A DNA stretch of 64,000 bases from Collinsella sp. BG-O-102. Lineage in GTDB: Bacteria > Actinomycetota > Coriobacteriia > Coriobacteriales > Coriobacteriaceae. Shown piece after piece: positions 1-64,000 of the stretch; the stretch's first letter is position 1, and each line of letters opens with the position of its first letter. The DNA is taken from positions 62,001 through 126,000 of the forward strand of contig NZ_JAMOKO010000002.1 in NCBI RefSeq assembly GCF_023656745.1. The letters run 5' to 3'. The position numbers and the translations under genes are program-made. Below the pieces are notes generated by a model that saw only the letters and a list, made by a program, of their open reading frames with translations, did no database searches and was not told the DNA's origin.

Positions 1-904
1 ACAGGCACGGACGCACGTTGCCGTCTGCCGTCAGGCGCAGACGGTTGCAGTTCGCGCAAAAATGATTGGACATAGCACTGATAAAGCCCACCGTACCCGC
101 CGCGCCCGGAAAGCGCCAGTAGCGCGCGGGGCCCGCGCCGGCAGGAGCGTCGTTGATGTCGAGCGGTTCAAGCTCGCCCAGTCCCGCCGCGGTGGCCCCG
201 GCATTGATGCGCGCCCGCAGCTCGTCACTCGGCACGGTATCGCTCGCGTCCCACAGCTCGGGATTGAGCGCGGGCGCATGCGGGTCCACAGCGCAATGCG
301 AGCTGGTGCGCTCGTCGCCGATGGGCATGTATTCGATAAAGCGCAGGTGGATAGGGCGGTCGAGCGTGAGCCGCGCGAGGGCCGCCACATCCTGGTTGAG
401 CCGGCGCACCACAACGCAGTTGACCTTAACGGGCTCAAAGCCCCAAGCCAGCGCCGCGTCGATGCCAGCCATGGTCTGCTCGAGCCGACCCAAGCGCGTG
501 ATCTTTCCAAAGAGCGTAGGGTCGAGCGTATCGAGCGAGATGTTGACGCGGTTAAGCCCGGCGTCTTTGAGCTGCGGCGCCAGCTTGGGCAGCAGGGCGC
601 CGTTGGTGGTGAGCGAAATGTCCTCGATCTGCGGAATCGCGCGGATATCACGAATGAGCGGAATAATACGGCGGCTGACCAGCGGCTCGCCGCCCGTCAG
701 GCGTACGCGGCGAATGCCCTCCCCCGCCACCAGGCGCACAAAGCGGGCGATCTCCTCGGCGCTGAGCAGCTCGTCGTGCGCGCGGGGTGCCACGCCATCG
801 GCCGGCATGCAATAGATGCAGCGGAAATTGCACTTGTCGGTAACGGCAATGCGCAGGTAGTTGATGTCGCGGCCAAAACCGTCATGTTGCACGTGCCCGT
901 CCAC
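1..904 (-). CDS. moaA: GTP 3',8-cyclase MoaA (partial, runs off the left edge)
   Basis: Radical-SAM enzyme that converts GTP to 3',8-cyclo-GTP, the first step of molybdenum cofactor synthesis. About 301 codons are present; the family is about 325-330 residues, so only the C-terminal end is missing. Near the N-terminus CNFRCIYC carries the three cysteines of the SAM [4Fe-4S] cluster, followed by LTGGEPL. The visible C-terminal end contains FCANCNRLRLTADG, which holds two cysteines of the second cluster typical of MoaA. The GTG at 904 is chosen because GAGGGGAGGG lies 5-6 bases upstream. No other cofactor gene is visible because the neighbouring DNA is outside the window. Confidence 0.93.
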   Translation of the reverse strand, partial: MDGHVQHDGFGRDINYLRIAVTDKCNFRCIYCMPADGVAPRAHDELLSAEEIARFVRLVAGEGIRRVRLTGGEPLVSRRIIPLIRDIRAIPQIEDISLTTNGALLPKLAPQLKDAGLNRVNISLDTLDPTLFGKITRLGRLEQTMAGIDAALAWGFEPVKVNCVVVRRLNQDVAALARLTLDRPIHLRFIEYMPIGDERTSSHCAVDPHAPALNPELWDASDTVPSDELRARINAGATAAGLGELEPLDINDAPAGAGPARYWRFPGAAGTVGFISAMSNHFCANCNRLRLTADGNVRPCL

Positions 905-1035
905 GCAGCCCTCCCCTCACGCGGCGTTTTATTCTTCGGAAAACATAATACCCCACGAGAGAATCATGCCAACACCCGTACGACAGGACAGGCCACTTCG
1001 AGCAAGACCGGCCTCCCAAGCCCATCCTCAGCACG

Positions 1036-1102
1036 CAAACCATCACAACATTCGATGCTTTTCTCGTTTTTGGCAAAAAACGTTGAATGTTGTGATGGTT
1101 TG
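1036..1102. repeat. Hairpin repeat family 2, copy a
   Basis: Imperfect palindrome of about 67 bp: arms CAAACCATCACAACATTC and GAATGTTGTGATGGTTTG around a loop rich in T and A runs. A second copy in the same orientation lies at 2278-2343, so the two flank the gene at 1140-2177. It may also act as a terminator for that gene. Confidence 0.85.
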
Positions 1103-1139
1103 TCTGCCCACGGCACCCCGTAGAAGGGCCGGAACGCCC

Positions 1140-2177
1140 CTAGAGGCCGCCGTCCCAGTGCCGAATCACGAATTCTCGCAGGTCGTTCTGACGTTTCTGA
1201 AACGCTTCGCTTCGATCGCACTTAAGGCCCATAGCGAGCGCGATGGCGTTCATCGCCCGATGCAATTGCAGCTGATGGGCAAACTGAGTCCCGGTGAGGA
1301 CGATCATCCTAAAGCCCAGCGCGCTCAGCACGGTCATACGCTCCGCATCCGACGCGCTGCGCTGTTTATCAAGATGGTCCGAGCCGTTGTATTCAATCCC
1401 CGTACCGCTCGCAGGCGCATATACGTCGATTTCGAAATACCCGGCCTTCGCGAGATATTTGAACTCGCTGGGAACATTGACCCGATGGTTGAGCTCGATC
1501 TTGGCGTATCCCAGCCCGCCCTGGGAACGTTTTGCTACGATCATGATTGCGGTGGCCGTCTCCATGGGCGACCGCGCGCCATCGTGCACGCGCTTGAGCA
1601 CGGCGGCCGCGCGTATAGCCCCCTGACGAGATCGGTTCTCATTGCAATAAGCATTCAAATCGGCAACGGTATGCCTCTGCCCCATCTCGATATAATCGCC
1701 TGTCGACAGGTGATTCAAATGGTATCGGGCGCAGATTTCGTAGCCATATTCCAGCTGCTCGGGTTCGCTCATCCACGAACCCGCCTGGACAAAGCACATG
1801 ACCTCATCAACCACCAGAAGGCCCTCTGCCACTTCGATAAGATGGCCTGGAGGTACCGGCGCCCCAAACACGTGACACCTAAATCCAGCCGGCGTCGAGC
1901 GCTCAAAATCGAAGTTGACGAGCGTGTCGATATGATCGAGCTCTTCTCGTGGAATACCAAGCGAAACCAGATAGTCGGCAACGATCCCAACTGCCGTTGA
2001 AGCCCTCAGCCCCTTGGCATCGAGTCCCAATTTGGGCAGGCTCGCAATCGGCTCCGCCTCGTTAGCAAGCGAGTCCTCATCGTATAGACTGCTTGCTCTC
2101 GAGAGCGGCTCGGACGGACGTGCCACGTTGTGGTACAGCCAGGCAGTCTTATGGGACAGGACGATCGGCAGGTCCAT
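1140..2177 (-). CDS. Putative DUF559/Vsr-like nuclease-fold protein
   Basis: 345-residue protein of unknown role. The C-terminal third resembles the DUF559 group of PD-(D/E)XK nucleases: an acidic-xxx-Pro stretch (EIDVYAP), then IEYNGSDH, then a D-x-x-R helix (DAERMTVLSALGF) and a closing MIVLT strand. The N-terminal two thirds resemble the long variable leaders of AbiEi-like antitoxin or nuclease proteins in this class, but I recognise no firm domain. The ATG at 2177 has GGAGGG just upstream. It stands alone between two copies of the same hairpin repeat, which suggests a cassette gained as a unit. No signal peptide or membrane segment is visible. Function is not assigned. Confidence 0.6.
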   Translation of the reverse strand: MDLPIVLSHKTAWLYHNVARPSEPLSRASSLYDEDSLANEAEPIASLPKLGLDAKGLRASTAVGIVADYLVSLGIPREELDHIDTLVNFDFERSTPAGFRCHVFGAPVPPGHLIEVAEGLLVVDEVMCFVQAGSWMSEPEQLEYGYEICARYHLNHLSTGDYIEMGQRHTVADLNAYCNENRSRQGAIRAAAVLKRVHDGARSPMETATAIMIVAKRSQGGLGYAKIELNHRVNVPSEFKYLAKAGYFEIDVYAPASGTGIEYNGSDHLDKQRSASDAERMTVLSALGFRMIVLTGTQFAHQLQLHRAMNAIALAMGLKCDRSEAFQKRQNDLREFVIRHWDGGL

Positions 2178-2277
2178 GAGCCCTCCAATGGAGTCGGATA
2201 ACCAACCTTATTCCCCTGCCCACGGGTCCGCACACCCTCATGCGCAAGAAAGCGGTTCCACCCGGTCGAGTGGCAGA

Positions 2278-2343
2278 AAAACCATCACAACATTCGATGC
2301 TTTTCCCGATTTTGGCAAAAAACGTCGAATGTTGTGGTGGTTT
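2278..2343. repeat. Hairpin repeat family 2, copy b
   Basis: Second copy of the palindrome seen at 1036-1102, nearly identical in arms and loop and in the same orientation. Arms are AACCATCACAACATTCGA and TCGAATGTTGTGGTGGTT with one mismatch. It lies about 50 bp past the stop of the ABC exporter gene and may help end that transcript. Confidence 0.85.
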
Positions 2344-2392
2344 GAGGCGAGGTGAGGGGCACGGAGGGATCAAAGCATCGTGCTCGAACGGG

Positions 2393-4291
2393 TTAATCCA
2401 ACTCTTTTAAGCCATGCGCCAGCTGCCAGTACTCGCCGTGCTGGGCGAGCAGCTCTTCGTGCGTGCCGCGCTCGATGATGCGGCCGTGTTCGAGGACCAT
2501 GATGGCGTCGGCGTCGCGGACAGTGGACAGGCGGTGCGCGATCATAAACGTGGTGCGACCGCGCATGATGCGGTCCATACCGCGCTCGATGAGCTTTTCG
2601 GTACGCGTGTCAATGGAGCTCGTGGCCTCGTCCAGGATGAGCACCGGCGGATCGGCGACGGCCACGCGCGCGATGGCGAGCAGCTGACGCTGACCCTGCG
2701 ACAGGTTGGCGCCGTCGGCCGTGACCGGTGTGTCGTAGCCCCGCGGCAGGCGGCGGATAAACGAGTCGGCGCAGGCGGCCTCGGCAGCGGCGCGCACCTC
2801 CTCGTCGGTCGCGTCGAGCTTGCCAAAGCGGATGTTCTGCGCAATGGTGCCGCTAAACAGGTGCGTGTCCTGCAGCACAATGCCGAGCGACCCGCGCAGG
2901 CTGGCCTTGGCAATGTGCTTGACGTCGATGCCGTCGTACGTGATCTCGCCGTCATCGACCTCGTAGAAGCGGTTGATGAGGTTGGTGATGGTCGTCTTGC
3001 CGGCACCCGTGGAGCCCACAAACGCGATCTTTTGCCCCGGCTTGGCAAACAGGTTGAGGTCCGTGAGCACGCGGGTGCCCGGCACGTAGGAAAAATCCAC
3101 GGCATGGAAGCGCACGTCGCCGGCAAGCGGGACCAAACCGCACGTGAGCTCGGTGCCGTCGGCAGCCACCGCGCGGCCCGACTCATCAACGGCTGCCACA
3201 TCATGCAAATGCCCGTACGTGCCCACGCCCTGGCCCTCGGGAATCTTCCACGCCCACGCGGCGTCGCCCGTCTGCACCAGCTCCACGCAGCCCTCGTCCA
3301 CCTCGGGCTCAAGGTCCATGGCGGCAAACAGGCGCTCGGCACCGGCCAGCGCGTTGAGCAAGAAGTTGCCCAGCTGCGTAAACTGGTTGATGGGCATGGC
3401 CGCCTGGCGCACAAAGACCAGGTAGCTCGCGAGCGCGCCCACGTCGGCAAGTCCCTTGATGCAGAGCATGCCGCCCGCCACGGCAACGATGGCGTAGTTG
3501 ACGTAGCCGATCACCACGGTCATGGGCACCATTGAGTTGGCATAGCTCACGGCGGCGGTGCCGGTGCGGCGAAGCTCGTCGTTGCGGCAGGTGAAGCCGG
3601 CGACATTCGCCGCCTCGCGGTTAAAGACCTTGATGACCTTTTGGCCCGAGACCATCTCTTCGATATATCCATCCAGGTCGCCAAGCGATGCCTGCTGGGC
3701 GGCAAAGAAACGCTTAGAGCGCGCGCCCGAGTAGCGCGCATACAGCACAATGGCCGCATCGCACACGAGCGTGATAATCGTGAGCTGCCAGTTAAGGATG
3801 ATGAGCATGGCCGTGGTGCCCACAACCTGAATGGCGGCCTGAATCACGTTGGCAAAGCTGTTGTTGAGCGCCTCGGAGACGGTGTCGACGTCGTTGGTGA
3901 AAAAACTCATGATGTCGCCCGAGCGCGTGCTGTCAAAATAACTGAGCGGCAGCGTCTGGATGTGCGCGAACAGGTCGCGGCGAATATCGGACACCACGCG
4001 TTGGGCCGCGCGCACCATGATCTGTGAGTAGCCCAGGGCCGAGAGCACGCCCGCGGCGTAGATGATCGCCGTCAGGATAACCTGCTTGGCAAGCAGTTCC
4101 TCCCCGCCCGTGGCCAAACCGTTAACGATGGGACGCACCATGTAGGTGCCGACGAGGCTCGCAATGGCGGCGACGGAGGCGAGCACGCCCACCGCAAGCA
4201 GCGAGAACTTGGCATGCCCCATGTAGGAGAGCAAGCGGCGCACAGTGCGCTTGAGGTCGGCCGGGCGTGCTTGGGCTGCGGTCTTAGGCAC
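2393..4291 (-). CDS. ABC exporter subunit with canonical ATP site (heterodimer partner B)
   Basis: 632-residue half transporter: six membrane segments in roughly the first 330 residues, then a nucleotide-binding domain with Walker A GSTGAGKT, signature LSQGQ and Walker B VLILDEATSS carrying the catalytic Glu. An unusual insertion of about 60 residues (TGDAAWAWKIPEGQG region) lies between membrane and ATPase parts. The GTG at 4291 has AGGGGGTGA 5 bases upstream. It overlaps the stop of the upstream ABC gene by 8 bp, so the two are translationally coupled. The pair resembles heterodimeric multidrug exporters (LmrCD/BmrCD type); the substrate cannot be told. A longer frame upstream is an out-of-frame extension over the partner gene. 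Confidence 0.88.
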   Translation of the reverse strand: MPKTAAQARPADLKRTVRRLLSYMGHAKFSLLAVGVLASVAAIASLVGTYMVRPIVNGLATGGEELLAKQVILTAIIYAAGVLSALGYSQIMVRAAQRVVSDIRRDLFAHIQTLPLSYFDSTRSGDIMSFFTNDVDTVSEALNNSFANVIQAAIQVVGTTAMLIILNWQLTIITLVCDAAIVLYARYSGARSKRFFAAQQASLGDLDGYIEEMVSGQKVIKVFNREAANVAGFTCRNDELRRTGTAAVSYANSMVPMTVVIGYVNYAIVAVAGGMLCIKGLADVGALASYLVFVRQAAMPINQFTQLGNFLLNALAGAERLFAAMDLEPEVDEGCVELVQTGDAAWAWKIPEGQGVGTYGHLHDVAAVDESGRAVAADGTELTCGLVPLAGDVRFHAVDFSYVPGTRVLTDLNLFAKPGQKIAFVGSTGAGKTTITNLINRFYEVDDGEITYDGIDVKHIAKASLRGSLGIVLQDTHLFSGTIAQNIRFGKLDATDEEVRAAAEAACADSFIRRLPRGYDTPVTADGANLSQGQRQLLAIARVAVADPPVLILDEATSSIDTRTEKLIERGMDRIMRGRTTFMIAHRLSTVRDADAIMVLEHGRIIERGTHEELLAQHGEYWQLAHGLKELD

Positions 4292-6113
4292 GGCGCTCAC
4301 CCCCTTCCAAGGGTGATCCGCATGCGACGGAGGAAAACGGATCATTCGCGCAACCATCGTCGTTGCCATCGCCGGCGTCCGCGTTCCCCGCAAACTCCAT
4401 CTGCGAGGCGTAAATCTCCTGGTATATGTTGTCGCCCGCCAGCAGTTCCTCGTGCGTGCCCACGCCGTGGACACGACCGTCGTCCAGCACCACAATGCGA
4501 TCGGCATCCATGACACTCGCGATGCGCTGGGCGATGATGAGCACGGTCGTATCGGAAATCCGGGCGATGTGCTCGCGAATCTTAGCGTCGGTCGCCATAT
4601 CGACCGCGCTGGTGGAGTCATCAAAAATGAGCACGCGCGGATGCTTGAGCAGCGTGCGCGCGATGCACAGGCGTTGCTTCTGGCCACCCGAGACACCGGC
4701 GCCGCCTTGGCCCAACTCGCCGTCCAGCCCGCCGATGCGATCAAGGAACTCGTCCACGCACGCCGCGCGGCAAGCCGCGAGGAGCTCATCGTCCGACGCC
4801 TGCGGATTGCCCCACTGCAGGTTCTCGCGCACGGTACCCGTAAACAGCACATTCTTTTGCAGCACAATGCCCACAGCGTCGCGCAAGGCGGCGAGGTCGT
4901 AGTCGCGCACGTCGTGTCCGCCCACAAGCACGGCGCCTTCGGTAGCGTCGTACAGGCGCGCAATCAGCTGCACAAGTGAGCTCTTGCCCGAGCCCGTGCC
5001 GCCGAGGATGCCCACCGTCGAGCCGCTCTCGATGCGAAGGTCGATATGCTCGAGCACATCCTCGGCTGCATCCGCGCGGTATTTAAAGGAAACGTCGCGA
5101 AACTCGATACTGCCGTCCGCTGGCGCCGCAATCGCGAGGTCTCCCGCGGGGTTGGCGATAAAGGGCTCCTCATCGAGCACCTCGGCGATACGGCCCACAC
5201 TCGTAAGAGCGCGCGTGAGCAGCAAAAACACGTTGGAAATCATCATGAGCGAATTCATGATCAGCAGCACGTAGCTCATAAAGCCTGTGAGCGAGCCCAC
5301 GCCCAGCTTGCCGGCGAGAATCATGCGGCCGCCAATCCACAGGATGGAGAGCGCAGCCACGTACATCGACAGCTGAAACACCGGCAGGTTGAGCACCGCG
5401 CTGCCAAAGGTCTTTGTCGCAGTGCCGGCGAGCTCGGTATTGACGGTGTCGAACTTGGCCTCCTCGTGCTCGGCACGCACATACGCCTTGACGGCACGCA
5501 CGGCGGTGAGGTCTTCCTGTACCACGCCGTTGAGGTGGTCCATCGAGGTCTGGAGTTGGCGGTAGAGCGGACTGACGCGATAGGTGATGGCGCCCAGTAC
5601 GATTGCCAGCACGGGCAAGATGATCGCAAAGACGGTGGCGAGCGGGCGCGACAGCATCAGCGCGTAGATAAGGCCGACGATAAGCGTCACCGGGCCGCGC
5701 ACCATAGGGCGAAAGCCGTTGCCCACAGCATTTTGGATAACGGTGATGTCCGTGGTCATGCGGGTGACGAGCGAGCTGGCGTCGTAGTTGTCCAGGTTAC
5801 CAAAAGCGAGCGTCTGAATCTTTTTGTACTCGGCCTCGCGCAGGTTAGCGCCTAGGCCCGAGGCAACGCGGGCGGACGTGCAGGCATAACCCAAGCCCAG
5901 TACCAGCGAAAGCGCAGCGCACACCAGCATGTACGCGCCCTGCAGCAGCATGTAGTTGATATCACCCGCAGGCACGCCCACATCGATGATGTTGGCCATG
6001 ATGACCGGGATAAACAGCTCGAGCACCGTCTCGACCGACACAAAGAACACGCCGAGGATGGCATCGCGACGGTATGCCCCTAGATAGGAAAACAGTATTT
6101 TGAGATTGCGCAC
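4284..6113 (-). CDS. ABC exporter subunit with degenerate ATP site (heterodimer partner A)
   Basis: 609-residue half transporter with an N-terminal six-segment membrane domain and a C-terminal ATPase: Walker A GGTGSGKS, signature VSGGQKQR and Walker B VLIFDDSTSAVD. The residue after the Walker B Asp is Asp instead of the catalytic Glu, which is the hallmark of the degenerate subunit of heterodimeric exporters. The downstream gene has the canonical site. The start is a GTG at 6113 with a weak purine-rich site upstream. The C-terminal tail (about 35 residues rich in Asp, Gly and Asn) is unusual. It is the first gene of a two-gene operon transcribed away from the MATE exporter gene. Confidence 0.88.
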   Translation of the reverse strand: MRNLKILFSYLGAYRRDAILGVFFVSVETVLELFIPVIMANIIDVGVPAGDINYMLLQGAYMLVCAALSLVLGLGYACTSARVASGLGANLREAEYKKIQTLAFGNLDNYDASSLVTRMTTDITVIQNAVGNGFRPMVRGPVTLIVGLIYALMLSRPLATVFAIILPVLAIVLGAITYRVSPLYRQLQTSMDHLNGVVQEDLTAVRAVKAYVRAEHEEAKFDTVNTELAGTATKTFGSAVLNLPVFQLSMYVAALSILWIGGRMILAGKLGVGSLTGFMSYVLLIMNSLMMISNVFLLLTRALTSVGRIAEVLDEEPFIANPAGDLAIAAPADGSIEFRDVSFKYRADAAEDVLEHIDLRIESGSTVGILGGTGSGKSSLVQLIARLYDATEGAVLVGGHDVRDYDLAALRDAVGIVLQKNVLFTGTVRENLQWGNPQASDDELLAACRAACVDEFLDRIGGLDGELGQGGAGVSGGQKQRLCIARTLLKHPRVLIFDDSTSAVDMATDAKIREHIARISDTTVLIIAQRIASVMDADRIVVLDDGRVHGVGTHEELLAGDNIYQEIYASQMEFAGNADAGDGNDDGCANDPFSSVACGSPLEGGERRA

Positions 6114-6167
6114 GCAGGTTCAACCCCCATCAAACGTTGTTCGCAAACGCACGTATTATTGCGCGCC

Positions 6168-6336
6168 GAATAATGGTGTCAAGTATTCCGAAATCGTTTT
6201 CTGCAAGGTTAGCGCCGGCGGCGAGTTCTCGTGATGTGTGTCCATATTCACTCGGAATAATGGTGCGCGAGACTTTTTCGCTCCGGCGTCAACACAAACC
6301 TTGACTCTACAATCGTTGTAGGGTTTTCACTACACT
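6168..6336. promoter_or_regulatory. Divergent control region between ABC and MATE exporters
   Basis: The 258-bp gap holds a 15-bp inverted repeat CTACAATCGTTGTAG at 6307-6321, right after a TTGACT box at 6301, which looks like a repressor site in the MATE promoter. GAATAATGGTG occurs twice as a direct repeat (6168-6178 and 6255-6265). No regulator gene is adjacent, so the protein that binds is unknown. Confidence 0.45.
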
Positions 6337-6371
6337 GGTACGTAAACAAACCCAGCCAGAAAGCCCCGCCC

Positions 6372-7718
6372 ATGGAACACGACCTCACACGCGGCAATGT
6401 CCTTAAGACCATCGCGGTCTTTGCCCTGCCCTATATGCTCTCGTACTTTTTGCAGATGCTCTACGGCATGGCCGACCTGTACATGATGGGGCAGTTTAGC
6501 GGCGCCGCCGGTATCACCGCCGTGGGCAATGGCGCGCAGACGCTCTATATCATTACCGTGACGCTCGTGGGCCTGGCCATGGGAACGACGGTGATCGTCG
6601 GCCACGCCGTGGGCTCGCGCCGCTTCGACCGCGCCGAGACCGCCATCGGCAATACCATCACGCTCTTTATGGGCGTCTCGGTGGTGCTGGCCGCTGTCCT
6701 GCTTGCATTGTGTCCGCAGATTGTGGCACTCATTGGCACGCCGGCCGAGGCGGTCGAAGGAACCGCCGCCTACCTGCGCATCTGCTTTGTCGGCATTCCG
6801 TTTATCGCCGCATACAACATCCTCTCGGCCATCTTTCGCGGGCTGGGCGATTCGCGCTCGCCCATGTACGTGATCGGCGTGGCATGCATCATCAACATCG
6901 CGCTCGACTTTCTATTTATCGGCCACATGGGACTCGGCCCCGTGGGTGCGGCGCTCGGCACGGTAACCGCCCAGACGGCAAGCGTTGCCCTCGCGCTCGT
7001 GTGGCTCAAGAGCCGTCGCACGAACATCCACGTTAAGCGTAGCGACCTGCGCCCCCAGCCCGAGGTGCTCGGCAGCATTCTTAAGATCGGCGTGCCCGTG
7101 GCCGTGCAGGACGGCTGCATCCAGGTGGCGTTTATGTTCATCACCGTCATTGCCAACCACCGAGGGCTCGTCGACGCTGCCGCCGTGGGCCTGGCCGAAA
7201 AGATGATCAGCTTTTTGTTCATTGTGCCGAGTTCCATGGGCGCTACCGTCAGTGCACTCACGGCGCAAAACGCCGGCGCGGGCAAGGGCGACCGTGCACG
7301 TCAGGTGCTCAAAGACGCCATGACGATCTCGGTGGTGTACGGCTGTCTGATCACGGTGCTGATGTGGCTAGTGGCGCCGGCGTTTATCGGCTTTTTTGCC
7401 AAGGACGCCGCGGTAGTCGCGGCCGGCACCGGCTATATGCGCAGCTATATTTTCGACGCGATTTTTGCCGGCATCCACATTTGCTTTAGCGGCTTTTTCG
7501 CTGCGTATGGCAAGAGCTACATCGGCTTTGCGCACAACGTACTAGCCGTGGCGCTCATTCGCGTGCCGGGCGCGTGGCTGCTGTCGAACGCCTATTCCGA
7601 CACGCTGTTTCCCATGGGCATCGCCTCGCCGTGCGGATCGATTTTGTCGGCGGTCATCTGTGTTGTCGCGTTTACCGTGCTCAACCGGCGCGGGGCTTTT
7701 GACAAGTTGGCAGCGTAG
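6372..7718 (+). CDS. MATE family efflux transporter
   Basis: 448-residue multidrug/toxic compound extrusion protein with twelve predicted membrane segments in two homologous halves. It opens with a short charged N-terminus followed by FALPYMLSYFLQMLYGMADLYMMGQ, the usual MATE first helix with its P-x-x-x-x-x-x-x-L pattern. Internal motifs such as GNGAQTLY and the second-half QNAGAGKGDRARQ match the family. Members expel cationic drugs or metabolites using Na+ or H+. It is divergent from the ABC exporter genes with a palindromic operator candidate upstream, so both exporters may answer to the same signal. The ribosome site is weak (AGAAAG). Confidence 0.88.
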   Translation: MEHDLTRGNVLKTIAVFALPYMLSYFLQMLYGMADLYMMGQFSGAAGITAVGNGAQTLYIITVTLVGLAMGTTVIVGHAVGSRRFDRAETAIGNTITLFMGVSVVLAAVLLALCPQIVALIGTPAEAVEGTAAYLRICFVGIPFIAAYNILSAIFRGLGDSRSPMYVIGVACIINIALDFLFIGHMGLGPVGAALGTVTAQTASVALALVWLKSRRTNIHVKRSDLRPQPEVLGSILKIGVPVAVQDGCIQVAFMFITVIANHRGLVDAAAVGLAEKMISFLFIVPSSMGATVSALTAQNAGAGKGDRARQVLKDAMTISVVYGCLITVLMWLVAPAFIGFFAKDAAVVAAGTGYMRSYIFDAIFAGIHICFSGFFAAYGKSYIGFAHNVLAVALIRVPGAWLLSNAYSDTLFPMGIASPCGSILSAVICVVAFTVLNRRGAFDKLAA

Positions 7719-7720
7719 CG

Positions 7721-7816
7721 GGGCAACGTGAGATTGCCCTGATCGACGACATCATCAGCGACGATCCCACAACCTACGTGACGCAGATCACGGTGCCGGT
7801 TGCCCCGTCCAAATAA
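7721..7816 (+). pseudogene. C-terminal remnant of an unknown protein (copy 1)
   Basis: An open stretch with no start codon ends in EIALIDDIISDDPTTYVTQI...APSK-stop. A related tail ending in ATYMTRIMLPATTPK-stop lies at 9063-9149. The style resembles the extreme C-terminus of a LacI-type regulator, but this is a guess. It looks like the tail of a lost gene. Confidence 0.35.
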
Positions 7817-7858
7817 GAACTGCCCAGAAAACGTTCGGCTGAAAGCAGAATCTTGACG

Positions 7859-8100
7859 TTATAGGCCATATTTTGCCTCAAGGTCATCGAGAGCCTCAAA
7901 GGCATCACGCGCCATGCCAGCAGTACGCTCCCGCTCGGCCACAGCTATACGAGCCATCAGACGAGCCTTAGCCTGTTCCTGAACCATGAAGTCATAGTCT
8001 TCAGATCGAAGTACAACAAATTTGCTATAGCCGTTTTTTGTAACAGTCACTGGACCAGGAGCCTCCCAACAAGCTCGCCAAACGCCGGGGACAATCCCCG
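7859..8100 (-). pseudogene. Phd/YefM antitoxin remnant, N-terminus lost
   Basis: The readable part (PVTVTKNGYSKFVVLRSEDYDFM then a long helix ending LEAKYGL-stop) matches the second half of Phd/YefM antitoxins, including the TKNGYSKFVV strand. The DNA-binding N-terminal part (about 25 residues) is not present in frame: upstream codons give no antitoxin-like sequence and no ATG with a ribosome site. It could start at a GTG before TVTKNG as a 63-residue peptide. No toxin partner of its own is seen; the gene sits just past the PIN toxin and may be left from an older module. Confidence 0.5.
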
Positions 8101-8111
8101 ATATGGCGGTT

Positions 8112-8534
8112 TTACTCCTCCGGAATCGGAAACGCACGGATGAACTCTGCAGGCGAGAAGGTCTTGATGGTCGAGCGCACAAAAGCGGCGCGGTCACGCG
8201 TGATGATAAAGTCCACGCCGGCACGCTCGGCCATCGCACGGATACAGCCGTCCTCAAAGTCCGGCTCATCGGAATAGGCGGAGGTAAAACAAGCTTCTTG
8301 GTCGAGAGGCTCTACCGAGTAGCTCTTAAGACAGTCGCGCACTACCTCGCGGGCGCGCGCCTCGTCTGTCTGTTTAGTGAGAATGTAGTACGCGTCCTTG
8401 AGAGAGCAGGCCGAAACAACACCCTCGATAAGTCCCACGTCAACGAGCCCCTTGATCGTTTGCGCCGCTGCGTGCTCCAGCCGGCCCGGAAGCACGCAAT
8501 CGAGCAGAAAGTTGGTATCAAGAAATGCCCTCAT
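8112..8534 (-). CDS. PIN-domain toxin (VapC-like ribonuclease)
   Basis: 140-residue PIN-fold protein, a likely sequence-specific ribonuclease toxin. It starts MRAFLDTNFLLD, with the first catalytic Asp, has a central acidic patch SDEPDFEDGCI and ends with DFIITRDRAAF, the last acidic strand of the PIN_3 group. The start codon overlaps the stop of the upstream antitoxin gene by 4 bp (ATGA), so translation is coupled. Length and order (antitoxin first) are normal for a type II module. The RNA target cannot be predicted. Confidence 0.85.
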   Translation of the reverse strand: MRAFLDTNFLLDCVLPGRLEHAAAQTIKGLVDVGLIEGVVSACSLKDAYYILTKQTDEARAREVVRDCLKSYSVEPLDQEACFTSAYSDEPDFEDGCIRAMAERAGVDFIITRDRAAFVRSTIKTFSPAEFIRAFPIPEE

Positions 8535-8923
8535 AGGTAGCGCTCCCTCGCGACGCGCTTTTCATCTTCAACCGTCATCGTATCGAGCGGCGTTCCCTTT
8601 GGCATGTTAGCCACGATATCGAGATACTCCTGGTAGTCCTCATTCTCCGCGAGCATCTCACGGATCTCCTTCCAGGTGATCTTGGGATGCCACATCGTAC
8701 CCACGTCGCGCTTGGGCTTGTCCGTGCCGCACGCCGGCTTTGCGCCCCCACGCTCCTGAGCAGCGTCATATTCCACCGCAACGGGGCTTTCATAGTCGAG
8801 CGGCACGATCTTGAACAACGGCTTGCTCCGCTTGAAGACCACAACCTCCTCGCCATCATTGGCAACCCTTTCGGCCACCTGCGTAAGGTTTTGGCGCAGT
8901 TCCGAAAACGCGACGGTAACCAT
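8531..8923 (-). CDS. Phd/YefM-type antitoxin
   Basis: 130-residue protein. The first 45 residues (MVTVAFSELRQNLTQVAERV...VVVFKRSKPLFKIVPLD) are a standard Phd/YefM DNA-binding fold. The longer C-terminal part, with an Asp/Glu-rich stretch, would wrap and neutralise the PIN toxin encoded next. The ATG at 8923 is chosen over one six codons upstream because AGAGGAG lies 5 bases before it. It probably represses its own promoter, where TTAACA-type repeats lie upstream. It overlaps the toxin gene by 4 bp. Confidence 0.85.
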   Translation of the reverse strand: MVTVAFSELRQNLTQVAERVANDGEEVVVFKRSKPLFKIVPLDYESPVAVEYDAAQERGGAKPACGTDKPKRDVGTMWHPKITWKEIREMLAENEDYQEYLDIVANMPKGTPLDTMTVEDEKRVARERYL

Positions 8924-8954
8924 AACTGCTCCTCTCAACATATATCTTTACTGC

Positions 8955-8990
8955 TAAGTATACACGTTAATGTTAATGTTAAAGTGTATA
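8955..8990 (-). promoter_or_regulatory. Promoter and operator candidate of the toxin-antitoxin operon
   Basis: On the minus strand a TATACT box (8957-8962) is preceded by a TTAACA-like triplet direct repeat (8966-8982). The low-GC stretch and repeats 6 bp apart fit autoregulation by the antitoxin. Confidence 0.5.
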
Positions 8991-9062
8991 AAACTCATCA
9001 CGATGGGGCAGCCCTGTTGTGGGACCTCACTGCGGGGCCCCTTTGCTTTGTATGAATCTTCT

Positions 9063-9149
9063 ATCGCTCCGGAACGACACCGCTCCGCAGGGTCACCCTC
9101 AGCAACCTACATGACGCGGATCATGCTGCCCGCCACCACGCCCAAATAA
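9063..9149 (+). pseudogene. C-terminal remnant of an unknown protein (copy 2)
   Basis: A stretch without a start codon ends ATYMTRIMLPATTPK-stop, similar to the tail at 7721-7816 (TTYVTQI...APSK-stop). It directly precedes the ligA terminator. Two such tails flanking the toxin-antitoxin region suggest an insertion or duplication at the 3' end of a lost gene. Confidence 0.35.
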
Positions 9150-9187
9150 AAACCTCCCGGAAAGTATCAACCTTTCCGGGAGGTTTT
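9149..9187 (-). terminator. Bidirectional intrinsic terminator after ligA
   Basis: AAAACCTCCCGGAAAG and CTTTCCGGGAGGTTTT form a perfect stem with a 7-base loop. T and A runs flank both sides, so it can stop transcription in either direction. Confidence 0.9.
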
Positions 9188-9207
9188 CTAATTTGATTAT
9201 CGATGTC

Positions 9208-11469
<2,262 letters not shown>

Positions 11470-11622
11470 CTAGAGTACCACCGGTCGCAATGGGGTCGAA
11501 TAGCCCTTTCGAACCGCACCGAATCGGCAGCCGCCAGACCGGGGTGGGTCGCGCAATCAAACCATGCTCTTATCAGCTCTAAATGACCCGTTTTCCTCCG
11601 TCCCCAACGGATCAATAAGTAG

Positions 11623-11658
11623 AGAGGGGCTGTCCCGCGTTGATGGGACAGCCCCTCT
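11623..11658 (-). terminator. Intrinsic terminator after the HtrA gene
   Basis: A perfect 14-bp stem AGAGGGGCTGTCCC/GGGACAGCCCCTCT with an 8-base loop lies 27 bp past the stop codon. The T-run is weak. The rest of 11437-11622 shows no gene. Confidence 0.7.
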
Positions 11659-11684
11659 GGCATCGGTATGTGCGATACGGCTCG

Positions 11685-13145
11685 CTAGTAGCCCTGACCG
11701 TAGCCTTGACCCTGGCCCTGCTGGCCCAACAGCTCCTCCAGATACTGGCGCAGCTGCTCGTCGGTAATACCGCCGTTGCCGGTGTCGGTCGCGCTGTCAT
11801 CCTGCTGCTGGTTCTGCAGCTCCTCATCGGAGCCCAGCTCGACGGTGACCTTCTTCTCTTCCTTGCCGCGCATGAGCGTGATCTCGACCTTCTCGCCCAC
11901 CTCGTGGCTGCGCAGGGCGATGATCAGGCCATCGGCACTCGTAATCTCGTCGTCGCCCAGCTTGGTAATGACATCGCCCTCCTGGATGCCGGCCTTGGCA
12001 GCAGGGCCATCCTCAACGACGCTCGCCACATACGCGCCGCTATCGGTGCTCAGCTTGTTGGTGCGGGCGTTGAGCGCGTTGACGCTCGAAAGCGTGGCGC
12101 CCAGGTACGGGTGCACCGGCGTCTTACCGTCGATGATCTGGTCGGCAATGTTCTTGGCGTAGTTAACCGGAATGGCAAAGCCCACGCCCGAGCTGGAGCC
12201 CGAATAGCTCTCGATAAGCGAATTAATGCCCACCAGCTCACCATTGTCGTTGACGAGCGCGCCGCCGGAGTTGCCCGGGTTGATGGCGGCATCGGTCTGG
12301 ATCATGTTGGCATAGATGGTGTTACCGTTGGTAGAGCTCATGGCCGTGGAGCGATACAGCGCCGACACAATGCCCGTGGAGACAGACTGCTCGTTGCCGA
12401 ACGGCGAGCCGATCGCCATGACCCACTCGCCCACGTTGAGCTTGGAGGAATCACCAATCTCAATCGGCGTGAGCTTGGAGGCGTCAGCATCCTTGAGCTT
12501 GATGACAGCCAGGTCGCTCGAAGCATCGTTGCCCACGAACTCAGCCTCGTAGGTGGTGCCGTCGTCCATGGTCACCACGTACTGGTCGTAACCATCGACC
12601 ACGTGGTTGTTGGTGAGGATGTGGCCCTCGGTATCGAGCACGACGCCCGAACCGACGCTGCCCGAGCTATCCGACTCATCAGCAGACTGCGAAAGCGAGC
12701 CATTCTGGCTGCCGCTCGAAGTGGCGGTAATGGAAACGACGGAGGGCAGGGCCTTAGCAGAAACGGCCTCGGCCAGCGTGGTGTCCTCGGAGTCAATGGT
12801 GATCTTTTGCGTCGACGAACCCGAAGCACCCGCCGTCACGGCATTCTTGCCACCACCGATATCGAGCGTGCCGCTCATAATGAGCGCAATGACCAGCAGG
12901 GCTCCGCAGGCACAGCCGGCAAGCGCCGTAATAAAGATCGGCAGCTTTTTGGTCTTGGTCTTGACCACCGTGTGCTTGTTCACGACCTGCTGGCCACCCA
13001 GCGGCTTGCCGGTCTGCGTGTCGTAGGCCTGCACGTAGGGAATGTTACTGCCGGCAGGCGTCGACTCCACCTGCACACGCGGCTGCTGCTGGGTCTCGCC
13101 GGCGTTGCCCGCATCCTGGGGACGCTGGGAATCGTACTCGCTCAT
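11685..13145 (-). CDS. HtrA/DegP-type membrane-anchored serine protease with PDZ domain
   Basis: 486-residue envelope protease for misfolded proteins. A charged cytoplasmic leader of about 90 residues rich in Gln and Pro precedes one membrane segment (LPIFITALAGCACGALLVIALIM). Then follows a trypsin-like domain with the triad His (LTNNHVVDGYD), Asp (SSDLAVIKLK) and Ser (NPGNSGGAL), a PDZ domain (AYVASVVEDGPAAKAGIQEGDVI), and a low-complexity Gln/Gly tail. The ATG at 13145 is preferred over one 13 codons upstream because GAAAGGA lies 7 bases before it. The layout matches actinobacterial HtrA/PepD proteins. Confidence 0.92.
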   Translation of the reverse strand: MSEYDSQRPQDAGNAGETQQQPRVQVESTPAGSNIPYVQAYDTQTGKPLGGQQVVNKHTVVKTKTKKLPIFITALAGCACGALLVIALIMSGTLDIGGGKNAVTAGASGSSTQKITIDSEDTTLAEAVSAKALPSVVSITATSSGSQNGSLSQSADESDSSGSVGSGVVLDTEGHILTNNHVVDGYDQYVVTMDDGTTYEAEFVGNDASSDLAVIKLKDADASKLTPIEIGDSSKLNVGEWVMAIGSPFGNEQSVSTGIVSALYRSTAMSSTNGNTIYANMIQTDAAINPGNSGGALVNDNGELVGINSLIESYSGSSSGVGFAIPVNYAKNIADQIIDGKTPVHPYLGATLSSVNALNARTNKLSTDSGAYVASVVEDGPAAKAGIQEGDVITKLGDDEITSADGLIIALRSHEVGEKVEITLMRGKEEKKVTVELGSDEELQNQQQDDSATDTGNGGITDEQLRQYLEELLGQQGQGQGYGQGY

Positions 13146-13174
13146 GGCTGCGATCCTTTCGTCAAATAACCAAA

Positions 13175-13198
13175 GGCCCGCCAAACATGTGGCGGGCC
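13175..13198 (-). terminator. Intrinsic terminator upstream of the HtrA gene
   Basis: GGCCCGCC and GGCGGGCC form a stem around an 8-base loop, followed on the minus strand by a T-rich stretch. It most likely ends the upstream regulator transcript, but it lies only 30 bp before the HtrA start, so it could instead attenuate that gene. Confidence 0.65.
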
Positions 13199-13315
13199 AT
13201 CATTGTTCACGTTGAGTTGTACCCCAATATGCGGGCGCAAGTGTATGAGAACGCAATCTTTTAGGAAGGCTTAAGTTCTGCCGCAGACCCGAAAGGAATC
13301 CGTACCTGCGTCAAA

Positions 13316-13349
13316 ACCACCACAAAAGTGCCTGTCCCCTTTGTGGTGG
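13316..13349. terminator. Hairpin just past the GlnR-like gene
   Basis: ACCACCACAAA and TTTGTGGTGG arms with a loop AGTGCCTGTCCCC. It lies 4 bp beyond the stop codon at 13354. It looks like one of the dispersed hairpins of this genome and may serve as a terminator. Confidence 0.55.
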
Positions 13350-13353
13350 AAAT

Positions 13354-14016
13354 CTAGTCTTTAAACAGATAGCCCACGCCGCGGACGGTGGTGATGTGCG
13401 CCGCGATCTGCGGACCCACCTTGGAGCGGATGCGTCGAATGTGCACGTCGACGGTGCGCGTGCCGCCGCAGTACTCAAAGCCCCATACGCGGTGCAGCAG
13501 CACCTCGCGGCTGTAGGCGCGGTTGGGGTGCGTCGCCAAAAAGCTCAGCAGCGAGTACTCCATCAGCGTCAGGTCGATGGGCTCGTTATCGAGCGTCACC
13601 TGGTAGGTGGCCAAGTTGATCTCGAGGTTATCGATGTTGAGCACATCGTCGGCGGCGACGGTCTCCTCCTCGCCCATCAGGCGCTGCGCACGAGACTTAA
13701 GCTCGTTGGGCGTCGCCGTGGGGCATACAAAGTCGGCATGCGCGTGATTGGGCAGGCGCAGGGTGCCGAGCGCCTCGTCGTCAACGATCACCAGCATGGG
13801 GACGCCGCCGCGGTCGTCGAGCCACTTGGCAATCTGATCGATGCGGTCACTGCGGATGCCATCGGAATCGAGGATCAGCAGGTCAAAGTCGTGCGCCGCA
13901 GTCGGCGAATCGGGGGTTGCCAAGCTCACCTCGACACCCAGAGTGGTCGTCAAGCTGCGGGCAAACTCGTGGAAGCGCGTCGTGCGCGCCATGAACAGGG
14001 CACTCTTTTCGGACAT
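13354..14016 (-). CDS. Atypical OmpR-type response regulator, GlnR-like
   Basis: 220-residue regulator with a C-terminal winged helix (VLNIDNLEINLATYQVTLDN...RVWGFEYCGGTRTVDVHIRRIRSKVG...VRGVGYLF), the OmpR/PhoB DNA-binding fold. The N-terminal receiver is degenerate: the usual acidic pair after the first strand is absent, although one Asp remains in LLILDSD. No sensor kinase gene is adjacent. In actinobacteria, GlnR is an orphan OmpR-family nitrogen regulator with an atypical receiver, and this gene lies 50 bp downstream of a glutamine synthetase homologue. The GlnR-like role is inferred from this context. The ATG at 14016 has GGAGG 5 bases upstream. Confidence 0.7.
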   Translation of the reverse strand: MSEKSALFMARTTRFHEFARSLTTTLGVEVSLATPDSPTAAHDFDLLILDSDGIRSDRIDQIAKWLDDRGGVPMLVIVDDEALGTLRLPNHAHADFVCPTATPNELKSRAQRLMGEEETVAADDVLNIDNLEINLATYQVTLDNEPIDLTLMEYSLLSFLATHPNRAYSREVLLHRVWGFEYCGGTRTVDVHIRRIRSKVGPQIAAHITTVRGVGYLFKD

Positions 14017-14066
14017 ATCGGCCTCCAAAGAAATGAGCTCAATCGTACTGGAACAAGCCAGCACGA

Positions 14067-15404
14067 TTAGGAGTTCGCCAGGTAGTGCTTGATCTCCCAC
14101 TCGGTGATCGTAGACTCAAACTTATGCCACTCGTCGCGTTTCTTTTTGAGGAAGAAGCTGTGGATGTGCTCGCCGAGGGCATCCTTCATAAACTGCGAGT
14201 CCTCAAACACGTCGAGCGCCTCTTTGAGCGAGCGCGGTAGCGGCGTGTAGCCGGCCTCAACCATCTGACGGTCGGTGAGCTTGAGCGTCTCGGCCGTGGC
14301 CTCGGGCGGGAGCTCCAGCTTGCGCTCGATGCCGTCCAGACCAGCCGCCAGCGTGACGGCGTTGACCAGGTACGGGTTGGCCATGGGGTCGGGGCTGCGA
14401 AGCTCGATGCGCGTGGACAGCTGCTTGCCGGGCTTGTAGACCGGAATGCGGACCATGCTCGCGCGGTTGCGCAGGCCCCACGTGGCGTACTGCGGCACGG
14501 AGTCGCCGCCTGTGGTGATGCGCTTGTACGAGTTGACCGTGGGGTTGGTGATGGCGCTAATCTCGCGGGCATGCGCCAGGATGCCGGCCATGTAGTGCTT
14601 GGCGATATCGGAGAGGTGGTACTTCTCGTCGTCCTCGCCCCAAAAGACGTTGTTGCCGTCGTGGTCGAATAGCGACTGGCACAGGAACATAGCGCTGCCG
14701 TCCTCGCCCGCCAACGGCTTGGGCATAAAGGAGGCGTGGCAACCGCTCTCGTAGGCCTGCTGCTTAATGATGAGTTTGGCCGTGGTGATGGCGTCGGACA
14801 TGCTCAGGGCCTCGGCGTGGCGCAGGCTCATGCCGTGCTGCGAGCGGCCGGCAGCGTGGAAGGTGTACTCCACGGGCACGGACATCTTCTCGAGCGTGAG
14901 AACCGTGTTGCGGCGCAGGTCGCGGGCGGCATCGCTCACCGAAAGATCGAAGTAGCCCACGTTGTCGAGCGGCTCGGGCGTGTGCTCGTCGGGGAAGTAG
15001 TAATACTCCAGCTCGGCACCCACGTTGAGCAGATAGCCAGCCTTCTCGGCCTTGCGGAACATGCGGCGCAGGGCATCGCGTGGATCGCCGGCAAAGGGCT
15101 TGCAATCGGGAGTGCACACGTCGCAGAACACGCGGGCGACGCCGTTGTGGCTCGGGCGCCACGGCAGGATCTGGAAGGTCGAAGCATCGGGAAACGCCAG
15201 CATGTCGGCTTCCTCGGGCGTGGCAAAGCCCTCGATGGCGGAGCCGTCAAAGCCAATACCCTCCTCAAAAGCGACCTCGAGGTCCTCGGGGCTAATGGCA
15301 AAGTTCTTGAGGCGGCCGAGAATGTCGACAAACCACAGACGCACAAAGCGGATGTCACGCTGCTCTACGGAGCGGAGTACGTAATCGATGTTCTGCTGGT
15401 TCAT
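14067..15404 (-). CDS. Type I glutamine synthetase homologue with substituted metal ligands
   Basis: 445 residues, the length of short GSI enzymes. Family motifs are clear: FDGSAIEGF, GAELEYYYF, SFMPKPL, NPTVNSYKR and RIELRSPDPMANPYL. However, three of the six metal ligands are changed relative to Salmonella GS numbering: Glu212 is Ala184, Glu220 is Gly191 and His269 is Phe240. Glu129, Glu131 and Glu357 are kept (131, 133 and 334). The flap Glu327 is replaced by Asp or shifted in TGGDSVP. The residue changes are visible in the DNA itself. The protein may be a non-catalytic sensor, or an enzyme with a changed reaction. AAAGGGGAG precedes the ATG. It is probably cotranscribed with the GlnR-like gene. 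Confidence 0.8.
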   Translation of the reverse strand: MNQQNIDYVLRSVEQRDIRFVRLWFVDILGRLKNFAISPEDLEVAFEEGIGFDGSAIEGFATPEEADMLAFPDASTFQILPWRPSHNGVARVFCDVCTPDCKPFAGDPRDALRRMFRKAEKAGYLLNVGAELEYYYFPDEHTPEPLDNVGYFDLSVSDAARDLRRNTVLTLEKMSVPVEYTFHAAGRSQHGMSLRHAEALSMSDAITTAKLIIKQQAYESGCHASFMPKPLAGEDGSAMFLCQSLFDHDGNNVFWGEDDEKYHLSDIAKHYMAGILAHAREISAITNPTVNSYKRITTGGDSVPQYATWGLRNRASMVRIPVYKPGKQLSTRIELRSPDPMANPYLVNAVTLAAGLDGIERKLELPPEATAETLKLTDRQMVEAGYTPLPRSLKEALDVFEDSQFMKDALGEHIHSFFLKKKRDEWHKFESTITEWEIKHYLANS

Positions 15405-15538
15405 GTCGCTCCCCTTTCTTTCGGGCGGGTTTCGACTGGTCTATATCGCAGATACTATCGCAGAAAAATGTTTCCGCAGGGTTAAAGCGTATCAAGCGCT
15501 CAAAAAACGTGCGCGAACAGGCAGTTGCGAACGAGCGG

Positions 15539-16561
15539 CTAACGTGAGGTCGATGCGCGGTATTCGATGCGGCCGGGGATCTCGATGCGTTTGGGCGCCA
15601 GCTTTGCGGCCTCGCCCACGGTGGTGGTAACGACGTCGATGCGCTCGGACAGGCGCTCGACTACGCGCTCGGCAATGGTAAGGGTGTCTTGCGCGGCCGT
15701 GGTCACACCGCCAAAGAGCACATGGTTCCAGGGATAATCGTCAAACGTCGCGATTTTGAGCCCCGCCGGCAGCGAGGGACCAAGCTGCGCCAGCGCCTCG
15801 GTCAGACGCAGGAAAACCAGGCCGTTGACAGCAATGAGGCCGAGCTTTTTGCCTGCATAGCCGCGGATGGTCTCGTCCAAGCGGCCGACGCCCGAGGCGC
15901 CACCGTCGGCCAGAGTGACGACCTCACCCGCAAGGCCGCGTCGCGAAAGTTCGTCGGCAAAGGCCTCGGCACGCTCGCGACGCACGGGGCTGTCGTCGCT
16001 TGCCTCGGTGAGCAGGCACAGGCGCTCGCTGCCAACGGCGGCGAGCTCGTCTACCAAGCCAGCGACCAGCTCACGGTTGTTAGATGTCACCAGATCGACA
16101 CCGCCGTCGGCAACGTCGCGGTCGAGCAGCACGACGGGCAGGCGTCCCGCGGCAGCGGCGATGGCTTCGTCGTTACCACCGCAGGTATTGACGACCAGGC
16201 CATCCACGCCAGCGTCGATAAGTCTGGTGAGCGACTCGGCCTCCTTGGCGGGGTCGTTGCCGCTAATGGCCGTCATGAGCGAGCAGCCGCGCGCGGCGGC
16301 GCTGACGGAAAGCCCTTCGAGCATGGCGCTGGAGAACGGGTTGGCGATGTCGGCCAGGATCACGCCGATGAGGTTGGTGCGCGAGCTGCGTAGATTGCGC
16401 GCGGCGGCACGCGGGCGATAGCCGGTGCGCTCGATAACCGCCGCGATGCGAGCACGGGTTTCCTCGGTCATTTGCCCGGGGCGGTTGTTGAGATAGCGCG
16501 AGACCGTGGCCGGGCTCACGCCCGCCTCGGCGGCAATGTCCTTGATTCTCATCTGCGCCAT
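15539..16561 (-). CDS. LacI-family regulator of the KDG locus
   Basis: 340-residue repressor: helix-turn-helix IKDIAAEAGVSPATVSRYLNNRPGQ at the N-terminus, hinge RAAARNLRSSRTNLIGVILADIANPF, then a two-lobe sugar-binding domain. It is divergent from kdgK. The shared region holds two copies of the LacI-type half-site CGATTTCG, and the same operator recurs upstream of the membrane protein gene at 22392. It therefore most likely represses kdgK, kdgA and that gene, with KDG or a related sugar acid as inducer (inference). The ATG at 16561 has ACGGGGTG upstream; a second ATG three codons later is possible. Confidence 0.85.
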   Translation of the reverse strand: MAQMRIKDIAAEAGVSPATVSRYLNNRPGQMTEETRARIAAVIERTGYRPRAAARNLRSSRTNLIGVILADIANPFSSAMLEGLSVSAAARGCSLMTAISGNDPAKEAESLTRLIDAGVDGLVVNTCGGNDEAIAAAAGRLPVVLLDRDVADGGVDLVTSNNRELVAGLVDELAAVGSERLCLLTEASDDSPVRRERAEAFADELSRRGLAGEVVTLADGGASGVGRLDETIRGYAGKKLGLIAVNGLVFLRLTEALAQLGPSLPAGLKIATFDDYPWNHVLFGGVTTAAQDTLTIAERVVERLSERIDVVTTTVGEAAKLAPKRIEIPGRIEYRASTSR

Positions 16562-16626
16562 AACGCACCCCGTTTCCCAATTGTCGGCGGTCTGAGCCAT
16601 TTTAGGCATTTTTTTAAAAATCTCGG

Positions 16627-16693
16627 TTGCAAAACGCTGTAGGTGAGTATACTACAACTCGAAACGAAACCGATTTCGTAAACCGATTTCGGT
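16627..16693 (+). promoter_or_regulatory. kdgK promoter with LacI-type operators
   Basis: TATACT (16648-16653) is the -10 box, with TTGCAA 15 bp upstream. Ten bases downstream lies ACGAAACCGATTTCGT (16664-16679), a palindrome of the LacI class, followed by a second CCGATTTCGG. The promoter at 22100-22151 has the same boxes and spacing. Confidence 0.75.
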
Positions 16694-16695
16694 GA

Positions 16696-16753
16696 GCGTT
16701 GGCACGCAGGTGCAAAGACGCACCCTACCGTCTTGGCACCTGCGTGCCAACGC
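16696..16753 (+). promoter_or_regulatory. Structured RNA element I, copy A (5' leader of kdgK)
   Basis: A perfect 18-bp stem (16696-16713 with 16736-16753) closes a 22-base head that itself folds: AAGACG pairs with CGTCTT around CACCCTAC. Copy B at 22155-22212 has an almost identical head (20 of 22 bases) but a different 18-bp stem that still pairs. This is covariation supporting a conserved RNA structure. It starts about 40 bases after the -10 box, thus at the very 5' end of the mRNA. Confidence 0.75.
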
Positions 16754-16796
16754 CATATCAAAGGTGTACGCACGAGCAAGAAGGAGCTACGCGACC

Positions 16797-17831
16797 ATGG
16801 GTAAAACGGTTCTTACCTTCGGCGAGATCATGATGAGACTCTCACCCAAAGACCACCTGCGTATTGAGCAGGCAACCGAGTTTGACGTCCGCTACGGCGG
16901 CGCCGAGGCCAACACTGCGCTTTCCCTGGCCTACCAGGGCGACAAGGCCGCTTACGTCTCCGTTGTCCCGGCCAACCGTCTGGGCGAGTGCGCCCTGCGT
17001 TCGCTGAAGGCCTACGGCGTCGACACCACGCGCGTCGTGCGTCAGGGCGACCGTCTTGGCTCCTATGTGTTTGAGGTCGGCGCCTCGCAGCGCGGTAACG
17101 GTTGCGTCTACGACCGCAAGTTCTCTGCCATCAACATGGCCAAGCGCGATGTTTTTGACTGGGACGAGATCCTCAAGGGCATCGATGTCTTCTACTTCTC
17201 CGGCGTGACCCCCGCCGTCTCCGACGAGATGGCCGCCGCCTGCAAGGAGGCTCTCGCCGTCTGCCGCGCCAAGGGCATCACCACCGTGTGCGACGTGAAC
17301 TATCGCGGCAAGATGTGGTCGCCCGAGAAATCGCAGGCAACCATGAAGGAACTCCTGCCGCTCGTCGACATCTGCATCGCCAACGACGAGGATGCGCCTG
17401 CCGGCCTTGGCATGACCTGCGTCTCCGGCTCCCTTGCCCACGGCATCGAGGAGCGTGACACCTACGTCGAGATGGCCCGTCAGATCTGCGCCGAGTACGG
17501 TTGCAAGAAGGTCGCCTCGGTCGTCCGCAACATTTCCTGCGTCGAGCGCTCCATCTGGATGGGCATGCTCTTTGACGCCGAGAGCGGCGAGCACTGGTTC
17601 TCCCCTGCTCACGACGTGCACGTGCTCGAGGGCGTTGCCGCCGGCGACGCTTTCAACGCCGGCCTCGTCCATGCCCTCATCAACGACTTTGACCCGCAGG
17701 ACGCCGTCAACTACGCGATTGCAGCCTCGATCCTCAAGCTCACCATCAAGGGCGATTCCAACTTGGTTACCGCAAGCGAGATCGCAGCCGTGGCATCCGC
17801 CGCCGACGGTGGCACCCGCGTCGCGCGCTAG
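16797..17831 (+). CDS. kdgK: 2-keto-3-deoxygluconate kinase (PfkB family)
   Basis: 344-residue sugar kinase that phosphorylates KDG to KDPG. PfkB signatures: N-terminal LTFGEIMMRLSP, sugar-binding YGGAEANTALSLAYQG, and the C-terminal AAGDAFNAGLVHAL with the catalytic Asp. The closely linked kdgA makes the KDG assignment strong among PfkB kinases. The ATG at 16797 has AAGGAG 9 bases upstream; a longer frame begins inside the RNA element and is rejected. It is first in the kdgK-kdgA operon, under the divergent LacI regulator. Confidence 0.92.
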   Translation: MGKTVLTFGEIMMRLSPKDHLRIEQATEFDVRYGGAEANTALSLAYQGDKAAYVSVVPANRLGECALRSLKAYGVDTTRVVRQGDRLGSYVFEVGASQRGNGCVYDRKFSAINMAKRDVFDWDEILKGIDVFYFSGVTPAVSDEMAAACKEALAVCRAKGITTVCDVNYRGKMWSPEKSQATMKELLPLVDICIANDEDAPAGLGMTCVSGSLAHGIEERDTYVEMARQICAEYGCKKVASVVRNISCVERSIWMGMLFDAESGEHWFSPAHDVHVLEGVAAGDAFNAGLVHALINDFDPQDAVNYAIAASILKLTIKGDSNLVTASEIAAVASAADGGTRVAR

Positions 17832-17845
17832 TCCGTCTCCATTCC

Positions 17846-18034
17846 GCGGGCCGCAGCTTTCCAATCCCATACCCCTGCGGCCCGCTCCCCGATTCCTCCG
17901 GCCGGGCAAAACCACCAGTCCCATTCCGGTTTTGCCTGGCATTCCCTACATGACTGGTCGAGCAGCCGGTTTTGGAATTGCTTGAACCCCAAGCAGTGCC
18001 TCCGATAACCAATCCAAAATCGGCTCCTGACCAG
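17846..18034 (+). promoter_or_regulatory. Structured RNA element II, copy A (upstream of kdgA)
   Basis: Between kdgK and kdgA. A 12-bp stem P1 (17902-17913 with 17928-17939) carries the loop CAGTCCCATTCC. Then come a short joiner with TTCCCTA, P2 CTGGTC/GACCAG (17954-17959 with 18029-18034), P3 (17965-17976 with 18013-18024) and P4 GCTTG/CAAGC (17980-17994) followed by AGTGCCTCCGATAA. Copy B at 22234-22364 keeps the loops and these unpaired bases while all stems differ in sequence yet still pair. An extra hairpin at 17846-17885 has a P1-like loop CCAATCCCATACC, apparently a duplicated P1. Confidence 0.75.
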
Positions 18035-18084
18035 CACATTTGGCAATCACGCGCCCATGCGCGCCACACATCGAAAGGAACATC

Positions 18085-18726
18085 ATGTTCGATCAGTTCT
18101 ACACCACGCTTGAGTCCCTGGGCATCGTGCCGGTCGTTGTGCTCGACAAGGTCGAGGACGCCGCTCCGCTCGCCCACGCCCTTATGGCAGCTGGCATGAA
18201 GTCCGCCGAGGTCACCTTCCGCACCGCCTGCGCCGCCGAGTGCATCGCCGCTATGGCCGAGGCCGAGCCCGAGATGTGCGTTGGCGCCGGCACTGTCCTG
18301 ACCGTCGAGCAGATTGAGCAGGCCCGCGCAGCCGGTGCCAAGTTCATCGTCTCCCCGGGTTACAACGAGGACGTCGTGAAGCACTGCATCGACATCGACC
18401 TGCCCGTCCTTCCCGGCACCGTGACCCCCTCCGAGGTCACCGCAGCCGAGAACCTGGGCCTCAAGGTCACCAAGTTCTTCCCCGCGTCCCAGTATGGCGG
18501 CCTGAACACCATCAAGGCCCTCGCCGCTCCGTTTGTCGGTCACCGCTTTATGCCTACCGGCGGCGTGAGCACCGCCAACGTCGAGGAGTACCTGAGCTCC
18601 TCCGCCATCATCGCCTGCGGTGGCACCTGGATGGTTAAGCCGGCCCTGTTTGCCGACGGCGACTTCTCCAAGGTCGAGCAGATTGCCCGCGAGGCCATGG
18701 ACGTCGTCAAGAAGGTCCGCGGCTAG
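18085..18726 (+). CDS. kdgA: KDPG/KHG aldolase
   Basis: 213-residue class I aldolase that splits KDPG into pyruvate and glyceraldehyde-3-phosphate. The Schiff-base Lys is in VTKFFPA (Lys130), with the supporting Glu in AEVTFRT (Glu42). FIVSPGYNEDVV, VLPGTVTPSE and the phosphate-binding RFMPTGGVS follow the family pattern, and the length is normal. AAAGGA lies 6 bases before the ATG at 18085. It is the last gene of the kdgK operon and is followed by a strong terminator; its leader holds RNA element II. Confidence 0.95.
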   Translation: MFDQFYTTLESLGIVPVVVLDKVEDAAPLAHALMAAGMKSAEVTFRTACAAECIAAMAEAEPEMCVGAGTVLTVEQIEQARAAGAKFIVSPGYNEDVVKHCIDIDLPVLPGTVTPSEVTAAENLGLKVTKFFPASQYGGLNTIKALAAPFVGHRFMPTGGVSTANVEEYLSSSAIIACGGTWMVKPALFADGDFSKVEQIAREAMDVVKKVRG

Positions 18727-18744
18727 GTTTAGCTCTCTATCGTG

Positions 18745-18781
18745 AAAGGGGGCGTGCCCTAGACCTCGCCCCCTTTCTTTT
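18745..18781 (+). terminator. Intrinsic terminator after kdgA
   Basis: AAAGGGGGCG and CGCCCCCTTT stem with a 12-base loop, followed by CTTTT. Confidence 0.9.
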
Positions 18782-18785
18782 AAAA

Positions 18786-19010
18786 CGGCTCGGAAGCGCG
18801 CCGTTTCCGTCACGAGCAAGAACCGAAAACGTCTTGTATGCTGATAGAACGTGACGGAAGCGACACGCCCCCGAGCCGCTTTGCCTACTCGGCTGGCAGT
18901 CGCACTCAACTAAGACACTTCGACAAAAGCCGAACCATCAAAACAGCTGCGGCACCGTCTGGAGGAATGGACCCTTGCTTCCGGTCTTTTCCTCCAAGCG
19001 GCGCCGCAGC
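18786..19010. repeat. Two long imperfect hairpins in the kdgA-GntR gap
   Basis: The first (18786-18878) pairs CGGCTCGG with CCGAGCCG and, inside, TTCCGTCACG with CGTGACGGAA. The second (18946-19010) pairs GCTGCGGC with GCCGCAGC and GGAGGA with TCCTCC. There is no coding potential. Together with the family 1 repeat they fill the 391-bp gap between two converging genes. Confidence 0.6.
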
Positions 19011-19038
19011 GTTTTCGTGCCCCGATGTGCCCCGGCAC

Positions 19039-19101
19039 TTGCGGTGGAATACGGACTGCTTACACCATCAGAGCCGCAAAACAATCCCTATTTCACCGCA
19101 A
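19039..19101. repeat. Palindromic repeat family 1, copy a
   Basis: TTGCGGTGGAATACGGAC and TATTTCACCGCAA frame a degenerate loop with GCAAAACA. It is the most diverged of five copies (others at 19874, 29761, 32678 and 41092). It lies 3' of both flanking genes. Confidence 0.75.
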
Positions 19102-19118
19102 CTAATGAAGAGAACGAG

Positions 19119-19811
19119 TTAGATGGCCGAGTCTTTGGACAGCTCAAAATAGTCGGGATGTAAGGCGATAACCGGGCCCTGCTCCTCGGGCATCAGGTGC
19201 AGGTGTGTCTCGGCCAGATAGCTCGCCGTGTCGGTATCGCCCTTTTTAATGGCCTCGAGAATTCGGCGATGCTGCCGACGAATCGGCTCCCAATCCAGAT
19301 CCTGAGAGACCATACGCAACCAGTTGTATCGCTCAAAATGCGTATTGACGCTCTTCATCCAATCCCACAACATGTGGCGGCCGGCAATCTCAAAACACGT
19401 CTCATGGAACAGGTTGTCCAGATCGAAAAAGCGACGCGTTTCGCTATGGTCGAGCGACTCGGACTCGGCAAGAATCTGCTCGAGCCGATGCTTTTGCTCG
19501 GGCGTGGCGGCCGAACAGCATTTAATAAGCACGCTTCTCTCGAGCTTCTCACGCAAGAAGCAGGCGTTTTCGGCGTGTTCCATGCTGATCTTAGAGACGT
19601 AGGTGCCGCTTTTGGGGCGCGTTTCCACCAGCTCCTGCTCACGCAGGCGTACAAAGGACTCGCGAATGGGCGTGCGCCCGATTCCCGTCTCCTTTTCCAG
19701 ACCAATCGCCGAAAGGCGCGTGCCGGGCTTGAGCTCGGCATAGATGATCTTGGAGCGCAATGCGTTGTATGCCTGGTCTTGCAGGCTCTGATAATGCTGG
19801 TGTTGTTCCAT
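19119..19811 (-). CDS. GntR-family (FCD-type) transcriptional regulator
   Basis: 230-residue regulator. N-terminal winged helix: LQDQAYNALRSKIIYAEL...LSAIGLEKETGIGRTPIRESFVRLREQELVETRPKSGTYVS, the GntR pattern. The helical C-terminal FCD domain has its metal-type His/Asp residues (DLDNLFHETCFEIAG and HRRILEAIKKGD). The ATG at 19811 has GAGGG 5 bases upstream; a longer frame would begin inside a palindromic repeat. It follows the GntP permease gene on the same strand, separated by a terminator and a repeat. It probably controls sugar-acid uptake; the ligand is unknown. Confidence 0.87.
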   Translation of the reverse strand: MEQHQHYQSLQDQAYNALRSKIIYAELKPGTRLSAIGLEKETGIGRTPIRESFVRLREQELVETRPKSGTYVSKISMEHAENACFLREKLERSVLIKCCSAATPEQKHRLEQILAESESLDHSETRRFFDLDNLFHETCFEIAGRHMLWDWMKSVNTHFERYNWLRMVSQDLDWEPIRRQHRRILEAIKKGDTDTASYLAETHLHLMPEEQGPVIALHPDYFELSKDSAI

Positions 19812-19873
19812 AAAGCCCTCGGATGAAGCCTCGGTTAATCGAATACCACCATGCAATACTATCGCATCCCCCG

Positions 19874-19960
19874 CCCCCTCATAAGTTGCGGTGGAATAGT
19901 TCCTGTTCAAGGCCTTCAGCAGCAAAAACAGGAACTATTCCACCGCAACTTATGAGGGGG
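19874..19960. repeat. Palindromic repeat family 1, copy b, with perfect 34-bp arms
   Basis: A perfect inverted repeat. The left arm starts CCCCCTCATAAGTTGCGGTG and the right arm ends CACCGCAACTTATGAGGGGG, around a 19-base loop. It is the only copy with fully matched arms, suggesting recent origin or gene conversion. It lies just upstream of the GntR gene. Confidence 0.85.
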
Positions 19961-19996
19961 GACGGGTGCGACATGCCGTTGGTATAAAAAGCAAAG

Positions 19997-20032
19997 GCCC
20001 GCGGACAGTTTGATAGGCAACTGTCCGCGGGC
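19997..20032 (-). terminator. Intrinsic terminator after the first GntP gene
   Basis: GCCCGCGGACAGTT and AACTGTCCGCGGGC form a perfect 14-bp stem with an 8-base loop. It is followed on the minus strand by CTTTGCTTTTTA. Confidence 0.9.
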
Positions 20033-20068
20033 TTGCGGTGAGACACGCTTGTCTTATGCGTTTCTCGC

Positions 20069-21403
20069 CTAGATAAACAGGCTCAGGATTAGAACCATGA
20101 TGAGGCCGACAACGGAGTTGACGAGCTCCAACAGGCCCCATGTCTTATAGGTATCCTTCATCGACAGGCCAAACGACTGCTGGAACAGCAGGTAGCCGCC
20201 GTCATACATAGGCGTGATGGTATTGGATGCGCAGGCGCAGACCAGTACTGCAAGCACCGGGTTGATGCCAAACTGCGTAACCATAGGCGCCACGACGCCG
20301 GCGGCGGTGATGGCCGAGACGGTACCCTGGCCGGTGAGCAGGCGCAGGACCACCGTGATCACCCAAGCCAAAATCAGCGGCGACACTGGCATGAGGCTCA
20401 CCATGTCGGCAAGCGTCGCGCCAACGCCAGAAGTAATGATGACCTGCTTCATGATGCCGCCGGCACCGATAACGAGCAGCACGTTCGCGACGCCCTTGAT
20501 AGCATCGGACATAGAGCTAGAGATCTCTCCGCCATCCATGCCGCGCGTATAACCATACGCAACCATGGCAAGAATCATCGTGATGAGCATAGTGATATCT
20601 GCGCTACCGATGCAGCTGGCAAGATCGTATGCAAAGCAACCCTCGCCCACCGTGTTCTTGATAATCGAAGCCCCAATCATGATGATTGCCGGGAACAGCG
20701 GCACCAGAATGGAAAGCCAAAACGGCGGAAGCTCGTCCGCGGGCCTGCGCTCCGCCGGCTTCATAACATTGCCAAGCGGCATGTCATCGAGACCGGGGAT
20801 GAAATGGCACAGCAAAAGACCAGAGCAGATAAGTGTCGGAATCGTGACGATCAGACCAAAGATGTAGACCGGCGGAACCTCGGCACCAAAGGCACTCACC
20901 AGCGCCATAGGACCAGGCTGCGGCGGAAAAAGAGAATGGCCCATCGTGGTACCAGAAACAGCCGGGATAATCAGGCGCATATAGGGGATGTCGGCCTCTT
21001 TGGCGATGCTGATAACGAGCGGCGTAACGATAAGGAACGCCACCTCGTAGAACATGCTCATACCAAAGATAACGCCGATGATCAGAAGCGCAACAGGCAG
21101 CAGCTTAATACCGAGCTTGTCAACGATAGTGTCGGCAATCTGCTGCGAGGCACCCGAATCGGTCATCAGTTTTCCGATGGCTGCGCCAAAGATAATGATC
21201 AGCGCAAGCGACTTAAGCGTTCCGCCCAGTCCATCTTCCATGGTGGTGACAAGGTCGCCCACAGAGATGCCGTCGGCAAGGGCGATAAAAATGGCGGAAA
21301 GAATAAGCGCAATGATGCTGTTGATTTTAAACTTAACGATCATGGCGACCAGCAGGACTACGCCCACCAGCACCCAAAGGAGTGAAACAACTCCCGCATT
21401 CAT
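20069..21403 (-). CDS. GntP-family gluconate/sugar-acid permease (first copy)
   Basis: 444-residue permease with about 12-14 hydrophobic segments, typical of the GntP/gluconate:H+ symporter family. Recognisable parts are LLWVLVGVVLLVAMIVKFKINSII at the start, FEVAF-like FYEVAFLIVTPLV, GHSLFPPQPGPMA, and TGQGTVSAITAAGVVAP. The ATG at 21403 has AAAAGGAG 8 bases upstream. Close to the KDG genes and upstream of a GntR regulator, it probably brings in a sugar acid that feeds KDG. It is one of two GntP permeases in the window. Confidence 0.88.
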   Translation of the reverse strand: MNAGVVSLLWVLVGVVLLVAMIVKFKINSIIALILSAIFIALADGISVGDLVTTMEDGLGGTLKSLALIIIFGAAIGKLMTDSGASQQIADTIVDKLGIKLLPVALLIIGVIFGMSMFYEVAFLIVTPLVISIAKEADIPYMRLIIPAVSGTTMGHSLFPPQPGPMALVSAFGAEVPPVYIFGLIVTIPTLICSGLLLCHFIPGLDDMPLGNVMKPAERRPADELPPFWLSILVPLFPAIIMIGASIIKNTVGEGCFAYDLASCIGSADITMLITMILAMVAYGYTRGMDGGEISSSMSDAIKGVANVLLVIGAGGIMKQVIITSGVGATLADMVSLMPVSPLILAWVITVVLRLLTGQGTVSAITAAGVVAPMVTQFGINPVLAVLVCACASNTITPMYDGGYLLFQQSFGLSMKDTYKTWGLLELVNSVVGLIMVLILSLFI

Positions 21404-21469
21404 AGATAAGCTCCTTTTAACTGGCAATGAAGCCAAGTGCTTCTATTCGAAATAGCAGCTTTTACTCGC

Positions 21470-21904
21470 TTATAGGTTGGCGACAATTGCCTGGGCGATC
21501 TCGTCGTACTGAGCCGACTCGAGCGTGACGCGACCGGGGTTCATGGCAAACACGTCGCCAAACTCAAACGGGTCGTCCTTGTACTTGGGGACGATATGCA
21601 CGTGCAGGTGATGCATGGTGTCGCCGTAGGCACCAAAGTTAATCTTGTCGGGATTGAACGCCTTGTGCAGCGCTGCCGCGACGTGGCGGACATCGGCCAT
21701 AAAGGCGGCGGCGTCTTCCTCGGACATGCAGGAGATGTCATCGACGTGCTGCTTGGAGGCCACGATTACGCGGCCCTTATGACTCTGCTCCTTAAACAAG
21801 ATGAGCTTGCTGGCAGGCAGGTCAAGCATGGGGATGCCAAAGGCATCGACGAGCGTGTTGTCGGTCCCGCACATGCAGTACGAGCAATCGGTATGCTGTT
21901 CCAC
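21470..21904 (-). CDS. HIT-family nucleotide hydrolase
   Basis: 144-residue histidine-triad protein. The triad HHLHVHIVPK is near residue 115, with HKGRVIVASKQHVDDISCM before it. A CSYCMCG motif at the N-terminus could bind zinc. HIT proteins cleave nucleoside phosphoramidates or dinucleoside polyphosphates. The GTG at 21904 is chosen since AAAGGA lies 5-6 bases upstream, and the upstream extension crosses an operator. The gene is divergent from the 22-kb membrane protein and has a perfect 34-bp LacI-type palindrome about 100 bp upstream, so it may share KDG control. Confidence 0.85.
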   Translation of the reverse strand: MEQHTDCSYCMCGTDNTLVDAFGIPMLDLPASKLILFKEQSHKGRVIVASKQHVDDISCMSEEDAAAFMADVRHVAAALHKAFNPDKINFGAYGDTMHHLHVHIVPKYKDDPFEFGDVFAMNPGRVTLESAQYDEIAQAIVANL

Positions 21905-22001
21905 GGTGATCCTTTCGATCTGGACAATGATGAATGCCGCTTTTGCGGCAGGCGTAACCCCTCGTTTACACCACCAGATAATGGACAGATACAACGCATG
22001 C

Positions 22002-22035
22002 GTAGTCGATACGAAATCGGTTTCGTATCGACTAC
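22002..22035. promoter_or_regulatory. Perfect palindromic LacI-type operator
   Basis: GTAGTCGATACGAAA and TTTCGTATCGACTAC are perfect 15-bp arms around TCGG. The core CGAAATCGGTTTCG is the same as in the kdgK promoter operator, reversed. It lies between the HIT gene and the membrane protein gene. Confidence 0.75.
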
Positions 22036-22067
22036 CGCCATGATACAGCCAACGAGTTGTTACGATT

Positions 22068-22083
22068 AGGTGAACGTTCACTT
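22068..22083. promoter_or_regulatory. AACGTT-type LacI operator at the 22-kb locus
   Basis: AGGTGAACGTTCACTT, the palindrome found in front of the pectin genes. It lies 17 bp upstream of the -35 region of the next promoter, which would link this locus to pectin control. Confidence 0.65.
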
Positions 22084-22099
22084 TTTATTGTTTTTCTCT

Positions 22100-22151
22100 T
22101 TGCAAATAGAATCCCGTGCGTATACTAAGGCTCAAACGAAACCGATTTCAT
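22100..22151 (+). promoter_or_regulatory. Promoter with KDG-type LacI operator
   Basis: TTGCAA (22100-22105), 15 bp, TATACT (22121-22126), then ACGAAACCGATTTCAT (22136-22151). Boxes, spacing and operator position repeat those of the kdgK promoter. Confidence 0.75.
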
Positions 22152-22154
22152 CGA

Positions 22155-22212
22155 GCGTGAGCAATAGGATGCTAAGACGCACCCTACCATCTTGGCATCC
22201 TATTGCCCACGC
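22155..22212 (+). promoter_or_regulatory. Structured RNA element I, copy B
   Basis: An 18-bp stem with one mismatch (22155-22172 with 22195-22212) closes a 22-base head, TAAGACGCACCCTACC followed by ATCTTG, nearly identical to the kdgK leader at 16696-16753. The stem sequences differ but both pair. Confidence 0.75.
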
Positions 22213-22233
22213 AATGTCATTTGCTTTCCTCCC

Positions 22234-22364
22234 GTCTCGCTGGCTCTTCAGTCCCATTCCGGCACAGCGAGACACTTCCTAGACAACTGACCGTGGGGCC
22301 GGCTTTTCTGCTTTAACAGCAGTGCCTCCGATAATCCTCTTTTGCCGGTCCGGGTCAGTTTTTT
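22234..22364 (+). promoter_or_regulatory. Structured RNA element II, copy B, with terminator-like end
   Basis: P1 GTCTCGCTG/CAGCGAGAC (22234-22242 with 22265-22273) carries the loop CAGTCCCATTCCGG. P2 AACTGACC/GGTCAGTT (22285-22292 with 22353-22360), P3 GGGCCGGC/GCCGGTCC and P4 CTGCT/AGCAG follow, with AGTGCCTCCGATAA (22321-22334) as in copy A. P2 runs straight into TTTTTT, so the outer helix could act as a terminator. The 487-bp gap before the membrane protein gene is thus fully used by control elements. Confidence 0.75.
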
Positions 22365-22391
22365 CACACAACCGAAAGAACGGGTAGCAAC

Positions 22392-23072
22392 ATGCGACCG
22401 CTCATCATCATGAATGGCGAGAAGATCGATTGGTTCCATACCGTCATCAGGATGCTGATGTATCTGGCGGGCGTTGCAGTACTGGCACTCGGCATGAGTC
22501 TCCAGACGGCATCCGGCCTGGGCGTCGCCACGCTCACGTGCTTTGCCACAACCCTATCCATGCTCACGGGCAAGACGCTCGGCTTTTGGATCACTGCTAC
22601 CTATGTCGCCTACATCGTGGCACAATTCACTATCTTGCGACGCGAGTTCCAGCCGCGCATCCTGCTCGAGCTGTGCTTCTCAACGCTCATCGGCGGCTTC
22701 ACCGACTTCTTCATGGCGGTCAACCCGCTGCATCCCGCAGCACTCCCCATACAGGTTGAGACCATGCTGCTCTCCCTCGCTGTCACTGCATTTGGCGTAA
22801 GTCTCGTCGTCAACATGGGCGTTGTCCCCAACGCGCCCGACGGCCTGGTGCAGGTCATTGCCGAAAAGATTAAACGCCGCTTTGGCGACGTAAAAGTCGT
22901 GTTCGACTGCTCGCATGTCGCCGTGTCTCTCGTTCTGTCGCTCGCGCTCATGCACAACCTAGGCGGCTTTGGCGTGACCACCGCCATCTCGGCGCTGTTC
23001 TTGGACCATGTCATCAACATCGCTAATAAGCTGTTCGCCCAGCGCTTTGTGCGCGCGGCATTCGGGAAATAG
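22392..23072 (+). CDS. YczE/YyaS/YitT-like integral membrane protein
   Basis: 226-residue protein with five to seven hydrophobic segments. MLMYLAGVAVLALGMSLQTASGLGVATLTCF resembles the first repeat of the YczE/YyaS/YitT membrane families, whose function is not settled. No catalytic motif is visible. Its leader shares promoter, LacI operator, RNA element I and RNA element II with the kdgK-kdgA operon, so it belongs to the KDG regulon. Uptake or efflux of a sugar acid is a guess from this context. The ATG at 22392 has a weak site; an ATG six codons later is possible. Confidence 0.7.
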   Translation: MRPLIIMNGEKIDWFHTVIRMLMYLAGVAVLALGMSLQTASGLGVATLTCFATTLSMLTGKTLGFWITATYVAYIVAQFTILRREFQPRILLELCFSTLIGGFTDFFMAVNPLHPAALPIQVETMLLSLAVTAFGVSLVVNMGVVPNAPDGLVQVIAEKIKRRFGDVKVVFDCSHVAVSLVLSLALMHNLGGFGVTTAISALFLDHVINIANKLFAQRFVRAAFGK

Positions 23073-23098
23073 CACCACCGTAAGAACCCGCAAACAGC

Positions 23099-23158
23099 GC
23101 TATACGTTGCTATATCTCACTATACTTTGCTATACTTTGCTATATCTTGCTATATCTT
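23099..23158. repeat. Six tandem 10-bp repeats upstream of the ATPase gene
   Basis: Six exact 10-bp units of the form GCTATAYYTT (GCTATACGTT, GCTATATCTC, ACTATACTTT, GCTATACTTT, then GCTATATCTT twice) end 17 bp before the ATG. Each holds a TATACT- or TATATC-like box on one helical face. It may be a set of protein sites or a promoter that varies by copy number. Confidence 0.85.
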
Positions 23159-23175
23159 GAGCAAAGGTGGCTCAC

Positions 23176-24267
23176 ATGCAAACAAACCCTTTTAAGCCCA
23201 CAGCAGGTAAAACACCTCCCACGATTATCGGCCGCGAAGATGTACTTGAAGAATTCAGTGAAGGCCTCACCAACGGGCCTGGTGCCCCTGGGCGCCTAAT
23301 GCGCATAGCCGGCGTCCGTGGAACGGGCAAGACGGTCCTCCTTGACGAGTGCTCACGTTTGGCGCAAAGCCGTGGCTGGACGGTCATAAAAGAGGTCGCA
23401 ACCGAGGGACTTTGCCAGCGCATTCTCGAACAGCTGCAGCCCAAATTCCAGGCCAAACACGCCAGATTTGAGCCCACCGTAGCTGGCATATCCATCGGCA
23501 GCATAGATATTGAGCGAATCGGCCCATCGCTACGCGACGCCATGAGACAGACAATATCCAAGAATGGAAATGGCCTGCTCATCACTCTCGACGAGGTTCA
23601 AGACGCAGAGCTCGATGAGGTCCGAACGCTCTCCATTGCGATTCAGCAGGTTATCGGCGAAGACCTTGATATCGCCTTTGTTTTTGCTGGGCTGCCTTCG
23701 ATGATTGAAAGCATCATCAACGGAAAGACACTTACGTTTTTGCGCCGTGCCCTCCCCTTTGATCTGAAGGCTGTGGCAGTAACCGAAGTGTCGTACTCCC
23801 TCGAGGAAACCATTGAAGCGTCTGGCATGGAGTTGCAGCCAGGTATTGCCGGCCAACTTGCCGAGGCAACGCAAGGCTATCCTTTCATGATCCAACTCGT
23901 TGGATACTACGCATGGCAGTTGGCAAGACGCGCGCACACAGCGATTATTGGAGAAGAAGAAGCCGAGCGTGGCATTGCAACGGCACGCGAACGCTTCTGC
24001 GCCATGGTGATTGAGCCCGCGCTGCAGCGCATTCCGCCCACGTGCATCGCTTATCTGCTGAGCATGGCGTCTTTGGGGCAGACGAGCTCGACCAGCATGG
24101 TTGCCGATGCCCTAAACAAAACGCCTCAACAGGTGAGCTCCGTCCGCAGCCGCCTGTTAAGAGAATCGATTATCGAGGCTCCTTCGTACGGCAAGGTCTC
24201 ATTTGCCATCCCCTACATGCGCGACTACCTCTACGAACACAAAGCCGAACTGGAAGTTGAACTGTAG
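23176..24267 (+). CDS. AAA-type ATP-binding protein with C-terminal winged helix
   Basis: 363-residue STAND/ORC-like ATPase. Walker A is GVRGTGKT near residue 50 and Walker B LLITLDEVQD near 138, followed by a sensor-like FVFAGLPSM. Hydrophobic LAEATQGYPFMIQLVGYYAWQLA resembles archaeal-type ATPase proteins. The last 90 residues read as a winged helix (YLLSMASLGQTSSTSMVADALNKTPQQVSSVRSRLL). The ATG at 23176 has AAAGGTGG 6 bases upstream; a GTG three codons earlier is less likely. No partner gene is adjacent. Function is unknown; members of this group can be defence, regulatory or mobile-element proteins. Confidence 0.75.
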   Translation: MQTNPFKPTAGKTPPTIIGREDVLEEFSEGLTNGPGAPGRLMRIAGVRGTGKTVLLDECSRLAQSRGWTVIKEVATEGLCQRILEQLQPKFQAKHARFEPTVAGISIGSIDIERIGPSLRDAMRQTISKNGNGLLITLDEVQDAELDEVRTLSIAIQQVIGEDLDIAFVFAGLPSMIESIINGKTLTFLRRALPFDLKAVAVTEVSYSLEETIEASGMELQPGIAGQLAEATQGYPFMIQLVGYYAWQLARRAHTAIIGEEEAERGIATARERFCAMVIEPALQRIPPTCIAYLLSMASLGQTSSTSMVADALNKTPQQVSSVRSRLLRESIIEAPSYGKVSFAIPYMRDYLYEHKAELEVEL

Positions 24268-24283
24268 AAACGGCAACTGCCCT

Positions 24284-24432
24284 GCAAGGTGAAAACCGTT
24301 TTCGTACGGATTTAAAGCAGACGTAAACGGTTTTCGTCTTGATTTGCGTCCGAAATTAAGACGTAAATTGCGCTTTCGTACGCTTATTACCAGACGCAAA
24401 TTGTTTTCGTCCGGCTATGCGTCCCCAATCTA
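24284..24432. repeat. Degenerate tandem CGTC/GACG repeats
   Basis: About four units of 33-40 bp, each with AGACGYAAA, a run like TTTTCGT and GCGTCC, pair locally (GACGTAAACGGTTTTCGTC type). There is no coding sense. They lead directly into the 96-bp inverted repeat. Confidence 0.55.
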
Positions 24433-24528
24433 GACGCAAAGAGCCCCGAGTTCATACTGAACTGCCTCCCATTTCTTGTGTCCAAGAAATGGGAGGCAGT
24501 TCAGTATGAACTCGGGGCTCTTTGCGTC
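24433..24528. repeat. Perfect 96-bp inverted repeat (46-bp arms, 4-base loop)
   Basis: The left arm begins GACGCAAAGAGCCCCGAGTT and ends CCATTTCTTG; the right arm is its exact complement, with TGTC between. It lies between the converging ATPase and dehydratase genes. There is no T-run, so it is more than a plain terminator. Perfect arms of this length imply recent formation or active upkeep. Confidence 0.95.
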
Positions 24529-24563
24529 ACGCATCTATGAGAGGGAATCGATGCGCCCGGGCG

Positions 24564-26342
24564 CTACTCCATGTAGCCACCCTGAATGGCGGAAACTGCA
24601 TGTTCGGTAAAGAACTTGAGCGTGCCGGAGGTATAGCGATTAGCCTTGGGCTTCCAAGCGGCTCGACGCTCGGCCAGGACGGCGTCGACCTCGGCCGGCT
24701 CCATCTTCTTGCCGGCGATGCCCACGATGGACAGCGAGCGCTCGGGAATGTTGATCTGGATCAGGTCGCCTTCCTCGATCAGGGCAATCGGGCCGCCCAC
24801 GGCAGCCTCGGGCGAAACGTGACCGATAGCCGGGCCCTTGGAGGCGCCGGAGAAGCGGCCATCGGTGATCAGGGCAATGCTCGCACCCAGCTCGGGATCG
24901 CTGGCGATAGCCTCAGTGGTGTAGAACATCTCGGGCATTCCGGAACCCTTGGGGCCCTCATAGCGAATGATAACGGCATCGCCGGGCTTGACCTCATGCG
25001 TCAGGACGGCGTGAATGGCGTCCTCCTCGCAGTCGAACGGACGGGCCTTGAGCGTAGCCTGGAACATCTCACGCGGAACGACGGTGTGCTTGACGACGGC
25101 ACCCTCGGGGGCAAGGTTGCCGTGAAGGATGGCGATGGAGCCATCGGTACCAAAAGCCTGGTCGAACGGACGGATGATGTCCTCGCGCTTGAGGTTCCAC
25201 TTCTCCAGGTAGCGGCCGCACTTCTCGTAGTAGCCGTTGTTCTTGAGGTCCTCGAGGTTCTCGCCGAGAGTCTTGCCGGTGACGGTCATGACGTCGAGAT
25301 GGAGCATCGACTTGATCTCCTCCATGATGCGCGGCACGCCGCCCGCATAATAGAAGAACTGCGCCGGCCACTCGCCTGCGGGACGAACGTTGAGCAGGTA
25401 GTGGGCGCCACGGTGCAGACGATCGAAGTCGTCGGCGGACATCTCGATGCCAAACTCACGGGCGATTGCGGGGATGTGCAGCAGGGAGTTGGTGGAACCA
25501 GAGATGGCGCCGTGGACCATGATGAGGTTCTCGAAGGATTCCTTGGTCACGATGTCACGCGGACACAGGTTGTGCTCGGAGAGCCACACGGACTGACGGC
25601 CGGCCTCGCGGGCGAACTCGCGCAGGTCGGAGCTGGTGGCGGGCAGCAGAGCCGTGCCGGGGAGCATAAGGCCCAGGGCCTCGGCGGTAACCTGCATGGT
25701 CGAGGCGGTGCCCATAAAGGAGCAGGCGCCGCAGCTGGGGCATGCGTTGTGCTTGGCAAACTCAAGCTCCTCGCGGGAGATCTCGCCGCGCTCGTAACGG
25801 GCAGAAATCGCGCCGAGCTGCTCCAGGGTCAACAGATCGGGACCGGCATCCATGACACCGCCGGTAACGACGATGGAGGGGATGTTGATGCGGCCCATGG
25901 CCATGAGGTTCGCAGGCAGGCCCTTATCGCAGCTGGCGACAAAGACGCCGGCATCGAACGGGGTGGCCTTGGCGTGGATCTCGATCATGTTGGCGATCAT
26001 GTCGCGGCTGGGCAGCGAGTAGTTGATGCCGTCGTGGCCCTGGGCCTCGCCGTCGCAGATATCGGTGCAGAAGTAACGGGCACCGTGACCGCCAGCCTCG
26101 GCAACGCCAGCGCGCACCTCCTCGACCAGCTCGAACAGGCCGGCAGAACCCGGGTGCGAATCGCCAAAGGTCGACTCGATGATGACCTGCGGCTTGTCCA
26201 GGTCCTCGATCGTCCAGCCGGAGCCCAGACGCAGCGGGTCCATCTCGGGGCTGATGGTGCGAAACTTGCCGGAACGCGGCTGCAGCTTGGCAACCAGGTC
26301 GGCGGCCTCCTGCTGAATCTGTGCCTTGGTTTTCTCGTCCAT
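24564..26342 (-). CDS. IlvD/Edd-family sugar-acid dehydratase
   Basis: 592-residue iron-sulfur dehydratase. Family motifs: CDGEAQGHDGINYSLPSRD, ASCDKGLPANLMAM, ACPSCGACSFMGTASTMQ, GSTNSLLHIPAIA, and the C-terminal TDGRFSGASKGPAIGHVSPEA. The conserved cysteines hold a [2Fe-2S] or [4Fe-4S] cluster. The family covers dihydroxy-acid, phosphogluconate and aldonate dehydratases. The neighbours (a GntP permease and a FadR-type regulator, and no other branched-chain amino acid genes) point to an aldonate such as gluconate or galactonate being dehydrated to KDG. Branched-chain synthesis remains possible. The ATG at 26342 has AGGAG 6 bases upstream. Confidence 0.85.
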   Translation of the reverse strand: MDEKTKAQIQQEAADLVAKLQPRSGKFRTISPEMDPLRLGSGWTIEDLDKPQVIIESTFGDSHPGSAGLFELVEEVRAGVAEAGGHGARYFCTDICDGEAQGHDGINYSLPSRDMIANMIEIHAKATPFDAGVFVASCDKGLPANLMAMGRINIPSIVVTGGVMDAGPDLLTLEQLGAISARYERGEISREELEFAKHNACPSCGACSFMGTASTMQVTAEALGLMLPGTALLPATSSDLREFAREAGRQSVWLSEHNLCPRDIVTKESFENLIMVHGAISGSTNSLLHIPAIAREFGIEMSADDFDRLHRGAHYLLNVRPAGEWPAQFFYYAGGVPRIMEEIKSMLHLDVMTVTGKTLGENLEDLKNNGYYEKCGRYLEKWNLKREDIIRPFDQAFGTDGSIAILHGNLAPEGAVVKHTVVPREMFQATLKARPFDCEEDAIHAVLTHEVKPGDAVIIRYEGPKGSGMPEMFYTTEAIASDPELGASIALITDGRFSGASKGPAIGHVSPEAAVGGPIALIEEGDLIQINIPERSLSIVGIAGKKMEPAEVDAVLAERRAAWKPKANRYTSGTLKFFTEHAVSAIQGGYME

Positions 26343-26450
26343 GATGTTCTCCTCTTTTGGTTTGAACGGTTGTACCAATCGTTGGTGAATAAATCTGGTG
26401 TAGGTGGCTGCCGAGCGATGTGCTCGGCAAAAGATGCTTAGCTACGCGAA

Positions 26451-27812
26451 CTAGGCGAAGAACGAAATCACCAAGGCGCAGGCAAGACCCGAAAGACCGA
26501 TGAGCGTCTCCATAACGGTCCAGGACTTGAGGGTGGTCTTCTCGTCAATCTCCAGGAACGAGGAGCACATCCAAAAACCGGCATCGTTGACGTGCGAGAG
26601 GGCCGTGGCACCGCCGCAGATAGCAAGACAGATAGCGGCACGCATGAGCACCGAAGCACCAGCGACCGCGGGCATGGCAGCCATAATGCCCGATGCCATG
26701 GTCATAGAGACGATGGAGCTGCCGACAGAGGCGCGCACCATGACGGCAATCAAAAAGGCAACGACCACCAAAGGCAGCGGTGAGGCCTCGAGCACGGGGC
26801 CGATAACCTGGCCCAAGCCGCAGTCTTGCAGCATCCAGCGAATGACGCCGCCACAGGCGATAACCAGCAAGATCATGCCGACGGGCTTAAGAGAACGGTC
26901 GAGCAGGGCCTTGAGCTCGGCGCCGGAGTAGCCGCGGCGCGCGCCCAGCAGATACATCGCGACGAGCGTGGCGAGCGTCAAAGCGACGAACGGCTTGCCC
27001 AGGAAGGCGAGAATCGAGGCGAGCTCGGCGGGCATGGGGATATAAGAGGACAACGTGCCCAGCAAAATCAGACAAAGCGGCGTGAGCACGATGGCAAGCA
27101 CCATGCCAAAGGGGGGAAGCTCCTTTTCGTCGCTCGCACCCTCGGCAGAGGTAAAGTGCTCCGGAACATCGGTAAAAATGCGACCGCCCACGTTGCGGCC
27201 CCAGATGACGCCGGCAATCGCCATGGCGATGAAGGCGGTGGGGATACCGACGAGAATCATGGTGCCCAGGTCGACACCGAGCGTGCCGGCGACCAAAACC
27301 GACCCGGCCGATGGCGGCACAAACGCATAGCCAGCGGCAAGTCCCGCGAGCAGCGCGATGCCGTAGTAGAGCGTCGACTTTTTGGTCTGCGATGCCACGC
27401 TAAAGGCAAGCGGGATCAAAACGACCACGCCGGCCTCAAAGAACACCGTGGTGCCGATGACCAAACCGGTGATGCCCAGCGCCCAGCTGGAGTGGCCCTG
27501 GCCAAAGGTGTCAATGAAGGTCTGGGCGATCTTCTTGGCGCCGCCGCTCTCCTCCAAAATCTGGCCAAACATCGATCCCAGGCCAATGAGCAAGGCGATG
27601 TTTTGCAGCGTGGTGCCCACGCCCTTGGTGACGGTGTCTGCCACCATGTCGAGCGGCATGCCGGCACCGATACCGATCACGAGCGCCGAGACCATCATCG
27701 ACAGCACGGGGTGCAGCTTGAACTTGATGATGAGCGCAAGCAGCAGCGCGATGCCCACGATGGCGGCGATGACCAGCCTGGTGGGATCAGCCATAAACGT
27801 TGGGTCTGACAT
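26451..27812 (-). CDS. GntP-family gluconate/sugar-acid permease (second copy)
   Basis: 453-residue permease of the gluconate:H+ symporter family with about 12 membrane segments (LVIAAIVGIALLLALIIKFKLHPVL opening; GTTVFFEAGVVVLIPLAF; FVPPSAGSVLVAGTLG; ASVGSSIVSMTMASGI). It is upstream of the dehydratase gene on the same strand with a 108-bp gap, so import and dehydration of one sugar acid are probably coexpressed. GGAGG lies 5 bases before the ATG at 27812. An inverted repeat CATCAGAC/GTCTGATG just upstream should bind the divergent FadR-type regulator. Confidence 0.9.
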   Translation of the reverse strand: MSDPTFMADPTRLVIAAIVGIALLLALIIKFKLHPVLSMMVSALVIGIGAGMPLDMVADTVTKGVGTTLQNIALLIGLGSMFGQILEESGGAKKIAQTFIDTFGQGHSSWALGITGLVIGTTVFFEAGVVVLIPLAFSVASQTKKSTLYYGIALLAGLAAGYAFVPPSAGSVLVAGTLGVDLGTMILVGIPTAFIAMAIAGVIWGRNVGGRIFTDVPEHFTSAEGASDEKELPPFGMVLAIVLTPLCLILLGTLSSYIPMPAELASILAFLGKPFVALTLATLVAMYLLGARRGYSGAELKALLDRSLKPVGMILLVIACGGVIRWMLQDCGLGQVIGPVLEASPLPLVVVAFLIAVMVRASVGSSIVSMTMASGIMAAMPAVAGASVLMRAAICLAICGGATALSHVNDAGFWMCSSFLEIDEKTTLKSWTVMETLIGLSGLACALVISFFA

Positions 27813-27825
27813 CTTTCCTCCAATT

Positions 27826-27919
27826 CATCAGACCTTTTGAATTCGTCTGATGACTATAGCGTGTTTTGGAATGGTCTGATGTTTCATTTTGAAATTTGTC
27901 CGAAATACATCTGATGTAT
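27826..27919. promoter_or_regulatory. FadR-type operator cluster
   Basis: CATCAGAC (27826-27833) and GTCTGATG (27845-27852) form an inverted repeat. Further half-sites are GGTCTGATG (27873-27881) and ACATCTGATGTA near 27907. They lie between divergent permease and regulator genes, the expected site for the regulator. Confidence 0.7.
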
Positions 27920-28046
27920 TTGGTAAACGGTCGTATTTGCGCTGCGAACGGTATATCTAAGCCGCCCGACTCAAATCCATCGGCCAATATCGCATCCGTG
28001 GTGCGCTAAAATAGCTCAGATGAATTCTGTATTGAAAGGTATAGCT

Positions 28047-28739
28047 ATGGCCCGCGGCGAATCGGGACTCCCCGAGCAAATATCGGAGAAAATCATTCAA
28101 TTGATTCTGGATGAACACCTTGAGCAAGGCGATCGCCTGCCTAAGGAAACCGTGCTGGTCGAGCGCTTGGGCGCCGGCAGGAGCACCGTGCGCGAAGCCA
28201 TGAAGTTGCTGCAGTCGCGCAATATCGTGCGCATTAAGCAGGGTTCGGGCACCTATGTGGCGTCAAACCCCGGCGTTGCCGACGACCCGCTGGGCTTTAC
28301 CTTTATTGACGACAAGCAGCGTCTGGCGCGCGACCTACTCGAGGTGCGCTTTATGATCGAGCCGCAGATGGCACGCATGGCGGCCGAGCACGCAACCAAC
28401 GATCAGGTCGTCTGTATCGAAGAGCTCTGCGACGAATCCGAGCGCCTGGCCGAGGCCGGTGAGGATTACTCCGCCGCCGACACCGCGTTCCACAATGCCA
28501 TTGCCGAGAGCTCCGGAAACCTCGTCGTTCCCCGCCTGATGGGCGTGCTCAAGGCATCCGTCCCCCTCTTTATCGACGTGACTGGCAAAAAGCTCGTCGA
28601 GGAAACTATCCGCACGCACCGCGATGTGGCCGACGCCATCGCCTCGCGCAATCCCACCGCCGCGCACGACGCGATGTATCTGCACCTGGTGTATAACCGC
28701 AACATGATTGCGGAGGGCGCGCAGGAACAGAGCGAATAA
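28047..28739 (+). CDS. GntR/FadR-family transcriptional regulator
   Basis: 230-residue regulator of the FadR group (UxuR/ExuR/DgoR-like). Winged helix: PEQISEKIIQLILDEHLEQGDRLPKETVLVERLGAGRSTVREAMKLLQSRNIVRIKQGSGTYV. The C-terminal FCD helices contain DTAFHNAIAESSGN and THRDVADAIASRN with the expected metal-binding residues. Divergent from the GntP-dehydratase operon, it probably represses it, with a sugar acid as inducer. The ATG at 28047 has GAAAGG 7 bases upstream; an earlier ATG at 28020 lacks one. Confidence 0.87.
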   Translation: MARGESGLPEQISEKIIQLILDEHLEQGDRLPKETVLVERLGAGRSTVREAMKLLQSRNIVRIKQGSGTYVASNPGVADDPLGFTFIDDKQRLARDLLEVRFMIEPQMARMAAEHATNDQVVCIEELCDESERLAEAGEDYSAADTAFHNAIAESSGNLVVPRLMGVLKASVPLFIDVTGKKLVEETIRTHRDVADAIASRNPTAAHDAMYLHLVYNRNMIAEGAQEQSE

Positions 28740-28780
28740 ACGTCCGCGCGGCAAGGGCGAGATCACCGTTTACCTTTTAA

Positions 28781-28796
28781 AAGTGAACGTTCACCT
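28781..28796. promoter_or_regulatory. AACGTT-type LacI operator upstream of dhuD
   Basis: AAGTGAACGTTCACCT, matching the palindromes in front of uxaC, the GPH transporter and GH105. It links the DhuD/DhuI pair to the pectin regulon. Confidence 0.75.
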
Positions 28797-28899
28797 GATT
28801 TTAGGAGAATCTGACTTTTAATTCCCCCTCTTCTCCTATACTGACCTTGTATGAAAAGCAAGACTTATATAGATGAACGTTTCTTTTGAAAGGATCGCT

Positions 28900-29709
28900 A
28901 TGTCTGATCTTATGGACAGCTTCCGCCTGGATGGCAAGGTCGCGCTCGTAACCGGCGCCACCTATGGCATCGGTATGGCCATTGCCGAGGCGCTCGGAGA
29001 GGCCGGCGCCAAGATCGCCTTTAACGCACGTCACGCCGACAAGGTCGCCGAGGCCGAGAAGCACTACCGCGAGCTGGGCTTTGAGGCCCATGGTTACGTG
29101 GCAGACGTCACCGACGAGGCCGTCGTCGCCGAGCTCATCGCCAAGATCGAGGCCGACTTTGGTACCACGCCCGATATCCTGGTCAACAACGCCGGCGTCA
29201 TTCAGCGCACCCCGATGCTCGACATGAGCGCCGAGGACTTCCGTCGTGTCGTCGATATTGACCTCAACGCACCGTTTATCGTGTCCAAGGCCTGTCTGCC
29301 CGGCATGATCGCCAAGGGCCACGGCAAGATCATCAACATCTGCTCGATGATGAGTGAGCTGGGCCGTGAGACCATCGCCGGCTATGCCGCGGCCAAGGGC
29401 GGCCTGAAGATGCTCACCAAGAACATCTGCTCCGAGTTTGGCGAGGCCAACATCCAGTGCAACGGCATTGGGCCCGGCTACATCGCCACGCCGCAGACCG
29501 CGCCGCTGCGCGAGACGCAGCCTAACGGAAGCCGCCATCCGTTTGACCAGTTCATCATTGCCAAGACGCCGGCCGCCCGTTGGGGCACGCCCGAGGACCT
29601 GAAGGGCCCCGCCGTGTTCCTGGCTTCCGACGCGTCGAACTTCGTCAACGGCCACATCCTCTACGTCGACGGCGGCATCCTCGCATACATTGGAAAGCAG
29701 CCTCAATAA
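28900..29709 (+). CDS. SDR oxidoreductase, DhuD/KduD-like (2-keto-3-deoxygluconate 5-dehydrogenase)
   Basis: 269-residue short-chain dehydrogenase: nucleotide motif VTGATYGIG (residues 17-25), NNAG (96-99), catalytic Ser149, Tyr162 and Lys166 (YAAAK). Relatives include gluconate 5-dehydrogenase and KduD. Together with the RpiB-like gene that follows, it matches the streptococcal DhuD-DhuI pair, which converts unsaturated uronates from polysaccharide lyases to KDG. Here the product would feed KdgK. The ATG at 28900 has GAAAGGA 6 bases upstream. An AACGTT operator lies about 105 bp upstream. Confidence 0.82.
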   Translation: MSDLMDSFRLDGKVALVTGATYGIGMAIAEALGEAGAKIAFNARHADKVAEAEKHYRELGFEAHGYVADVTDEAVVAELIAKIEADFGTTPDILVNNAGVIQRTPMLDMSAEDFRRVVDIDLNAPFIVSKACLPGMIAKGHGKIINICSMMSELGRETIAGYAAAKGGLKMLTKNICSEFGEANIQCNGIGPGYIATPQTAPLRETQPNGSRHPFDQFIIAKTPAARWGTPEDLKGPAVFLASDASNFVNGHILYVDGGILAYIGKQPQ

Positions 29710-29760
29710 GCGTCACCGCAACTGCCCACATCAGGTTTCATCCACTCGTTTTTCATTTGA

Positions 29761-29825
29761 GTTGCGGTGAGATAAGGATTGGTTTTGGCTTCTATCAGGC
29801 AAAACAGTCCGTATTTCACCGCAAG
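29761..29825. repeat. Palindromic repeat family 1, copy c
   Basis: GTTGCGGTGAGATAAGGATT on the left and GTCCGTATTTCACCGCAAG on the right. The right half, with GGCAAAACAGTCC, is near identical to copies d and e; the left half has diverged. It lies inside the dhuD-dhuI operon. A lone CACCGCAACTG half sits at 29714. Confidence 0.8.
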
Positions 29826-29849
29826 TTAGAAATAGAAAGGTAATTCGCA

Positions 29850-30491
29850 ATGAAGATCGCTCTGATCAACGAAAACTCTCAGAACTCCAAGAACCCTATG
29901 ATCGAGGCTGCCCTTAAGAAGGTTGTCGAGCCCATGGGCCACACCGTCTTTAACTATGGCATGTATGCCGACGCCGACTCCAAGCCCCTCACCTATGTGC
30001 AGAACGGCATCCTGGCCGCCGTGCTGCTCAACTCCGGCGCTGCCGACTACGTCGTGACCGGCTGTGGCACCGGCGAGGGCGCCATGCTCGCCTGCAACTC
30101 CTTCCCCGGCGTGCTGTGCGGCCATGTTGCCGACCCGCTCGATGCCTACACCTTTGCCCAGGTCAACGACGGTAACGCTGTCGCCATGCCCTTCGCCCTC
30201 AAGAACGGCTGGGGCCAGGAGCTCAACCTCGAGTACACCTTTGAGAAGCTCTTTGGCTTTGGTTCGGGCAACGGCTATCCTGCCGAGCGTGTTGAGCCCG
30301 AGCAGCGCAACAAGAAAATCCTCGACGGCGTCCGCGCTGTGACTATGCGTCCGCTCGTCGACGTTCTGGGCGAGATCGATCAGGACCTGGTGAAGGGCGC
30401 ACTTGCCGGCGAACACTTCCAGGAGTACTTCTTTGCCAACGCCACCGACGAGGCCATCATCGCCAAGGTCAAGGAGATCCTGGGCCTCTAA
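29850..30491 (+). CDS. RpiB/LacAB-family isomerase, DhuI-like
   Basis: 213-residue sugar isomerase of the RpiB family. The active Cys is in VVTGCGTGEGAMLACNSFPGVLCG (Cys72), with the general phosphate-isomerase layout but a longer C-terminus than RpiB (about 150 residues). DhuI of streptococci has this length and acts on the 4-deoxy-5-keto uronate from unsaturated disaccharides, replacing KduI. The order DhuD-DhuI and the nearby GH105 and KDG genes support the same role. The ribosome site GAAAGG lies 9 bases upstream. A strong terminator follows. Confidence 0.82.
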   Translation: MKIALINENSQNSKNPMIEAALKKVVEPMGHTVFNYGMYADADSKPLTYVQNGILAAVLLNSGAADYVVTGCGTGEGAMLACNSFPGVLCGHVADPLDAYTFAQVNDGNAVAMPFALKNGWGQELNLEYTFEKLFGFGSGNGYPAERVEPEQRNKKILDGVRAVTMRPLVDVLGEIDQDLVKGALAGEHFQEYFFANATDEAIIAKVKEILGL

Positions 30492-30517
30492 TCGCACGAC
30501 TCATTGCAGCTAACGCA

Positions 30518-30557
30518 AGCGGCGGTCGTCCCACGTACGGGACGACCGCCGCTTTTT
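30518..30557 (+). terminator. Intrinsic terminator after dhuI
   Basis: AGCGGCGGTCGTCCC and GGGACGACCGCCGCT form a perfect stem with a 6-base loop, followed by TTTTT. Confidence 0.93.
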
Positions 30558-30609
30558 GCTATCTACCGACTGACGCCGCGGGGACAGGCCCCATGCGCCA
30601 AGGGATTAA

Positions 30610-32559
30610 CTAGAGCTCGCAGGCAATCTTGTAGCCGTCGCCGATGGCGTCGCGGATGTTGCCGCACTTGTTGGCATCGCCCAACACGTGGGTGGTAACG
30701 CCGGCTGCAGCAAGGTCGTCGGCCAACTTGGTATTGGGACGATAGCCCATGGCAAGTACCAGCGTATCGGCATCGGCGATGGTGTGGATCTCGCCGTCCT
30801 TTTCGTAGCTGATGGCATCCTCGGTAATCTCGGTCACCTTGGCCTCGGTCAGCACGTGAACGCCCTTGGAGAGCATGCGCGTGATGAGCACCGCGCGACC
30901 GGCGCCGCCCTCGTTGGCGGCGAGCGTCTTGGTCATCTCGATGACGGTAACGTCGCGATTGGCCGGCGACAGATCGTTGACCAACGGGGCCAGGTAGTCG
31001 GCCGTCTCGCAACCGACGGTGCCGCCGCCCACGATGACAATCTTCTTGCCCGGGAAAGCCTTGCCGCCCAATAGGTCGTCAGCCGTCATGACCTGCTTAA
31101 ATCCCTGCATGAAGGCCGGGGCGATGGGCTCGGCGCCATAGGCCAGGACGACCTCGTAGCCGGCGTAGTCACGCTGAATGTCCTCGGCAGTAAGCTCGGT
31201 GCCAAATACGCACTTCACGCCGACCTCGGCCAGGCGACGGTACTGATACTTGATCACGCGGGTGAGTTCCTGCTTTGCCGGCGGAACGGCCGCGATGCGC
31301 ATCTCGCCACCCGGCTCGTCCTGTTTGTCCACGAGCACCACGTTATGACCGCGCTTGGCGGCAATGTAGGCTGCCTCCATGCCCGCAGGACCAGCGCCCA
31401 CAACCAGTACGTTCTTGGCCTCGGCGGCAGGCTCGTAACCGGCCTCGTCGCGCTCAACATCGGGGTTGACGGTGCAGGAGATGCGCTTGCCAAACATAAT
31501 GCCGTTCAGGCAGCGCAGGCAGCCAATGCAGGGGCGGATATCGTCGGCGTTGCCGGCAGCGGCCTTATTGCAGAACTCGGCATCGCACAGATTGGCGCGG
31601 CCCATCATGCAGATGTCGGCAGCGCCGTCCTCGATCAGCTCCTCGGCGATCCAGGCCTCGTTAATGCGACCGACGGTGGCGACGGGAATGTTGACGTGCT
31701 TTTTGATCTCGCGCGAGCAGGCGGCATGCGAGGCCTGCTGGGTACCGGCGGCGGGAATTGCGGAGCCGCGCTTGATGGTGGTACCACCCGACACATGAAT
31801 CATGTCGACGCCGGCCTTCTCCAGGCGACGCGAGACGTAGATCATGTCGTTGAGGGTCAGGCCGCCATCGGTGTACTCATCGCCCGAAATGCGGACGTCG
31901 ATGATAAAGTCCTTGCCGCAGCGCTCACGAATCTCGGCGATGACCTCGAGCAAGAAGCGCATACGGGCGTCGAGCGAGCCACCATACTCGTCGGTACGCT
32001 TGTTGTAGAGCGGAGTCAAAAAGCCGCCGAGCATGCCGTGGGCGTGTGCCGCATGGACTTCAACGCCATCGACGCCAGCCTTCTGCATACGCACGGCAGC
32101 GTCGCCAAACTGATGCGTGAGCTCGTGAATCTCGTCGACCGTGATGGGGCGCGGTGCCTCGCGGGCATAGGACGGGCCCACAAAGGACGGAGCGATCAGG
32201 CGCGGCGTGCCCGGAATGTTAAAGGCCATGTAGGCGGGGTGGAAGAGCTGCGGCATGATTTTGCAACCGTACTCGTGGACGGCCGCGGCGAGCTTTTCCC
32301 AGCCAGGAATAAACGTGTCGTCGTAGCAGCACATGTCACCCGGCAGATAGGTATAGGTGGGCTCGACCGTCACGACTTCGGTGATGATCAGGCCCACGCC
32401 GCCCTTGGCGCGGGCACGGTAATGATCGACCAAATCGTCGGTCACATAGCCATGATCGGCCAGGTTGGTGGACACCGGCGGCATAAAGACGCGGTTCTTG
32501 ACCTCGGTCGTACCGACCTTGATCGGGCTAAAGAGCATCGGATAGGCGGAGGACTCCAT
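30610..32559 (-). CDS. NADH:flavin oxidoreductase, 2,4-dienoyl-CoA reductase type
   Basis: 649-residue three-domain enzyme. An FMN TIM barrel of the old-yellow-enzyme type fills residues 1-340 (VFMPPVSTNLADHGYV, VEVHAAHAHGMLGGFLTPLYNKR). A [4Fe-4S] site follows (CIGCLRCL...ISC). The C-terminal FAD and NAD(P) domains show VLVVGAGPAGMEAAYIAAKRG and IVIVGGGTVGCETADYL. Gut actinobacteria carry many such reductases acting on enoates, bile acids or plant compounds; the substrate cannot be told. The ATG at 32559 has AAGGA 8 bases upstream. It converges with the dhuI operon and stands as a single gene. Confidence 0.88.
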   Translation of the reverse strand: MESSAYPMLFSPIKVGTTEVKNRVFMPPVSTNLADHGYVTDDLVDHYRARAKGGVGLIITEVVTVEPTYTYLPGDMCCYDDTFIPGWEKLAAAVHEYGCKIMPQLFHPAYMAFNIPGTPRLIAPSFVGPSYAREAPRPITVDEIHELTHQFGDAAVRMQKAGVDGVEVHAAHAHGMLGGFLTPLYNKRTDEYGGSLDARMRFLLEVIAEIRERCGKDFIIDVRISGDEYTDGGLTLNDMIYVSRRLEKAGVDMIHVSGGTTIKRGSAIPAAGTQQASHAACSREIKKHVNIPVATVGRINEAWIAEELIEDGAADICMMGRANLCDAEFCNKAAAGNADDIRPCIGCLRCLNGIMFGKRISCTVNPDVERDEAGYEPAAEAKNVLVVGAGPAGMEAAYIAAKRGHNVVLVDKQDEPGGEMRIAAVPPAKQELTRVIKYQYRRLAEVGVKCVFGTELTAEDIQRDYAGYEVVLAYGAEPIAPAFMQGFKQVMTADDLLGGKAFPGKKIVIVGGGTVGCETADYLAPLVNDLSPANRDVTVIEMTKTLAANEGGAGRAVLITRMLSKGVHVLTEAKVTEITEDAISYEKDGEIHTIADADTLVLAMGYRPNTKLADDLAAAGVTTHVLGDANKCGNIRDAIGDGYKIACEL

Positions 32560-32677
32560 ACAGGGTTCCTTTCGTTTGAGCCGCTGGGCGGCAGTTGCTA
32601 ACGTACCTATCGTATCAGTATCCGCCGCAATCGCACTCGCTCGCACTCCCCACCTTCAATCCCGACCCTCACAAAAA

Positions 32678-32746
32678 AGTTGCGGTGGAATACGGAGTAG
32701 ATGAGGCTTTTGACAGGCAAAACAGTCCGTATTTCACCGCAACTGA
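32678..32746. repeat. Palindromic repeat family 1, copy d
   Basis: AGTTGCGGTGGAATACGGAG and CCGTATTTCACCGCAACT arms. The loop GTAGATGAGGCTTTTGACAG is almost the same as in copy e at 41092. It lies between the oxidoreductase start and the kdpC 3' end. Confidence 0.9.
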
Positions 32747-32807
32747 TGGGCGGGGTGGAATTGAGGGCTCAGATAGTCAGTCACGCCCTCATCCGCCACT
32801 CCCTCAC

Positions 32808-33398
32808 CTACAGCGCGCCGTCCAGCATAAGGTTCACCTTGAGCACGTTGACCGTGGGCTCGCCGAAGACGCCCAGGAATCGGCCTTTGGTGCACTGGGC
32901 GATGATCTCGCGCACCTCACCTTCGCTCTTGCCCGTGGCCTTGGCAAGGCGCGGGACCTGGTACTCGGCGGCATCCGGAGAGATCTCCGGGTCGAGGCCG
33001 GACCCCGAGCACGTCACCAGGTCGACGGGCACAGCGTCCATATCGGCATCGGGGTTGGCGGCGCGGATCTTCTTCACGCGCGCGTCCACAAGCTGCCGAT
33101 ACTCCTCACTCGCCGGGGACAGGTTGGACGGGGCACCATACGCCATGAGCTCGCCGTCTTCGCCTTCGACAATTGACACGTTCTGGATACGACCCCACAT
33201 GTGGGCTTCGTCATCGAAGTTCTGGCCGATGAGTTCGGAACCCACAACCTTGTCGTCGACCGTAATAAGCGATCCGTTCGCCTGGTACGGAAACGCAAGC
33301 TGCGCGACGCCGGTCACCACAAGCGTGTATCCCAGGCCGCAGACGATGGTAAACAGCGCGAACACGCCGAGTGCGCGCGATGCGATACCTTTGAACAT
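32808..33398 (-). CDS. kdpC: Potassium-transporting ATPase subunit KdpC
   Basis: 196-residue single-span subunit. One N-terminal helix (ALGVFALFTIVCGLGYTLVVTGVAQLAFP) is followed by the periplasmic domain with NGSLI, GSELIGQNF, VTCSGSGLDPEISPDAAEYQVPRLAKA and the C-terminal FGEPTVNVLKVNLML, all classical KdpC motifs. It assists K+ binding in the KdpFABC pump and is last in the operon, 12 bp after kdpB. Confidence 0.96.
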   Translation of the reverse strand: MFKGIASRALGVFALFTIVCGLGYTLVVTGVAQLAFPYQANGSLITVDDKVVGSELIGQNFDDEAHMWGRIQNVSIVEGEDGELMAYGAPSNLSPASEEYRQLVDARVKKIRAANPDADMDAVPVDLVTCSGSGLDPEISPDAAEYQVPRLAKATGKSEGEVREIIAQCTKGRFLGVFGEPTVNVLKVNLMLDGAL

Positions 33399-33410
33399 AC
33401 ATACCTCCGT

Positions 33411-35471
33411 CTACATCATGCCAATGCCGAACAAGGCCAGCAGCATGTCGATAATCTTGATGAATACGAACGGCGCCACGATACCGCCCAGACCCCACAC
33501 CAGCAGGTTGTGGGTCAGCAGCTGGCCGGACGAAAGCTCGCGGTACTTCACGCCTTTCAGGGCGGCAGGAATCAGCGCGACGATGACCAGCGCGTTGTAG
33601 ATAATGGCGGACAGCACGGCAGTCAACGGGCTGGTGAGCCCCAGGATGTTGAGGGCGTCCAACCCGGGGTAGATCGGCGAGAATAGCGCCGGGATGATGG
33701 CGAAATACTTGGCGACGTCGTTGGCAACCGAGAAGGTCGTGAGCGAGCCGCGGGTCATGAGCAGTTGCTTGCCGATACGCACGATATCGATGAGCTTGGT
33801 GGGGCTGGAGTCGAGGTCGACCATGTTGCCGGCCTCCTTGGCAGCCTGGGTTCCCGTGTTCATGGCCACGGCGACGTCGGCCTGAGCCAGAGCGGGCGCG
33901 TCGTTGGTGCCGTCGCCGGTCATCGCGACCAGATGGCCCTCACGCTGGAACGCGCGGATCTTATCGAGCTTGCCCTCGGGCGTCGCTTCGGCCAGGAAGT
34001 CGTCCACACCGGCCTCGGCGGCGATGGCGGCGGCCGTCAGCGGATTATCACCCGTCACCATTATGGTCTTGATACCCATGCGGCGCAGATCGGCGAACTT
34101 TTCCTTCACGCCGGACTTGATGATGTCCTTAAGGTAGACGACACCCAGCACACGTCGGTCCTTTGCCACGACCAACGGAGTGCCACCCACCTTCGCAATG
34201 CGTTCGACGGCCTCGTCGCACTCCTTCGAGAACACTCCTCCGGCAGCCTCCACATAAGCGCGAACGGAATCGGCCGCACCCTTGCGAATCTCGCTGTCGG
34301 CGTAGTTCACACCGGACATGCGGGTCGCCGCGGTGAAGGGGATGAACTCCATGCCCTTATCCTCGAGTGTGCGGCCGCGCAGCCCAAACTGCTCCTTGGC
34401 GAGCACGACGATGGAGCGGCCCTCGGGGGTCTCATCCGCCAGAGAGGACAGCTGCGCGGCATCGGCGAGTTCTGCCGGATCGACACCGTCGACCGGAATG
34501 AACTCAGCGGCTTGGCGGTTGCCCAAGGTGATGGTACCGGTCTTATCGAGCATGAGGATGTCGACGTCGCCGGCGGCCTCGATGGCGCGGCCGGACATGG
34601 CCAGTACGTTGGCCTCGTTCAGTCGGCTCATGCCGGCGATGCCAATGGCGGACAGCAGCGCACCAATGGTGGTGGGCGCCAGACAGACGAGCAAGGCAAC
34701 GAGCGTGGTCACAGCGGTGGGGTTCGCCATACCGTTGAGCCCTGCAGAGAAACTCGAGTAGCAGTACAGTGCGAGCGTCACGAGGATGAAGATGACGGAC
34801 AGAGCAACCAGAAAGATCTCGAGCGCGACCTCGTTGGGGGTCTTCTTGCGGGCGGCGCCCTCGACCATGGCGATCATCTTATCCAGGAAGCTCTGGCCAG
34901 GCTCGCTGGTGATTTTCACCACAATCCAATCGGAAAGCACGGTGGTGCCGCCAGTGACGGCAGAACGGTCGCCGCCAGCCTCGCGAACCACGGGTGCAGA
35001 CTCGCCGGTGATGGCCGACTCATCAACCGAGGCGGCACCCTCGATGACATCGCCGTCTCCCGGAATCTGCTCGCCGGCGCGCACGACCACCAGATCCCCG
35101 CGCGAGAGCTCGGTACCGGGAACGACCGCGAAGCGGTCCTTATCCTCGACGGACTCGATGCGATGGGCCTCGACGTCCTTTTTCGCCGCGCGCAGGGAGT
35201 CTGCCTGCGCCTTACCGCGGCCCTCGGCAAGTGCCTCGGCAAAATTTGAAAAGAGGTCGGTCAGCCAGAGAATGACGGCAATGGCGATCACATAGTACGT
35301 GGGGACGTCGGCGTCCTGTACCCCAAAAATAGAGGCGATGGCCAGAATGGAGGTCATGGCGGCCGACAGCCACACCAGGAACATGACCGGGTTTTGGACC
35401 TGGACACGGGGGTCAAGCTTGGCAAATGAATCGCGCACCGCGCGGCTCATCATGTCTTTTTGCATAGCCAT
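33411..35471 (-). CDS. kdpB: Potassium-transporting P-type ATPase subunit KdpB
   Basis: 686-residue catalytic subunit that hydrolyses ATP to drive K+ uptake. The phosphorylated Asp is in [11 protein letters not shown] (Asp309), with TGES (about 154-157) in the actuator domain and [21 protein letters not shown] in the hinge. Membrane helices and the C-terminal set match type IA ATPases. It is second to last in kdpFABC, with 15 bp to kdpA. Confidence 0.97.
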
Positions 35472-35486
35472 AAATCTGCGACTCCT

Positions 35487-37310
35487 TTACGCAACCATCT
35501 GGAAGAATTCGGCAACGGGACCAAGCGCCAACGCCGGGAAGAAACTCAGGGCGCCAATCAGCAGAACGACGAATACCAGCAGGAACACGAACATGGCATT
35601 GGTGGTGGAAAGCGTGCCGGCGCTCTCGGCGACCTTGCCCTTCCCGGCCAGCGAGCCCGCGATGGCGAGCGTGCCCACAATCGGCAGGAACCGCGCGAAC
35701 AGCATCTCGATACCCAGCAGCACGTTGATCCACGGGATGTTGCAGTTCATGCCGGCGAATGAGGAGCCGTTGTTGCCGCCAGCCGAAGTAAGGGTGTACA
35801 GGACCTCGGAGAAGCCATGCGCCCCGCCGTTGTTGAGTTGGTCGACAAGACCGGGCACCATGCAGGCGATAGCGGAGCTCACCAGAATGGCGAACGGGGT
35901 GGCGAGACACAGAACCACCGCCCAGCGCATCTCGGTCGGCTCGATCTTCTTGCCCAGGAACTCGGGCGTGCGGCCGACCATAAGGCCGGCGATAAACACC
36001 GTGAGGATGGCGAAGCCGATCATGCCGTACAGGCCGCAGCCCACGCCGCCGAACACCACCTCGCCCAGCGCTATCTGGAGCATCTGGACAAACCCGCCGA
36101 GCGGGGTGTAGGAGTCGTGCATGGAGTTGACCGAGCCGTTGGAAGCAGCCGTCGTGAAAGCGGACCAGGTGGAAGAGGAGGCGATGCCAAAGCGGCTCTC
36201 CTTGCCCTCCATGTTGCCGCCCGCCTGGCCATCGGTCATCTCGATGTTGACCGCGCCGCCATCTGCCAGCTGCGGCGTACCCATATGCTCGTTAACGGCG
36301 ATGATGCCGGTAAAGACCACGAGCAGGATAAGCATCGCCGCGAAGATGGCCTTGCCCTGCCTGGCATTCTTGACACCGATGCCGAAGGTGAAGCAGCAGG
36401 CGACCGGAATCAGCAGCAGGCTGGTCATCTCGATGATGTTGGTGAAGGCACTGGGGTTCTCATACGGATGGGCGGAGTTCACGCCGAAGAAGCCGCCGCC
36501 GTTGGTGCCGGACTGCTTGATGGCGACCTGAGGAGCCGCGGGACCCTGGGGCAGGAACTGCTCGGTGACCACGCGCGCGCCCTCGACAACCTTGCCGTCG
36601 ACCTTGACCGTGTCGCCCTCGATCTGGGCGCCGTCGATGACGCTCCAGCCGCCGTCTGCATTAGGCTGAACAGCGACGGGTTCTACGAGCTCAGCCTTCT
36701 GAGCCGGCTGGAAGTTGGAGATGACGCCACCGGCAGCCAGGCAGATGCCAAACACGAGGTTCAGCGGAATGAGCACATACAGGACGGTGCGGGTGAGGTC
36801 GACCCAGAAGGAACCCAGACCCTGCTCCTTGACCTGACGGAAGCCGCGGATCAGCGCGAACATGACCGCGATACCGGTGCCAGCGGAAACGAAGTTCTGC
36901 ACAGTGAGACCCATGAACTGCACAAGGTAGGACAGGGTGGTCTCACCGGAGTAGGACTGCCAGTTGGTGTTGGTTATGAAGGAAGCAGCCGTATTGAACG
37001 ACAGGTCCCATGACACACCCGGCAGGTGCTGGGGATTGCCTGGCAAGAAGGACTGAAGCGCCTGGAGTGCCACAAGAGTCACGAGGCCGATCCCCGAAAA
37101 GACCAGCACGCTCGCCAGATAGCGCCTACACCCCATCTGTTCTGCCGCGTCGATGCGAAGCAGACGATAGACGCCACGCTCCACAGGAGCAATCACAGGC
37201 GACAGGAACGTATGCTCACCATCCATGATATGGGCCATGAACCGACCGAGCGGAACGGCCAGGACGACGAGTACGGCAAAGTACAAGATGTACTGAATCG
37301 CAGCGTCCAT
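35487..37310 (-). CDS. kdpA: Potassium-binding channel subunit KdpA
   Basis: 607-residue membrane subunit, ten predicted helices, that binds and translocates K+. Selectivity loops are visible: TNTNWQSYSGE, KQSGTNGGGFFGVNSAHPYENP, TLSPLGG-like TPLGGFVQM and TSAGGNNGSSF. Length is slightly above the E. coli protein because of an Asn/Gly-rich loop. It follows kdpF by 3 bp. Confidence 0.96.
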   Translation of the reverse strand: MDAAIQYILYFAVLVVLAVPLGRFMAHIMDGEHTFLSPVIAPVERGVYRLLRIDAAEQMGCRRYLASVLVFSGIGLVTLVALQALQSFLPGNPQHLPGVSWDLSFNTAASFITNTNWQSYSGETTLSYLVQFMGLTVQNFVSAGTGIAVMFALIRGFRQVKEQGLGSFWVDLTRTVLYVLIPLNLVFGICLAAGGVISNFQPAQKAELVEPVAVQPNADGGWSVIDGAQIEGDTVKVDGKVVEGARVVTEQFLPQGPAAPQVAIKQSGTNGGGFFGVNSAHPYENPSAFTNIIEMTSLLLIPVACCFTFGIGVKNARQGKAIFAAMLILLVVFTGIIAVNEHMGTPQLADGGAVNIEMTDGQAGGNMEGKESRFGIASSSTWSAFTTAASNGSVNSMHDSYTPLGGFVQMLQIALGEVVFGGVGCGLYGMIGFAILTVFIAGLMVGRTPEFLGKKIEPTEMRWAVVLCLATPFAILVSSAIACMVPGLVDQLNNGGAHGFSEVLYTLTSAGGNNGSSFAGMNCNIPWINVLLGIEMLFARFLPIVGTLAIAGSLAGKGKVAESAGTLSTTNAMFVFLLVFVVLLIGALSFFPALALGPVAEFFQMVA

Positions 37311-37313
37311 AGT

Positions 37314-37400
37314 TTACGAATCACTCCTCATCAGAATGTAGATGTAATAGATAAGAAGTCCAATGCAGACGACTCCGATGATGGGAATGAGGATGTCCAT
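37314..37400 (-). CDS. kdpF: Small membrane subunit KdpF
   Basis: A 28-residue peptide, MDILIPIIGVVCIGLLIYYI followed by eight residues: one membrane helix and a charged tail. Size, hydrophobicity and position directly before kdpA fit KdpF, which stabilises the Kdp complex. GGGGCGGT lies just upstream of the ATG. It is easily missed because of its length. Confidence 0.85.
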   Translation of the reverse strand: MDILIPIIGVVCIGLLIYYIYILMRSDS

Positions 37401-37644
37401 TTACCGCCCCTTTCACACGCGGTCCGATGTCTCGGACGCCTGCCCTCGCAAGCGTCTGGGGACAGTAAACGCTTCTAGGGATTAAAGAGGCGTGAGGGCC
37501 GGGGCTCACGTCCTTAAGATGCCGTAAAGATGCAGGTAGAAAGCACTATTGCAGCTGCAGTGCGCCTATACTCGACCTCGCGAGCATACAGTGGTGTCTT
37601 CACCGCGTATGCACGCATGGACAACGCTTCAGAAAGGCTACGCT
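37401..37644. promoter_or_regulatory. Divergent kdpFABC / kdpDE control region
   Basis: The 244-bp gap between divergent operons. A TATACT box at 37567-37572 on the plus strand is the best -10 candidate for kdpDE. No clear KdpE site could be picked by eye on the kdpF side. Confidence 0.45.
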
Positions 37645-40380
37645 ATGCAGCGCGACGCATCGGACACTCGCGTCAATCCAGACCTCATCCTCAAGGCAAT
37701 TGAGAAAGACGAGGTCGCCGATGACACTCGAACCAGCCGGGGACACCTCAAAATTTTCTTTGGCTACGCTGCTGGTACAGGCAAAACCTATGCAATGCTT
37801 CAAGCCGCCCACGCCGCCAAGCGGCGAGGTGTCGACGTCGTCGCGGGATACATCGAGCCGCACGAACGTCCGGCAACTGCCCATCTTGCACAAGGGCTTG
37901 AGAACGTGCCCTGTAAACTCATCGAGCACAACGGCATTGCGCTCAGCGAGTTCGATCTAGATGCGGCTATCGAGCGCGCCCCTCAGCTCATCCTTGTCGA
38001 CGAGCTCGCCCATACGAATGCGCCGGGGTCTCGCCACGACAAACGCTATCAAGACGTCGAGGAACTTCTACATGCGGGCATCGACGTCTATACGACCGTG
38101 AACGTTCAGCATATCGAGAGCCTAAACGACATGGTTGCATCCATCACCGGCGTTGTCGTGAGCGAACGAATCCCCGACCGTATCTTCGATGATGCCGACC
38201 AGGTCGAGCTCGTCGACATAGAGCCCGAAGACCTACTTGAGCGCCTTCGCGCCGGCCTCGTCTACCGTCCCGCACAAGCCGACCGAGCGCAACAGCATTT
38301 TTTTACCGTCGAGAACCTCACCGCACTCCGAGAAATCGCGCTGCGCCGCTGCGCCGATCGCACCGGTCACCTCACAGACGCCGCACGCGTGCTGGGAAAC
38401 CGTGACTACTACACCAGGGAGCGTATCTTAGTCTGTGTCTCCCCGGCGCCGACCAATCCCCGCATCATCCGTGCCGCCGCACGCATGGCGAAAGCGTTTC
38501 GCAGCGAACTCGTCGCCCTGTTCGTAGAGAGCCCGCGCACGCAAGCCATGAGCGATGATGAGCGCGCCAAGCTTGCAGCCAATATCGCCCTAGCCGAGCA
38601 GCTCGGAGCACATATGGAAACCGTCTATGGCGACGACATCGCGTTTCAGATCTCCGAGTTCGCGCGCCTGTCGGGTATTTCGAAGATCGTCATGGGGCGC
38701 ACGGGCGAGCGCAGCAGCGTCCGTCAGGCCCTCTTCGGCCGCAAATCTCTCGTAGAACAGCTCATAACATTCGCCCCGAACCTCGACATTTACATCATTC
38801 CAGAACAGTCGACTCCGCCCTCCCGACCCAAAGGACGCCGCCATGCGCTCGCCCTGCAGCCGCCCAGCAGCCGAAACGTGCTTCGCACGCTGGCCCTCTC
38901 TCTTGCCGCCACGGCGATCGGCACGGCTTTCCGCCATCTGGGATTTGCCGACTCCAGCATCATATCCCTCTATATCTTCACGGCCCTGCTGACCGCCGTC
39001 ACCACGACGGGGCGTATCTGCACGATCGTATCGAGCGTGCTCTCTGTAGTGCTTTACAACTTCTGCTTTGTCACGCCTCTGTTTTCGCTCGCCAGCTACG
39101 ACCGAAGCTATCTGGTCACGTTCGGCATCATGTTCGCCACCGCTATGGTCGCCGGCGAGTTAACTGCGCGCATCGCCGACAACGCCCGTACATCCGCCGA
39201 GAACGCATTCAAAACGCGCGTACTCCTCGAAACGAACCAGCTCTTGCAGCAAGCCCATAGCGCGGAGGAGTGCGCCCGCGTCGCCATGAACCAACTCGTC
39301 AAACTGCTAAAACTCGACGTGGTCTTCTACCCCGCCGAACACGGCACGCTCGGCAAGGCGCTCTATGAGTCCGCTGGCACCGAAAACCGATCCGCGTCGC
39401 TGCTCACCGACTACGAGCGCGCCGTTGCAACCTGGACCTACACCAACAACAAGCGCGCGGGCGCAAGCACGCGGACCCTGCCTGAGGCGCGCTGTCTCTA
39501 CCTCGCGGTTCGCACCGGCGACAAGGTATTCGGTGTCATCGGCATCGCCCTGGAGGGGCGCGAGATCGAAGCCTTCGAGCATTCGATCGTCCTATCTATC
39601 GTAGGTGAATGCGCCTTGGCGCTCGAAAGCGACCGGGCGGCGCAAGAGCGCGAAGAGGCTGCGGTCTTGGCGAAAAACGAGCAGCTGCGCGCCAACCTTT
39701 TACGCTCCATCGGCCACGATTTGAGGACACCCCTCACGGCTATATCCGGATCTGCGGCAATCCTTCGGAAGAGCGACGAGAAGCTCAGCCTCGAACAACG
39801 CTGCGATCTTGCCGATGCCATCTACGACGACTCCCTCTGGCTTATCGATACCGTGGAGAACCTCCTCGCCATCACACGCGTCGAGGACGGCACCATTCGC
39901 CTCAACTTAACATCCGAGCTCATCGACGAGGTCATCGAGGCCGCCCTCAGCCATGTCGCCCAAGCATCGCATGGACGTGCCGTCACCATCGAGCACACTG
40001 ACGACATCCTGCTGGTACGCATCGACGTCCATCTCATCATGCAGGTGCTTACGAATCTCATCATGAACGCCTTCAAATACACGCCCGAGGACTCGTCTGT
40101 CACCATCAGCGCACGTCGCGAGGGCGCGTTCGTCGTGGTGGACGTCGCAGACGATGGGCCGGGTGTGGCAGACTGCGACAAGCCTCATATCTTTGAGCGC
40201 TTCTTCACCTCAGGCAATACGCGGCCCGTGGATTCGCGTCGAAGCATCGGCCTTGGCCTGTCGCTCTGCCGCTCCATCGTGGAGGCGCATGGCGGCGTCA
40301 TCGAAGTTCGCGACAACCACCCCCATGGGGCCGTCTTCCGTTTTACCCTGCCCGCCGAGGAGATTGAGATTCATGAATAA
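37645..40380 (+). CDS. kdpD: Sensor histidine kinase KdpD
   Basis: 911-residue sensor of K+ limitation. Domain order: N-terminal KdpD domain with Walker A GYAAGTGKT (residues 40-48) and LILVDELAHTNAPGSRH, a USP-like domain (ILVCVSPAPTN...VMGRTGERSSVRQALFGRKS), four membrane helices around residues 440-530, a GAF-like region, then the kinase with the phosphorylated His in SIGHDLRTPLTAISG (about residue 690) and the ATP-binding NAFKY, DDGPGV and GLGLSL boxes. The ATG at 37645 has GAAAGG 7 bases upstream. It overlaps kdpE by 8 bp. Confidence 0.96.
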   Translation: MQRDASDTRVNPDLILKAIEKDEVADDTRTSRGHLKIFFGYAAGTGKTYAMLQAAHAAKRRGVDVVAGYIEPHERPATAHLAQGLENVPCKLIEHNGIALSEFDLDAAIERAPQLILVDELAHTNAPGSRHDKRYQDVEELLHAGIDVYTTVNVQHIESLNDMVASITGVVVSERIPDRIFDDADQVELVDIEPEDLLERLRAGLVYRPAQADRAQQHFFTVENLTALREIALRRCADRTGHLTDAARVLGNRDYYTRERILVCVSPAPTNPRIIRAAARMAKAFRSELVALFVESPRTQAMSDDERAKLAANIALAEQLGAHMETVYGDDIAFQISEFARLSGISKIVMGRTGERSSVRQALFGRKSLVEQLITFAPNLDIYIIPEQSTPPSRPKGRRHALALQPPSSRNVLRTLALSLAATAIGTAFRHLGFADSSIISLYIFTALLTAVTTTGRICTIVSSVLSVVLYNFCFVTPLFSLASYDRSYLVTFGIMFATAMVAGELTARIADNARTSAENAFKTRVLLETNQLLQQAHSAEECARVAMNQLVKLLKLDVVFYPAEHGTLGKALYESAGTENRSASLLTDYERAVATWTYTNNKRAGASTRTLPEARCLYLAVRTGDKVFGVIGIALEGREIEAFEHSIVLSIVGECALALESDRAAQEREEAAVLAKNEQLRANLLRSIGHDLRTPLTAISGSAAILRKSDEKLSLEQRCDLADAIYDDSLWLIDTVENLLAITRVEDGTIRLNLTSELIDEVIEAALSHVAQASHGRAVTIEHTDDILLVRIDVHLIMQVLTNLIMNAFKYTPEDSSVTISARREGAFVVVDVADDGPGVADCDKPHIFERFFTSGNTRPVDSRRSIGLGLSLCRSIVEAHGGVIEVRDNHPHGAVFRFTLPAEEIEIHE

Positions 40381-41077
40381 TGCCGCTAAGCCACGCATCC
40401 TCCTGGTCGAAGATGACCCGACCGTTCAAAACCTCGTTTCGACCGCGCTTGACCTCCACGGCTATGTCGTGAGCAAGGTTTGCAACGGCCAAGCCGCCAT
40501 CATGGATGCGGTGTCGCACGGCCCCAGCCTCATCATGCTCGACCTCGGCCTTCCCGACATTGACGGTATCGAGGTCATCACGAAGATCCGAAGCTGGTCG
40601 GCAGTCCCCATTATCGTCATTTCGGCGCGCACCGAAGATTCCGACAAGATTGCAGCACTTGACGCAGGGGCAGACGACTACCTCACCAAGCCCTTTTCTG
40701 TGGATGAGTTGCTCGCGCGCGTCCGTGCGAATTTGAGGCGCTCCTCGATGGCGTCGAGCGAGTCGACAGAAGCGAGCACGTTTGACAACGGTCCGCTGCA
40801 TATCGACTACGCCGCGGGATACGCGACGAAAGACGGACGCGAGCTCTCGCTCACCCCAACCGAGTACAAATTGCTCGTCCTTCTGGCGAAAAACGTCGAC
40901 AAGGTGCTCACCCACACCTTCATCACCCACGAGATATGGGGCACGAGCTGGGACAGCGATCTGGCGAGCCTGCGCGTGTTCATGCGCACCCTGCGCAAGA
41001 AGATCGAGGCAGACCCCTCTCACCCCAAGATGATTCAGACGCACATGGGTGTCGGGTACCGCATGCAGCGTCTCTAG
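40373..41077 (+). CDS. kdpE: Response regulator KdpE
   Basis: 234-residue OmpR-family regulator. The receiver has the acidic pair VEDD, phosphorylated Asp57 in IMLDLGLPD, Thr/Ser in VISAR and Lys in YLTKPF. The C-terminal winged helix ends HMGVGYRMQ. The start overlaps the kdpD stop by 8 bp, so it is translationally coupled. Phosphorylated KdpE activates kdpFABC, which is divergent from this operon. Confidence 0.96.
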   Translation: MNNAAKPRILLVEDDPTVQNLVSTALDLHGYVVSKVCNGQAAIMDAVSHGPSLIMLDLGLPDIDGIEVITKIRSWSAVPIIVISARTEDSDKIAALDAGADDYLTKPFSVDELLARVRANLRRSSMASSESTEASTFDNGPLHIDYAAGYATKDGRELSLTPTEYKLLVLLAKNVDKVLTHTFITHEIWGTSWDSDLASLRVFMRTLRKKIEADPSHPKMIQTHMGVGYRMQRL

Positions 41078-41091
41078 CCCACCCAACAAAA

Positions 41092-41160
41092 AGTTGCGGT
41101 GGAATACGGAGTAGATAAGGCCTTTGACAGCCAAAACAGTCCGTATTTCACCGCAACTGA
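41092..41160. repeat. Palindromic repeat family 1, copy e
   Basis: Near-identical to copy d at 32678: arms AGTTGCGGTGGAATACGGAG and CCGTATTTCACCGCAACT, loop GTAGATAAGGCCTTTGACAG. It lies between the converging kdpE and GltD-like genes. Copies d and e bracket the whole kdp region. Confidence 0.9.
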
Positions 41161-41175
41161 TAAGGGTGGGATGGA

Positions 41176-42393
41176 TTAGAGGCCCAGGTAGGATGTCATG
41201 CCTTCGACGGCGAGCTTGGCACCGGCCACGGCATGGACCACGGTGAGCGGGCCGTTGACCACGTCGCCGGCGGCAAAGACGCCCGGCACGGTGGTCATGC
41301 CGTGCTCATCGACCGAAAGCAGACCGCGATGGTCGGTCTCCAGACCGCCCGTTGTAAGCACGAGCTTGTCCTTGGGCACTTGAGACGCCGCAATCACAAC
41401 CGTGTCGGCGGACACGTGGTCGAGCTCTTCCTCATAGCCCACCACGTTGTTGTCCTCGTCAAAGATAGCCGTCTCAAACACCGGACCGTTATCGTCGATG
41501 GCACAAATCGCCTTGCCGCACACGATTTCGGCACCGTCAAGCTCGGTCAGCTCGACCTCGTCGTCGATGGCCGAGATATGGCGCGAGCGGGCATACACAG
41601 TGACCTTGCGAGCGCCCGAGCGCAGGGCCGTACGGGCAACATCCATGGCCACATTGCCGGCGCCGATAACCGCCACGTTCTGCCCGATTGCCACGCTCGC
41701 GGGATCGACCAGATAATCGATGCCAAACAGCACGTTGCCGCGCGACTCGCCGGGAATACCCAACTTTCGAGCTCGCCAGGTACCGGTACCAACAAAGACC
41801 GCATCGTAGCCGTCGCGCAGCAGGTCATCGATGTGCAACGCGCCGCCGATGGTGGTCGAAGGGCGCACACGCACGCCGAGCGAGCACATCACGTGGCGAT
41901 ACTTTTGCACGAGCGCACGGGGCAGGCGGAACTCGGGGATACCGTATTCCAGCACCCCGCCGATCTCGGGGCGCTGTTCAAATACCGTGACGGCACAGCC
42001 CAGCTGGGCCATTTTAATGGCCACGGTAATACCGGCGGGACCGGAACCGACCACAGCAACCTGTTTGCCGCACGACGACGCGGGCGTCCACTCCTTACGA
42101 TCCAAATACGCTGTCGAGATATAGTTCTCGATGCTCGAGAAATGCACAGGTGTGCCCTTGCGGCCCTGGATGCAAGCACCCTCGCACTGGCCCGAATGGT
42201 TGCACACCATGGAGCAGACCGCGCTCATGGGATTGTTCTGGAACAGCAGCTCGCCCGCTTCTTCTAAACGACGCTGTTTGAACAGGTCGATGACCTGCGG
42301 AATAGGCGTCTGAACCGGGCAGCCCTTAACCTGACAGAACGCCCTTTTACAACCTAGGCAACGATTCGCCTCTTCGACAATGTGGATAGCCAC
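41176..42393 (-). CDS. GltD-like FAD/NAD(P) oxidoreductase with Fe-S domain
   Basis: 405-residue flavoprotein. The N-terminal cysteine-rich domain (CLGCKRAFCQVKGCPVQTPIP and CSMVCNHSGQCEGACIQG) matches the [4Fe-4S] domain of glutamate synthase small subunit and dihydropyrimidine dehydrogenase. FAD motif VAVVGSGPAGITVAIKMAQLG and NAD(P) motif VAVIGAGNVAMDVARTALRSG follow, then VFAAGDVVNGPLTVVHAVAGAK. No glutamate synthase large subunit is nearby, so the electron partner is unknown. The GTG at 42393 has GGGGAG 5 bases upstream. Confidence 0.85.
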   Translation of the reverse strand: MAIHIVEEANRCLGCKRAFCQVKGCPVQTPIPQVIDLFKQRRLEEAGELLFQNNPMSAVCSMVCNHSGQCEGACIQGRKGTPVHFSSIENYISTAYLDRKEWTPASSCGKQVAVVGSGPAGITVAIKMAQLGCAVTVFEQRPEIGGVLEYGIPEFRLPRALVQKYRHVMCSLGVRVRPSTTIGGALHIDDLLRDGYDAVFVGTGTWRARKLGIPGESRGNVLFGIDYLVDPASVAIGQNVAVIGAGNVAMDVARTALRSGARKVTVYARSRHISAIDDEVELTELDGAEIVCGKAICAIDDNGPVFETAIFDEDNNVVGYEEELDHVSADTVVIAASQVPKDKLVLTTGGLETDHRGLLSVDEHGMTTVPGVFAAGDVVNGPLTVVHAVAGAKLAVEGMTSYLGL

Positions 42394-42496
42394 GCAACTC
42401 CCCTTTTTAATGCAATCCAATGGGGCGACGATAAAGACCCTTCACCGCCGCCCCCATACAGGTAATCTCAATCTGCCGACACGGCAAAAGCCAATG

Positions 42497-43402
42497 CTAT
42501 AACTCGCGATGCGGAGCCCCGCAGCGAGCGGACATGTGCTCGAGTGTCGCCAGGCAGTCAGCCGCCGTCGCCGGCACGCTGTTCTCGACCACGCAGGGAA
42601 TCCCAGGGCAGGCGGCGGCAGCCCAGGCCACCACGGGCTCAAAGTCATAGCGACCCGTCTCGCCCACGCCGTGGCACACCAGGCGTGAACCCGTACCGTC
42701 GCACCAACCGGCTTCGTCCTCGTTATCAACGACCTCAAAATCCTTGGCGTGCAGCACGCGGATCTTACTGCCGCATAAGTAGAGCATGCGCGCTGTGATT
42801 TCCTGCGCTTCGTCAACGACGCTGGGGTGCAGCAGCGACACTGGGTCGTAGATCACGCCGAGCGACGGGCTCGAGACGCGCTCCAGCACCTCACGGCAGC
42901 GATCCGGCGTATTAACCGTCTCGTTCCAACCGGGCTCGATCAGTATTTGCCCGCCCACAGCCTCGGCCCGATCGCAGACGTGTGCAAGTCCGTCTGCAAA
43001 CGCATCGAGTGCCTCGTCGGTCATGCGGTCGTCCGCGACGCGGTTCTGCGCATTGGGACGACCGGTCTCGGTGCCAACCGGGCATCCGCCGAGCATCTGG
43101 GCAAAATTCAAGCACGCCTCGTACTCGGCAATGTTATCCATGAGCTGTTGTCGATCGGGCGTCGCCAGATTCTTATAACAGCCGAGTACGGCGACCGAAA
43201 CGCCCGCCTCGTCGAGCACCGCACGCAAATGGTCGGCAAGCTCGCGGGTCAGGCCGCCTCGATCGATCCCCATCGATGCGTAGAGCACCTTGCTCGGCAG
43301 TTGAATGCACGAAAAGCCCAGCTCTCCCGCCATACGAATGCGTTCCTCGACGGTCCCCTGCGGAAGGTCGTGCAAACGTACGCCCGGAGTAATAGCCCCC
43401 AC
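42497..43402 (-). CDS. TIM-barrel sugar phosphate isomerase/epimerase-like protein
   Basis: 301-residue xylose-isomerase-like TIM barrel (AP endonuclease family 2 fold). Metal-binding candidates are Glu in ILIEPGWNETV, Asp in GVIYDPVSLLHP, His in VLHAKDFEV and Glu in CVVENSVP. The exact reaction is not known. It follows the GH105 gene with a stop/start overlap region and is probably translated with it, so it may act on a sugar released from pectin. Starts at GTG 43402 or GTG 43411 are both possible; AAGGGA precedes the first by about 10 bases. Confidence 0.7.
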   Translation of the reverse strand: MGAITPGVRLHDLPQGTVEERIRMAGELGFSCIQLPSKVLYASMGIDRGGLTRELADHLRAVLDEAGVSVAVLGCYKNLATPDRQQLMDNIAEYEACLNFAQMLGGCPVGTETGRPNAQNRVADDRMTDEALDAFADGLAHVCDRAEAVGGQILIEPGWNETVNTPDRCREVLERVSSPSLGVIYDPVSLLHPSVVDEAQEITARMLYLCGSKIRVLHAKDFEVVDNEDEAGWCDGTGSRLVCHGVGETGRYDFEPVVAWAAAACPGIPCVVENSVPATAADCLATLEHMSARCGAPHREL

Positions 43403-43403
43403 G

Positions 43404-44642
43404 TTATTCACATCCCTTATGAGCGTTGATGCCCGGGGTGTATCCGCCAAACGGGTCCTCGATGGAGCACACGCCCGAGGGGGCGAGCGGATCGCGCTTA
43501 CCGGCCAGCTTGTCGTGATGCATGGTCTCGATATAGGCAAGCACCAGCGGCGCCACACCCTTTGCATCATTTTTGACCACGGGCTCGCTCATGTAGTAAT
43601 CAAACGTGCCCTCGCGGTGCGCGGTGTTTCCCAAGCCCGCAACCAGGCAGATGTTGTCGAGCGCCAGCTGCCCGTCACACTCGGACAGGCAGGTTTCGCA
43701 GATGCCATCGAAGGCGCGACGGCCGTACTGATAGTAACGCTCGCCCAGCACGCCCAGACGCACGCCCTTCATGATGGCGTTGGCAAAGATGGCGCTGCCC
43801 GACTCCTCTAGGTAGTTAGGGGCGATATTGGGCAGGTTGATGACCTGGTGCCACATGCCGGTCTTCTCGTCCTGATACGGCAGCATGGCGTCGATCAGAT
43901 CGTGGAACATCTTGCGGATCTCGTCCTTCTCGGCTGACATCGAAGGCGGCATGAGCTCCCACGTGTCGATGAGCGCCATGGCGAACCAGCCCTCGGCGCG
44001 CAGCCAGAAGTTAGCCGAAAGGCCGGTGACCGGGTCGCACCAGAACTGTTTGCGACTCGCGTCGTAAGCGTGATAGTACAGACCGTTGAGGGGGTTGCGC
44101 ATCAGGTCATGCACAACCTGGAACATATGGAAGCTGTCCGAGCAGGCACGACGGTTGTGGAAGCTCAGCTCATACTGCATGTAGAACGGCTGCGCCATAT
44201 ACATGCCGTCGAGCCAGATCTGGTTGGGGTAGACGGCCTTGTGCCAAAACACGCCCTCTTTGGTACGCGGCTGGGTTTCGAGCTGACGATAGATGGTATC
44301 CATGGCGGCGCGATACTTGGGCTTGCCCACCAGGTCATAGAGCTTGTAGAGGGTCTTGCCCGCATTGACGTTATCGAGGTTGTACTCCTGCGGGTTGTAA
44401 TGCTTGATGGTGCCGTCGTCCTGGACAAAGAAATCGATATAGTCGTCGGCAAAGGTCAGGTAGCGCTGCTCGCCCGTGATCTCGTACAGTTCGATGAGCG
44501 CCTTGATCATGCAGCCGTCGATATAGTTCCAGGTGTTCTCCTTACCGGCACGAATCTTTTCGATATTCCAAGCCGGCGCCTGCGGCGTAGAGGTTTCGAT
44601 CAACTGCTCGATATAACGGTCCAGGATTTGATTGCAACCCAT
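43404..44642 (-). CDS. GH105 unsaturated rhamnogalacturonyl/galacturonyl hydrolase
   Basis: 412-residue alpha/alpha-barrel hydrolase of the YteR/YesR type, which removes the unsaturated uronate left by pectate lyases. The two catalytic-site acids of YteR are matched: Asp90 in NLDNVNAGK and Asp145 in WLDGMYMAQPF. LRAEGWFAMALIDTWELMP is also typical. There is no signal peptide, so it works in the cytoplasm on imported oligosaccharides. The product would go to DhuI/DhuD. Two AACGTT operators lie within 100 bp upstream. Confidence 0.92.
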   Translation of the reverse strand: MGCNQILDRYIEQLIETSTPQAPAWNIEKIRAGKENTWNYIDGCMIKALIELYEITGEQRYLTFADDYIDFFVQDDGTIKHYNPQEYNLDNVNAGKTLYKLYDLVGKPKYRAAMDTIYRQLETQPRTKEGVFWHKAVYPNQIWLDGMYMAQPFYMQYELSFHNRRACSDSFHMFQVVHDLMRNPLNGLYYHAYDASRKQFWCDPVTGLSANFWLRAEGWFAMALIDTWELMPPSMSAEKDEIRKMFHDLIDAMLPYQDEKTGMWHQVINLPNIAPNYLEESGSAIFANAIMKGVRLGVLGERYYQYGRRAFDGICETCLSECDGQLALDNICLVAGLGNTAHREGTFDYYMSEPVVKNDAKGVAPLVLAYIETMHHDKLAGKRDPLAPSGVCSIEDPFGGYTPGINAHKGCE

Positions 44643-44667
44643 TGCTGTCCCCTCTGACGTTAATGAT

Positions 44668-44734
44668 AGGTGAACGTTACCCCTAGTGTAACGCGAACGG
44701 GGAATATAGGGTGAACGTTAACCCTATATTCCCC
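44668..44734. promoter_or_regulatory. LacI operators upstream of GH105
   Basis: AGGTGAACGTTACCCCT (44668-44684) and AGGGTGAACGTTAACCCT (44708-44725). The second is the core of a 36-bp near-perfect palindrome (44699-44734) that may also end the SGNH-hydrolase-side transcript. Confidence 0.7.
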
Positions 44735-44749
44735 GCAAACGGCAGACTT

Positions 44750-45418
44750 TTAGCGGCAAACGGCGGCTAAGCCCGCGGCGATGCGATGCGCCAGGCGCTC
44801 ATAGCCGGCAGGACTGTAATGCAGACCGTCCGGCATATAGAGCTCGCGGTGCTCCGGCAAAAACGGGCTGATGCCGCTTTGCGCATACAGGTCAATCACC
44901 GGCACGGAGTAGCGGTCGCAGACTTCAAGCATCGCTCGCACGTAGGCGGCCTGCGTCAACCCCAGGTGGTTGAGCTCGTCGCTTGCCGGGATATCCTTCT
45001 CGTGCTTACCACTCGTCTTGCATGGCGTCATAAACACGAGCTTTGCCTGAGGTGAGCGCGCCGTGATGGTTCGGATCAGATAGTCGACCGCACCATAGAA
45101 CTCATGCACATCGGTGCTGCCCAACTCGCCAAGCGGCACGTTGCGGCTAAAGTCGTTAACGCCGCCAAAGACAACATAGACATCGGCCGCATCGTCGATG
45201 CCGTCCAAGCGCTCGACAAATGAATCGCTGCGGTCGGCCTTGATGGCGATACGCGAACCCTTGATGCCAAAGTTCTCGACGACTGCACCTCCCAGCAACG
45301 CGCCCAGATGCGAAGTCCAAGAGATGTCGTTGCCGCCTGCGCCGCATCCGTTATCCCCCCATGTGGTCGAATCGCCAAAGCAGCAAATGGTCGATTCACT
45401 CAAGTTCTTCGTTTCCAT
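44750..45418 (-). CDS. SGNH/GDSL hydrolase, likely carbohydrate acetylesterase
   Basis: 222-residue SGNH hydrolase: block I CFGDSTTWG with the catalytic Ser, block III FGGVNDFSRN and the C-terminal DGLHYS with Asp and His. There is no signal peptide. In a pectin cluster it most likely removes acetyl groups from galacturonan or rhamnogalacturonan oligomers. The ATG at 45418 has GAGGAG 8 bases upstream; the longer frame lacks a site. It is 69 bp downstream of the methylesterase fusion gene. Confidence 0.82.
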   Translation of the reverse strand: METKNLSESTICCFGDSTTWGDNGCGAGGNDISWTSHLGALLGGAVVENFGIKGSRIAIKADRSDSFVERLDGIDDAADVYVVFGGVNDFSRNVPLGELGSTDVHEFYGAVDYLIRTITARSPQAKLVFMTPCKTSGKHEKDIPASDELNHLGLTQAAYVRAMLEVCDRYSVPVIDLYAQSGISPFLPEHRELYMPDGLHYSPAGYERLAHRIAAGLAAVCR

Positions 45419-45487
45419 AATCTTCTCCTCATCCGCCCATTGGCGGCCATACAGGTACGTACCGTTTATTTGCAGCATGCCGAGGGG

Positions 45488-47653
45488 CTATGCACGGTCG
45501 CATTTCGCAACGTGCGAATCGAGCCATTCGATATCCTCGACAAGATGTGTCACTCCCAGATGGTGTTCACCCGGACACACCTCGTGCCGCAGGCCATCTC
45601 TGCGACTCAGCAACTTGTAGGCATCGAGCACGATCTCGAGCTGTTCATCGACATTTTTCAGCCCGCGCGAACCGTTCAGATGATCTTCTTCGCAGCTCTG
45701 CACTAACAACGGGCGCGGCGCAATAAGCGAGGCAATATCGCCCATGTCGAGCAAGCGCCAAAGTCCGGGTGTGTAGTTGCAGCTGCAATTGCCGTTGAGG
45801 TGCAGCAGCGAATCATCGACACCGTACAGGTAGCCCGAGACAAACGTCTTACATACGCGTGGGTCGAGCGCCGCCAGATACAGCGTCATGTATCCGCCGC
45901 CCGAAAAGCCAAAACAGCCCAGGTCGTCCATGGCAATGTCGCCGCGCGCCTCTAGGTAATCGATCAGACGCATGTTATCCCAGGCGTTGAGACCCGCAAC
46001 GGTAAGTCCCAGCGGCTCGGCCATGCGCGCCTGGTTTAGGCACGTGCCGCGCAGAAAGCTGTTCTCGTCATCGCCCTGGCCCTTCCAGTCACGACGGTAT
46101 CCCCAACCGCGTGCGTCGGGGCAGACGGTCACGTAACCCATACGCGCCAAACGCAGACCGTAGTCGTAATTGAACTTACGCACAGCATCATCGACCGCCG
46201 GCACGCCCGTCACGCCCGCAACACTTGCGGCGCCTGCTCCCTGATGGCCATGCGGGCAGATATAGCAACACTTGCGGCCGTGTGCATCGAGCTTAGGCGA
46301 CTGCGGCTCGAGCAGGTAGAACGGCATCCAAACATCGCGCTCGACCTGCAACATCGCATGGGTGCGCACGATGCCGCCGGCAACCCGCACGCGGCTGAGC
46401 TCACGAATCTCAATCGGGACGCGGTCCATAAGCGAAAGGCCCAAAACATCGTACAGACGAGTCCTGGTCGCAATCTTCCATGCCTCAAAATCTGCAGGAG
46501 TCTTGCCCGTAAAAGCAGCCGAACGCCCCTCGCGCTTCAGCCGGGCACGCAGCGCAGGTTCGTCTTCGCAGTACGTCTCGATGTGCACGGTGCGGCCGTT
46601 GGCAGACAGTTCAGCCGTCTCAACCGCATCACCGTCGCCGCCCTCGGGATCCCAGCCATCCCCACCGGCAAGCACCTGCTCGCGAGCGTACCCGGCGGCA
46701 GCCATCACATCGAGTTCATTCGCCCACGGCACCCAGCCGGTAGTATCACCCGCCGGCCCATGCAGAATCGCGCCAGCATACTGCACGCAGTTGTGTGCCG
46801 CCGGCTTATTCCAATCCCACCAGCCTTCGCGCTTGATATGTCGCCCCAGCCAGCAATCGATCAGCACAGTTTGCGCCCATTCGCGCCAAGGACGACCCAG
46901 GTAGACCGAATCCGGCGCCACGCCATCCGGAGCTGTAAACGAACAGCCGTGGAACACAAAGCCGTGCGGCTCGCCTTCGGGCGTCGACGCCGCCGTCACG
47001 TAGCCGTTCACGTCCATATCGCGGTTGAGCGAGCGAATCTCGCACCCCTCAAAGTAGGCACGCGCGCCGCCAAAGATAAAGTCGACATCGCCCTCGATCC
47101 GGCAACGTCGAAAATACTGGCGCCCCACCCGGCGCGGCGCATACTGTTTGGGTCCTATAAACCCGCCCGGTTTGGCCTCATGCGGCGGCAGCGGACCCAA
47201 AAACAGCGTGTCTTGGTGTCCCTTAATGCAGCAGGCATCGACAACCAGACGGTCGCCATCAGCATACAGGGCAATCGCTTGACCGACCTCGCGCCCATCG
47301 CCCGCATCGTTTTCGATCGTGAGGTTCTCGAGCCGTACGTCGTCGGCATCGACCAAAACGGTATAGGTCCTAAACGTGCCGAGCGTGCCGTCGACGCCCG
47401 AGCCGTCCTCCGAAGGCATCTTGGCACCCAGGCTGCCCACGATACGCACGCTGTCGGCCGTCTCTCCCTCAATCGTCACATGCGGGCGATGAATCTCGAC
47501 CCGTTCGCGGTACTCACCCGGCTCGATATGGATTGTCACCGGCCGTCCGTCATTCGGACAGGATTCGTCAATTGCCTCCAAGGCCTTAGAGATACTGTGA
47601 TATGCCCCCGCACGCTCGGGCGAAACCTCAAAAAATCGTCTCTCACTCATCAT
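45488..47653 (-). CDS. Fused pectin methylesterase (CE8) and alpha/beta-hydrolase esterase
   Basis: 721-residue two-domain protein. Residues 1-330 are a CE8 beta-helix with all active residues: Gln147 in GHQDTLF, Asp191 in VDFIFGG and Arg254/Trp256 in YLGRPW. Residues 355-721 are an alpha/beta hydrolase of the acetyl-esterase type, with nucleophile Ser584 in GFSGGG, acid in SCEEDH (655-657) and His near 697. No signal peptide is present, so both de-esterifications would occur in the cytoplasm. The ATG at 47653 has GAAAGGA about 12 bases upstream. The gap between domains is short and in frame, so this is a real fusion. Confidence 0.88.
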   Translation of the reverse strand: MMSERRFFEVSPERAGAYHSISKALEAIDESCPNDGRPVTIHIEPGEYRERVEIHRPHVTIEGETADSVRIVGSLGAKMPSEDGSGVDGTLGTFRTYTVLVDADDVRLENLTIENDAGDGREVGQAIALYADGDRLVVDACCIKGHQDTLFLGPLPPHEAKPGGFIGPKQYAPRRVGRQYFRRCRIEGDVDFIFGGARAYFEGCEIRSLNRDMDVNGYVTAASTPEGEPHGFVFHGCSFTAPDGVAPDSVYLGRPWREWAQTVLIDCWLGRHIKREGWWDWNKPAAHNCVQYAGAILHGPAGDTTGWVPWANELDVMAAAGYAREQVLAGGDGWDPEGGDGDAVETAELSANGRTVHIETYCEDEPALRARLKREGRSAAFTGKTPADFEAWKIATRTRLYDVLGLSLMDRVPIEIRELSRVRVAGGIVRTHAMLQVERDVWMPFYLLEPQSPKLDAHGRKCCYICPHGHQGAGAASVAGVTGVPAVDDAVRKFNYDYGLRLARMGYVTVCPDARGWGYRRDWKGQGDDENSFLRGTCLNQARMAEPLGLTVAGLNAWDNMRLIDYLEARGDIAMDDLGCFGFSGGGYMTLYLAALDPRVCKTFVSGYLYGVDDSLLHLNGNCSCNYTPGLWRLLDMGDIASLIAPRPLLVQSCEEDHLNGSRGLKNVDEQLEIVLDAYKLLSRRDGLRHEVCPGEHHLGVTHLVEDIEWLDSHVAKCDRA

Positions 47654-47703
47654 CAGTCACCGCGTCCTTTCGTCGTAGACCGTCTACGTTGCAGTTTCGG
47701 CAT

Positions 47704-47748
47704 ATAAAAAGTTCGCGCAATGGGTCGGGAAGGCCCTGCCCATCGCGC
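47704..47748 (-). terminator. Terminator-like hairpin after GH28
   Basis: On the minus strand GCGCGATGGG pairs with CCCATTGCGC, followed by GAACTTTTTA. It lies between GH28 and the methylesterase gene and may reduce readthrough. Confidence 0.6.
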
Positions 47749-47787
47749 GCCACGACATACCGAATGTAATTGTTTAGGAGCAAACGC

Positions 47788-49383
47788 CTACGCACGGATA
47801 ACCTTGTCGACGTTCTGGAGCTGCAGTTCCTCGCCGTCCTGGCCCTCGATCACCACATTTTGCAGGTCGAGTACCTTGACGTTTTGCGCGATGATGCCCT
47901 GGCGCACCATGGGCTCAACGCCGCAGGCCATGGCCGGGACAAAGGGCTCGGCATCCGGCGCGAAGGTCACGTGGACATCCTGGAACGTCAGGCGCGTCAC
48001 TTTGCTCTCGGGCAGGCCCGTGATGTAAGCAGCAGCCGCGTGGCAGTTAGTAGCCTCGATATCACAAAACGTCGTGGCACCAAAGCCAGGTGTGCGGTCG
48101 TCGACGGGCAGTGCCTCGCGAGACTGCACGTAGTCGGTCTTGCCGTCCTTGTCGCAGAAGTAGAACGAGTTGACCACGAAGGGCGTAAGCACCTCGTCCA
48201 TACGAATGTGCTCGAAGGTGATGCCCTCGTTAACGGCGTCCTTGCCGCGCCCGCGGCGGGTCTTGACGCGCAGGCCGCGGTCGGTGCGCTCAAAGAGGCA
48301 CTTGCTCACGGTAAGGTCCTTGATGCCGCCGGCAGCCTCTGAACCCAGGACCACGGCGCCGTGACCATCGTGCATGTAGCAGTGAGAGATCAGCACGTCG
48401 TGTGTGGCGGGACGAAGCTCGGGCTCAATGCCCAGCTTGCCGCTCTTGATGGCGATGCAGTCGTCACCCACCGAGAACTGACAGCCAAGGATGCGGACAA
48501 AGCCGCAGCTCTCGGGATCGAAACCGTCGGTGTTGTGGGAGTTCTTGGGGCCCTCGATGGACAGGCAGAGCGCATCGACGTGCTCGCACAGGATGGGGTG
48601 GATGTTCCACGCCGGGCTGTTGCGGACGGTGAAGCCGGCAAGGCTCACGTTTTGGCACTCGGACAGGAAGATCATGCGCGGACGGGCGACCTCGCGGCCC
48701 TCCTCCGGGCGAAAGATGTTCTTAAAGTCCTTGTTCCACCAGTTGTCCTCGGCAAAATCGGTCTGACCGTCAATCGCGCCGCGACCATAGATGCACACGT
48801 CGTGCACGCCCAGACCCGTAAAGGTAGAACAGTAGGTCGAGAAGCTCTCCCCCTCCCAGCGGCCCAGGGGCAGCATATCGGTACCGGCATAACCGGCGCC
48901 CTCGTTGCCCGTGACCGTTCCCGGAATGTAGGCAAGCGCGGCACGATCGTGGCGGGCCAGCAGCACCGCTCCCTCGGCGAGCTCGATGTTGATATTGCTC
49001 TTAAGGAAGAGAGACTTGATGCGATAACTACCGGCGGGGATCAGCACGCGGCCACCCTTGGGGCAGGCCATGATGGCAGCCTGGATGTTGGTGGTGTCAT
49101 CATGCTCGGCATCGCCCTTGGCGCCACAGTCGCGAACGTTGATGGTAAAGGGCTCAGCCGGCGTGGTGACACCTACGCTCAGCTCACGCTCGCCACAGAC
49201 AAAACGGACCAGGTTGCGCTTGCCGGGGGTCAGGCCGTCGACATAGGTCTCGACCGTATTCGTGGTACCGGCGGGCTCGTCGTTGACAAAGATCTCCCAC
49301 GTATCGGCGCAGGTAAAGTAACCTCCGTCGTCAAGCTCGATAACCGCCGCGCGCGCGTTGCGCCAGATAACGTTCGTCTCCAT
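47788..49383 (-). CDS. GH28 polygalacturonase/exo-galacturonidase
   Basis: 531-residue right-handed beta-helix hydrolase. Catalytic motifs: NTDGFDP (Asp286), GDDC (Asp307 and Asp308), GHG (His341) and RVKT (372-375). A beta-sandwich domain of about 80 residues (WEIFVNDEPAGTTNTVETYVDGL) precedes the helix, as in exo-acting members. No signal peptide, hence cytoplasmic cleavage of galacturonides. The ATG at 49383 has GAGGGAG 7 bases upstream; the frame extends five codons further without a site. Confidence 0.92.
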   Translation of the reverse strand: METNVIWRNARAAVIELDDGGYFTCADTWEIFVNDEPAGTTNTVETYVDGLTPGKRNLVRFVCGERELSVGVTTPAEPFTINVRDCGAKGDAEHDDTTNIQAAIMACPKGGRVLIPAGSYRIKSLFLKSNINIELAEGAVLLARHDRAALAYIPGTVTGNEGAGYAGTDMLPLGRWEGESFSTYCSTFTGLGVHDVCIYGRGAIDGQTDFAEDNWWNKDFKNIFRPEEGREVARPRMIFLSECQNVSLAGFTVRNSPAWNIHPILCEHVDALCLSIEGPKNSHNTDGFDPESCGFVRILGCQFSVGDDCIAIKSGKLGIEPELRPATHDVLISHCYMHDGHGAVVLGSEAAGGIKDLTVSKCLFERTDRGLRVKTRRGRGKDAVNEGITFEHIRMDEVLTPFVVNSFYFCDKDGKTDYVQSREALPVDDRTPGFGATTFCDIEATNCHAAAAYITGLPESKVTRLTFQDVHVTFAPDAEPFVPAMACGVEPMVRQGIIAQNVKVLDLQNVVIEGQDGEELQLQNVDKVIRA

Positions 49384-49432
49384 GGGTTTCTCCCTCAAAA
49401 AGATGCTCTAAAGGCAAATTGTACGCTGTTGA

Positions 49433-49475
49433 AAAAGGGCCGTGCCTGCCGGCGGAATTCCGGTGGCACGGCCCT
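49433..49475 (-). terminator. Intrinsic terminator after the GPH transporter gene
   Basis: GGGCCGTGCC and GGCACGGCCC with inner CCGG pairing; CTTTTTC follows on the minus strand. GH28 beyond it may depend on readthrough or its own promoter. Confidence 0.85.
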
Positions 49476-49498
49476 GTGATTTGGACGATATGTCGGCC

Positions 49499-51058
49499 TT
49501 ACTCGGCGGGAGTTACGCTACCGTCCTGGAAGCCAACGTTGTTGTGGGCAAAGCAGTCCTCGTACTTAAAGCCGGAGAGCTCCTCGCAAAGCGCCTTGAC
49601 CTCGGGCTTGACGTCGGCCATCTTGCCACCCTCCTTGACTCGGTGAATCTCGTCGCAAAGGACGTCGCACTGCTCCTTGTCGATCTTGATGCCGCGGGCA
49701 AGGACGGCCGCAAGCAGGAAGAAGCCGGCGCAGCCGATGATCATGTAGCCGCAGATATACAGAGGCACGGTAGCGGGCTGGGTCACGGCGTCGCTATTGC
49801 CGGCGGTCTGAATGAAGCCGGAGGCAGCAAGGACGATAGCCCACACGTTGACGGCGATAGCCTGGGCGATCTGCTGGCAGAGCTGCTGCGCGGAGCTGTA
49901 GATGCCCTCGCGACGACGCAGGGTGATGAGCTCATCGACATCGGGGATGTAGTTGAGCAGAACATCGGGCAGGTACTGGAAGCCGACGTAGAAGAACTTC
50001 CAGATGGCGAAGATGATGGGGTAGGCGATCATGGCGATGGCGACCGTGGAGGTGCCATTGATCTGACCAAAGGCGAAGTAGTTGTAGGCGATGATGCACG
50101 CAGCGCAACCGACGTTGGCCAGGTACCAAGACTTGTGGAAGCCCTTCTTGGCCATGAGAGCGACCCAGATGGCGGTGCAGACGATAGCGACGACCTTGCC
50201 AGGCATCTCCATCACGGACTCGTAGGACTTAGGAATCTGCAGGCAGTAGACGATGAAGAAGGACAGGCAGGCAGACCAGCAGGCAGCAGCGAGCTTCGTG
50301 GAGACCTGTGCGTACAGGACCTTGCGGAAGGACTTGTTGCGGAAGGTGGAGATTACGTCGATGAAGAACTTCTTGATACCCTCGCCGACGCTCTCGATCT
50401 TCTCCTGAGCGACCTCCTCGGGGGTGTGCTCCCACGTGGACAGGTACACGCAGAGCAGCGAGATTGCCATGACCGAAGCGTTGATCGTAGCGATGATGAA
50501 GTAGCTGAACGGGTTGGTCTCGCCGAAGGTGCCAAAGCCGAAGCCCACAAGTGCAGCCATCAGGAAGCCGGCGGCGTTACCAAAGAGATGCTTGTAGCCG
50601 GTGAGGTACGTACGCTCCTTGAAGTCATCGGTCATCTCGATGGTAAGCGGCGACAGGTTGGCGGTGCAGAACGTATACGCGACGTTGTAGATCAGGTACA
50701 GCACAAAGTAGTACGGGAAGCCAAACGGCGTAGCCACGAAGATGAGCGGCTCGGCGATCATCATCGGGATGGCCAGCAAGATCCAGAAACGACGACGACC
50801 AAAGATGCGGCCAATCTTGGTGGCATAGAAGTTATCGGCCACAAAGCCCATCAGCGGGCAAAGAATAGCGTTGACATAGATGGCAAACGAGCTGATCAGT
50901 GCAGCCTCGCCTGCGGACAGGCCACACTCCGTGGACAGGAACAGCACCATGTAGCTGTGCGTAAAGGTCAGGGCACCGGAATTGAGCATACCGCCCATAC
51001 CAAAGCCCAAGCGCGTCCAGAATGTGATCTTACGCTTTTTTCCGATCTTATTAGTCAT
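49499..51058 (-). CDS. GPH-family (MFS) sugar/uronide transporter
   Basis: 519-residue, 12-helix carrier of the glycoside-pentoside-hexuronide:cation symporter family. Helix 1 region ITFWTRLGFGMGGMLNSGAL, the loop ADNFYATKIGRIFGRRRFWIL between helices 2 and 3 (the D-x-x-x-x-x-x-x-x-G-R-x-R-P-like signature) and the central EYKTGKR-like loop support this. A C-terminal cytoplasmic tail of about 60 residues is longer than usual. It probably imports galacturonides for the cytoplasmic hydrolases encoded downstream. The ATG at 51058 has GAGGGAG upstream. AACGTT operators lie within 260 bp upstream. Confidence 0.87.
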   Translation of the reverse strand: MTNKIGKKRKITFWTRLGFGMGGMLNSGALTFTHSYMVLFLSTECGLSAGEAALISSFAIYVNAILCPLMGFVADNFYATKIGRIFGRRRFWILLAIPMMIAEPLIFVATPFGFPYYFVLYLIYNVAYTFCTANLSPLTIEMTDDFKERTYLTGYKHLFGNAAGFLMAALVGFGFGTFGETNPFSYFIIATINASVMAISLLCVYLSTWEHTPEEVAQEKIESVGEGIKKFFIDVISTFRNKSFRKVLYAQVSTKLAAACWSACLSFFIVYCLQIPKSYESVMEMPGKVVAIVCTAIWVALMAKKGFHKSWYLANVGCAACIIAYNYFAFGQINGTSTVAIAMIAYPIIFAIWKFFYVGFQYLPDVLLNYIPDVDELITLRRREGIYSSAQQLCQQIAQAIAVNVWAIVLAASGFIQTAGNSDAVTQPATVPLYICGYMIIGCAGFFLLAAVLARGIKIDKEQCDVLCDEIHRVKEGGKMADVKPEVKALCEELSGFKYEDCFAHNNVGFQDGSVTPAE

Positions 51059-51134
51059 CGAGCTCCCTCTCTTTTCTCGATTGTCTTGCAGCAAGACATT
51101 GGAGTCCACACTGACATCTGTCTGCCCAGCGTTC

Positions 51135-51311
51135 AGGGTGAACGTTTAGTTAGATTATGCGCGATTGCTTATGACAGGTGAACGTTCACTTGAATAATAT
51201 CCTTGAACGGTCGATTTTTACCGCTGAACGGACACAATTGAGATCCTCACACCTATTTTCTGCTGGTAAGGGTGCCATGCTGGACAGCCATGAGATAGGT
51301 GAACGTTTATC
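51135..51311. promoter_or_regulatory. LacI operator cluster upstream of the GPH transporter
   Basis: AGGGTGAACGTTTAGT (51135-51150), AGGTGAACGTTCACTT (51176-51191) and AGGTGAACGTTTATC (51297-51311), plus weaker TGAACGG sites near 51204 and 51231. Multiple sites over 180 bp would allow looping. The 355-bp gap holds no gene. Confidence 0.75.
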
Positions 51312-51344
51312 AGATTTTCCAACATATTCACTTAACCACGAAAC

Positions 51345-51378
51345 GAAAAAGCCCCGCCGGGAACACTCCCGATGGGGC
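51345..51378 (-). terminator. Intrinsic terminator after uxaA
   Basis: On the minus strand GCCCCATCGGGA pairs with TCCCGGCGGGGC, followed by TTTTTCGTTT. Confidence 0.88.
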
Positions 51379-51413
51379 CGGTGACATCTTGCTATGCTTG
51401 GGCGCACTTGCCG

Positions 51414-52898
51414 CTACAAGCAGACGCCGTCCTTCCAGATACTGATCTCGTGACAGCCACGGCGCTCAGCACTCGTGAGCTTACCGCTCGCCGTCTCCAG
51501 CACCAGCTGGTACAGATCGTGGGCAGCCTCGTCGAGCGTACGCTCACCCGTGGCAATCACGCCAGCGTTAAAGTCCATCCAGTTGGCCTTGTGGTCGCAC
51601 AAACGCTGATTGGTGAACACCTTGAGGGTAGGCGCCGGCGCGCCAAACGGTGTGCCGCGGCCGGTCGAGAACAGAATCACGTGGCAGCCGGCAGCCGTCA
51701 ACGCCGTGGTGGATACCATGTCGTTGCCCGGACCGCACAGCATGTTCAGGCCGTGTTTATTTGCCTGGCCGGCATACGGCAGCACGTCGACGATGGGGGC
51801 AGATCCGCCCTTTTGCACGCAGCCGCAGCTCTTGTCCTCGAGCGTGGTAATACCGCCGTCCTTGTTGCCGGGACTCGGGTTCTCATAAACGACCTCGCCG
51901 TGGCTAATAAAGTAGTCCTTAAATCCATTGAGCATGTCGGAGGCAGCGTTAAAGACCTGCTCATTCTCGCAACGGTCGAGCAGGATGCTCTCCGCGCCAA
52001 ACATCTCGGGCACCTCGGTAAGCACCGACGTGCCGCCACGGGCGACGACCATATCGCTCACGCGACCGATCGTGGGGTTGGCGGTAATGCCCGAAAGACC
52101 GTCGGAGCCGCCACACTTAAGACCAATGACCAGCTCGGAGGCCGGAATGGGCTCGCGCTTGGACTGCTTTGCCAGGTCTGCCAGCTCGGCCAGAATCTTG
52201 TGACCCTCGATTTGCTCGTCGGCTACATCCTGGCAGGTGAGAAAGCGAACGCGCTCGTGATCGAAGTCACCGAGCTCGTCGAGCACCTGCTGGTGTGTGC
52301 AGTTCTCGCAACCGAGCGACAGGAACAGCACGCCGGCCGCATTAGGATGACGCGAGAGCGCCACCAGCAGACGACGCGTCTGGGCATGGTCGGCGCCGGT
52401 CTGCGAGCAGCCAAAGGGATGCGGGAAGTAGTAAACACCCTCCAGCGAGCCATCGACCAGATCCTGGGCCTGCTCACACATGGCACGGGCGACTTCGTTG
52501 ACACAGCCGACCGTGGGGATGATCCACAGCTCATTACGCGTCGCGGCACGACCGTCGGCGCGGCGGAAGCCCATAAAGGTCTCAGGCTCAACGGGATCCA
52601 CGACCGGATGCGTGGGGTTGTAGGCGTACTCGACCTCGCCCGAAAGGTTGGTCTTCACATTGTGCGTGTGGAGCCACTGACCGGGCTGGACATCGCCCGT
52701 CACATGGCCGATAGGAAGGCCGTACTTGATGACGTCCTCCCCTGCGGCAATCGCGCGCACCGCCATCTTATGGCCCTGCGGAATATCCTCCACGGCCACG
52801 ACCTCGCCCACCCCGGGAACCGCGACGGCAGTGCCCTTGGCAAGCGGCGACAGCGCAACGATCACGTTATCGGCCGGATTGATCTGGATAGTATTCAT
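51414..52898 (-). CDS. uxaA: Altronate dehydratase
   Basis: 494-residue UxaA/GarD-family dehydratase that converts altronate to KDG. The N-terminal SAF domain (IQINPADNVIVALSPLAKGTAV...GEDVIKYGLPIG) and the C-terminal domain with GFRRADGRAATRNELWIIPTVGCVN, HPFGCSQTGADHAQTRR, GLKCGGSDGLSGITANP and ILFSTGRGTPFG are standard. It is the last step of the saturated galacturonate branch. It lies 81 bp downstream of uxaB with a hairpin between. Confidence 0.96.
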   Translation of the reverse strand: MNTIQINPADNVIVALSPLAKGTAVAVPGVGEVVAVEDIPQGHKMAVRAIAAGEDVIKYGLPIGHVTGDVQPGQWLHTHNVKTNLSGEVEYAYNPTHPVVDPVEPETFMGFRRADGRAATRNELWIIPTVGCVNEVARAMCEQAQDLVDGSLEGVYYFPHPFGCSQTGADHAQTRRLLVALSRHPNAAGVLFLSLGCENCTHQQVLDELGDFDHERVRFLTCQDVADEQIEGHKILAELADLAKQSKREPIPASELVIGLKCGGSDGLSGITANPTIGRVSDMVVARGGTSVLTEVPEMFGAESILLDRCENEQVFNAASDMLNGFKDYFISHGEVVYENPSPGNKDGGITTLEDKSCGCVQKGGSAPIVDVLPYAGQANKHGLNMLCGPGNDMVSTTALTAAGCHVILFSTGRGTPFGAPAPTLKVFTNQRLCDHKANWMDFNAGVIATGERTLDEAAHDLYQLVLETASGKLTSAERRGCHEISIWKDGVCL

Positions 52899-52937
52899 TA
52901 CAAATGGTCCTAACCCTACAGGTTGAGCAGAAGTCGA

Positions 52938-52967
52938 GACGCGGGCACGCCGTCCCGCGCCCGCGTC
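52938..52967 (-). terminator. Hairpin between uxaB and uxaA
   Basis: GACGCGGGC and GCCCGCGTC with a 12-base loop and no T-run. It may stabilise or tune the downstream part of the mRNA rather than stop transcription. Confidence 0.5.
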
Positions 52968-52979
52968 TGCGCCGGAAAT

Positions 52980-54494
52980 TTACGCCTGAGCGTTGGCGAA
53001 GGCCTGCTTGGCGCCCTCGGCACGCACGACAGCGAGCGCGCTGACGACAAACTCCTCAAGACCTGCGATTTGCGTAAGGTCCTCGCCCCACATCTGCTCG
53101 TTGGTGAGCACGTCGTGCACCAGCTGGGCATCGTCGGCGCCGGCATGGGCGGCGTAGAAGTCGAGCACGAAGGCGTCGTCCTGAGCGGTGTACTCGGTGC
53201 CGTCGGAGCGACGCAGGTGCAGGCCGTCGCCCTCGCGGGACACGAGCTCCTGCGTGTAGAAGGAGATGAGCGTAGCGAGGCTCGTCGCCAGGCACTTGGG
53301 CAGGTTGCCGGTCTCGGCAACGTAGTCCTTGAGTGTGGGCAGGTCGCGAGCGCGCCACTTAGCCGTGGAGTTGAGGCAGATGGAGAGCAGCGCATGATCA
53401 ATAAACGGGTTGTCGAAGCGGTTTTCGACGGCGGCGGCAAAGGCCTTGCAGTCCTCGACATCCAAGTCGGCGGCAAGCGTCGGAATGACCTCGTCGTAGA
53501 GCATGGTGTTCATGAAGCCGCGAATGGTCTCGTCATGCATGCAGTCGCGCACGATATCAAAGCCGGCAACCCAGGAACCCGGAACGAAGGCGGTGTGGGC
53601 ACCGTTGAGGATGCGGACCTTGCGCTTTTTGTACGGGGTGACGTCGGGAGTCACAAAGACACCCGGAAGACCAGCCTTCACAAAGGGAAGCTTCTCGGCA
53701 AGCGACTCGTCACCCTGGATGCCCCACATCTGAAAGGGCTCGCGCACGGCCAGGAAGGGATCCTCGTAGCCCAGACGCTCAGCCACCGCGGCGGCCTCGG
53801 ATGCGTCGCGGATACGGCCCGGTACGATGGTGTCGACGAGCGTGGTGCAGACGGTGCAGTCGTTGGCCATCCACTGCGCAAACTCGTCCTCCCAGCCCCA
53901 GTCGCTCACATACTGGTTCATGATGCGCAGCAACTCCTCGCCGTTGTGATCGATGAGCTCGCAGGCGAGGACGATGACGCCCGGCTTACCGGCAGCCCAG
54001 CGGGTGTGGAGCACCTGGGCAAGCTTGGCGGGGAAGCTCGCAGGTGGCATGTCGTCGGCCTTGCAGGACGGGTCATAGGCGATACCGGCCTCGGTGGTGT
54101 TGGAGACGATAATCTCTAGGTCGTCGGAGACAGCGACCTCCATCATGGCGCGGTAGTCGTCCTCACGATACGGGTTAAGGCAGCGGCTGCAGGCGCTGAT
54201 CACGCGGGACTCGTCAACCGTGTTGCCGTTCTCCTTGCCGCGCACCAGCACGGTGTACAGGTCGTCCTGGGCATTGATGCCGTCGGCAAAGCCAAAGGCA
54301 CCGCTGATGGGCTGCACCATGACGACCTTGCCGTTCCAGCCGGTGGCCTCGTTGCCCATGTCAAAGAAACGGTCGACGAAGGCGCGCAGGAAATTGCCCT
54401 CGCCAAACTGTAGAACCTTCTCGGGAGCGTCCTTGGGCAGCAGATAGCCCTTGTAGCCGATCTTCTCGAGCGCATCGTAGCTGATGTTCTCCAT
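52980..54494 (-). CDS. uxaB: Tagaturonate reductase (altronate oxidoreductase)
   Basis: 504-residue member of the mannitol dehydrogenase family. N-terminal VLQFGEGNFLRAFVDRFFDMG binds NAD; SNTTEAGIAYDP and the C-terminal KKRKVRILNGAHTAFVPGSWVAGFDIVRDCMHDE, with the Lys/Asn/His active site, are typical of UxaB. It reduces tagaturonate to altronate between UxaC and UxaA. It is downstream of uxaC after a terminator-like hairpin. Confidence 0.95.
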   Translation of the reverse strand: MENISYDALEKIGYKGYLLPKDAPEKVLQFGEGNFLRAFVDRFFDMGNEATGWNGKVVMVQPISGAFGFADGINAQDDLYTVLVRGKENGNTVDESRVISACSRCLNPYREDDYRAMMEVAVSDDLEIIVSNTTEAGIAYDPSCKADDMPPASFPAKLAQVLHTRWAAGKPGVIVLACELIDHNGEELLRIMNQYVSDWGWEDEFAQWMANDCTVCTTLVDTIVPGRIRDASEAAAVAERLGYEDPFLAVREPFQMWGIQGDESLAEKLPFVKAGLPGVFVTPDVTPYKKRKVRILNGAHTAFVPGSWVAGFDIVRDCMHDETIRGFMNTMLYDEVIPTLAADLDVEDCKAFAAAVENRFDNPFIDHALLSICLNSTAKWRARDLPTLKDYVAETGNLPKCLATSLATLISFYTQELVSREGDGLHLRRSDGTEYTAQDDAFVLDFYAAHAGADDAQLVHDVLTNEQMWGEDLTQIAGLEEFVVSALAVVRAEGAKQAFANAQA

Positions 54495-54530
54495 CTGTGT
54501 CTCTCCTTAGATAGCTGTTAGCGTGCAAGC

Positions 54531-54567
54531 AAAACGGGGGCGCCGTGTGTGGCAACGGCGCTCCCGT
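54531..54567 (-). terminator. Intrinsic terminator between uxaC and uxaB
   Basis: On the minus strand ACGGGAGCGCCGT pairs with ACGGCGCCCCCGT around an 8-base loop, then TTTGC. Partial readthrough may set the uxaC to uxaB ratio. Confidence 0.75.
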
Positions 54568-54590
54568 GTTCGATGTGATTCGATGCGGGC

Positions 54591-56018
54591 TTAGGCCTCG
54601 ACGGTGTCCAGGTCAAAGCCAAAGTAGCGGACCGCATTGTTGTAGCTGATGTCGCGCACAACCTCGCCCAGCAGCTCCATGTCGGCCGGGTACTTGCCCT
54701 GCTCGACCCACTCGCCGATCACGCTGCACAGCACGCGACGGAAGTACTCGTGGCGCGGATAGGACAGGAAGGAGCGGGAATCGGTAAGCATGCCCACAAA
54801 GTTGCCCAACACGCCCTCGTTAGCCAGAGCCGTAAGCTGCTCGCGCATGCCGACCTCGTTGTCGTTGAACCACCAGGCGGAGCCGTTCTGGATCTTACCG
54901 GCAGTCGGAGCCTCCTGGAAGCAGCCCATGACGGTATCGATCATGGTGTTATCGATGGGGTTCAGGCTGTACAGGATGGTCTTGGGCAGGCCGCAGGTCT
55001 CCTGGATGGAGTTGAGGAAATCGGCGAGCTGGTCGGACGGCGTGTAGTTGGAGATGCAGTCGTAGCCGGTGTCGGGACCGAGTTTGGCGAACATGGCGCG
55101 GTTGTTGTCGCGCTTGCAGCCAAAGTGCAGCTGCATGGCCCAGCCCAGACGGACATACTCGCCGGCAACGAACTGCATAAAGGCAGTCTTGTACTTGAGG
55201 ACCTCTTCCTCGGTAAGCGGCTCGGCAGCCAGACCCTTGGCAAAGATAGCCTCGATCTCGTCGGCGGTAGCCGGGACGTACATAACGTAGTCGAGTGCGT
55301 GGTCGGAGGCGCGGCAGCCCAGCTCGTGAGCAACGTCGTAGCGCTTGGAAATGGCAGCCTTCATGCCCTCAAAGTCGCTGACCTCAACGCCGGCAACCTC
55401 GGAAAGGTGCTTGCAGTAGTCGGCAAACTCCTGGCCGCGCTCGATGCGCAAAGCGGCATCGGGGCGCATGGCGGGAACGATCTGAACGTCAAAGCTGTCG
55501 TCGGCGGCAATCTTCTTGTGCCACTCAAAGCTGTCGGCGGGGTCGTCGGTAGTGCAGATCATGCGGACGTTGGACTGCTTGATCAGGTTGCGGCAGGTAA
55601 AGCTAGCCTCAGCGAGCTTGGCGTTGGCAAGGTCCCAGACCTCCTGGGCAGTCTTGCCATTGAGGACGCCCTCGTAGCCAAAGTAGCGCTTAAGCTCCAG
55701 GTGGCTCCACTCAAAGACGGGGTTGCCAACGCAGCGACCCAGGGTCTCGGCCCACTTTTGGAACTTCTCGCGAGCAGGGGCGTCGCCAGTGATAAAACGC
55801 TCGTCGACGCCGTTGGCGCGCATCAGGCGCCACTTGTAGTGGTCGCCGCCCAGCCAAACCTCGGTGATGTTCTCGAAACGCTTGTCCTCCCAAATCTCCT
55901 TGGGAGAAATGTGGCAGTGATAGTCGACGATGGGCATGCCCTCGGCAAAGTTGTGGAACAGCTCCTCACCGGTCTTGGTGCTCAGCAGGAAATCCTGATC
56001 GTCCATAAAGTTTTTCAT
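54591..56018 (-). CDS. uxaC: Glucuronate/galacturonate isomerase
   Basis: 475-residue amidohydrolase-fold isomerase that turns galacturonate into tagaturonate (or glucuronate into fructuronate). Motifs: PIVDYHCHISPKEIWEDKRFENI with the metal-binding HxH, GDHYKWRLMRANGV, ICTTDDPADSFEWH, LHFGCKRDNN and LTDSRSFLSYPRHEYFRR. The ATG at 56018 has AAAGGGG 6 bases upstream; the frame upstream crosses an operator. It is first of uxaC-uxaB-uxaA and preceded by AACGTT operators. Confidence 0.96.
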   Translation of the reverse strand: MKNFMDDQDFLLSTKTGEELFHNFAEGMPIVDYHCHISPKEIWEDKRFENITEVWLGGDHYKWRLMRANGVDERFITGDAPAREKFQKWAETLGRCVGNPVFEWSHLELKRYFGYEGVLNGKTAQEVWDLANAKLAEASFTCRNLIKQSNVRMICTTDDPADSFEWHKKIAADDSFDVQIVPAMRPDAALRIERGQEFADYCKHLSEVAGVEVSDFEGMKAAISKRYDVAHELGCRASDHALDYVMYVPATADEIEAIFAKGLAAEPLTEEEVLKYKTAFMQFVAGEYVRLGWAMQLHFGCKRDNNRAMFAKLGPDTGYDCISNYTPSDQLADFLNSIQETCGLPKTILYSLNPIDNTMIDTVMGCFQEAPTAGKIQNGSAWWFNDNEVGMREQLTALANEGVLGNFVGMLTDSRSFLSYPRHEYFRRVLCSVIGEWVEQGKYPADMELLGEVVRDISYNNAVRYFGFDLDTVEA

Positions 56019-56070
56019 CAAACAGCCCCTTTGCTGGCAACGCGGGCGCACGGCGCGCTCGTTATCCTTT

Positions 56071-56149
56071 AGGTGAACGTTCACCATACTAATCCATTAC
56101 GACTCAAAAGGTGAACGTTCACCTAACAACCATGGGGTGAACGGTAGGT
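56071..56149. promoter_or_regulatory. LacI operators upstream of uxaC
   Basis: AGGTGAACGTTCACCA (56071-56086), the perfect palindrome AGGTGAACGTTCACCT (56109-56124) and a partial GGGGTGAACGGTAGG (56134-56148). They are the best examples of the motif and lie next to the LacI gene, whose own side is now split off by the IS element. Confidence 0.8.
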
Positions 56150-56349
56150 TTTGCCCGTTCAACGGTTGCCGGAGCTGTGACTTGCATGCATTGCGGACCG
56201 GTTGGCGTCCCCGAACACCGAACTTGAGCGCTTTTGCTCAGGTGGGTCATGTCCCGACGTACATTTTTGGGAGTATTCAGCATTGGAGCGCGCCGTGCGC
56301 CATCCTCAGCGTCCTATTTGGAACGCAGATAGCGCCCGATCGGCATAAA

Positions 56350-57904
56350 AAGTGCCCCCGATGGCAAATTACGCCATCGGGGGGGGGTAGCGCGCAGAGA
56401 TGTGGTGTAAGAGGCGGGGCATGCCCCGCCTCTTCCCTTTCTTGAAAGGGAGGGGACACCGCCTAGAATTCGTCGTTGGAGTAATGAAGGTGACGAATGG
56501 AAGGAAAGGCGATGCCCCAAGAAGAGAGTGTACTGCGCCTCGGCCGCGACGAGGCCCTCGAGGCGGCGAGGCTTTGGCAGGAGTGCGGCGACGCGCGCGA
56601 GTTCGCGTGCAGGGTGCTGGGCGGCGTGATGAACGCGCTGATGGACTCCGAGGCCCAGCAGATGTGCGGCGCGAGCCGCAACGAGCGCAGCGACGGCAGG
56701 GAGAACAGCCGCAACGGCTACCGCCCCAGGTCGCTCAAGACCGCCGTGGGCGACGTGGAGCTCGAGATACCCAAGCTCAGGCACGGCACCTACTACCCCG
56801 AGGGCATGCTCGCGCGATGGTCGCGCGTCGACACCTCGGTGGCCGCCATCGTGCAGGAGATGTACGTGTGCGGCGTGTCCACCCGCAAGGTCGAGCGCGT
56901 GGCGTCCAAGCTGGGCATATCCTCGCTGTCGAGCTCGGAGGTCTCGAGCCTCTGCTCCGACCTCGACGCCGAGGTGGCGGAGTTCCGCCGCCGCGACCTG
57001 TCGGGCACGCCGTGCTGCTACCTGTGGCTCGACGCCACCTACATGAGCTGCAGGGTCGGCTCGTCGGTCGTCTCGCAGGGCGTCGTGACCGCGATCGGGC
57101 TGGGCGCCGACGGGCGCAAGCACTTCCTGGGCTGCGACGTGGTCGACACCGAGAGCGAGGACTCCTGGGCGGCATTCCTCGGCGGGCTGCGCGAGCGCGG
57201 GCTGGCCGGCGTCCGCCTCGTGGTCTCCGACAGCCACGCCGGGCTCGTGGCCGCCGTCTCGCGCCTGTTCCAGGGCTGCGCCTGGCAGCGCTGCGTGACG
57301 CACCTGCAGCGCAACCTCCAGAGCGCCTGCTCGGGCAGGCCCGAGGACTCCAAGGCGGCCGTCAGGGACCTCGTGCACGCCGCGGTCTACCAGGACGACC
57401 CCGACCTCGCGCGCTGCGTGTGGGCCGAGGCGGCGCCCTGGGTGGCGTCGGTGTCCGCCAGGGCCGGCGAGGTCTTCGAGCAGGCCGAGGACTCCGCGCT
57501 GGCGTTCACGGCCTTCCCCAGGGCGCACTGGGCCAAGCTCCGCACCAACAACGTCCAGGAGCGCGCCAACCGCGAGATCAAGCGCCGCTACAGGGTCGTG
57601 CAGTCCTTCCCCTCGAGGGAGTCGATGCTGCGCCTGACGTGCGCGAGCCTCATGGAGACCGAGGGGCAGTGGTCCCAGCAGCGCGTGTTCTCCGAGGCCT
57701 CGGCCGCCGAGGGCTTCGCCGAGCCCGCGGACAGGCCGGCCCCGACAGAGGGGAGGCGCCGCGCGCTCGGGCGGCGCGCCAGGGAGATAGTGGACGAGAT
57801 AGTCGAGAAGCGCGGCCTCAAGAAGGAGTAACATCGGGACTTGCAGCGACGGACCTCAGGACACTCTTACACCACGTCTGCGCGCGCGACCATCGGGGGC
57901 ACTT
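56350..57904 (+). mobile_element. IS256-family insertion sequence
   Basis: About 1.55 kb with one transposase gene. Terminal inverted repeats: AAGTGCCCCCGATGG at the left (56350) and its complement at the right end (57904), with a further inner match CGCGCAGA and GTGGTGTAAG. The left end carries 23 extra bases that create a CCCCCGATGGC/GCCATCGGGGG hairpin. The element is clearly more GC-rich than its surroundings. No 8-9 bp target duplication is evident; the flanks share only an A-rich TAAAA. It separates lacI from the uxa operon but leaves the operators intact. Confidence 0.85.
56512..57831 (+). CDS. IS256-family transposase
   Basis: 439-residue Mutator-type DDE transposase. Catalytic residues: first Asp in LWLDATYMSCR, second in VVSDSHAGL and Glu in NNVQERANREIKRR; the CQRC-like WQRCVTHLQRNL motif after the second Asp is typical. 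The ATG at 56512 has GGAAAGG 5 bases upstream; one five codons earlier lacks spacing. The frame is intact, so the element may still move. Very high GC at third positions differs from the host genes. Confidence 0.92.
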   Translation: MPQEESVLRLGRDEALEAARLWQECGDAREFACRVLGGVMNALMDSEAQQMCGASRNERSDGRENSRNGYRPRSLKTAVGDVELEIPKLRHGTYYPEGMLARWSRVDTSVAAIVQEMYVCGVSTRKVERVASKLGISSLSSSEVSSLCSDLDAEVAEFRRRDLSGTPCCYLWLDATYMSCRVGSSVVSQGVVTAIGLGADGRKHFLGCDVVDTESEDSWAAFLGGLRERGLAGVRLVVSDSHAGLVAAVSRLFQGCAWQRCVTHLQRNLQSACSGRPEDSKAAVRDLVHAAVYQDDPDLARCVWAEAAPWVASVSARAGEVFEQAEDSALAFTAFPRAHWAKLRTNNVQERANREIKRRYRVVQSFPSRESMLRLTCASLMETEGQWSQQRVFSEASAAEGFAEPADRPAPTEGRRRALGRRAREIVDEIVEKRGLKKE

Positions 57905-57994
57905 AAAACAGTCGTTCTGCACCTCATTCAGGGCATGCCAATGCTGAATACTCCCAAAAATGCACGTCGCAAGAGGGGGTACCTGCTCAATCGG

Positions 57995-59074
57995 CTAAAT
58001 ACCCGCAAGTTCGCAGTAGCGGTCGACATTGCTGGCAAATACCATCTCGACGGCACCCTTCTGGACGGGCACCGTCGGGGTCCTTCCCCACAGCAGATAA
58101 TCGCCCAGCGTCTTAGCGCCGCGATACGCCAGGCTCGTCGGGTCCTTATAGACAATATTGGTAAAGATACCGCGGCGCAAGGCCAGAGCACTTTCGGGAA
58201 ACAGGTCGTTGCCGATCACCATGACCCGACCGGCCTTGCCGGTCGAGACGAGCGCGTCGGCAACCACTTCGGAACCAACGGCAAAAACGCTACAGATAAG
58301 TTCGGGGGCGTCCGGCGCACTCAAGCGCTTTTCGAGCTCATGCTCGAGTTGTTTGACTTGCGCATGGGCACCTGCAAGATCCTCAACCTGCCATGGAATA
58401 TCACGTTCGCGCAGGTAATTGTGGAAGGCGCGGGCGGTTAGATAGTGCGAATCGGTATATGGGTCGCCTGTCAAAAGGAGCACGCGGGCGTCGGCCCCAG
58501 AAGCATGGACCAGGTTTGCCGCCTGCTCGGCCATAAGGCTGCCTGCCGTCGAATAATCGGCCAAGCTCGCACCCAAACGATTCAAATGCGGACGGTCGCC
58601 GTCGACAAGCTCAATCGTCACGCCCGCCTCGGCGATCTGCCCCAAAAGCTCAGTCGCACGATCGTCGCCCGGCGCATAGGCGAGCAAGCCATCAATCTTC
58701 TCGCCCACCTGCAGACGCTCGTCGATTTGCTCGAGTGCATCAGCGTAGCCGCCCACGCCAAATTCAACGCGCTCAACCGTAATGCCCCGGTCGATGACCT
58801 CCTGTTCAAAGCGATTGCAGCCTTCCCACAGGTAACGGAAAAAGTACGCTCCCTCGCGCGATGCGCGGGGCAGGCAAAACACCAGATTGATATCCTTGCG
58901 GCGCAGGCTTGAGGCACTTGTGTTGCGGTGATAGCCCATGGCCTCGGCCTTAGCGTTCACCTTGGCGCGCACGGATTCGCTCACGCCGGCCTTTCCCGTC
59001 AGAGCCTTGTGCACGGTATTGATGGAAACGCCAAGCTCGGCGGCTATGTCCTTCATGGTTACGCGAGCGCTCAT
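57995..59074 (-). CDS. LacI-family regulator of the pectin/galacturonate genes
   Basis: 359-residue repressor: helix-turn-helix VTMKDIAAELGVSINTVHKALTGKAGVSESVRAKV, hinge NTSASSLRRKDINLVF, then a periplasmic-binding-like domain (ICSVFAVGSEVVADALVSTGKAGRVMVIGND). It lies upstream of the uxaC operon on the same strand, now separated by the IS. It is the best candidate to bind the AGGTGAACGTTCACCT sites at uxaC, the GPH transporter, GH105, dhuD and 22068. The inducer is probably a uronate or KDG (inference). No such site is seen in its own promoter. Confidence 0.85.
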   Translation of the reverse strand: MSARVTMKDIAAELGVSINTVHKALTGKAGVSESVRAKVNAKAEAMGYHRNTSASSLRRKDINLVFCLPRASREGAYFFRYLWEGCNRFEQEVIDRGITVERVEFGVGGYADALEQIDERLQVGEKIDGLLAYAPGDDRATELLGQIAEAGVTIELVDGDRPHLNRLGASLADYSTAGSLMAEQAANLVHASGADARVLLLTGDPYTDSHYLTARAFHNYLRERDIPWQVEDLAGAHAQVKQLEHELEKRLSAPDAPELICSVFAVGSEVVADALVSTGKAGRVMVIGNDLFPESALALRRGIFTNIVYKDPTSLAYRGAKTLGDYLLWGRTPTVPVQKGAVEMVFASNVDRYCELAGI

Positions 59075-59170
59075 GCGGTTACTCCGTTATAGATAAGTTG
59101 CCAATTAATAGTCCAGTTAACGATACCCCAAAAATACTCTTCGACTCGCCGTGCTCTCCCTCAAATGCAC

Positions 59171-59205
59171 AAAGCGCCCCGCGAACGGATGCTCGCGAGG
59201 CGCTT
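59171..59205 (-). terminator. Terminator-like hairpin after the Feo-associated gene
   Basis: AAGCGCC and GGCGCTT outer pairing with inner GCGA/TCGC-type pairs; a T-rich stretch follows on the minus strand. Confidence 0.65.
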
Positions 59206-59218
59206 AGATGTCTGGGCC

Positions 59219-59419
59219 TTACTTGATTCCGCGGCCCAAGTCTTCGGCGATTTTGTCCACGCCCTTAAGTGCGGCGCACGTCTTTTTGTTGGAGCAATGC
59301 CCCGTGCAAACGCCACCCTGAGCGCAGTCGGCGCAGGTGCCCTTGCGGTAGATGCGCACGCACACGGCGACAAACGCAATACCGATAACAGCCAGTACAA
59401 CAATATCGATAGGTGCCAT
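59219..59419 (-). CDS. FeoB-associated Cys-rich membrane protein
   Basis: A 66-residue protein with one N-terminal helix (IDIVVLAVIGIAFVAVCVRIY) and a cytoplasmic cysteine cluster CADCAQGGVCTGHCSNKKTC. This small family is found downstream of feoB in many anaerobes and may bind Fe2+ or a cluster. GAGGAGG precedes the ATG. It is separated from feoB by a terminator, so partial readthrough or its own promoter is likely. Confidence 0.88.
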   Translation of the reverse strand: MAPIDIVVLAVIGIAFVAVCVRIYRKGTCADCAQGGVCTGHCSNKKTCAALKGVDKIAEDLGRGIK

Positions 59420-59562
59420 AGCAAGCCTCCTCTAGTTAACCATCACTTACTTTACCCCATTCTCCACCTACCAAATAGGGACAGGTTTATTTTGGTCGGT
59501 TTTATCTGCGGAAACGCCACATCTTACTTCTGGAGCAAAGCAATCTGTCCCCCCATTGCGTC

Positions 59563-59595
59563 AAAAAGCCCGAGTGTCGCTGGGACACCCGGGCT
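59563..59595 (-). terminator. Intrinsic terminator after feoB
   Basis: On the minus strand AGCCCGGGTGTC pairs with GACACTCGGGCT with a 5-base loop, then TTTTTG. A wider GGGACAG/CTGTCCC pairing lies beside it (59478-59552). Confidence 0.88.
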
Positions 59596-59624
59596 CGTGG
59601 AAAGGGGTTAATCCTTATTCGGAC

Positions 59625-61952
59625 TTAAGCGGAAACTGCGGCGGAGGCAGCGTTGGTCTCGTCCTCGTCGGTCCATGCATGCTTGGGCATGGGACGGAAG
59701 ATCTGGAAGAGCATCGCAACCAGCAGCATGATGGCCACAATCGTCCAGATACCAAACTGTCCAAGGACAAGCAGGTTGTAGAACTGGTTGATGAACAGGC
59801 CGATTACCCAAGCGAAGGCGCACTCGTAGCCGATGGCAATCGCAGTCCACTTGCCGGAATCCATCTGGTTGCGAATGGTGCCCATGGCGGCAAAGCACGG
59901 AGCGCACAGCAGGTTGAATGCACCAAAGGCAACGCAAGCGCCCATGGTCGGGAACATGCCGGCGAACGCGGTCCACAGGCTCGGGTCGGTCTCGGCGGCG
60001 TCGGCAACGGACAGCAGCGAGCCGGCGGTGGCGACGACGTTCTCCTTGGCGACAAGTCCAGAGACAGTCAGCGCGGTGGCCTGCCAGGTGCTAAAGCCGA
60101 GCGGGGCGAAGATCCAAGCGACCAGGTTGCCCAGCATGGCGAGCACGGAGTAGTCCATAAACTCCTCGGGGATGCCGTCCATAGCAGGCAGGAAGCCAAA
60201 GGAACCGTTGTAGCTACCAAAGTTGGAGAGGAACCAAACCACGACGGTAGAGGCGAAGATGACCGTGCCGGCCTTCTTGATAAAGGCCCAGCAGCGCTCC
60301 CATACATGCAGCGCCCAAGAGCGGATTGCCGGGAAGTGATAGGCGGGAAGCTCCATAACGAACGGCGTCGGGCGACCGGCGAAGAGCTTGGTCTTCTTGA
60401 GCATGAGGCCCGAGGCGATGACGGCAAAGACGCCCAAGAAGTAGAACAGCGGGCTGATCCACGCAGCGGTGGTGGAAGAATCGCCGATGATGGAGCCCAT
60501 GAGCAGGGCGATGATCGGCAGCTTAGCGCCACAGGGAATGAACGTGGTGGTCATGACCGTCATGCGGCGGTCCTTCTCGTTCTCGATGGTCTTGGTGGCC
60601 ATGACGCCGGGGACGCCGCAGCCCGAGGACACGAGCATGGGGATAAAGGACTTACCGGACAGGCCAAAGCGGCGGAACACGCGGTCCATGATGAAGGCGA
60701 CGCGGGCCATATAGCCGCAGTCCTCCAGGAAAGACAGCATCACAAAGAGCAGGAACATCTGCGGGACGAAACCGAAGATGGCGCCCAGGCCGCCGACGAT
60801 ACCGTCACAGACCAGCGAATCGACCAGGCCGCCGTCCTCGGTACCACCCGCCACAAGGGCGTCGTGCACCACGGTGGTGATGCCGGGGACATAGGGGCCG
60901 TACTGTGCTGGGTCGACCGAGTCGGCGTTGTCGCCCGCAGCCTCAACAGCTGCGTCATAGGCGTCACGACCCTGACCGAGCACGTACCAGCCGTCGGTGC
61001 CGAAGAGCTGGTCGTTGGTGAAGTCGGTCACCGTGCCGCCCAGGGTGGAAACGGCGATGTAGTACACGCAGAACATGATGACCACAAAGATCGGCAGGCC
61101 CAGGATACGGTTGGTAACCACGCGGTCGATCTTCTCGGAGGTGCTCATCTTGGCAGGAGCCTTGGTCATGCACTCGTCGATAATGTGGGCAATCACGCCA
61201 TAGCGCTCGCCGGTGATGATGGACTCGGCGTCGTCGTCGCAATCCTGCTCGCACTGGGCGACCAGCTGCTCGACGCGAGCGGCCTTCTCCTTGGTGAGGT
61301 TGATGAGCTTGCAGGCGTCCGCGTCGCGCTCAAACAGCTTGACAGCGTAGTAGCGACGCTTGTTGGCGGGAACGCTCGCCGGCAGGTTGTTCTCGATGTG
61401 GTCCAGAACGTCCTCGATGGAGGAATCGAACTTGTGCTCCGGCACCTGGCCCTTGGAAGCAGCGGACTTCTTGACCTGCTCGAACAGCTCGTTGATGCCC
61501 TTGTTCTTAAGGGCCGAGATCATCATGACCGGGCAGCCGAGCTTCTTGGAGAGCTTGTCCGTGTCGATCTTGTCGCCGTTCTTCTCGACCAAGTCGGCCA
61601 TGTTAAGGGCGACGACCACGGGCAGGCCGGTCTCGATAACCTGAAGCGCTAGGTACAGGTTGCGCTCGAGGTTGGTGGCGTCGACCACCTGGACGACGAC
61701 ATCGGGCTCGCCGCTCATGAGGTAATCGCGCGAGCACTGCTCCTCGGGGCTATAGGGGGAAAGCGAGTAGATGCCGGGGAGGTCCGTGATGGTAACGTTC
61801 TTGTCGCTCAGGAGCTTGGCTTCCTTTTTCTCAACCGTGACACCGGGCCAGTTGCCAACGTAGCCGTTGGCGCCGGTGATCAGGTTGAAAAGCGTGGTCT
61901 TGCCGCAGTTGGGGTTACCCGCCAGCGCGACATGGATCTGAGAATCCGCCAT
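59625..61952 (-). CDS. feoB: Ferrous iron transporter FeoB
   Basis: 775-residue Fe2+ transporter. The N-terminal G domain has G1 GNPNCGKTTLFN (residues 12-23), G3 DLPGIYSLSPYSPEE and a G4-like NMAD. A helical GDI-like spacer (residues 160-270) and a membrane domain with Gate motifs follow (GCGVPGVMATKTIENEKDR, PCGAKLPI and LVAKENVVATAGSL). The large insert near 340-370 faces outside. It is third in the feoA-feoA-feoB order, with a DtxR-like palindrome just upstream. Confidence 0.97.
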   Translation of the reverse strand: MADSQIHVALAGNPNCGKTTLFNLITGANGYVGNWPGVTVEKKEAKLLSDKNVTITDLPGIYSLSPYSPEEQCSRDYLMSGEPDVVVQVVDATNLERNLYLALQVIETGLPVVVALNMADLVEKNGDKIDTDKLSKKLGCPVMMISALKNKGINELFEQVKKSAASKGQVPEHKFDSSIEDVLDHIENNLPASVPANKRRYYAVKLFERDADACKLINLTKEKAARVEQLVAQCEQDCDDDAESIITGERYGVIAHIIDECMTKAPAKMSTSEKIDRVVTNRILGLPIFVVIMFCVYYIAVSTLGGTVTDFTNDQLFGTDGWYVLGQGRDAYDAAVEAAGDNADSVDPAQYGPYVPGITTVVHDALVAGGTEDGGLVDSLVCDGIVGGLGAIFGFVPQMFLLFVMLSFLEDCGYMARVAFIMDRVFRRFGLSGKSFIPMLVSSGCGVPGVMATKTIENEKDRRMTVMTTTFIPCGAKLPIIALLMGSIIGDSSTTAAWISPLFYFLGVFAVIASGLMLKKTKLFAGRPTPFVMELPAYHFPAIRSWALHVWERCWAFIKKAGTVIFASTVVVWFLSNFGSYNGSFGFLPAMDGIPEEFMDYSVLAMLGNLVAWIFAPLGFSTWQATALTVSGLVAKENVVATAGSLLSVADAAETDPSLWTAFAGMFPTMGACVAFGAFNLLCAPCFAAMGTIRNQMDSGKWTAIAIGYECAFAWVIGLFINQFYNLLVLGQFGIWTIVAIMLLVAMLFQIFRPMPKHAWTDEDETNAASAAVSA

Positions 61953-62027
61953 TCAATCCTTCTTCCTTGTGTGCCTGCGCTGCTTTCTCCGCGCGGGCTG
62001 GATAATGTGCTTCAACGTTGCAAGTTT

Positions 62028-62047
62028 AAGTTAGAAAAACCTAACTT
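62028..62047. promoter_or_regulatory. DtxR/IdeR-like palindrome upstream of feoB
   Basis: AAGTTAGAAAAACCTAACTT, perfect 7-bp arms. Compared with iron-box consensus (TTAGGTTAG...CTAACCTAA) it is similar but not identical. It suggests a separate iron-controlled promoter for feoB. Confidence 0.5.
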
Positions 62048-62075
62048 TATCTGCAGAAATATGTGCCGCCGGCCC

Positions 62076-62297
62076 TTACTGGACCTCGACGACGGCAGCC
62101 TCCTCCTTGCGGATGGAGAGCTCGTAGCCACGCACGTTGATCTCGACCGGATCTCCGAGCGGTGCAACCTTTACGACCTTGAACGAAGTGCCCTTGATGA
62201 GCCCCAGGTCCATAAGGTGGCGGCGAAGCGCACCCTCACCGTGAAGCTTGACGATGGTGGAGCTCTCGCCCACCTTAACGTCACCCAACGTCTTCAT
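62076..62297 (-). CDS. feoA: FeoA domain protein (second gene)
   Basis: 73-residue SH3-like protein that supports FeoB. GEGALRRHLMDLGLIKGTSFKVVKVAPLGDPVEINVRGYELSIRKEEA is the canonical FeoA pattern, including the G-D-P-x-x-x-x-x-x-G strand pair. The preceding ATG lies after a purine-rich site. It sits between another FeoA gene and feoB. Confidence 0.93.
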   Translation of the reverse strand: MKTLGDVKVGESSTIVKLHGEGALRRHLMDLGLIKGTSFKVVKVAPLGDPVEINVRGYELSIRKEEAAVVEVQ

Positions 62298-62334
62298 TTA
62301 CTTGTCCCCCTTTCGGTTTTTTAAATGCTGCGGA

Positions 62335-62577
62335 CTAACTGACGGTCATGATGTGCATGGCAACCTTGGAATCGATACCAAAGCGTGCGCCCAGCACCGT
62401 GACGATGATATTGGCGCCACTCGAACTCACCACGTGAACCTCACTGCCCTCGACAAAGCCGAGGTCCTTGAGGTGGTGCTTCATGTCCTCATTGCCCTTT
62501 ACACGAGACACGCGCACGGTTTCGCCCGCTTTCACCATCGAAAGCGGCATGGCCGGCATCTGCGGTCCGCAAGACAT
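62335..62577 (-). CDS. feoA: FeoA domain protein (first gene)
   Basis: 80-residue FeoA-like protein (LSMVKAGETVRVSRVKGNEDMKHHLKDLGFVEGSEVHVVSSSGANIIVTVLGARFGIDSKVAMHIMTV). It has the same fold as the next gene but with an extended N-terminus MSCGPQMPAMP. Two FeoA proteins before FeoB is common in anaerobes. It is first in the operon; a palindrome with GTTAAC half-sites lies in its promoter region. Confidence 0.92.
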   Translation of the reverse strand: MSCGPQMPAMPLSMVKAGETVRVSRVKGNEDMKHHLKDLGFVEGSEVHVVSSSGANIIVTVLGARFGIDSKVAMHIMTVS

Positions 62578-62620
62578 GAGTGTGCTCCTAACGTCAGTTC
62601 GTCCTCAACATCGACGCAGC

Positions 62621-62674
62621 AAAAGTTAACCACGTCTATGTTCGCTACAGTAAACTAGCACGTGGTTAACTTTT
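62621..62674. promoter_or_regulatory. Palindrome in the feo promoter region
   Basis: AAAAGTTAACCACGT and ACGTGGTTAACTTTT are perfect 15-bp arms separated by 24 bp. They could be two sites for one regulator across the feo promoter, or a hairpin. The spacing suits a looped or paired dimer site. Confidence 0.55.
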
Positions 62675-62725
62675 TGGAAAGGGTCCCCATTCAGTTTTCG
62701 GAAAAGTTTCCTATATGAAACAAAG

Positions 62726-62760
62726 AAGGCACCGCAAAGACTGTCTCTTTGCGGTGCCTT
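62726..62760 (-). terminator. Intrinsic terminator after the HPr-like gene
   Basis: AAGGCACCGCAAAGA and TCTTTGCGGTGCCTT form a perfect 15-bp stem with a 5-base loop. Confidence 0.9.
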
Positions 62761-62813
62761 GTCATACCAATTTATGCAACAGAGGGGGCTGCCCCTTTGC
62801 CACATTATTGCGG

Positions 62814-63062
62814 TTAAAGCGAGAGGTTTCTGATCGACGTGACGCAGGAGGCCTCATCCACGCCCGAAACGCGGAACACGATGTCTTCGCCACATTCGCC
62901 GTAGAGAGCCATGAGCCCCATCACATCGCGGCCGTCGGTATGGCGATCGCCGATGCTGACCGATACGTTGCTACGATGCTTGGCAATAATGTCATAGAGC
63001 AGCGCAACCGGGCGGGCATGCAATCCCAACGGATCTTTAATCGTCTTTGTAAACTCGACCAT
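62814..63062 (-). CDS. HPr-family phosphocarrier with Asp at position 46
   Basis: 82-residue HPr-like protein. The phosphoryl-accepting His15 is in DPLGLHARPVALL. At the HPr kinase site the usual Ser46 (K-S-I-M-G) is Asp46 in GRDVMGLMAL. It would therefore carry phosphate from Enzyme I but not be controlled by HPr kinase, or may mimic the phosphorylated state. The ATG at 63062 has GGAGGGGAC upstream; the longer frame is rejected. No other PTS gene is in the window. Confidence 0.87.
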   Translation of the reverse strand: MVEFTKTIKDPLGLHARPVALLYDIIAKHRSNVSVSIGDRHTDGRDVMGLMALYGECGEDIVFRVSGVDEASCVTSIRNLSL

Positions 63063-63192
63063 GTCCCCTCCCACGACGTCGCACATTCGGCCGGCAAACC
63101 CAGCCACGTGGTAGTTATTGTAGCGTTAGATGCTTGTCGAGACCCGCCAGAAGCTCGACTGGAAAGTGCGTCCCGTTATTTGGCTGGAGTCT

Positions 63193-63340
63193 GGGTCGCA
63201 GTTTCCCAAAGGGCCCTGTTTGGGAAACCGCAGCCCACTCTGGACGCAAATTCCGGGTCGCAGTTTCCGCTGAGCGGCCCTAGCGGAAAGCCCATCCCGC
63301 TCTGGGTGCAAATTCTGGGACGCAGTTTCCGCGACGCCCA
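63193..63340. repeat. 62-bp tandem repeat with covarying hairpins
   Basis: Units at 63193-63254 and 63255-63316, each exactly 62 bp, plus a partial third to 63340. Each starts GGGTCGCAGTTTCC and ends with GCAAATTC. The inner stem differs: GTTTCCCAAA pairs with TTTGGGAAAC in unit 1, and TTTCCGCT with AGCGGAAA in unit 2. This 367-bp gap has no gene. Confidence 0.8.
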
Positions 63341-63376
63341 GTCATCCCATGCCCCCACAATCTCGGCGTATAAAAA

Positions 63377-63406
63377 ACGAGGAAAGGCACGTGTCCTTCC
63401 CTCGTT
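63377..63406 (-). terminator. Intrinsic terminator after aspS
   Basis: On the minus strand AACGAGGGAAGG pairs with CCTTTCCTCGTT, followed by TTTTA. Confidence 0.88.
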
Positions 63407-63429
63407 ACGGGCACTATGTAGTCGCTCGC

Positions 63430-64000
63430 CTACATCAGGCGCAGGCTGACGTCCTTGAGCTGGGCGCCGGAAACGGCACTCGGGGCGCCCGACATGAGGT
63501 CGGAGCCGCTGGCCGTCTTGGGGAACGCCATGACGTCGCGGATGGAGTCGGAGCCGGTGAGCAGCATGCACACACGGTCCAGGCCCAGGGCGAAGCCGCC
63601 CATCGGGGGCGCACCAAACTTGAGCGCCTCCATGAGGAAGCCAAACTGCGACTCGGCGCGCTCTTCGGTAAAGCCCAGGAGCTTGAGCATGGACATCTGC
63701 ATCTCGGCGTTGTGGATACGCATACCGCCGCCACCGGCCTCAAAGCCGTCCATGACAAAGTCGTAGGTGCAAGAACCGGCTGCCAACGGATTGGCCTCGA
63801 TCTTGGCGATGTCGGTCTCGGTCGGCAGGGTGAAGGGCTGGTGCTCGGCAGCGTAGGCCTTGCGGTCCTCGTCCCAGTGGAACAGCGGGAAGTTGACGAC
63901 CCACAGGAAGTCGTGGCCCTCGCGCTTGATCTCGAGCGCATTGGCCATGTGGGAACGCATGCCGCCCAGGATCTCGTCGGAGAGCAGGCGCGGGCCGGCG
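63430..64000 (-). CDS. aspS: Aspartyl-tRNA synthetase AspS (partial, runs off the right edge)
   Basis: The last 189 residues of a class II synthetase that charges tRNA-Asp. The frame is open to the window edge. Motifs: [50 protein letters not shown], and class II motif 3 [34 protein letters not shown]. The PFT...D box and gap before motif 3 match the bacterial (long) AspRS type. A terminator follows the stop codon. Confidence 0.96.

Follow-up and report, generated by a model that had tools for sequence, protein, structure and literature searches.

A 96-bp perfect palindrome in a Collinsella genome is probably an IS3-family remnant nested in a resident terminator-like hairpin

The longest inverted repeat listed by an inverted-repeat scan of the window, a 64,000-nt stretch of the 2.27-Mb, 45-contig draft genome of Collinsella sp. 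BG-O-102, is a 96-bp palindrome that, judged against the corresponding sites of its relatives, is made of two layers. In the outer layer, 25 bp in each arm, lie the two halves of a resident hairpin; the inner layer, 46 bp long, is a remnant of an insertion sequence (IS) of the IS3 family. The best explanation of the palindrome as a whole, to which we assign a probability of about 0.78, is that the IS remnant lies in the loop of a resident terminator-like hairpin and that the arms were later made perfect. A sequence-only reading had described a perfect inverted repeat with 46-bp arms and a 4-base loop, and we confirmed this description: the arms are fully complementary (Table 1), and the RNA fold of positions 24433-24535 has an energy of -94.6 kcal/mol, where shuffles average -26.6 (z -20.9; 0 of 200 shuffles as stable). 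The DNA fold reaches -61.2 (z -19.8 against shuffles).

Table 1. The palindrome, its layers and its neighbouring genes, in positions of the window.
Feature	Position	Strand	Basis and remarks
AAA_16 ATPase gene	23167..24267	+	PF13191, 37.3 bits; stop 165 bp before the palindrome
Perfect palindrome	24433..24528		arms 24433-24478 and 24483-24528, 46 nt each, 100% complementary, 4 nt between
Outer left arm, left half of resident hairpin	24433..24457	.	altered in host at 24437, 24451, 24454 and 24457
46-bp solo/miniature remnant of IS3-family element	24458..24503	-	0 mismatches to the solo pattern, minus strand
4-nt loop TGTC of perfect palindrome	24479..24482	.	inverted-repeat scan
Outer right arm, right half of resident hairpin	24504..24528	.	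altered at 24525 and 24527; 17 relatives compared
ilvD (dihydroxy-acid dehydratase)	24564..26378	-	PF00920, 362.9 bits; PF24877, 204.9 bits; convergent, stop 35 bp past the palindrome

The palindrome sits between the stop codons of two convergent genes, which fits the earlier statement that it has no coding sense. The accompanying statement that it has no T-run is right by scan: a G+C-rich hairpin is present, as an intrinsic terminator would have, and a terminator scan (5-of-8-T rule) gave 0 terminator-like sites at it, the stem being left on both strands through ...CTCTTTG, where some relatives (e.g. L042) have longer T-runs. A second long palindrome of the window, at 19874-19960 (34-bp perfect arms, 19-nt loop), is a member of an abundant hairpin repeat dispersed in the host genome, with a unit of approximately AAGTTGCGGTGGAATAGTTCCTGTTT...AAACAGGAACTATTCCACCGCAACTT and 51 matches, both strands counted. 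On the 5' side of the 96-bp palindrome, positions 24320-24440 hold a run of short inverted motifs (GACGYAA, TTTCGTC and TTTGCGTC); the outermost arm bases of the palindrome now also match this motif, so that an ectopic template is conceivable.

The outer layer became apparent at the orthologous sites. In 11 relatives an insert-free version of this hairpin occupies the corresponding position, flanked by the 3' ends of the AAA-ATPase gene and ilvD. The counterpart of the left arm reads GACGAAAAGAGCCCCGAGCTC-GTAT or variants of it in 16 relatives, all four host changes in this arm pairing with the right arm, and the uninserted site of G008 carries GTATGAACTCGGGGCTCTTTGTGCC as the outer right arm. 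In four relatives (G024, G001, G004 and G033) a related IS end follows GTAT in this loop, and the right flank resumes only after about 5 or 14 kb; in a nucleotide search this extra DNA (~5 to 14 kb) showed no similarity to complete IS copies. Two others (G018 and G031) are rearranged at the orthologous site. Because of these related IS ends and rearrangements, the resident loop seems to have been hit more than once. No partly deleted IS, the expected intermediate, was seen at the orthologous site. We ruled out the whole 96 bp as a mobile element, since relatives carry resident sequence to which the outer arms align. In the relatives' loci L034, L035, L037 and L038 the same terminator loop holds some 5 to 14 kb of additional DNA; in L034, an integrase-like fragment, an MFS transporter, a CBS protein and an ArsC-like protein are among its contents.

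The inner layer is identified by its likeness to the ends of an IS. On the minus strand, the core of the palindrome has the same 40 bases as the left end of the element with two changes (GACACAAG for GACATGAG), followed by AGTTCA, the last bases of the right end; the unit joins the left-end inverted repeat to the inverted copy that lies subterminally in the element, and it finishes like the right end. When the genus was searched with the site, matches were found in 33 of 43 genomes, many of which covered the 40 bases in the centre and frequently lay close to contig ends. In the host genome itself, two contigs, C11 and C44, open with one and the same 123-base sequence, which extends through the core and is a left end of the IS, and right ends lie on contigs C6 and C14; compared with a complete 1447-bp IS of the relative G024, the left end in the host is 100% identical over 123 bp and the right end 99.2% identical over 123 bp. 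The orfB of this IS type is represented in the host by two 27-residue pieces at contig ends only, the interior of the element being unassembled there, and the genome also has a different IS3-like protein (29% identity). A plain fusion of the left and right inverted repeats of the IS was ruled out, as the right repeats of complete copies (TGAACTGCGTCCCAAATCTTGG, TGAACTGCGCCCCAAAACTTGG) differ from the second half of the solo unit, which instead matches the left-end hairpin. It had been suggested earlier that the palindrome is a mobile element of REP or MITE type. The MITE-like origin holds for the inner 46 bp, which are IS3-family end sequence and occur as stand-alone units elsewhere, and fails for the outer arms, which belong to a resident hairpin that is uninserted in relatives, while a REP-like origin was not borne out, the palindrome being single-copy in its own genome. 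On the two other ideas of that reading, a double-stranded RNA source and a site kept by a cruciform-binding protein, the analysis turned up no evidence. As in a MITE, the terminal inverted repeats of the 46-bp unit are common to IS ends of the same genome, where the autonomy of the IS is putative; unlike the case of a MITE with multiple dispersed copies, this is the one solo unit there, and its flanks (ATAC/GTAT) form no target site duplication.

Complete copies of the parent IS in relatives mostly measure 1444-1455 bp, with one of 1340 bp in L090; in L080 the ends are paired 1480 bp apart, and this locus was left out of the set of copies used for target duplications. The element carries two ORFs, orfA of 163 aa and orfB of 270 aa, the latter in another frame than the former. 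The orfB product matches the IS3 transposase model NF033516 with 242.1 bits (cut-off 160), and also rve, rve_2 and HTH_21. Its DDE transposase with two ORFs and an IS3-type orfB, its TG..CA terminal inverted repeats (TGAACTGC...GCAGTTCA) and the 3-4 bp duplication place it, on sequence criteria, in the IS3 family. The left end is TGAACTGCCTCCCATTTCTTGGACATGAGAAATGGGAGGC, followed by TTTTTATG or TTTCTTTATG, and the right end is ...GCAGTTCA. According to the terminator scan the left end is terminator-like, GCCTCCCATTTCTTGGACATGAGAAATGGGAGGC-TTTTTATG forming 15 pairs followed by TTTTT directly before the start of orfA. Another subgroup of the IS, with a left end of ...ACATCGGGAAATGGGAGG, is present in L068, L069, L081, L082, L083 and L085, where it repeatedly lies next to a single conserved half-hairpin, CCACCACAAAGGTGCCTG; in the loci that show both ends, CCTTTGTGGTGG stands on the other side. 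A search of 42 genus genomes for a variant IS with TGAACTGTCTCCC ends, a candidate source of the L065 and L091 solos, returned only the solo itself, in one genome, and the viral collection contained 0 solo patterns and 0 copies of the window arm.

As judged from its full copies, this element inserts into hairpin loops. From 40 loci fetched, we recovered the left and right ends with 40-base flanks in 19 IS copies, 18 of them with non-identical flanks; the loci dropped were cut by contig ends, held solos only or were without a recognised right end. Exact target duplications flank 16 of the 18 full copies (15 of 3 bp and one of 4 bp, ATAC in L067), and none was found for the copies in L055 and L085. 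The ten-base junction arms are complementary at 8 or more positions in 14/18 copies, compared with 429 of 20000 random positions drawn from the same loci plus the window, and at 9 or more in 11/18, compared with 74 of 20000; the remaining four copies fall below the threshold of 8. The duplex energy of the flanks averages -26.0 kcal/mol in full copies and -14.2 when flanks are swapped (306 swaps), a conservative control, since a single repeated hairpin family supplied both flanks of some swapped pairs. Many of the flanks read as terminators (AAGCCCG...CGGGCTTTT). A first hairpin control was discarded, as 753 of 3000 random positions passed it, and the stricter ten-base arm score was used instead. 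Hairpin placement is clear for the full copies and only partial for the solos.

Solo units also occur in other genomes. With up to 3 mismatches allowed, the solo pattern matched in 12 of 65 family genomes, six of which hold solos (the host, G013, G015, G017, G022 and G037), while the other six matched only through IS left ends ending in TTTTTA. Within the genus, 6 of 43 genomes have a solo, at one site each. When the species collection was scanned for the exact pattern, 23 stretches turned up in 13 organisms, Atopobium sp. BS2 accounting for 11 of the stretches. The solos L091 and L108 are flanked by 3-bp duplications directly around the 46 bp. Among the sites outside Atopobium sp. BS2, a 3-bp duplication was found in 2/14 and a flank complementarity of at least 8 in 5/14, the window included, with four collection loci that duplicate other sites of the set counted once; many solos are therefore old, rearranged or outside hairpins. 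In Atopobium sp. BS2, a non-coding element of 462 bp, complete at positions 2032-2493 of L103, starts and finishes with a 46-bp palindrome and has AAG as its neighbour on either side. Partial copies of it lie at many contig ends, and many of the BS2 palindromes are ends of this element.

When the outer arms were compared with those of relatives (16 for the left, 17 for the right), six positions proved private to the window or rare. In the left arm these are 24437 (A>C; A in 16/16 relatives), 24451 (C>T; C in 16/16), 24454 (G>A; G in 15/16, A in one) and 24457 (T>C; T in 14/15, C in one), and in the right arm 24525 (T>C; T in 16/17, C in one) and 24527 (C>T; C in 17/17). All six turn a mismatch into a Watson-Crick pair, as in quasipalindrome correction, so that 6 mismatched pairs in 25 in the inferred previous state have become 0 in the window. 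Private and rare changes together are more frequent in the outer arms (6/50) than in the flanks (4/167, that is, 2 private and 2 rare changes in 167 columns; p = 0.011), whereas with private changes only the difference is not significant (3/50 against 2/167, p = 0.08). The pairing direction of the six changes is a stronger argument than this test of rates: the probability that six random substitutions would restore all pairs is 5.5e-9, a crude count for a site that was noticed because it is perfect. In the core, the 21-base arms have 2 mismatches each in the two other solos tested and 0 in the window, the only one of 26 solo-type sites where a perfect arm exceeds 21 bp.

The changes of the left arm lie inside and those of the right arm outside, with the switch between pairs 24436/24525 and 24437/24524. 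Since they run in two directions, two tracts or a repair event would be needed, not one simple switch. Three of the bases concerned (24454 A, 24457 C and 24525 C) each occur in one relative too, so that the changes need not all stem from a single event. The arms seem to have become a perfect match after the insertion, and the changes look like the mark left by template switching or by the repair of a hairpin. Hairpins made perfect by template switching are on record (PMC8794818).

We thus propose the following scenario. An IS3-family element that selects loops would have inserted into the loop of the resident bidirectional terminator-like hairpin between the convergent genes. The left end of this IS, an inverted repeat followed at once by its inverted copy and a T-run, makes a terminator-like hairpin before orfA, and this is the part that would have been left behind when almost all of the element was lost, probably by a deletion joining GGGAGGC of the left end to (G)CAGTTCA of the right end. 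The 46-bp palindromic solo remnant, nested in the old hairpin, would have produced a 96-bp quasi-palindrome, perfected either through a template switch at the fork or in the course of repairing the hairpin once extruded, with the left arm rewritten from the right one inside and the right from the left one at the outermost bases. Such a conversion of the arms may also be why no target duplication is left around the unit. The product probably still terminates both convergent transcripts.

SbcCD cuts long palindromes in E. coli. The SbcD model TIGR00619 gave no match in the host genome and none over the cut-off in 42 genus genomes (0/42, with two weak matches below it), while it was found in 13 of 14 known genomes used as a control, in a search with the SbcD model only that could miss a divergent nuclease. 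These results suggest that the genus is naturally without the SbcD palindrome nuclease, and the palindrome may be tolerated through the apparent lack of SbcCD in the host.

Several other explanations were weighed. The 46-bp unit could itself transpose, as a minimal MITE whose ends are both of the left type and which the IS transposase moves in trans; no full IS would then ever have been at the site. This is a variant of the preferred explanation, differing in the deletion step only, and we consider it possible but unlikely. The full inverted repeat at both ends of the unit, the duplications around the L091 and L108 solos and the 462-bp non-coding element of Atopobium sp. BS2 with its terminal palindromes and further partial copies all speak in its favour, but there is just one solo in each genus genome having any, and two DDE-transposase ends only 4-6 bp apart would be hard to synapse. 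A bolder and rather improbable view is that the IS transposase recognises extruded hairpins (cruciforms) and not sequence, the perfection of the arms being part of the process through gap repair, templated by the opposite arm, that follows an insertion into an extruded hairpin or a deletion inside one. If this were true, the IS family would grow perfect nested palindromes at the terminators of SbcCD-lacking gut Actinobacteria, and the 46-bp palindromic end would be the smallest mobile unit.

An assembly artefact is an unlikely source of the palindrome. It might be argued that the perfection, though not the insertion, arose in the assembly or library and that the true arms are imperfect, given that the sequence comes from the assembly alone, a draft of many contigs in which other copies of the IS are broken at contig ends. 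However, both distinct flanks continue correctly and align with relatives, where a fold-back chimera would be expected to run into an inverted flank, and the arms mix bases of both ancestral sides with a switch between them, so that we hold this to be very unlikely. We see an equally slim chance that selection for a stronger RNA hairpin, as a terminator or a 3' stability element, fixed compensatory mutations one by one. The hairpin does lie between convergent genes and is kept in relatives, but all six outer-arm changes restore pairing, which random substitution would hardly achieve, even on a crude estimate for a site picked for its perfection, and none of the others among the 26 solo-type sites shows such restored pairing. 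Finally, a REP/REPIN-like repeat, or a cruciform site kept by a binding protein, would agree with a palindromic and intergenic sequence but is scarcely credible for one that lacks the high copy number of REPs and REPINs and whose associated transposase is of the DDE IS3 type. The IS remnant in a resident hairpin, perfected later, remains the reading we prefer. It offers a route, traceable in two steps, by which a chromosome can acquire a very long perfect palindrome, and there are sites lacking the insert and sister units with unperfected arms to compare it with. The IS3-family group would use hairpins of differing sequence as landing pads and bring its own terminator-like hairpin, and landing in a loop with such a hairpin is a plausible way to insert cheaply for the host.

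Each part of this reading has known counterparts. MITEs and solo IS remnants are, like the 46-bp units, short non-autonomous elements derived from IS ends, and some of our units have target duplications; the unit differs from MITEs in being 46 bp long with almost no interior, each half resembling the IS left end, and the one in the window is single-copy and without duplication. Group IIC introns are mobile retroelements that use intrinsic-terminator hairpins as targets, inserting beside the hairpin and not in its loop, by a different chemistry; the terminator hairpin as a target is common to both, while chemistry and insertion position differ. IS1397 and ISKpn1, which belong to the IS3 family and are highly selective for palindromic intergenic DNA, the REP units (PMC1525189), are close to the host IS in both family and type of target. 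Their target, however, is a repeated REP sequence, whereas the IS described here targets hairpins of differing sequence, and its solo 46-bp remnants and terminator-like left end have no mention for IS1397 or ISKpn1 in the available part of that paper. The stem-loop-replacing transposition of IS1272 targets inverted repeats of different sequence and size (PMC5678879); it replaces the stem-loop and leaves no target duplication, whereas the present IS keeps and splits the hairpin, with 3- or 4-bp duplications in 16/18 copies. In quasipalindrome template-switch mutation, one arm of an imperfect hairpin is rewritten so that it matches the other perfectly (PMC8794818, PMC7202029, PMC8604942). The arms here differ in being 46 bp long and in stemming from the nesting of an IS remnant within a resident hairpin, and the tracts run in two directions. 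In the literature searched, partly available in excerpt, we recognised no description of an IS3 element targeting terminator loops or of 46-bp solo units, which is weak evidence of absence, and did not find the nested combination. A loop-seeking IS, an IS remnant and the perfection of arms are each of a known kind; what seems new here is their nested combination, an IS3 group that splits hairpins of differing sequence, and palindromic ends that stand alone.
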